Shown here: in pieces, positions 1 through 19,386 of the stretch
How positions within the stretch are numbered: the first letter of the stretch is position 1
Layout of the letters: the number at the start of each line of letters is the position of its first letter
Source of the DNA: a bacterium
Lineage (GTDB): Bacteria; CAIWAD01
Assembly (NCBI GenBank): GCA_030685015.1
Contig: JAUXWS010000038.1
Location: forward strand, 1 to 19,386
Direction: 5' to 3'
DNA length: 19,386 bases
Program-made: the position numbers and the translations under genes
The notes under the pieces: generated by a model
What the model was told of the DNA's origin: nothing
Seen by the model: the letters and a program-made list of their open reading frames with translations, nothing else
Databases searched by the model: none

Positions 1-73
1 AGGTCCGATGGGAAGCCGGGAACTCGATATCGATATCGATATCGATATCGACGGTGATTCCGATAGCGATGGG
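1..73. repeat. Partial hexamer inverted-repeat element (spacer plus right arm)
   Basis: The window opens inside an element. Positions 1-23 are the conserved spacer starting AGGTCCGATGGGAA. From 24 a right arm of TCGATA hexamers follows; 24-51 is a perfect 28-nt palindrome of alternating CGATAT units. It degrades into CGATAGCGATGGG by position 73. Two further copies with the same spacer begin at 142 and about 259, so the left arm of this copy should lie just outside the window. The reading frames through it give only simple repeats (DIDIDI, SDSDSD) and are not genes. Confidence 0.8.
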
Positions 74-111
74 TCATTGACGGGCATCCAAACTACCCGG
101 CCACCGCGGCA

Positions 112-201
112 GGATCGGGATCGCTATCGGGATCGGGATCGAGGTCCGATGGGAACCCGAGAATTCGATAGCGATAGCGATAGCGATAGCGATAGCGATG
201 G
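112..201. repeat. Composite hexamer inverted-repeat element, copy 2
   Basis: The left arm (about 112-141) consists of ATCGGG and ATCGCT hexamers. The spacer (142-164) begins AGGTCCGATGGGAA. The right arm (about 165-201) consists of CGATAG hexamers. The right arm is the imperfect reverse complement of the left: ATCG matches in every hexamer and the two intervening bases vary. A single strand could therefore fold into a long imperfect hairpin with a loop of about 23 nt. The same design appears at 1-73, 223-312 and 2733-2820. Confidence 0.8.
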
Positions 202-222
202 ATCGCGCGGGGCGCTTGGTGT

Positions 223-312
223 CATCGCGATCGGGATCGCTATCGGGATCGGGATCGAAGTCCGATGGGAAGCCGAGCACTCGAAAGCGATAGCGATACC
301 GATAGCGATGGG
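223..312. repeat. Composite hexamer inverted-repeat element, copy 3
   Basis: The left arm (about 223-258) is made of ATCGGG/ATCGCT hexamers. The spacer (about 259-280) starts AGTCCGATGGGAAGCCGAG, nearly identical to those at 1 and 142. The right arm (about 281-312) contains CGATAG and CGATAC hexamers and ends in GCGATGGG. The start-to-start spacing of the spacers is 141 and about 117 nt, so the copies sit in loose tandem. No coding potential is evident. Confidence 0.8.
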
Positions 313-358
313 TTGTCGACGAGCTTCACATCTTGCCAGCCACCGCGGCACAGAGTCG

Positions 359-389
359 AAGCGCCCCGCACGGATCGCGCGGGGCGCTT
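359..389. terminator. Perfect 11-bp GC hairpin, terminator-like
   Basis: AAGCGCCCCGC (359-369) is the exact reverse complement of GCGGGGCGCTT (379-389), with a 9-nt loop. It lies 43 bases beyond the stop of the minus-strand barrel gene at 432, so it could end that transcript. Only two T residues follow the stem on either strand, so a classical rho-independent U-tract is lacking. A 19-base stretch covering part of the loop and the right arm (372-390) is duplicated exactly at 200-218, inside the repeat cluster. Confidence 0.5.
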
Positions 390-398
390 GACAAACAT

Positions 399-420
399 TC
401 GATATCGATATCGATATCGA
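399..420. repeat. Isolated TCGATA hexamer array
   Basis: A 22-nt perfect palindrome of three TCGATA units plus TCGA, immediately downstream of the terminator-like hairpin and 11 bases beyond the end of the minus-strand barrel gene. It matches the right-arm array at 24-51 in sequence but lacks the conserved spacer and a left arm. Confidence 0.75.
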
Positions 421-431
421 CTCTGGGGGAC

Positions 432-974
432 CTACATGCCCATGCCCAGCACGAGGCTGTAGGTGAAGCCGCCCGTGGCCACGTCGGTGCCGCCGAAGTC
501 GGCCGTGGCGCTGCTGAAGCGCAGGTCCAGACCCACCTTGAACATCTCACCGAGGGGATACATGGCGCCGCCGTTCAGGGCGAAGCCGATGCCGCTCTCG
601 GTCTCGTCCCAATCGCCGCCGGGTCCATCGTATTTCGATGTGGCGGAGATGAAGGCCAGGCCGCCCTGGGCGTAGAGCTGGATTTTCTCGCCCATGGGGA
701 AGTACTTGCGCAAGCCCAGGCCGATCTCCATGGTGCCGCCCTCCAGGTCGCCGTCGGAGCCGTTGGTGGCGATGACGTCGGCCGCCAGGTTGAAGGGCAG
801 GGTGCCCAGGCCCATGTCGAAGTGCAGGCCCACGGCCAATTGGGAGTCAATGTCGCCCCAATCGTCGGAATCCAGGCCCTTCTGGCCGATCTGGAAGGCG
901 TAGTTCATGCCGGCCGCCTTGGCCAGTCCCGCCGTGAGGCAGAGGACGCTCAAGGCGATGATCGAACGCTTCAT
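432..974 (-). CDS. Small outer-membrane beta-barrel protein
   Basis: A 180-residue exported protein. The signal peptide is about residues 1-20 (MKRSIIALSVLCLTAGLAKA, cleavage probably after AKA). The mature part shows alternating polar and hydrophobic strands rich in Gly and aromatics, as in eight-stranded OmpW/OmpA-like barrels (outer membrane protein beta-barrel families). Examples are LRKYFPMGEKIQLYAQGGLAF and GLDLRFSSA. The start is supported by AAGGAGG about 5 nt upstream. It aligns along its length with the C-terminal half of the protein encoded at 1059-2111: both have a G-x-K-x-L-x-x-x-D-W segment, an LH-x-D-x-x-LG segment and a PLG...GLD-x-R-x-SSA segment. The 84-nt gap to that upstream gene suggests co-transcription. 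The specific function is unknown. Confidence 0.75.
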   Translation of the reverse strand: MKRSIIALSVLCLTAGLAKAAGMNYAFQIGQKGLDSDDWGDIDSQLAVGLHFDMGLGTLPFNLAADVIATNGSDGDLEGGTMEIGLGLRKYFPMGEKIQLYAQGGLAFISATSKYDGPGGDWDETESGIGFALNGGAMYPLGEMFKVGLDLRFSSATADFGGTDVATGGFTYSLVLGMGM

Positions 975-1058
975 GGTGCCTCCTTGTCGTTGACACGTGA
1001 TGGGACGCCACCCTCGTGGGGCCCCGTTGTTGTTGAATCCCGCAGCGACGCAGGCGCT

Positions 1059-2111
1059 CTACCAGGTGAAGCCCGCGGCCAGGCTGAGCATGGATCCGCC
1101 GGCGGCCACCTTGAAATCGTCCAGATCGTCGTCGTCCGGCTTGAGCACCACCTTGGCCGAACTCATCCGGTAGTCGAGTCCCAGGAAGAGCGGCCCCAAG
1201 GGCACCACCAGACCGGCGTCCAGCACCAGCCCCGCGCCCAACCCCTGCCACTTGGCCTCGTCCACCACTTCGAAGCCAGCCGAGACAAAGCCAAAGCCCA
1301 CCCCCGCATAGGGGCGGACCGGAGAATCAGACTTGGTCAGGTAGTAGCGCAAAGCACCCGACAACTCCGCCGTGCTGCCTGAGACATCATAGCCGAACAA
1401 CTCGTCCTCCTTGGCGCTGCCCAGCAGGTCGAGGGCAAAGGAGAGGGAGGGCGAGCCCAGGGGCACGTCCAGATGCAGGGCGAACATCGTCTGCTTCTCC
1501 AGCGGCTCCCAGTCCTCCTTCTTGAGCGACTTGCTCCCCAGCTGGAGGGCCAGGTAGCTGCGGGGCCTCGCGGTCGGGAGGGTGGTCCGCACCTGGGGCC
1601 GGACCTGGATCTGGTCCTGGCGGGGCGTCTCCGCCGAGGGCTGGGCAGCCGGCGACGATTCGATGGCCTGGACGGGGGCCGGTACAGCCTGCCGCACGGG
1701 CTGGGCCTGACCGTCCGGCCTGTCCAGCTGCAGCCGGCGCTGCTCCGATTCAATGGCCCGCGTCATCTGCTCATCGTCCAGCTTGACCGACACCTTGTAG
1801 TAGATGGTACGGCCGTCCACGCGGTGCTCCAGCACTTTTTTCTGCTTGACGACGGCGGCGGCCAGGGTGTTGACCAGATCCTCGCGCAGCTCGTAGTTCT
1901 CGATGGCGGTGGTGGAAGCGACGAAGAGGGCGCACTGCTCGATGGCCGCCCGCAGGGCCATGTTCTCGCAGCGCTGCTTGGCCTGCATGATGCTCTCGTT
2001 GTCGCCGTAAGTGTATTCGTACTCGCCGATGCTCTCACACATCTCGGCGGACAGCGGACGTCCCGCCGCCGCCAGGAGCAGAGCCAGAACCAGCCAGGTC
2101 GCCATTCTCAT
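1059..2111 (-). CDS. LPP20/FlgT-N-like domain fused to outer-membrane barrel
   Basis: 350 residues. A signal peptide covers about residues 1-22 (cleavage after PLSA). Residues about 25-120 have the A-x-x-x-A-L-R-x-A-I-E-x-C pattern, a run of hydrophobic V/L residues and a final YYKVSVKLDDEQ strand. This resembles the small periplasmic LPP20-like or FlgT N-terminal fold, although overall similarity is only motif-level. A Pro/Gln-rich linker spans about 130-185. Residues about 186-350 form a beta-barrel domain ending in an aromatic (AAGFTW), the usual C-terminal signal for BAM insertion. This barrel is paralogous to the adjacent protein at 432-974. The start is supported by GAGGAGAG 5-10 nt upstream. 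The linker and N-terminal domain would lie in the periplasm. The exact role is unknown. Confidence 0.7.
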   Translation of the reverse strand: MRMATWLVLALLLAAAGRPLSAEMCESIGEYEYTYGDNESIMQAKQRCENMALRAAIEQCALFVASTTAIENYELREDLVNTLAAAVVKQKKVLEHRVDGRTIYYKVSVKLDDEQMTRAIESEQRRLQLDRPDGQAQPVRQAVPAPVQAIESSPAAQPSAETPRQDQIQVRPQVRTTLPTARPRSYLALQLGSKSLKKEDWEPLEKQTMFALHLDVPLGSPSLSFALDLLGSAKEDELFGYDVSGSTAELSGALRYYLTKSDSPVRPYAGVGFGFVSAGFEVVDEAKWQGLGAGLVLDAGLVVPLGPLFLGLDYRMSSAKVVLKPDDDDLDDFKVAAGGSMLSLAAGFTW

Positions 2112-2241
2112 CGTGCTCTCCTCAGTTGCGCGGTCGCGGGGCGGACCGTGCGTGACGCTGCGGCAAGCGCCGACCGGACTGTGGACCGGTGGGCCTGACC
2201 GGACCCAAGTTCATGAAAGCCGGGCAACCATGCGACAGGGG

Positions 2242-2706
2242 TTAAAAGTCCAGTTGCAGGTAGACGACCCCGGGCAGGGGGTTCTGGTAGTAGGCGGGAA
2301 TGAGCCGGAAGCCCAGTTCCCGGTAGAGGGCAAGGGCCGCCTCCAGCCGCTCCAGGGTGTCCAGGCGCATGGCCCGGTAGCCCAGGCGCCGCGCCTCCGC
2401 CAGCAAGTCCAGGCAGAGGCGGCGGCCCAGGCCGCAGCCGCGGGCGATGGGCCGCACGTAGAGCCGCTTCATCTCGCAGACCCCGTCCCCCAGGTCCTTG
2501 AGGGCGATGCAGCCCGCCACGGCGCCCTCCACTTCACCCAGCAGCAGCAGACCGCGGGGCGGCCCGTAGGCGCCGGGCAAGGTCTCCAGTTCCTGCTGGA
2601 AGCCCTGGAAGCAGAGATCCTCGCCCAGATGATGGGCGTACTCGATGAAGAGCCCGCGGACCGTCTCCAGATCCTCCGGAAAGCGGGCGGGAGCGATGAT
2701 GCCCAT
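2242..2706 (-). CDS. GNAT family N-acetyltransferase
   Basis: A 154-residue cytoplasmic enzyme of the Gcn5-related fold that transfers an acetyl group from acetyl-CoA to an amine; the substrate is not predictable. The acetyl-CoA pyrophosphate-binding motif A is clear at residues about 82-98 (LYVRPIARGCGLGRRL, pattern R-x-x-G-x-G). It is preceded by the beta-strand CEMKRLYV and followed by motif B (ALALYRELGFR). The N-terminal segment EYAHHLGEDLCFQGFQQEL and the C-terminal YYQNPLPGVVYLQLDF are typical of a common bacterial GNAT subgroup, and the length is normal. GGGAGAGA upstream supports the start. It lies between the barrel genes and the two-component system. A hexamer repeat element is just upstream of its start, so any promoter is within or beside that repeat. 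Confidence 0.85.
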   Translation of the reverse strand: MGIIAPARFPEDLETVRGLFIEYAHHLGEDLCFQGFQQELETLPGAYGPPRGLLLLGEVEGAVAGCIALKDLGDGVCEMKRLYVRPIARGCGLGRRLCLDLLAEARRLGYRAMRLDTLERLEAALALYRELGFRLIPAYYQNPLPGVVYLQLDF

Positions 2707-2732
2707 GCAATCTCTCCCAACATGTGGCAGTC

Positions 2733-2820
2733 AATCGGTATCGCTATCGGGATCGCTATCGGGATCGACCCATGACCATGGTCGAGCTGTGTTTCGATAT
2801 CGATATCGAATTCGATTTCG
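2733..2820. repeat. Composite hexamer inverted-repeat element, copy 4
   Basis: The left arm (about 2733-2768) is made of ATCGGT/ATCGCT/ATCGGG hexamers. The spacer is about 24 nt (2769-2791) and contains a 10-bp palindrome GACCATGGTC at 2774-2783. The right arm (about 2792-2820) is TTCGATATCGATATCGAATT and onward. The architecture is the same as in the 1-313 cluster, but the spacer sequence is different. It fills the gap between the response-regulator stop (2837) and the GNAT start (2706), both minus strand, where a folded transcript could act as a processing or termination structure. Confidence 0.75.
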
Positions 2821-2836
2821 GTCCCAATCGCGATGG

Positions 2837-4171
2837 TCACTCCTCCAGCTTCCGGTAGAGGCTGGAGAGCGAGATCTCCAGCCGCTGGGCCGCCAGGGGT
2901 TTGTCCCCGCCCGCCAGCTCGATCTGGCGCAGGATGTGGCGGCGCTCGAACTGGTGGACCGCCTCCTTCAGGGCGTCGGGCAGGCCCTCGTCCTCGCTGC
3001 GCGTCACCAGCTGGCTGCTCAAGTGCTCGGGGAGCAGGGTGTCGCCGTCGCAGAAGATCATGGCCCGCTCCACGGCGTTCTCCAGCTCGCGCACGTTGCC
3101 GCGCCAGCGATGGCGCCGGAAGAGGCGGAGCACCTCGGGGGAGGCGGCGCGCACCGGCTTTTTCATGTCGCGGCTGTGCTTGCGGATGAAGTGCTCGACG
3201 AGGGGCGGGATGTCCTCCTCCCGCTCGGAGAGGGCGGGCAGGCGGATCTCCACCACGTTGAGGCGGTAGTAGAGGTCCTGCCGGAACTGGCCCCGCTCCA
3301 CCATCTCCTCCAGGTTGCGGTTGGTGGCGGCGATGAGGCGCAGGTCGAGGGGCTGGGGGTCGATCGCCCCCACCGGCTGCACCTCGCGCTCCTCGATGGC
3401 GCGCAGCAGCTTCACCTGCAGGTGGAGGGGCACCTCGCTGATCTCGTCGAGAAAAAGAGTGCCGCCCTGGGCGGCGTTCATGAGGCCCTCCTTGTTGCGG
3501 ATCGCCCCTGTGAAGGAGCCCTTGCGGTGTCCGAAGAGCTCGCTCTCGAGCAGGGTCTCGGGGACGGCGGCCAGGTTGATCGCCACGAAGCGGCCCTCGC
3601 GGCGGGGACTGCGGGCGTGGATGGCCCGCGCCACCAGCTCCTTGCCCGTTCCGCTGGGACCCAGGATGAGGACGGTGCCCTCGCTGGCCGCCACCGTGTC
3701 CAGGGTGCGCAGCACCTCCTGCATCACCTCGCTGCGCGCCACGATGTGGCGGTCCGGCTCCTTGAGGTGCAGCTGGCGCTTGAGCAGCTGGTTCTCGCGC
3801 TGGATCTCCCGCAGTTCGGCCAGGCGGCGCACGCGCAGCTCCAGCTCTTCGTATTCCAATGGCTTGAGCAGGTAGTCGGCCGCGCCCCGGCGCAGGGCCT
3901 CGATCGCATTCTCGACGCTGGCATAGGCGGTGAGGACGATGACGAGGGTGCCCGGGTGGTCGGTCTGGACGCGCTCGAGCAGCTCGAGGCCGTCCAGCCC
4001 CGGCATGCGCAGGTCGGTGATGACGAGGTCCGCCTCCTCCTCGTCCAGCAGGGCGAGGGCGCGGCGGCCGTCGGCGGCGGCCCGCACGCGGTGTCCCCGC
4101 TGCGCCAGGAAGGCGCGCAGATCCTCGCGCAGGATGGGCTCGTCGTCAACGACCAGGATGTTCAGGTGCAT
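2837..4171 (-). CDS. NtrC-family sigma-54-dependent response regulator
   Basis: 444 residues with the full three-domain layout. The receiver domain (about 3-120) has acidic pocket D9-D10, phosphoacceptor D53, T81 and K103. The AAA+ sigma-54 interaction domain (about 142-375) has Walker A GPSGTGKE at 171-178, the sigma-54 contact loop GSFTGA at 218-223 and Walker B GGTLFLDEI at 236-244. A Fis-type helix-turn-helix is at the C-terminus (FERRHILRQIELAGGDKPLA to SLSSLYRKLEE). It should hydrolyse ATP to open sigma-54 promoters once phosphorylated by the kinase encoded just upstream. Its start overlaps the kinase stop by 26 nt, implying translational coupling. The contact loop has Ser in place of the usual Ala of GAFTGA. 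The target genes are not evident. Confidence 0.95.
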   Translation of the reverse strand: MHLNILVVDDEPILREDLRAFLAQRGHRVRAAADGRRALALLDEEEADLVITDLRMPGLDGLELLERVQTDHPGTLVIVLTAYASVENAIEALRRGAADYLLKPLEYEELELRVRRLAELREIQRENQLLKRQLHLKEPDRHIVARSEVMQEVLRTLDTVAASEGTVLILGPSGTGKELVARAIHARSPRREGRFVAINLAAVPETLLESELFGHRKGSFTGAIRNKEGLMNAAQGGTLFLDEISEVPLHLQVKLLRAIEEREVQPVGAIDPQPLDLRLIAATNRNLEEMVERGQFRQDLYYRLNVVEIRLPALSEREEDIPPLVEHFIRKHSRDMKKPVRAASPEVLRLFRRHRWRGNVRELENAVERAMIFCDGDTLLPEHLSSQLVTRSEDEGLPDALKEAVHQFERRHILRQIELAGGDKPLAAQRLEISLSSLYRKLEE

Positions 4172-4901
4172 GGGAGATCCTTGTGCGAAGGGTGAAGACG
4201 CTGCCCTGGCCCTCCACGCTGTCCACCGTCAGTTCGCCGGGCAGGGTCTCGACGATGCCGCGGCAGATCCACAGCCCCAGGCCCGTGCCCCGTCCCGGCT
4301 CCTTGGTCGTGAAGAAGGGATCGAAAATGCGCTCCAGGTCGGCGGCGGGAATGCCGCGGCCGTTGTCCTCCACGCTGAACTCGGCGTGGTCCCCGACACG
4401 GCGGCTATGCACGCGCACCGCCCGCCAGGGCCGCCCCTCGGTGGCGTCGATGGCATTCTGGAACAGGTTGAGAAAGACCTGCTGCAGCAGGTGGGGCACC
4501 ACCGCGGCGGGGGGCAGGCGGTCGTCCAGCTCCATGGTGAGGTCCACGCCCCGCGCCCGGGGCTCGAAGCGCATGAGGCGGGCGGCGTCGCGGACCAGTT
4601 CGTTCAGGTCGGTCAGGCGGCGGTTCTCGGTGGAGGGCCGGGAGTACTCCACCAGCTGGCGGATGATGGCCGTGATCCGCCCCACTTGCTCCTTGACCAG
4701 TTGCAGTCGCTCGCGGGCCGCCTCGTCGATGGTCTGGGCGAGGAGGGTCTGCACGATGCTGGAGATGGCGGCCAGCGGGTTGCCCACCTCGTGGGCGATC
4801 CCCGCCGCCATCTTGCCCAGCTGCGACAAGCGCTCGCTGTGCTCCAGCACGGCCCGCAGGCGGTCGGTCTCGTCGCCCTGGACCGGCCTCGTCTCCCTCA
4901 T
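4146..4901 (-). CDS. NtrB-like cytoplasmic sensor histidine kinase
   Basis: 251 residues from the ATG at 4901. That start is chosen because AAGGAGGAG sits 2-10 nt upstream and the frame upstream reads as non-protein-like sequence. HisKA domain: H37 in AGIAHEVGNPLAAISS. HATPase_c domain: N-box N149 (LFQNAIDA), G1 box DNGRGI 179-184, F-box DPFFTTKEPG, G2 box GRGTGLGL 203-210. There are no transmembrane segments and no PAS or GAF sensor; only about 25 residues of coiled-coil-like sequence precede the His box. It must therefore be a soluble kinase that senses through a partner or through its N-terminal helix. It is the cognate partner of the overlapping sigma-54 regulator gene. Confidence 0.93.
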   Translation of the reverse strand: MRETRPVQGDETDRLRAVLEHSERLSQLGKMAAGIAHEVGNPLAAISSIVQTLLAQTIDEAARERLQLVKEQVGRITAIIRQLVEYSRPSTENRRLTDLNELVRDAARLMRFEPRARGVDLTMELDDRLPPAAVVPHLLQQVFLNLFQNAIDATEGRPWRAVRVHSRRVGDHAEFSVEDNGRGIPAADLERIFDPFFTTKEPGRGTGLGLWICRGIVETLPGELTVDSVEGQGSVFTLRTRISHAPEHPGR

Positions 4902-4903
4902 CG

Positions 4904-4912
4904 CTCCTCCTT
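4904..4912 (-). promoter_or_regulatory. Strong ribosome binding site fixing the kinase start
   Basis: On the minus strand AAGGAGGAG lies immediately before GC and the ATG at 4901. It is near-perfect to the anti-Shine-Dalgarno and places the kinase start 54 codons inside the longest open frame. Confidence 0.8.
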
Positions 4913-5127
4913 GACCGGATGCTCCCGGCGGTGGACAAGGTAGCACCCCTCCCCCCATCACCCTCCTCATGTCCGGCCAGGGAGCCTGGAGCCCCGCCCG
5001 GGCACAGGTCCCGCGCTGGCGGCGCTGCCCAGGAGCCCACTCCCCGTGACAATTGCCTGACAAGCCCGGTGGGGCCAGCCCCTAGTTTGGGCCACCGCCG
5101 AGACAGGCATCCACAGAAAGGGATCCC

Positions 5128-6810
5128 ATGATCCGAGTCTCCCTTCCCAGGCCGCTGCCGGTCCTGGTCCTGGCGCTGGCTCTCCTGCTGCCCGCCCTGG
5201 TCCCGGTCCTCCAGGCCGCCACCCTCTCCAGTGATTCCTTTGCCCGCATGGCCGTGCTGGAGCGCGGCCGCCACAAGCCGATGGACTCCTACGCCTGGGA
5301 GAGCGTCCGCAGCATCCACGGCAAGTCCCACTACAAGGGGGAGAACGGCCGCCGCTGGGAGGCCACCGACCTCATCCTCGACATCGCCGCACGGCCGGAG
5401 TACTGGCGCGGCCAGAAGCTGGTGCGCATCGACTACTTCGAGCTGAAGGAGAGGCTGGGCTTCCCCAAGGGGGAGAAGCACTTCACCTTCGACCAGGTGG
5501 TGTCCGCCCCCGCCCTGGGCGCCCTCTTCGACGAGGCACGCCGCCTCAACGCCGACGCCTCCGCCGCCACCAAGCTCTCCACGGAGACGCAGAGCCTCTA
5601 CGGGCGCCTGGTCTTGCTTGACGAGCTGCTCTCCGGCGCCGGCTTCCGGCTCATCCCCCATCCCCAGGACGCCACGGCGCCCTGGGCCAGCCCGCTGGAG
5701 GCCGGCCTGGAGCCCGCCCAGGCGTGGCAGCAGCTGCTGGCGGGCTGGGCCGCCCAGGACGCCCACGCCTACAGCGAGGGCCTCAGCGCCCTGCAGACCA
5801 TCGTGCGACGCACGGCGGGGCCGGACTACCCCACCGCCGCCACCCTCGACCGCGAGGTGGGCTACAACCGCATGCAACCCTTCCACAAGGCCTGGCTGCT
5901 TTACCTCGTCCTGGCCCTGACCAGCCTGCTGGCGGCCGCGCTGGCCCCCTTCAGCCTGTCGGAGATGATCAAGAAGGGGCTGGGCTGGGTGAACACCGGC
6001 CTTTTGCTGGCCGCCCTCGCTTTCCACACGGTCGGCCTCACCTACATCACCGTCATCACCGGACGGGCGCCCATCTCCAACCTCTTCGAGTCCATGGTCT
6101 TCATCATCTGGTCCACCATTTTGCTGGCGGCCATCTTCTATTTCATCTCGAAGCGCGAGAACTACCTGTTGGTGACGGCGGGCGTGCTGGGCACCATCGC
6201 CATGGGCTACGCCCTTGATTCCACCATCGACATCAGCATCAACCCCCTGGTTCCCGTGTTGCGCAGCTACTGGCTGAACATCCACGTCACGGTCATCACC
6301 TTCAGCTACGGCGCCTTCGCCGTGGCGGCCGGCCTGGGCCACGCCTACCTGTGGCGCTACCGCAAGCAGCCCCGCGACACGGCCGGCCTGGGCAAGATCG
6401 ACAAGCTCTCCTACCGCGTGCTGGGCATCGGCGTGATCACCCTCACGGCCGGCATCATCCTGGGCGCCGTCTGGGCCAATGAGAGCTGGGGCCGCTACTG
6501 GGGCTGGGATCCCAAGGAGACCTGGAGCCTCATCACCCTCCTCTTCTACGTGGCGCTCATCCACGGCCGCATGAACGGCTGGATCACCAAGCGCAACACG
6601 GCCGTCCTCAACATCGCCGGCCTGGCGGTGGTGCTCATGACCTACTTCGGCGTGAACTACTACCTGAGCGGCCTCCACAGCTATGCGACGGGCAATCCCG
6701 AGCCCTTCCCCGTCAAGCTGATGGTCTACGTGGCGGCGGAGATCGCCTTCGTGCTCTGGTGCGTGACGGCCGGGCGCCGCCGCGAGACGCAGGCCACCCA
6801 GACCGCCTGA
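5128..6810 (+). CDS. ccsA: System II cytochrome c assembly protein CcsA with periplasmic domain
   Basis: 560 residues. An N-terminal signal or anchor covers 1-30. A periplasmic domain of about 220 residues opens with FARMAVLERGRHKPMDSYA, the segment seen before CcsA in Bacteroidetes- and Planctomycetes-type proteins. From about 255 come several transmembrane helices of the CcsA/CcmF/CcmC family. The tryptophan-rich heme-handling WWD motif is WGRYWGWDPKETW at 454-466. The flanking candidate heme-ligand histidines are H386 (NIHV) and H517 (GLHSYA). With ResB (CcsB) it exports heme and attaches it to apocytochromes c. No ResB domain or gene is in the window. AAAGGGA precedes the start. It is divergent from the two-component genes across a 226-nt gap with no promoter I can defend. 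Confidence 0.88.
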   Translation: MIRVSLPRPLPVLVLALALLLPALVPVLQAATLSSDSFARMAVLERGRHKPMDSYAWESVRSIHGKSHYKGENGRRWEATDLILDIAARPEYWRGQKLVRIDYFELKERLGFPKGEKHFTFDQVVSAPALGALFDEARRLNADASAATKLSTETQSLYGRLVLLDELLSGAGFRLIPHPQDATAPWASPLEAGLEPAQAWQQLLAGWAAQDAHAYSEGLSALQTIVRRTAGPDYPTAATLDREVGYNRMQPFHKAWLLYLVLALTSLLAAALAPFSLSEMIKKGLGWVNTGLLLAALAFHTVGLTYITVITGRAPISNLFESMVFIIWSTILLAAIFYFISKRENYLLVTAGVLGTIAMGYALDSTIDISINPLVPVLRSYWLNIHVTVITFSYGAFAVAAGLGHAYLWRYRKQPRDTAGLGKIDKLSYRVLGIGVITLTAGIILGAVWANESWGRYWGWDPKETWSLITLLFYVALIHGRMNGWITKRNTAVLNIAGLAVVLMTYFGVNYYLSGLHSYATGNPEPFPVKLMVYVAAEIAFVLWCVTAGRRRETQATQTA

Positions 6811-6840
6811 GGGCCGGCGGCGGGTTTTCTACCTTTGCCC

Positions 6841-7539
6841 ATGGCCATGCCCCGACAAGACGGGACGGCGGGCCCCCCGACGGGACCCGCCGTTCTCATG
6901 CTGGATCTGGGCGGCGTGCTGGTCCAGCTGGACGAGGAGGCCTTCCAGGCCGCCTGGACCCAGTTGGGCGTGCCCCGCCGCAAGCTGGAGCGCTTCCTGG
7001 CGGGGCCGCGCAACCGCGACTGGAACCTGGGCAGGATCCCGCCGGAGGACTTTCCCCGGCTGTTGCGGAGGGATCTGGGGCTGCCGGGCTGGCCGGCGGA
7101 TCGCCTGCGCCAGGCCTGGAACGCGCTCATCGGCGAGGCCGATCCCGCCGTGGCGGACCTGGCGCGACGGGCGGCAGCGGGTGGCCTGCGGGTGGGCCTG
7201 CTCTCCAACACGGATCCCTGGCACTGGGAGGCGGCGGCCCGCCAGCTGCCCTTCCGGGAGTTCGATCCACTGGGGCTCTCCTTCGAGCTGGCCGCCCTCA
7301 AGCCCGACCCGGCCATTTTCCGCAACGTGCTGGCCGCCGGGGATCCCGAGCTGCCGCGGCCCCGCCCGGAGGAGATCCTCTTCGTGGATGACCGCGCCGA
7401 GAACCTGGTGGCGGCGGCCCAGGCCGGCTTCCGCACCTGGCACCATGAGGGTGGCGCGGCGGGCCTGACCCGGCTGGAAACCCTGCTGGACTTGGACAGC
7501 GGCGGGCGTCTGGAGATCCGAGCCCGGCCGCGTCCCTGA
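6841..7539 (+). CDS. HAD-superfamily hydrolase, YihX-like
   Basis: About 232 residues from the ATG at 6841. Motif I is DLGGVLV (D22), with Gly instead of the second Asp, as in YihX-type sugar-phosphate phosphatases. Motif II is LLSNTD (S122), the motif III Lys is ALKPDP (K154), and motif IV is FVDDRAENL (D183, D184). A helical cap lies between motifs I and II. It most likely removes phosphate from a small metabolite; the substrate is unknown. The start is uncertain: no good ribosome site precedes 6841 or 6847, and the ATG at 6898 lies just before motif I and would give the usual family length. It follows ccsA by 30 nt and precedes the M16 peptidase by 26 nt, suggesting one transcript. Confidence 0.85.
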   Translation: MAMPRQDGTAGPPTGPAVLMLDLGGVLVQLDEEAFQAAWTQLGVPRRKLERFLAGPRNRDWNLGRIPPEDFPRLLRRDLGLPGWPADRLRQAWNALIGEADPAVADLARRAAAGGLRVGLLSNTDPWHWEAAARQLPFREFDPLGLSFELAALKPDPAIFRNVLAAGDPELPRPRPEEILFVDDRAENLVAAAQAGFRTWHHEGGAAGLTRLETLLDLDSGGRLEIRARPRP

Positions 7540-7565
7540 CATCCCATCTCGTGAGGTTGGCTTTG

Positions 7566-10229
7566 ATGGATCGCTCCCTTCCCCTCCTTGTCGTGGTCGG
7601 TAGCTGGCTGGCCTGGGCGGCGGTGGCGCCGGCGCGCCCCCCCCTCCCCGCCCTGCCCGCCAATGCCAGCCTGGCGAGGCTGGACAACGGCCTCGACGTG
7701 CTGCTGCTGCACCTCCCCGACGCCCCGATGACGGGCCTCAACGTCCAGGTGAAGGCGGGCAGCGCCCGCGAGAGCTTCCGCACCAGCGGCATGACCCACA
7801 TGCTGGAGCACCTGCTCTTCAATGGCACCGAGCAGTGGGACCAGGCCGCCCTCTACGAGCGGCAGGACCGGCTGGGCGCCTACAACAACGCCAACACGGG
7901 CCGGCACTACACCAACTTCATGCTTCTGCTCCCGACCGCCGACCTGGCCGGCGGGATGGAACTGCAGAGCCAGATGCTCTTCCACAGCATCCTGCCCCCG
8001 GAGAAATTCGGGAAGGAACGCGGCATCGTGCTTGAGGAGCTGGCCCAGGCGGGGGACGATCCGGCCCAGGCCCTCGAGACACTGTGGGAGGATTTCCTCT
8101 ACGCGGGCAGCTCCTTCGCGCTGCCCGTGCTGGGCACTCCCGCCACCATCCGCCACATGGAGCGCGACCAGGTCCTCGACTATTATCGGACCTGGTACGT
8201 GCCCAACAACATGCTGCTCTCGGTGGTGGGGGGCTTCGATCCCTCCACCGTGCTGGCCGAGGTGGAGCGCTGGTACGGCGGAGCCGTCCCCGGCGACTCG
8301 CCCGCGTGGCGCGTGACGCCCATCCAGTGGCGGCCGGGGGAGATCCGCAGCCGCCGGGCCGCCGTGCCGGGCCGCCGCCTGCGCCTGGCCTGGCCGGCCC
8401 CCGACCAGACCGAGGCCGGCCACCTGGCCGCTGGCCTGCTCGCCTGGGCGGCGGGGGATCCGCGCGACGGCGTGCTGCCCGCCCTGCTCTTCGCCGAGGG
8501 CCTGCCGCCCATGAGCGGGCTGCGGCTCTGCCACCTGGACGAGGCGGGCGGCGGGCGCTTCGAGCTGGAGGCCGATCTGCCCCCCGGGCTGGAGGCCGGG
8601 GAAGCCGTCGAGGGGCTTGCCCGCGCCATGGCCCGCCTGCAGGATCACGCCTTCCCGGAGCGCCTCATCGCCCAGCGCGTCCTCGAGGAGCGCAGCAGCC
8701 TGGCCCAGTTGATGGAGAAGCCCCACTACTTCGGACTGATGGAGGCGGCCGCCTTCGCCCAGCAGGGCTTCGAGCCGGTCCTGACGCGGGGCGCCCGCCT
8801 GGCCGCCCTCGGCCCGGGGGACCTGCGCGCCTGCGCCGCCCGCTGGCTGGCCGCCACCCCGCCCATGGCCCTGCTCCTGGAGCCGGACAGCACGCCGGCG
8901 ACGAGCCGTGCCCCCCGGGAGGCGGATCGTGTGCGCGAGCCGGGCGGAGCAGGTCGCCCCGCCCTCATCGTGGAGGGTGGTCGGCCCTCCGAGGTCTTCG
9001 CCCTGCAGATCCTGGTGCGCGGCCGCGCCGTGTGGGAGGGCGACAGCGCCGCCGGCGGCCTCACCCTCATCCACCAGCTGATGCAGGAGGGCGCGGCGGG
9101 CCAGGGCGCCGCCCAGTTGGCCGAGCGCCTGCGTCGCGTGGGCGGCAAGCTGACGGTGGCGGACAACCCGGCCATCCCCTACGACGACCACTACACCAGT
9201 TCCAGCCACAGTTTCCTGCGGCTGGAGGCGCTGGGCGAGCACTGGCAGGCCGCCTGCTCCCTGGCCGTGGACCTGCTGCTGCGGCCCGACCTGCCCGGGA
9301 CGGCGCTGGCACGGCTGAAGGAGCGCCAGCTGGAACTGCTGGGAAGGAGGGACGGCAGCGCGCGGGCGCGCAGCCGCCAGCTGCTGGACAGCCTGACCCT
9401 GGGCGGCCTGCCCGCCGCCCTGCCGCCCGAGGGGCGGCCCGGGAGCATGGCGCGGCTGGAGTGGGATGACCTGCGCCACCTGCACGCCGTGGCCTTCCGC
9501 CCCGAGAACCTGATCGTGGCGGCCCTGGGGCCGGCGCCCGCCGCCGAGATGGCCGATTGCCTGCGCGGCCTGCTCGCCCCCTTCCCTGTCTCCCCCCCGA
9601 CCGAGGATCTGGCCCGGCTGGCGCGGCGCAGCCCCTGGATGAGGGAGCACACGATGGACCGGCCCTTGTGGCCACCCCGTCTGCTCGCCCCGGTCACGTC
9701 GGAGGACCTGGAGTTGAGCGAGACACTGGGCGGCGAGATGGGCGCCCTCCGTCTGGGCAGCCGTCTGGCCATCGACCCGGCGGACGGTCCCGCCCTGCGA
9801 CTCCTGCTGGCCGTGCTGAGCGACCGCATGGCCTTCGACCTGCGTGAAGAGCGGGGCCTGGCCTACTCCATCGGCTGTGGCGCCGCCATCAACGGCGAGC
9901 GCGCCACCCTGGAGGCCTACATGGGCACGCGGCCCGAGAACATGGCCGAAGCCCTGGCCGGGCTGCGCCGCCACCTGGCGGCCGATCATCCGCCGGTGGG
10001 CCAGGATGAGCTGGACAAGGTGCGCGGCGGCCTCCTGGGGCGGGAGTTGATGCGCTCCCTGGCCAGCATCAACCAGGCCTGGCGCCTGGCCATGGCCGAG
10101 CTGGGCGGCCGGCCCGAGGAGGCGATGGGCGAGGAGGAGTCGCTGCGCGCCGTCAGGCCCGAGGATCTGGCCCGCGTCTCGCGGTCCTATCTTGCCCCGG
10201 CCCGCTGGATCACCATCGTGGTGCAATAG
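7566..10229 (+). CDS. Exported M16-family zinc metallopeptidase (two-unit)
   Basis: 887 residues from the ATG at 7566, chosen because GTGAGG precedes it by about 9 nt; a GTG at 7551 is the alternative. An N-terminal signal peptide (MDRSLPLLVVVGSWLAWAAVA) predicts export. The inverted zinc motif HMLEH (H78, E81, H82) sits in THMLEHLLFNGT, and the third ligand is E157 or E158 in ERGIVLEELA, the right distance away. The protein has two tandem M16 units. The second starts near residue 475, ends with the conserved FDLREERGLAYSIG segment and lacks its own HxxEH, as expected for the inactive half. It probably degrades peptides in the periplasm. It ends 8 nt before the M1-like gene, so the two are likely co-expressed. 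Confidence 0.93.
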   Translation: MDRSLPLLVVVGSWLAWAAVAPARPPLPALPANASLARLDNGLDVLLLHLPDAPMTGLNVQVKAGSARESFRTSGMTHMLEHLLFNGTEQWDQAALYERQDRLGAYNNANTGRHYTNFMLLLPTADLAGGMELQSQMLFHSILPPEKFGKERGIVLEELAQAGDDPAQALETLWEDFLYAGSSFALPVLGTPATIRHMERDQVLDYYRTWYVPNNMLLSVVGGFDPSTVLAEVERWYGGAVPGDSPAWRVTPIQWRPGEIRSRRAAVPGRRLRLAWPAPDQTEAGHLAAGLLAWAAGDPRDGVLPALLFAEGLPPMSGLRLCHLDEAGGGRFELEADLPPGLEAGEAVEGLARAMARLQDHAFPERLIAQRVLEERSSLAQLMEKPHYFGLMEAAAFAQQGFEPVLTRGARLAALGPGDLRACAARWLAATPPMALLLEPDSTPATSRAPREADRVREPGGAGRPALIVEGGRPSEVFALQILVRGRAVWEGDSAAGGLTLIHQLMQEGAAGQGAAQLAERLRRVGGKLTVADNPAIPYDDHYTSSSHSFLRLEALGEHWQAACSLAVDLLLRPDLPGTALARLKERQLELLGRRDGSARARSRQLLDSLTLGGLPAALPPEGRPGSMARLEWDDLRHLHAVAFRPENLIVAALGPAPAAEMADCLRGLLAPFPVSPPTEDLARLARRSPWMREHTMDRPLWPPRLLAPVTSEDLELSETLGGEMGALRLGSRLAIDPADGPALRLLLAVLSDRMAFDLREERGLAYSIGCGAAINGERATLEAYMGTRPENMAEALAGLRRHLAADHPPVGQDELDKVRGGLLGRELMRSLASINQAWRLAMAELGGRPEEAMGEEESLRAVRPEDLARVSRSYLAPARWITIVVQ

Positions 10230-10237
10230 GAGCAGCC

Positions 10238-12424
10238 ATGTCCGCCACCAATCCTTTTCAGCCCTCCCGCGTTCTGCCGCTGCTGGCCCTGGGCCTCCTG
10301 ACCGCCTCCTGTGGCGGCCGCTTCCTGTGCAAGATGCCGGTGACGGGCGGTCCCGAGCCCTTCATCCCCCGGCACCACGCCTCTTTCCTCCGGCTGGACC
10401 CGCCTCTCCACGACGTGCAGTTGCGGGACACGATCCGCTACGAGGGCACCTTCACCCGCTTCGAGCTGAACGCGGGCCTCGAACTGACCCGCCTGGAAGT
10501 GGGCGGCCGCCAGGTTCCGCTCAAGCGCCTGATGATGGTGCCGGCCGAGACGGGCGGCCCGGGGGCGCGCACCACCTACCTGGTCACCTGCCGTCTGCCG
10601 GCGGCCAGCGTGGCGGTGATCCATGCCCGCGGCCGACTCTGGCAGGACCCTGCCCAGGTGCGTTTCGGGCACGAGACGGTGGGGGGCGAGCTGATGGCGA
10701 CGGTGGGCGGGGAGGGGGCTTGGTTCTCCCCCGAGGCGGCCATCCTGGCCGTGGTGGGACAGGGCGAGCTGGTGCCCCATCGCCTGCACGCCGACCTGCC
10801 CGCCGACTGGTCCCTGGTGACCGACGGCCGGCTCGTCCAGGATCGGACGGAGGCGGGGCGGCGCCTCATGAGCTGGGACGAGCCCCTCCCGGGGGGACCG
10901 CTCTCCATCGCCGCGGGACCCTACGACGTGCGCCAGGAGATGGTGGACGGGGTCGAGCTGTCCACTTGGTTCTTCCGTCGTGATCCGGCCCAGCCCTACA
11001 TCGGCATGTCCGGACCGGTGGACGACGAGGAGGTGCGGGCCACGCTCCATCGCATGAGCGCCCACTACCTGCGCATGTACCGGGATTGGCTGGGACCCTA
11101 TCCCTACGCCAAGTTCGCCGTGGTGGAGAGCTTCTTCCCCAGCGGCTACGGCATGCCCTCCTGGACCCTGCTGGGATCCCAGGTCATCCGCATGCCCTAC
11201 ATCCCCTACACCAGCCTGGGGCACGAGCTGCTCCACAACTACTGGGGCAACGGCGTCTACGTGGACGCCTCCCGCGGCAACTGGTGCGAGGGGCTCACCG
11301 TCTACGGCGCCGACTACCGCTACAAACTGCAGGAGAGCCCGGAGGCGGCGCGCGACTACCGCAAGGGCCTGCTCAAGGATTACCGCAACTACGTGGACGG
11401 CCGGCGCGACCTCCCCCTGCGGGATTTCCGCAACCGCCATGACGGCGCGACACGGGCCATCGGCTATGGCAAGTCGATGATGGTGTTCCACATGCTGGCG
11501 CAGCTGGTGGGGGAGGACGAGCTGGACAGGATCCAGCGCAGCTTCCATCTGGGCTTCACGGGGCGCGAGGCCACGTGGGACGACTTCATCGCCCTCTGCG
11601 AGCAGGAGGGACAGCTGGACTTGGCGCGCTTCAAGGCCCAATGGCTGGATCGGGCCGGCGCCCCCTCGCTGCGGCTGGAGGATCTGGACTGGGAGAACGG
11701 CCATCTGCGGGGCCGGGTGCGGCAGGTGCAGGGTGGCGCCGCCTACGAGCTGGACATCCCCCTGCTGGTGGAGTGCCACGACGGCACGGTGATGCGCGAA
11801 CGGCTTCTGATGGAGGCCGACACCCTGGACATCGACCTGGCCTGCCCCGAGCCGCGGCGGGTGGCGCTCGACCCCGCTTTCGACCTCTTCCGCCTGCTGG
11901 ACGGGAGGGAAGTGGAAGCGACGGTGGGGCTGGTCATGGGCGAGGAGGATCCGCTCTTCCTGGCGCCGCGCTCCTGGCTGCTGGATGCGATCCGCCGCGA
12001 GGCGCTGCAAACCTTCGCCTCCGCCCTGCGCGATCTGAGCGGACCGGAGTGGATGGCGCTGGAGGACTACGATCCGGCGATCCTGGCCAAACGCAGCGTG
12101 ATCGGCGTGAACCTGGCGGCCGTGCCGGAGGGGCTGGAGGCCAGCGACCTGCGCCTGTCGGACGCGGAGTGGGGCCTGGCCGGGGAGAGAGGACAGCGGA
12201 CGGAGAGCAGCCTGGTGCTGTCCCTCAAGAGCCTGCGCAACGACCGCAAGGGCGCCCTCCTCTTCTGGGTGCCCGGTCCCGAGGCGCTGCCTGCCCTGGC
12301 CCGCAAGGTGCCACACTACGGCAAGTACAGCTACCTGGCCTTTGATCGCGAGGGCATCAACCTGCTCAAGGGCAACATGGCGCCCCGGGGCAATCCGCTG
12401 GAGCGGCGCTTCGGCGGCTGGTAG
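10238..12424 (+). CDS. M1-like gluzincin metallopeptidase, lipoprotein
   Basis: 728 residues. The start is supported by AGGAG 6 nt upstream. A signal peptide ends in LLTASC, a plausible lipobox (Cys25). The catalytic motif is HELLH (H329, E330, H333) followed by NYWGN, and E351 (NWCEGLTVY) is the likely third zinc ligand. There are 17 residues between H333 and E351; classical M1 enzymes have 18. Y410 in IGYGKSMMVFHML matches the M1 transition-state Tyr region. Where aminopeptidases have GAMEN, this protein has SGYGMPS (302-308), so the Glu that binds the free N-terminus is missing. It may therefore be an endopeptidase or have an altered specificity. Residues beyond about 470 form a C-terminal region I do not recognise. 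Confidence 0.85.
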   Translation: MSATNPFQPSRVLPLLALGLLTASCGGRFLCKMPVTGGPEPFIPRHHASFLRLDPPLHDVQLRDTIRYEGTFTRFELNAGLELTRLEVGGRQVPLKRLMMVPAETGGPGARTTYLVTCRLPAASVAVIHARGRLWQDPAQVRFGHETVGGELMATVGGEGAWFSPEAAILAVVGQGELVPHRLHADLPADWSLVTDGRLVQDRTEAGRRLMSWDEPLPGGPLSIAAGPYDVRQEMVDGVELSTWFFRRDPAQPYIGMSGPVDDEEVRATLHRMSAHYLRMYRDWLGPYPYAKFAVVESFFPSGYGMPSWTLLGSQVIRMPYIPYTSLGHELLHNYWGNGVYVDASRGNWCEGLTVYGADYRYKLQESPEAARDYRKGLLKDYRNYVDGRRDLPLRDFRNRHDGATRAIGYGKSMMVFHMLAQLVGEDELDRIQRSFHLGFTGREATWDDFIALCEQEGQLDLARFKAQWLDRAGAPSLRLEDLDWENGHLRGRVRQVQGGAAYELDIPLLVECHDGTVMRERLLMEADTLDIDLACPEPRRVALDPAFDLFRLLDGREVEATVGLVMGEEDPLFLAPRSWLLDAIRREALQTFASALRDLSGPEWMALEDYDPAILAKRSVIGVNLAAVPEGLEASDLRLSDAEWGLAGERGQRTESSLVLSLKSLRNDRKGALLFWVPGPEALPALARKVPHYGKYSYLAFDREGINLLKGNMAPRGNPLERRFGGW

Positions 12425-12608
12425 CGAACCTCAGCAGCATCAAGCGACTGCACAGGACCTTTAGTCAGTGATAGGCGATGCATATCAGATATCAGCGGTA
12501 ATTATTCTGTCAATCCTTTTCATGGCCTTCTTTTGTTTATCGATCGAGTTCATCAATTTGGAGTCCCCCCGCATCAGCTGAACATTCATCAGAATTGGAG
12601 AGCGCTCT
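12425..12608. other. AT-richer intergenic region before lipoprotein operon
   Basis: 184 nt between the M1-like gene and the CsgG-family gene. Composition drops sharply here compared with the preceding 7 kb. The promoter of the lipoprotein operon should lie here, but no convincing -35/-10 pair could be assigned; TATTCT at 12503-12508 is the best -10-like hexamer and lacks a good -35 at 17 nt. GGAG at 12597-12600 is the ribosome site for the CsgG gene. Confidence 0.4.
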
Positions 12609-13586
12609 ATGACTAGAATCTCACTTGTCATACCCCTTCTGGCGTTGCTGTTGGCAGGTTGTGCGACTGTCCAGAAACCAGAGATCGTCCGGGTGCCGGG
12701 GACACGATCTATCAGTCCCAGCATGGAGCAAAGTGCGCAAGCTGCCAAGGCTGGACTGAAGAGAAAGGTCGCTGTCGGTCGATTCTCCAATGAGACCAAT
12801 TATGGTCAGAGCGTGTTCGTGCAAAACGCCCCGGACAAAGTTGGCAAGCAGGCCTTGGACATCCTTTCCGCGAAACTGCTTGAAACAGAGCGCTTCATCC
12901 TGCTGGAGCGATCTGATCTGGAGATCATCCAGGATGAGTTGCGTCTTGGTGGACTTGAGCCTTTGAAGAACTCGGCTGACTACCTGATCGTTGGATCTGT
13001 AACCGCGTTTGGCCGCAAGGACGAAGGTGAAGTGGGGGTTTTCAGCCGAACGAAAAAGCAAACAGCCAATGCCAAGGTTCATGTCAGATTGGTTGATGTG
13101 CGAACGGGTCGGATTATCTACAGCGAGGAGGGGGAAGGGGAAGCATCCTCCGAGGCTGGAACCGTGTTGGGAGTCGGCGGCCGTGCCGGATATGACAGCA
13201 GCCTCAATGACAGGGCCCTGGAGGCCGCAATTGGGAACCTTGCCTCACGTATCATCGAGAATCTGCTTAACAGACCTTGGACCAGTTTCGTGCTTGGCAG
13301 GGAGGAGGACCTTTGGATCATTGCCGGTGGAAGCCGGCAGGGAATCCGGGTTGGGGAGCGTTTCAGCGTGGTGACGGAGGGTAAGAAAATCAACAATCCG
13401 CAGACCAACATGGTCGTGGAACTGCCAGGAAGGCAAGTGGCCACCTTGGAAGTTGTATCCTGTCATGGTGATTCGCCCGAGAATGAAGTGTCGCTCTGTC
13501 GATTGGTGGATGGAGAATTGGCGGGCTGGATGGACGACGCTGATCCAACCACATTGCGGGTCATGGAGTTGGGAGGTTTACAATGA
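12609..13586 (+). CDS. CsgG/HfaB-family lipoprotein
   Basis: 325 residues. The lipoprotein signal ends LLALLLAGC (Cys18). The CsgG family (the curli secretion channel and relatives) is recognised from several stretches: KVAVGRFSNETNYG, LDILSAKLLETERFILLERSDLEII, ADYLIVGSVTAFG and VRLVDVRTGRIIYSEEGEGEAS. About 100 C-terminal residues after the CsgG core (RIIENLL onward) form an extra small beta-rich domain, RQGIRVGERFSVVTEG onward. This is the first gene of a four-lipoprotein operon containing DUF4810 and DUF799 genes. In other bacteria that trio occurs without curli genes, and its role is poorly defined. The product is probably anchored in the outer membrane facing the periplasm. Confidence 0.88.
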   Translation: MTRISLVIPLLALLLAGCATVQKPEIVRVPGTRSISPSMEQSAQAAKAGLKRKVAVGRFSNETNYGQSVFVQNAPDKVGKQALDILSAKLLETERFILLERSDLEIIQDELRLGGLEPLKNSADYLIVGSVTAFGRKDEGEVGVFSRTKKQTANAKVHVRLVDVRTGRIIYSEEGEGEASSEAGTVLGVGGRAGYDSSLNDRALEAAIGNLASRIIENLLNRPWTSFVLGREEDLWIIAGGSRQGIRVGERFSVVTEGKKINNPQTNMVVELPGRQVATLEVVSCHGDSPENEVSLCRLVDGELAGWMDDADPTTLRVMELGGLQ

Positions 13587-13885
13587 AGGCCATGCCAGTT
13601 TGGCTTGTTGGCTGTTTGCTCGCCATTGCCTGTTCGTGCGGTCATCACTCCGAGATCCGCGTCAAAGCGAGCGAAAGCTATGTGAGATTCTTCGGAAATC
13701 TCGATGGAGTGGCTGTGAGCATCGATAGCGCAGACTTCGTCAGTATTGCTGAGTTCAAATCCAAACATGTATTGGCCACAAGTCCCGGCCGACATGTCAT
13801 TGAAGTACGACGCAACGGTGAGACAATTGTTCTGCGCGAAGTTCTGCTGAGCAATGGCACGACTTTGGAGATTCAAATCCCATGA
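13583..13885 (+). CDS. Small PEGA-like lipoprotein
   Basis: A 100-residue protein starting in an ATGA overlap with the CsgG gene, with GGGAGG 6 nt upstream. The signal ends LLAIACSC; the lipidated Cys is probably C17. The C-terminal half (VSIDSADF...SPGRHVIEVRRNGE...REVLLSNGTTLEIQIP) has the pattern of a PEGA-type beta-sandwich: a short strand, spGrH, a strand, then a final strand after NGTT. Family assignment is tentative. It sits between the CsgG and DUF4810 genes, where other trios are not known to me to carry a fourth gene. The base composition matches its operon partners. Confidence 0.75.
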   Translation: MKAMPVWLVGCLLAIACSCGHHSEIRVKASESYVRFFGNLDGVAVSIDSADFVSIAEFKSKHVLATSPGRHVIEVRRNGETIVLREVLLSNGTTLEIQIP

Positions 13886-14253
13886 ATCGCCAATACTTGA
13901 TCTCAGCCTTGGTTGTCGCCTTGCTGTCTAGCAGCTGCGGACCAACCTCGATCTATAACTATGGTCGATATTCAACTACGCTTTACAAGTATCACAAGAA
14001 CGACGATGCTGACAACTTGCAAGCCCACATGGACGAGCTGAACCGATTAATCTTGTTGGCACAACGATCCGGGAAACGCGTTCCACCAGGCATGCATGGC
14101 GAGTTGGGATACTTTTACACACTCCAGCAAGATCTGCCCTCGGCAGAACAGCACTTTCGCACTGAAATGCAGCTCTATCCCGAGTCTCAAATTTTCATGC
14201 AGCGCATGCTTGATTCCATCAAGGACAGCCAGGAGGGTAAAAATCTTGAGTAA
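13882..14253 (+). CDS. DUF4810 family lipoprotein
   Basis: 123 residues. The signal ends ALLSSSC (Cys19). Features of the DUF4810 family are visible: an N-terminal YNYGRYSTTLYKYHK segment, then VPPGMHGELGYFY (the family's PPG-x-x-x-ELGY signature), then A-x-x-x-F-x-x-E-x-x-x-YPES-x-x-F-x-x-x-ML. It may contain one TPR-like helix pair. Its ATG overlaps the stop of the previous gene by 4 nt, so translation is probably coupled. Together with the CsgG and DUF799 genes it makes up the conserved trio. Confidence 0.88.
   Translation: MNRQYLISALVVALLSSSCGPTSIYNYGRYSTTLYKYHKNDDADNLQAHMDELNRLILLAQRSGKRVPPGMHGELGYFYTLQQDLPSAEQHFRTEMQLYPESQIFMQRMLDSIKDSQEGKNLE
14231..14237 (+). promoter_or_regulatory. 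Ribosome binding site for DUF799 gene (TTG start)
   Basis: AGGAGGG, 8 nt before the TTG at 14246. It lies inside the DUF4810 coding sequence and decides the unusual start codon. The open frame continues upstream to 14096, but that stretch is out-of-frame DUF4810 coding sequence. Confidence 0.8.
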
Positions 14254-14932
14254 AAAGCAATATTTGCGATTGGCCGGAGCGCTGGCGTTGATTCTCGTGA
14301 TGGGAGTCGGTTGCACGGCCGGTCGCCAAACCACAAAGGGACGTGAGTTTCCATTGATGTATGATGCCCGACCAATGACTATTCTTGTAGCACCTCCCAT
14401 CAATACTTCAACAGCAGTCGAAGCCAAGGACTACTACTCCACAACCATCACTGAGCCACTTGCCCAGAAGGGGTTTTACGTCATTCCTTATGAACTTAGC
14501 TCTGCTTTGTTACAGCAGGAAGGGGCCTACGACGCGGAGTTGTTCGTGGACGGACCCTTGGAGAGTTTTCGCGAGCACTTTGGCGCGGATGCCGTGCTGT
14601 TTACAACCATTGAACGCTGGGATCTGAGCTATCTGGTTGTGGCATCAAAGATGACGGTTGCCATTGACTGCCAGCTTCGTTCGACCCATACCGGTGTCGA
14701 GCTATGGAAATACAAGGGGACGATTGTCGTGGACTTGACGGAATCCGGGCAGAAGAGCTTGCTTGCCAATGTGATCTTGACAGCAATCAATACAATGGCC
14801 GCAGACTATGTTCCCGCGGCAAAGCGTGTCAATCTTCAGATCCTAGCCTCCATCCCTGTTGGCCCCTATCACCCCCAGCATGGAAAGGACATGGAGAATC
14901 GGCTGTTGGATCAATCTCCAGAGGTAAAGTAG
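14246..14932 (+). CDS. DUF799 (GNA1162-like) lipoprotein
   Basis: 228 residues from a TTG start that overlaps the DUF4810 stop by 8 nt. The signal peptide SKKQYLRLAGALALILVMG ends before C23 (GVGC), a somewhat weak lipobox. DUF799/GNA1162 family features: MTILVAPPINTSTAVEAKDY (family: short strand, PP-x-N-x-S-T-x-V-x-A), ITEPLAQKGFYVIPYEL, FGADAVLFTTIERWDLSYLV and GVELWKYKGTIVVDL. The fold is known from the Neisseria homologue to resemble TolB-N or the CsgG-like alpha/beta domain. It is the last gene of the operon and is followed by a 13-bp hairpin. It is probably an outer-membrane partner of the CsgG-family product. Confidence 0.88.
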   Translation: MSKKQYLRLAGALALILVMGVGCTAGRQTTKGREFPLMYDARPMTILVAPPINTSTAVEAKDYYSTTITEPLAQKGFYVIPYELSSALLQQEGAYDAELFVDGPLESFREHFGADAVLFTTIERWDLSYLVVASKMTVAIDCQLRSTHTGVELWKYKGTIVVDLTESGQKSLLANVILTAINTMAADYVPAAKRVNLQILASIPVGPYHPQHGKDMENRLLDQSPEVK

Positions 14933-14955
14933 TCTTGCCAGGGACCCAACCTGAC

Positions 14956-14994
14956 TGCAGCAGCCGGTCTAATGATTAAGAACCGGCTGCTGCA
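14956..14994. terminator. 13-bp hairpin between convergent lipoprotein operon and argF
   Basis: The left arm 14956-14968 (TGCAGCAGCCGGT) is the perfect reverse complement of 14982-14994 (ACCGGCTGCTGCA), with a 13-nt AT-rich loop. It lies between two converging stops (14932 plus strand, 15004 minus strand), the classic place for a shared bidirectional terminator. No T-run follows on either strand, so termination would depend mainly on the stem. Confidence 0.7.
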
Positions 14995-15003
14995 TATGTG
15001 CTG

Positions 15004-15933
15004 CTAAGCCAAACGTCCGCTCCACTCCAGCAGGCGGACCATGAGCGCCTTCTGGGCATGCATGCGATTCTCCGCTTCGTCGAAGACCACGCTGCGCGGA
15101 CCGTCCATCACGTCGTCGGTGATCTCCTTGCCGCGCTCGGCGGGCAGGCAGTGCATCACCAGGCAGTCCGGCCGGGCCAGGTCGACCAGATCCTGGTTGA
15201 TCTGATAGGCCTTGAGCAGCTGTGCCTTGGCCTCCGCCTGCTCCTTTTGCCCCATGCTGGCCCACACGTCCGTGTAGAGCACGTCGGCCCCCTTGGCGGC
15301 GGCACGGGGATCATCGGTGACCACGATGCGTGACAGGCCTTCCCGCTGCGCCGCCTGCAGGATGGCGGGGTCGGGCAGGCAATCCGGGCTGGTGGCGATG
15401 CGCAGCTCCATGGGCAGGCGCCGGGCCAGGTTCAGCCAGCTGTTGGTCATGTTGTTGCCGTCGCCCAGGTAGGTCACCACCAGATCCTCCACCCGGCCCT
15501 TGTGCTCATAAATGGTGAAGATGTCGGCCAGCACCTGGCAGGGATGGGTCAAGTCGGTCAGCATGTTGACCACGGGCACGGTGGCGTGGAGGGCCAGCTC
15601 CTCCACCGCGGCGTGGCTGAAGGTGCGGATGAGGATGGCGTCCACGTAGCGGCTCATCACCTTGGCCACGTCGTGGATGCTCTCGCGTTTGCCCAGCTCG
15701 ATCTCCTTCTCCGTGATGTAGAGGGTGCTGCCGCCCAGTTGGGCCAGCCCCACTTCGAAACTGATCCGCGTGCGCAGGGAAGGCTTGTGGAAGATGCAGG
15801 CGAAGGACTTGTTGGCGAATGGCTTGCGGAAGTGTCCGAGCCGCACTTCGGCCTTCATCTCCGCCGCCAGGACCAGCATGCCCTTCAGTTCTTCCGCGCT
15901 GAAGTCGATCAGTTGCAGGCAATCGCGCTTCAT
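15004..15933 (-). CDS. argF: Ornithine carbamoyltransferase
   Basis: 309 residues, normal length. It makes citrulline from ornithine and carbamoyl phosphate in arginine synthesis. The carbamoyl-phosphate motif is PSLRTR (51-56), with Leu where many OTCases have Thr. HPCQ is at 130-133, SMG at 226-228 (DVWASMGQK) is the ornithine-side loop, and HCLP at 261-264 contains the catalytic Cys262. These last two distinguish it from aspartate carbamoyltransferase. GGAGG lies about 5 nt before the start. It stands alone on the minus strand with hslU 123 nt upstream; no other arg gene is in the window. Confidence 0.96.
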   Translation of the reverse strand: MKRDCLQLIDFSAEELKGMLVLAAEMKAEVRLGHFRKPFANKSFACIFHKPSLRTRISFEVGLAQLGGSTLYITEKEIELGKRESIHDVAKVMSRYVDAILIRTFSHAAVEELALHATVPVVNMLTDLTHPCQVLADIFTIYEHKGRVEDLVVTYLGDGNNMTNSWLNLARRLPMELRIATSPDCLPDPAILQAAQREGLSRIVVTDDPRAAAKGADVLYTDVWASMGQKEQAEAKAQLLKAYQINQDLVDLARPDCLVMHCLPAERGKEITDDVMDGPRSVVFDEAENRMHAQKALMVRLLEWSGRLA

Positions 15934-16056
15934 CTATCCTCCCCTCTGTGCATGGGTGTACCGATCGATTCCGTCCCCCCCTTTGAGGCACGGGGTCGCC
16001 GTTGAGACCTTGGGATTGACGCGGGCGGGCGAGGCGAGGCGCGCTGGGGGCTTCTG

Positions 16057-17499
16057 TCAAAGCACATAGCGCGACAGGTCCACATCCTCCACCACGTCCT
16101 TGAGGCGCTCGCGCACCCTGGCCGCATCCACCCGCAGCTTGCGCCGCGACCGTCCGGGCAGTTCGAAGAGCTCCTTCTCCAGGAGCAGGTGCATCAGGCC
16201 ATGGAGACGGCGGGCGCCGATGTTCTCGGCGCGCCGGTTGGCCTCCTGGGCCAGGGCCGCCACTTCGCGCACGGCGGAGGGATCCAGCTCCAGTTCAACG
16301 CCCTCGGCGGCGAAGAGCGCCCGGTATTGCCGAAGCAGGGAGTTCTCCGGCTCGGTGAGGATCCGCTCCAGGGCGCGCCGGTCGAGGGATTCCAACTCCA
16401 CGCGCACCGGGAAGCGTCCCTGCAGTTCCGGGATGAGGTCGGCCGGGCGGGTCACATGGAAAGCGCCCGAGGCGATGAAGAGCATGTGGTCCGTGCGCAG
16501 GAGGCCGTACTTGGTGTGGACGGTGGTGCCCTCGATGACGGGCAGGATGTCCTTCTGCACACCCTGGCGGCTGACATCCGGGCCGCTGCCCTCCATGGGC
16601 GCGCAGATCTTGTCGATCTCGTCGATGAAGACGATGCCGTCCTGCTCGCAGCGGTGCAGGGCGCGACGCACCAGTTGGTCCATGTCCAGACGCGCGGCGG
16701 CCTCCTCCTCGCCCAGGACGGTGCGCGCCTGCCGCAGGGGCAGCTGCTTCTCGCGCAGGGGACGCTGCACCAGGCCGCCGATCAGGTCCTGCAGGTTGGT
16801 GGCGATTTCCTCCATCCCGCTCGAGGAGAAGACCTGCATCATGGGCAGGGTGCCGCCCTCCTCCACCTCCAGCGTGACCGGCTCCTCCTCCAGCTCCCCG
16901 GCATCCAGCGCGCGCTCCAGGTTCGACAAGCGCCGGTGGCGCTCCTGCTCGAGGGCCGCCTGGCCGTCCCCGGGAGAAGACGCCAGCGCCTCGCGCCGCA
17001 GTGTTTCGGGCAGCAACAGGTCCAGCAGCCGCTCATGGACCACGGGAGCCACCTCCGCCTGCAGGCGTTCCAGCTCACGCGCCCGCTCGCGCTGCACGGC
17101 GAGGTCGGCCAGGTCGCGGATCATGGATTCCACGTCGCGACCCACGTAGCCCACTTCCGTGAAACGGCTGGCCTCCACCTTGATGAAGGGAGCCTGGGCG
17201 AGGGAGGCGAGGCGTCGGGCGATCTCCGTCTTGCCCACGCCCGTTGGTCCGATGAGAATGATGTTGAAGGGCATGATCTCGTCGCGGAGCGGCAGGGGAG
17301 TCTGGCGGCGCCGCCAGCGGTTGCGCAGGGCGACGGCCACGGCCCGCTTGGCCTTGTCCTGACCGATGATATGGCGGTCCAATTCGGCCACGATCTGGCG
17401 GGGGCTGAGCGCGGCCCCGCCCCCTTCGCTCAGTGGCAGGGCCGCATCCTCGCGGGAATCAGCGACCCTTGCGACGGGTCGGCTCGGTGCGTTTGCCAA
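16057..17499 (-). CDS. hslU: HslU, ATPase subunit of the HslVU protease
   Basis: About 480 residues from a TTG at 17499. It is the AAA+ unfoldase that feeds substrates into HslV. It begins the family block with SPRQIVAELDRHIIGQDKAKRAVAVALRN (in part). Walker A GPTGVGKT is 84-91, the pore loop GYVGRD is 117-122, the intermediate domain is about 125-275, and Walker B IVFIDEID is 289-296. The C-terminus VDLSRYVL is the tail that docks into HslV. No in-frame ATG exists near the family start. Options are TTG 17499 (AGGTGG 6 nt upstream, 41-nt overlap with hslV), CTG 17439 (AGGA 7 nt upstream; normal length) or a late GTG inside the conserved block. The start is therefore uncertain; identity is not. 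Confidence 0.95.
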   Translation of the reverse strand: MANAPSRPVARVADSREDAALPLSEGGGAALSPRQIVAELDRHIIGQDKAKRAVAVALRNRWRRRQTPLPLRDEIMPFNIILIGPTGVGKTEIARRLASLAQAPFIKVEASRFTEVGYVGRDVESMIRDLADLAVQRERARELERLQAEVAPVVHERLLDLLLPETLRREALASSPGDGQAALEQERHRRLSNLERALDAGELEEEPVTLEVEEGGTLPMMQVFSSSGMEEIATNLQDLIGGLVQRPLREKQLPLRQARTVLGEEEAAARLDMDQLVRRALHRCEQDGIVFIDEIDKICAPMEGSGPDVSRQGVQKDILPVIEGTTVHTKYGLLRTDHMLFIASGAFHVTRPADLIPELQGRFPVRVELESLDRRALERILTEPENSLLRQYRALFAAEGVELELDPSAVREVAALAQEANRRAENIGARRLHGLMHLLLEKELFELPGRSRRKLRVDAARVRERLKDVVEDVDLSRYVL

Positions 17500-18049
17500 G
17501 GACTTCCACCTGGATCGAATGGTTGGTGTAGACGCAGATGTCGGCGGCGATGTGGAGGGCCTCCCGCGCCACGGAGGCGGCGTCCAGCTTGGCGTGGGCC
17601 AGGAGGGCCTTGGCGGCGGCCAGGGCGTAAGGCCCGCCCGATCCGATGGCGAGGAGGGGTTCATCGGGCTCGATGATGTCCCCCGTTCCCGAGACCATGT
17701 AGATGTGCTGGGCGTCCGCCACCAGCAGGATGGCGTCGAGCCGCTGCATGGCCTTGTCCAGGCGCCACTCCTTGGCCATCTCCACGACGGCCGTGGTCAG
17801 ATCCCCGTCCCGCGCCTCCAGCACTTGGTCGAAGCGGTCGAAGAGAGCGAAGGCGTCGGCCGCCGCCCCGGCGAAGCCAGCCAGGACGTGGCCCGAGCGC
17901 AGGGAGCGGATTTTGACCGCGCCATTCTTGAGCACCATGTCGCCAAAGCTGACCTGGCCGTCCCCGGCCATGGCCGTGCAGCCGCGGTGCCGCAGACAGA
18001 CGATGGTGGTGGCCCGGGCGGTGGGCCGTGTGCCGTGATGGTGGTCCAC
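17459..18049 (-). CDS. hslV: HslV, peptidase subunit of the HslVU protease
   Basis: About 196 residues from a GTG at 18049. It is a proteasome-beta-like N-terminal nucleophile protease that forms hexamer rings capped by HslU. The catalytic Thr is the first Thr of ATTIVCLRHRG (T14 in this numbering), exposed by removal of a propeptide that includes HHHG. Downstream family blocks are present: AMAGDGQVSFGDMVLKNGAVK, VLAGFAGAAADAFALFDRF, AIGSGGPYALAAAKALL and ICVYTNHSIQVE. GTG 18049 is preceded by AAGAAGGAG at 18061-18069 at a long 11-nt spacing. A GTG at 18085 and a CTG closer to the ribosome site are alternatives. It is transcribed ahead of hslU, the usual order. Confidence 0.95.
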   Translation of the reverse strand: MDHHHGTRPTARATTIVCLRHRGCTAMAGDGQVSFGDMVLKNGAVKIRSLRSGHVLAGFAGAAADAFALFDRFDQVLEARDGDLTTAVVEMAKEWRLDKAMQRLDAILLVADAQHIYMVSGTGDIIEPDEPLLAIGSGGPYALAAAKALLAHAKLDAASVAREALHIAADICVYTNHSIQVEVLGKRTEPTRRKGR

Positions 18050-18160
18050 GGTCAGGCGCGCTCCTTCTTGCCGGCAATATAGCACGAGGAGGACCGTCCG
18101 CCGGGTCTTGGTGCCAGGCCGGTGCCAGGCGCTCCCCCATCCCGTACGACCAATGGTCGA

Positions 18161-18961
18161 TCAAGGAAGAATGGCACGAACCCGGTAGTTGGCCTTCTCC
18201 AGCTGGTTGGCGTCGCTGTCAAGCAGAAAGGTGGATGTCTGTGGCGCGCCCAGAGCCTGGTAGCTCCATCCATCCAGGCTGCGCCACACTTGGTAGCCCG
18301 TTGCGCCCACCACCTCCGTCCAGCTGAGCATGGCGCCGCTGGCTGTCATCACGAGGGAGAGCAGGGGGGGAGCGAGGGGCTGCCAACCGAGGCAGAAATT
18401 CAGGTCATAGTCCACCAGCTCCCAACCCTCGCCGCGGTCCAGGCAGGAGATGCCGTCGCCGCCTGAGGCGCTGCCCCACAACAGCAGGCAATCCGGGTCG
18501 CCGCGCCCCGCCACGGCCAGCCACCCGGCCCGCAGGCCCAGGGCGGGGTCCAGCTCAATGGTGAGAAGGGCCAGGGGCGCCACGTCGCCGTAGGTTGGGC
18601 CGGGCTGCAGGACCGGGAGGTTCTGATACTCGTCCAGCAGAAGCGCTCCCGGCCAGCCCTCATTGTCGGCGAAAATCTGGACGTGGACCTGCTGCGGGAA
18701 CTCCAGGCAGGGCTGCCAGAGGTCGGGGTCGTGCGCCATCTGCAGCAGGCCCAACTGGATGGAGTACACCGGCCCCTCCGCCTGGAAGCGCTCCGCACGC
18801 AGGTAGCCGCGCGCCTCGTCCGTGGTGCCAAAGACCCATTCACTGGTGGGGGGCAGGACGGACTGGCACTGTGCCACCGCTGCCAGTGGCAACATGATCA
18901 GAATTGCGAACGTTCGAAGGCGACTATTGAGAAACAACACCCCAGACGATAAGTGGGCCAT
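18161..18961 (-). CDS. Secreted protein with C-terminal Fn3-like domain
   Basis: 266 residues from the ATG at 18961; an upstream in-frame ATG at 19039 gives a less likely extension. The signal peptide is about residues 9-30 (FLNSRLRTFAILIMLPLAAVA, cleavage before QCQS). Residues about 35-195 form a beta-rich domain that I do not recognise, with repeated W, G and paired Cys (Cys in WQPCLEF, DPDCLLLWG, ISCLD and NFCLGW). The last about 65 residues look like a fibronectin type III domain: AMLSWTEVVGATGYQVWRS, then ANYRVRAILP. No sorting domain or anchor follows, so the protein is probably released or surface-associated by other means. It precedes hslV on the same strand but is probably independent. 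The function is unknown. Confidence 0.7.
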   Translation of the reverse strand: MAHLSSGVLFLNSRLRTFAILIMLPLAAVAQCQSVLPPTSEWVFGTTDEARGYLRAERFQAEGPVYSIQLGLLQMAHDPDLWQPCLEFPQQVHVQIFADNEGWPGALLLDEYQNLPVLQPGPTYGDVAPLALLTIELDPALGLRAGWLAVAGRGDPDCLLLWGSASGGDGISCLDRGEGWELVDYDLNFCLGWQPLAPPLLSLVMTASGAMLSWTEVVGATGYQVWRSLDGWSYQALGAPQTSTFLLDSDANQLEKANYRVRAILP

Positions 18962-19200
18962 GCCAAGGCCTTTGGATGTGGGTCCTGTTGGTTGAGTCGA
19001 ATCGGTCGTGAAGCTAGCAACTCCCGCCCTTCCCGCCAACCCGGTCCCAATCTGAGTGATCCATCGCTACCCTGATGGTGGAGTTCGCTTCACAAGCCGT
19101 TGATCTCGACACAAGCGATCATGTTCGAAATTCAGCGTGGGTACTCCACGCCAGGGATGTTGACTCGCCATCGCCCTGCCTTTCCTGACAGCCCGGACAG
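18962..19200. other. Gene-free region
   Basis: About 240 nt between the secreted-protein start and the intron-like structure. Short frames here show no protein-like composition. A small 6-bp hairpin (GCGTGG / CCACGC, 19135-19151, 5-nt loop) is visible. The promoter for the secreted protein must lie here, but none could be assigned. Confidence 0.4.
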
Positions 19201-19209
19201 AATCGGCAT

Positions 19210-19239
19210 AGGGGTGCCGGGGAATCCCCGGCATCCCCT
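19210..19239 (-). other. GC-rich hairpin, domain VI-like
   Basis: On the plus strand, 19210-19222 pairs with 19226-19239: 13 bp, a 3-nt loop (AAT) and one bulged base at 19234. On the minus strand the bulge is an A, but it lies on the 5' arm, whereas a group II branch-point A normally bulges from the 3' arm. The hairpin may be a degenerate D6 or simply a strong terminator stem. Confidence 0.45.
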
Positions 19240-19241
19240 CC

Positions 19242-19273
19242 ACCACCCGGCATGCGGGTCCGCACCGGGCGGT
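19242..19273 (-). ncRNA. Domain V-like catalytic hairpin of a group II intron
   Basis: Read on the minus strand, 19273-19265 (ACCGCCCGG) pairs with 19250-19242 (CCGGGTGGT) over 9 bp including one G·U. There is a 2-nt bulge (UG, 19252-19251) on the 3' side. A 4-bp upper stem (TGCG/CGCA) is closed by a GACC tetraloop. Total length is 32 nt. A lower helix, 3' dinucleotide bulge, short upper helix and tetraloop is the domain V plan. The C-G-C triplet pairing with G-U-G near the base matches the CGC triad with its wobble described for group IIC introns. The loop is not GNRA, which weakens the case. Confidence 0.5.
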
Positions 19274-19386
19274 TCGAGGAGTTGAGGTCGCGCATGGTGG
19301 TCATTGGCCAGCCACCAGCATGCCTGAGCGTCCACCATTTCTACCCGCCGTCAGTGCTTCCACACTCTGCTCCCCTGTCAGGGCTT

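What the first reader, a model, noticed from the sequence alone, without database searches (positions are those of the whole stretch)
1..313. Tandem composite inverted-repeat elements made of degenerate ATCGNN hexamers with a conserved 23-nt spacer
Three near-identical spacers (starting at 1, 142 and about 259, core TCCGATGGGAA) are each followed by CGATAN arrays. Two are preceded, within the window, by ATCGGG/ATCGCT arrays that are imperfect reverse complements of the right arm. The unit is therefore arm-spacer-arm, a long hairpin whose ATCG positions are kept while the other two bases drift. This is not a known REP, ERIC or CRISPR layout that I recognise. Selection may act on the 6-bp helical period, or on ATCG/GATC sites bound by a methylase or nucleoid protein, or the units may be spread by a transposase acting in trans.
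Basis: seen in the sequence. Interest (0 to 1): 0.6.

Follow-up and report, generated by a model that had tools for sequence, protein, structure and literature searches.

The report
Hairpin leftovers of a selfish element
The odd paired ATCGNN repeat arrays are the arms of a selfish hairpin element whose complete copies in other bacteria carry a small four-helix-bundle protein gene between the arms; such genes are generally framed by inverted short tandem repeats, which gives many puzzling intergenic repeats of bacteria a likely origin.

Summary
Confirmed: the window's first 313 bases hold three arm-spacer-arm units of ATCGNN / CGATNN hexamers; the contig breaks in the array, which continues on another contig. 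Such arrays are genome-wide, intergenic and almost always in the order ATCG-array, spacer, CGAT-array. They occur, with the same hexamers, in about 25 unrelated genomes.

They are not RAYT/REP, CRISPR or plain microsatellite. Complete copies elsewhere carry a 23S-rRNA-intervening-sequence-type protein (IVP/S23, PF05635, TIGR02436) between the arms: intact in the sister genus, decayed in a congener, and in Desulfobacteraceae, Gammaproteobacteria, Planctomycetota and Verrucomicrobia. Partial deletions link complete elements to gene-less pairs. ATCG-flanked IVPs form one clade. In its larger clade the repeat unit is always 6 bp, and the right arm is often translated in frame as an acidic tail such as (Asp-X)n.

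General rule found: 22 of 29 IVP genes from genomes not chosen for this are flanked by inverted degenerate tandem repeats (mostly heptamers) above 99% of swapped controls. Two of these families were checked and are confined to genomes whose IVP bears them.

Best reading: free-standing intervening-sequence-like selfish elements and gene-less derivatives. The window's genome has arms but no detectable IVP. Transposition chemistry is inferred, not shown.

The parts
1..24 (+). spacer of unit 1 (AGGTCCGATGGGAAGCCGGGAACT); its left arm lies on contig C10, beyond the window edge
25..50 (.). right arm of unit 1, fully palindromic ATCGAT form (reads as ATCG and as CGAT array)
61..70 (-). further CGATAGCGAT pair of hexamers of unit 1
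71..113 (+). link between units 1 and 2 (ends CCACCGCGGCAGG, also at the end of unit 3 and in the C10 copies)
114..141 (+). left arm of unit 2, five ATCG
142..165 (+). spacer of unit 2
166..199 (-). right arm of unit 2, six CGAT (CGATAG)n
   Evidence: arm-spacer-arm folds as RNA, z -2.0
200..223 (+). link holding half of the terminator-like palindrome (GGATCGCGCGGGGCGCTTGGTGTC)
224..257 (+). left arm of unit 3, six ATCG
258..287 (+). spacer of unit 3 including one decayed hexamer (TCGAAAG)
288..309 (-). right arm of unit 3, four CGAT
   Evidence: arm-spacer-arm folds as RNA, z -4.9, 0 of 200 shuffles
360..391 (.). terminator-like palindrome GCGCCCCGCACGGATCGCGCGGGGCGCTT that closes the array; a near copy closes the C10 side
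   Evidence: read directly
400..419 (.). solo palindromic ATCGAT array
2734..2767 (+). left arm of a second, single pair in this window, six ATCG
2795..2808 (.). short palindromic arm facing it (CGATATCGATATCG); 27-nt spacer between

Best explanation
The arrays are the arms of a hairpin-type selfish element related to the intervening sequences (IVS) of bacterial 23S rRNA, but free-standing between protein genes. A complete element is arm (ATCGNN)n, a roughly 120-aa gene of the IVP/S23 four-helix-bundle family (PF05635, TIGR02436), then arm (CGATNN)n. Its RNA closes into one long stem with the gene in the loop. In many elements of this lineage the right arm is also the 3' end of the gene and is translated as an acidic tail (Asp-X)n, which requires a repeat unit that is a multiple of 3. 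Deletion of the gene leaves gene-less arm-spacer-arm pairs, which spread or persist between genes and gain and lose hexamers by slippage. The window's genome now has only such derivatives; at 1-313 one of them is tandemly amplified. Shown: anatomy, family, linkage of arms to IVP, one-clade origin, unit length tied to the IVP clade, intermediates by deletion, hexamer gain and loss between near-identical copies, several near-identical IVP elements at unrelated sites in one other genome. Inferred: that IVP recognises its own arms, that the element moves by IVP-assisted copying (perhaps through RNA and a reverse transcriptase in trans, because the related Avd protein works with a reverse transcriptase in diversity-generating retroelements), and that gene-less copies were mobilised in trans before IVP was lost here.
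For: Intergenic: 76 of 2654 array bases fall in called genes in stretches that are 88% coding. Order +- (ATCG array then CGAT array) in 80 adjacent pairs against 3 in the opposite order. The same 22-mer occurs in at least 118 stretches of about 25 unrelated genomes. In the sister genus (G003, L370) two exactly inverted 34-bp ATCG arms flank an intact IVP gene (PF05635 E 1.4e-19); in a congener (G001, L374) a decayed IVP lies between decayed arms. ATCG arms also flank IVPs in Desulfobacteraceae (L380, L389), Thiorhodococcus (L379), another gammaproteobacterium (L371, left arm only, contig end), Planctomycetota (L433) and Verrucomicrobia (L185, left arm; the locus held ends before the right). 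In 2.45 Mb of array loci every IVP-like match (5 distinct loci) lies between arms or directly behind one, and three are partial remnants, of 45, 26 and 15 residues; only 0.6% of the array-bearing DNA lies between arms. ATCG-flanked IVPs form one clade (support 89/79, 90% of bootstrap trees, 0 of 500 shuffles). All 8 members of the larger clade with clear arms have period 6, while 32 of 37 other IVPs have period 7, 4 have 8 and 1 has 9; the right arm is translated in several of the hexamer clade, e.g. FDPDPDPDPD and VDADADADAD. Genomes not chosen for ATCG: 22 of 29 IVP genes have own-flank inverted matches above 99% of swapped flanks; control genes 94, maximum 33; shifted windows in the same loci 1 of 56 over 27. 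A G044 arm heptamer occurs 28 times in G044 and once in 29 other genomes; the GTTACAG arm occurs 112 times in G079 and 29 times in G067, whose IVPs bear it, and in none of 28 others. RNA of the complete G003 element folds with z -6.2, arms paired. Near-identical MITE copies in G060 differ by multiples of 6 bp (42 of 46 lengths in one class). In G057 four near-identical IVP elements sit in unrelated flanks. Five orthologous intergenic sites in congener G002 have no ATCG array.
Against: The window's own genome has no IVP hit (97% complete), and 18 of 34 array-bearing genomes lack a detectable ATCG-type IVP, so the IVP is not needed to keep arrays. 7 of 29 IVP genes show no clear arms. Arms of one pair do not co-vary in NN, so selection for a perfect helix is not shown. 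In G060 the pairs travel inside an ordinary MITE, so at least one genome used another vehicle. No target-site duplication or empty site was obtained for an IVP element itself; G002 intergenic DNA is too diverged for that.
Confidence: 0.8

Rival explanations
1. The arms are an independent class of intergenic hexamer hairpins, kept by slippage and hairpin-templated repair, and IVP elements merely insert into such hairpins, as IVS do into helices of 23S rRNA. The IVP is then a passenger that targets the hairpin tip.
For: Gene-less pairs vastly outnumber IVP-bearing ones, and many array genomes lack IVP. Known IVS sit in rRNA helices (PMC4990558). One other gene, a PLD-like nuclease, also lies between two ATCG arms 890 bp apart in the window's genome.
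Against: ATCG-flanked IVPs from five or more taxa are one clade, and repeat-unit length follows the IVP clade. Translation of the right arm as the IVP C-terminus makes the arm part of the gene. Deletion remnants of the gene lie between arms. Checked arm families are confined to genomes whose IVP bears them.
Confidence: 0.15
2. REP/BIME-type extragenic palindromes mobilised by RAYT (Y1 tyrosine) transposases.
For: Y1_Tnp genes are present in the window's genome (5) and its relatives; the arrays are intergenic inverted pairs.
Against: None of 20 Y1 genes has an array of three or more hexamers in its fetched surroundings, while several have palindromes of their own on both sides. No GTAG/CGTC tag next to the arms was seen by eye.
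Confidence: 0.02
3. Pure microsatellite slippage with local duplication, no element behind it.
For: Hexamer number changes in units of 6; tandem amplification at the window edge; NN of the two arms do not co-vary.
Against: Does not explain the fixed inverted order (80 to 3), the identical hexamer vocabulary across phyla, or the IVP gene between the arms.
Confidence: 0.03

Closest known systems
Intervening sequences (IVS) of 23S rRNA with an S23p/IVP gene (Coxiella burnetii, Leptospira; PMC4990558)
   Same: Terminal inverted repeats closing a stem (28 bp in Coxiella), an S23p/IVP gene in the loop, regarded as selfish; in Coxiella the 5' side even holds heptamer tandem repeats (GACAGAT) that differ in number between strains.
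   Different: Not inside rRNA: 20 IVP loci tested, no rRNA match. Arms are long degenerate tandem repeats; numerous gene-less derivatives between protein genes; a hexamer lineage whose right arm is translated.
Intergenic heptamer repeats: GGGNATC of Xanthomonas/Nostoc (PMC4692102), TAACTGA of Beggiatoaceae (PMC4679880), STRR of cyanobacteria (own knowledge: Mazel 1990)
   Same: Degenerate short tandem repeats, intergenic, patchy across phyla; in Xanthomonas 70-75 convergent inverted pairs.
   Different: Unit of 6, not 7; those papers name no IVP gene and give G-quadruplex or regulatory readings. Xanthomonas has an IVP of solved structure, XCC0516 (2gsc), so a link is testable; it was not tested here.
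REP/REPIN with RAYT transposase
   Same: A trans-acting gene and many gene-less palindromic derivatives in intergenic DNA.
   Different: The linked protein is a four-helix bundle without known catalytic residues, not a Y1 transposase; the arms are tandem hexamers.
MITEs
   Same: Short gene-less derivatives of a longer element with inverted ends; in Desulfobacteraceae S24.Bin080 the ATCG hairpin rides inside a true MITE with 8-9 bp target duplications.
   Different: No target duplication or DDE-type transposase is tied to the ATCG arms themselves.

Membership tests
IVP/S23 hairpin element (IVS-like), ATCG lineage as a whole | PF05635/TIGR02436 gene between the inverted arms in complete copies | tested here: met
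IVP/S23 hairpin element (IVS-like), the window's own copies | IVP gene or remnant in the window's genome | tested here: not met
   no PF05635 hit and no tblastn remnant in G000; present in the sister genus and decayed in a congener
23S rRNA IVS in the strict sense | insertion in a 23S rRNA helix | tested here: not met
   no rRNA in the window or in 20 IVP loci
23S rRNA IVS in the strict sense | RNase III excision of the stem | not testable with these tools
   needs RNA from the organism
REP/RAYT | cognate Y1 transposase flanked by the same palindromes | tested here: not met
REP/RAYT | GTAG or CGTC tag beside a 20-40 bp palindrome | tested here: inconclusive
   not seen by eye in the printed arms; no systematic scan
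MITE | terminal inverted repeats plus target-site duplication | tested here: inconclusive
   met for the G060 carrier element; none determined for arm pairs of the window's genome
CRISPR | regularly spaced near-identical repeats with unique spacers | tested here: not met
   spacers are near-identical, repeats are degenerate hexamers
Short tandemly repeated repetitive sequences (STRR) | degenerate heptamer tandem repeats dispersed in intergenic DNA | tested here: not met
   unit is 6 bp; otherwise alike
DGR accessory protein Avd | NCBIfam DivGenRetAVD above cut-off and a neighbouring reverse transcriptase | tested here: not met
   only a sub-threshold match (E 8e-5, 22.9 bits against cut-off 80) for one heptamer-type IVP; neighbouring reverse transcriptase not searched

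The most novel reading that the evidence does not exclude
IVP/S23 genes and their inverted short-tandem-repeat arms are one widespread, undescribed class of bacterial selfish element in which each IVP lineage has its own cognate repeat (mostly 7-mers; a 6-mer lineage that translates its arm), and many intergenic hexamer and heptamer repeat arrays known for decades (for example those of cyanobacteria, Xanthomonas and Beggiatoaceae) are gene-less relics of such elements, spread by IVP-assisted copying.
Probability: 0.5. Interest if true: 0.9.

Novelty: new variant of a known kind. Interest (0 to 1): 0.8.

Why it matters
Four-helix-bundle IVP/S23 proteins are found in about a third of the sampled genomes (38 of 116) with no known function, and intergenic hexamer/heptamer repeat arrays have been reported for decades without an origin. 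Tying the two together gives both an explanation that can be tested in any genome, and offers a candidate element-protein partnership distinct from REP/RAYT. The link between repeat-unit length (6 or 7) and the IVP lineage, through translation of the arm, is a specific and unexpected prediction.

Tried and rejected
RAYT-driven REP: rejected, none of 20 Y1 genes is flanked by arrays. Known RNA family: none in the window. Covariation of the two arms as evidence for a selected helix: not found, own pairs match no better than swapped ones. Coding origin of the window copy itself: the 127-aa frame at 8-391 crosses the array and no IVP remnant was found in the window's genome. Terminator between convergent genes: gene orientations are mostly tandem (20 of 26 in this genome). 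Literature: exact array strings returned one unrelated paper; searches for IVP or four-helix bundle protein with flanking or tandem repeats, within the open-access library only, found nothing beyond the Coxiella IVS paper. Empty-site analysis with congener G002: five syntenic sites compared, all without ATCG arrays, too diverged to read insertion borders; some hold other palindromes. A family-wide array scan around Thiohalocapsa failed on the tool's input rule.

Full report
What is in the window. The window is a whole contig (C38 of a 3.6 Mb, 105-contig, 97% complete assembly). Its first 313 bases hold three units of left arm, spacer and right arm: spacers at 1-24, 142-165 and 258-287, left arms (ATCGNN) at 114-141 and 224-257, right arms (CGATNN) at 25-50, 166-199 and 288-309. 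The left arm of the first unit is on another contig: the end of C10, reversed, is identical to window 1-105 over 105 bases, and the first kilobase of C10 holds about eight more copies of the unit. The array thus broke the assembly; its length is unknown, and neighbourhood of C10 and C38 is likely but not proven, because the unit is repeated. A terminator-like palindrome closes the array on both sides (360-391 and on C10). A single pair lies at 2734-2808. As RNA, two units fold better than shuffles (z -2.0 and -4.9) and the pair at 2734 does not.

It is a genome-wide feature. 235 overlapping matches to four ATCGNN hexamers, 54 array starts, 87 arrays of at least three hexamers in 448 kb of sampled DNA against none in Markov resamplings (the stretches were chosen around arrays). 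Arrays avoid genes: 76 of 2654 array bases are in called genes where 88% of the DNA is coding. Non-palindromic neighbouring arrays are in the order ATCG array then CGAT array 80 times and in the opposite order 3 times over all genomes. The two variable bases are drawn from a small set (CT, GG, GT, AT/AA, CA) (the other genomes were found with a CT-GG-CT seed, which biases their counts). The arms of a pair do not match each other better in NN than arms of different loci.

It is patchy across bacteria. In the same genus one species has 2 overlapping matches and one has none; the sister genus has 63; 56 other genomes have hardly any. An exact 22-mer found at least 118 stretches in about 25 unrelated genomes, among them Desulfobacteraceae, Thermoanaerobaculales, Planctomycetota, Kiritimatiellae, Erginobacter, Sumerlaeota and Thiohalocapsa, with the same layout. 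In a Desulfobacteraceae MAG the hairpin sits in a MITE with ends GGCATCCTTCAT and 8-9 bp target duplications, in at least 40 copies whose lengths differ by multiples of 6: hexamers are gained and lost among near-identical copies. In a Thermoanaerobaculales MAG arms and a 25-26 nt spacer form a family with mostly unrelated flanks. At five syntenic intergenic sites the congener G002 has no ATCG array.

The protein between the arms. One pair in the sister genus is 590 bp apart and encloses a 121-aa gene of PF05635, 23S rRNA-intervening sequence protein (E 1.4e-19; NCBIfam four helix bundle protein; nearest solved structure XCC0516, 2gsc). PF05635 was then sought in 16 genomes. ATCG arms flank the gene in G003, in G060 (twice), in G065 and, as far as the contig reaches, in G068; in the congener G001 a decayed copy with stops lies between decayed arms. 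Later fetches added Planctomycetota (L433) and Verrucomicrobia (L185). A search of 2.45 Mb of array loci with four such proteins gave matches at five distinct loci only, four between two arms and one directly behind a left arm; three are remnants of 45, 26 and 15 residues, i.e. steps from the complete element to the gene-less pair. Space between arms is 0.6% of the array-bearing DNA. The complete G003 element folds as RNA with the two arms paired (z -6.2).

A rule beyond ATCG. IVP genes that lack ATCG arms have other inverted tandem-repeat arms. To test this on genomes not chosen for ATCG, 116 genomes were searched (38 with IVP, none of 14 control genomes) and one gene per genome was taken. 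The left flank matched the reverse complement of its own right flank better than 99% of swapped flanks in 22 of 29 cases (0.3 expected); 94 other small genes reached at most 33, median 19; shifted windows in the same loci passed 27 once in 56. The loci tested are not in rRNA. Two heptamer families were then counted in 30 genomes: CTGGTTC occurs 28 times in G044, whose IVP bears it, and once elsewhere; GTTACAG occurs 112 times in G079 and 29 times in G067, the two whose IVPs bear it, and nowhere else. The same protein query reached IVPs of 61-80% identity in ATCG-bearing genomes of several phyla, 16 of 34 genomes in all.

Why hexamers. In a tree of 59 IVPs the seven ATCG-flanked ones form one group (89/79; 90% of bootstrap trees; 0 of 500 shuffles). 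With their nearest relatives (arms of TCGTAC/GAGTAC type) they make a group of 13; all 8 of these with clear arms have period 6, whereas 32 of 37 other IVPs have period 7, four 8 and one 9. In the hexamer group the right arm often continues the reading frame: tails FDPDPDPDPD, VDADADADAD, FDSDPES, EYEYRDAEYEYE. A translated arm must keep a unit that is a multiple of 3. Read this way CGATNN is GAT-NNC, Asp-X, which may also explain the restricted NN set (inference). The G003 element does not translate its arm, so translation is frequent in the group, not universal.

Mechanism. Shown: anatomy, linkage, one-clade origin, deletion intermediates, slippage, and in G057 several near-identical IVP elements in unrelated flanks. 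Inferred: recognition of the arms by the IVP; copying into new intergenic sites, perhaps through RNA, by analogy with Avd, a related four-helix-bundle partner of a reverse transcriptase (own knowledge; the sequence link seen here is weak); loss of the IVP in the window's lineage with arms left behind and one pair tandemly amplified.

Relation to known things. It works like an IVS of 23S rRNA: stem of inverted repeats, S23p gene in the loop, in Coxiella even with heptamers in the arm that vary in number between strains (PMC4990558). But it lies outside rRNA, has tandem-repeat arms and many gene-less derivatives. It resembles REP/RAYT in logic but not in parts. The heptamer repeats of Xanthomonas and Nostoc (PMC4692102) and of Beggiatoaceae (PMC4679880) are probably kin; in Xanthomonas 70-75 convergent pairs are described, but neither paper names an IVP gene. 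I found no report of the IVP/tandem-repeat linkage, within an open-access library only.

Limits. The window's genome has no detectable IVP, so for this window the assignment rests on its relatives. 18 of 34 array genomes lack an ATCG-type IVP. Seven of 29 IVPs show no arms. Gene calls were made with a simple own caller. Most genomes are MAGs and unnamed.

Noticed in passing
L080:8974-9973 (contig C79 of the window's genome): Two ATCG arms in the inverted order, 890 bp apart, enclose a PLD-like gene (PF13091, 239 aa with a zinc-ribbon-like tail) instead of an IVP gene.
   Followed up: partly
L252-L281 (Desulfobacteraceae S24.Bin080): High-copy MITE, ends GGCATCCTTCAT, 8-9 bp target duplications, carrying the ATCG hairpin; its transposase was not sought.
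   Followed up: partly
L344, L285, L340 (congener G002): At intergenic sites syntenic to ATCG arrays the congener has other inverted repeats (TGTCATCCCAGCGAAAGCTGGGAT; CACGAAGACTCGAAGACTC).
   Followed up: no
L238 (G003): A Y1/RAYT gene with the palindrome GCTGCAGGCGAAAGCCTGCAGC on both sides, a normal RAYT/REP arrangement in the sister genus.
   Followed up: no
G012:C2:122174-122711 and C7:104028-104554: Fragments of IVP genes in divergent pairs a few hundred bases apart, several times in one genome.
   Followed up: no
L008 (contig C102 of the window's genome, about 24.4 kb): Another degenerate short tandem repeat (GGTGTCC/GGTGATCAGT type) in intergenic DNA of the window's genome.
   Followed up: no
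window:360-391 and C10: The same terminator-like palindrome closes the array on both sides and half copies of it lie inside, as if the array grew between two terminators.
   Followed up: no
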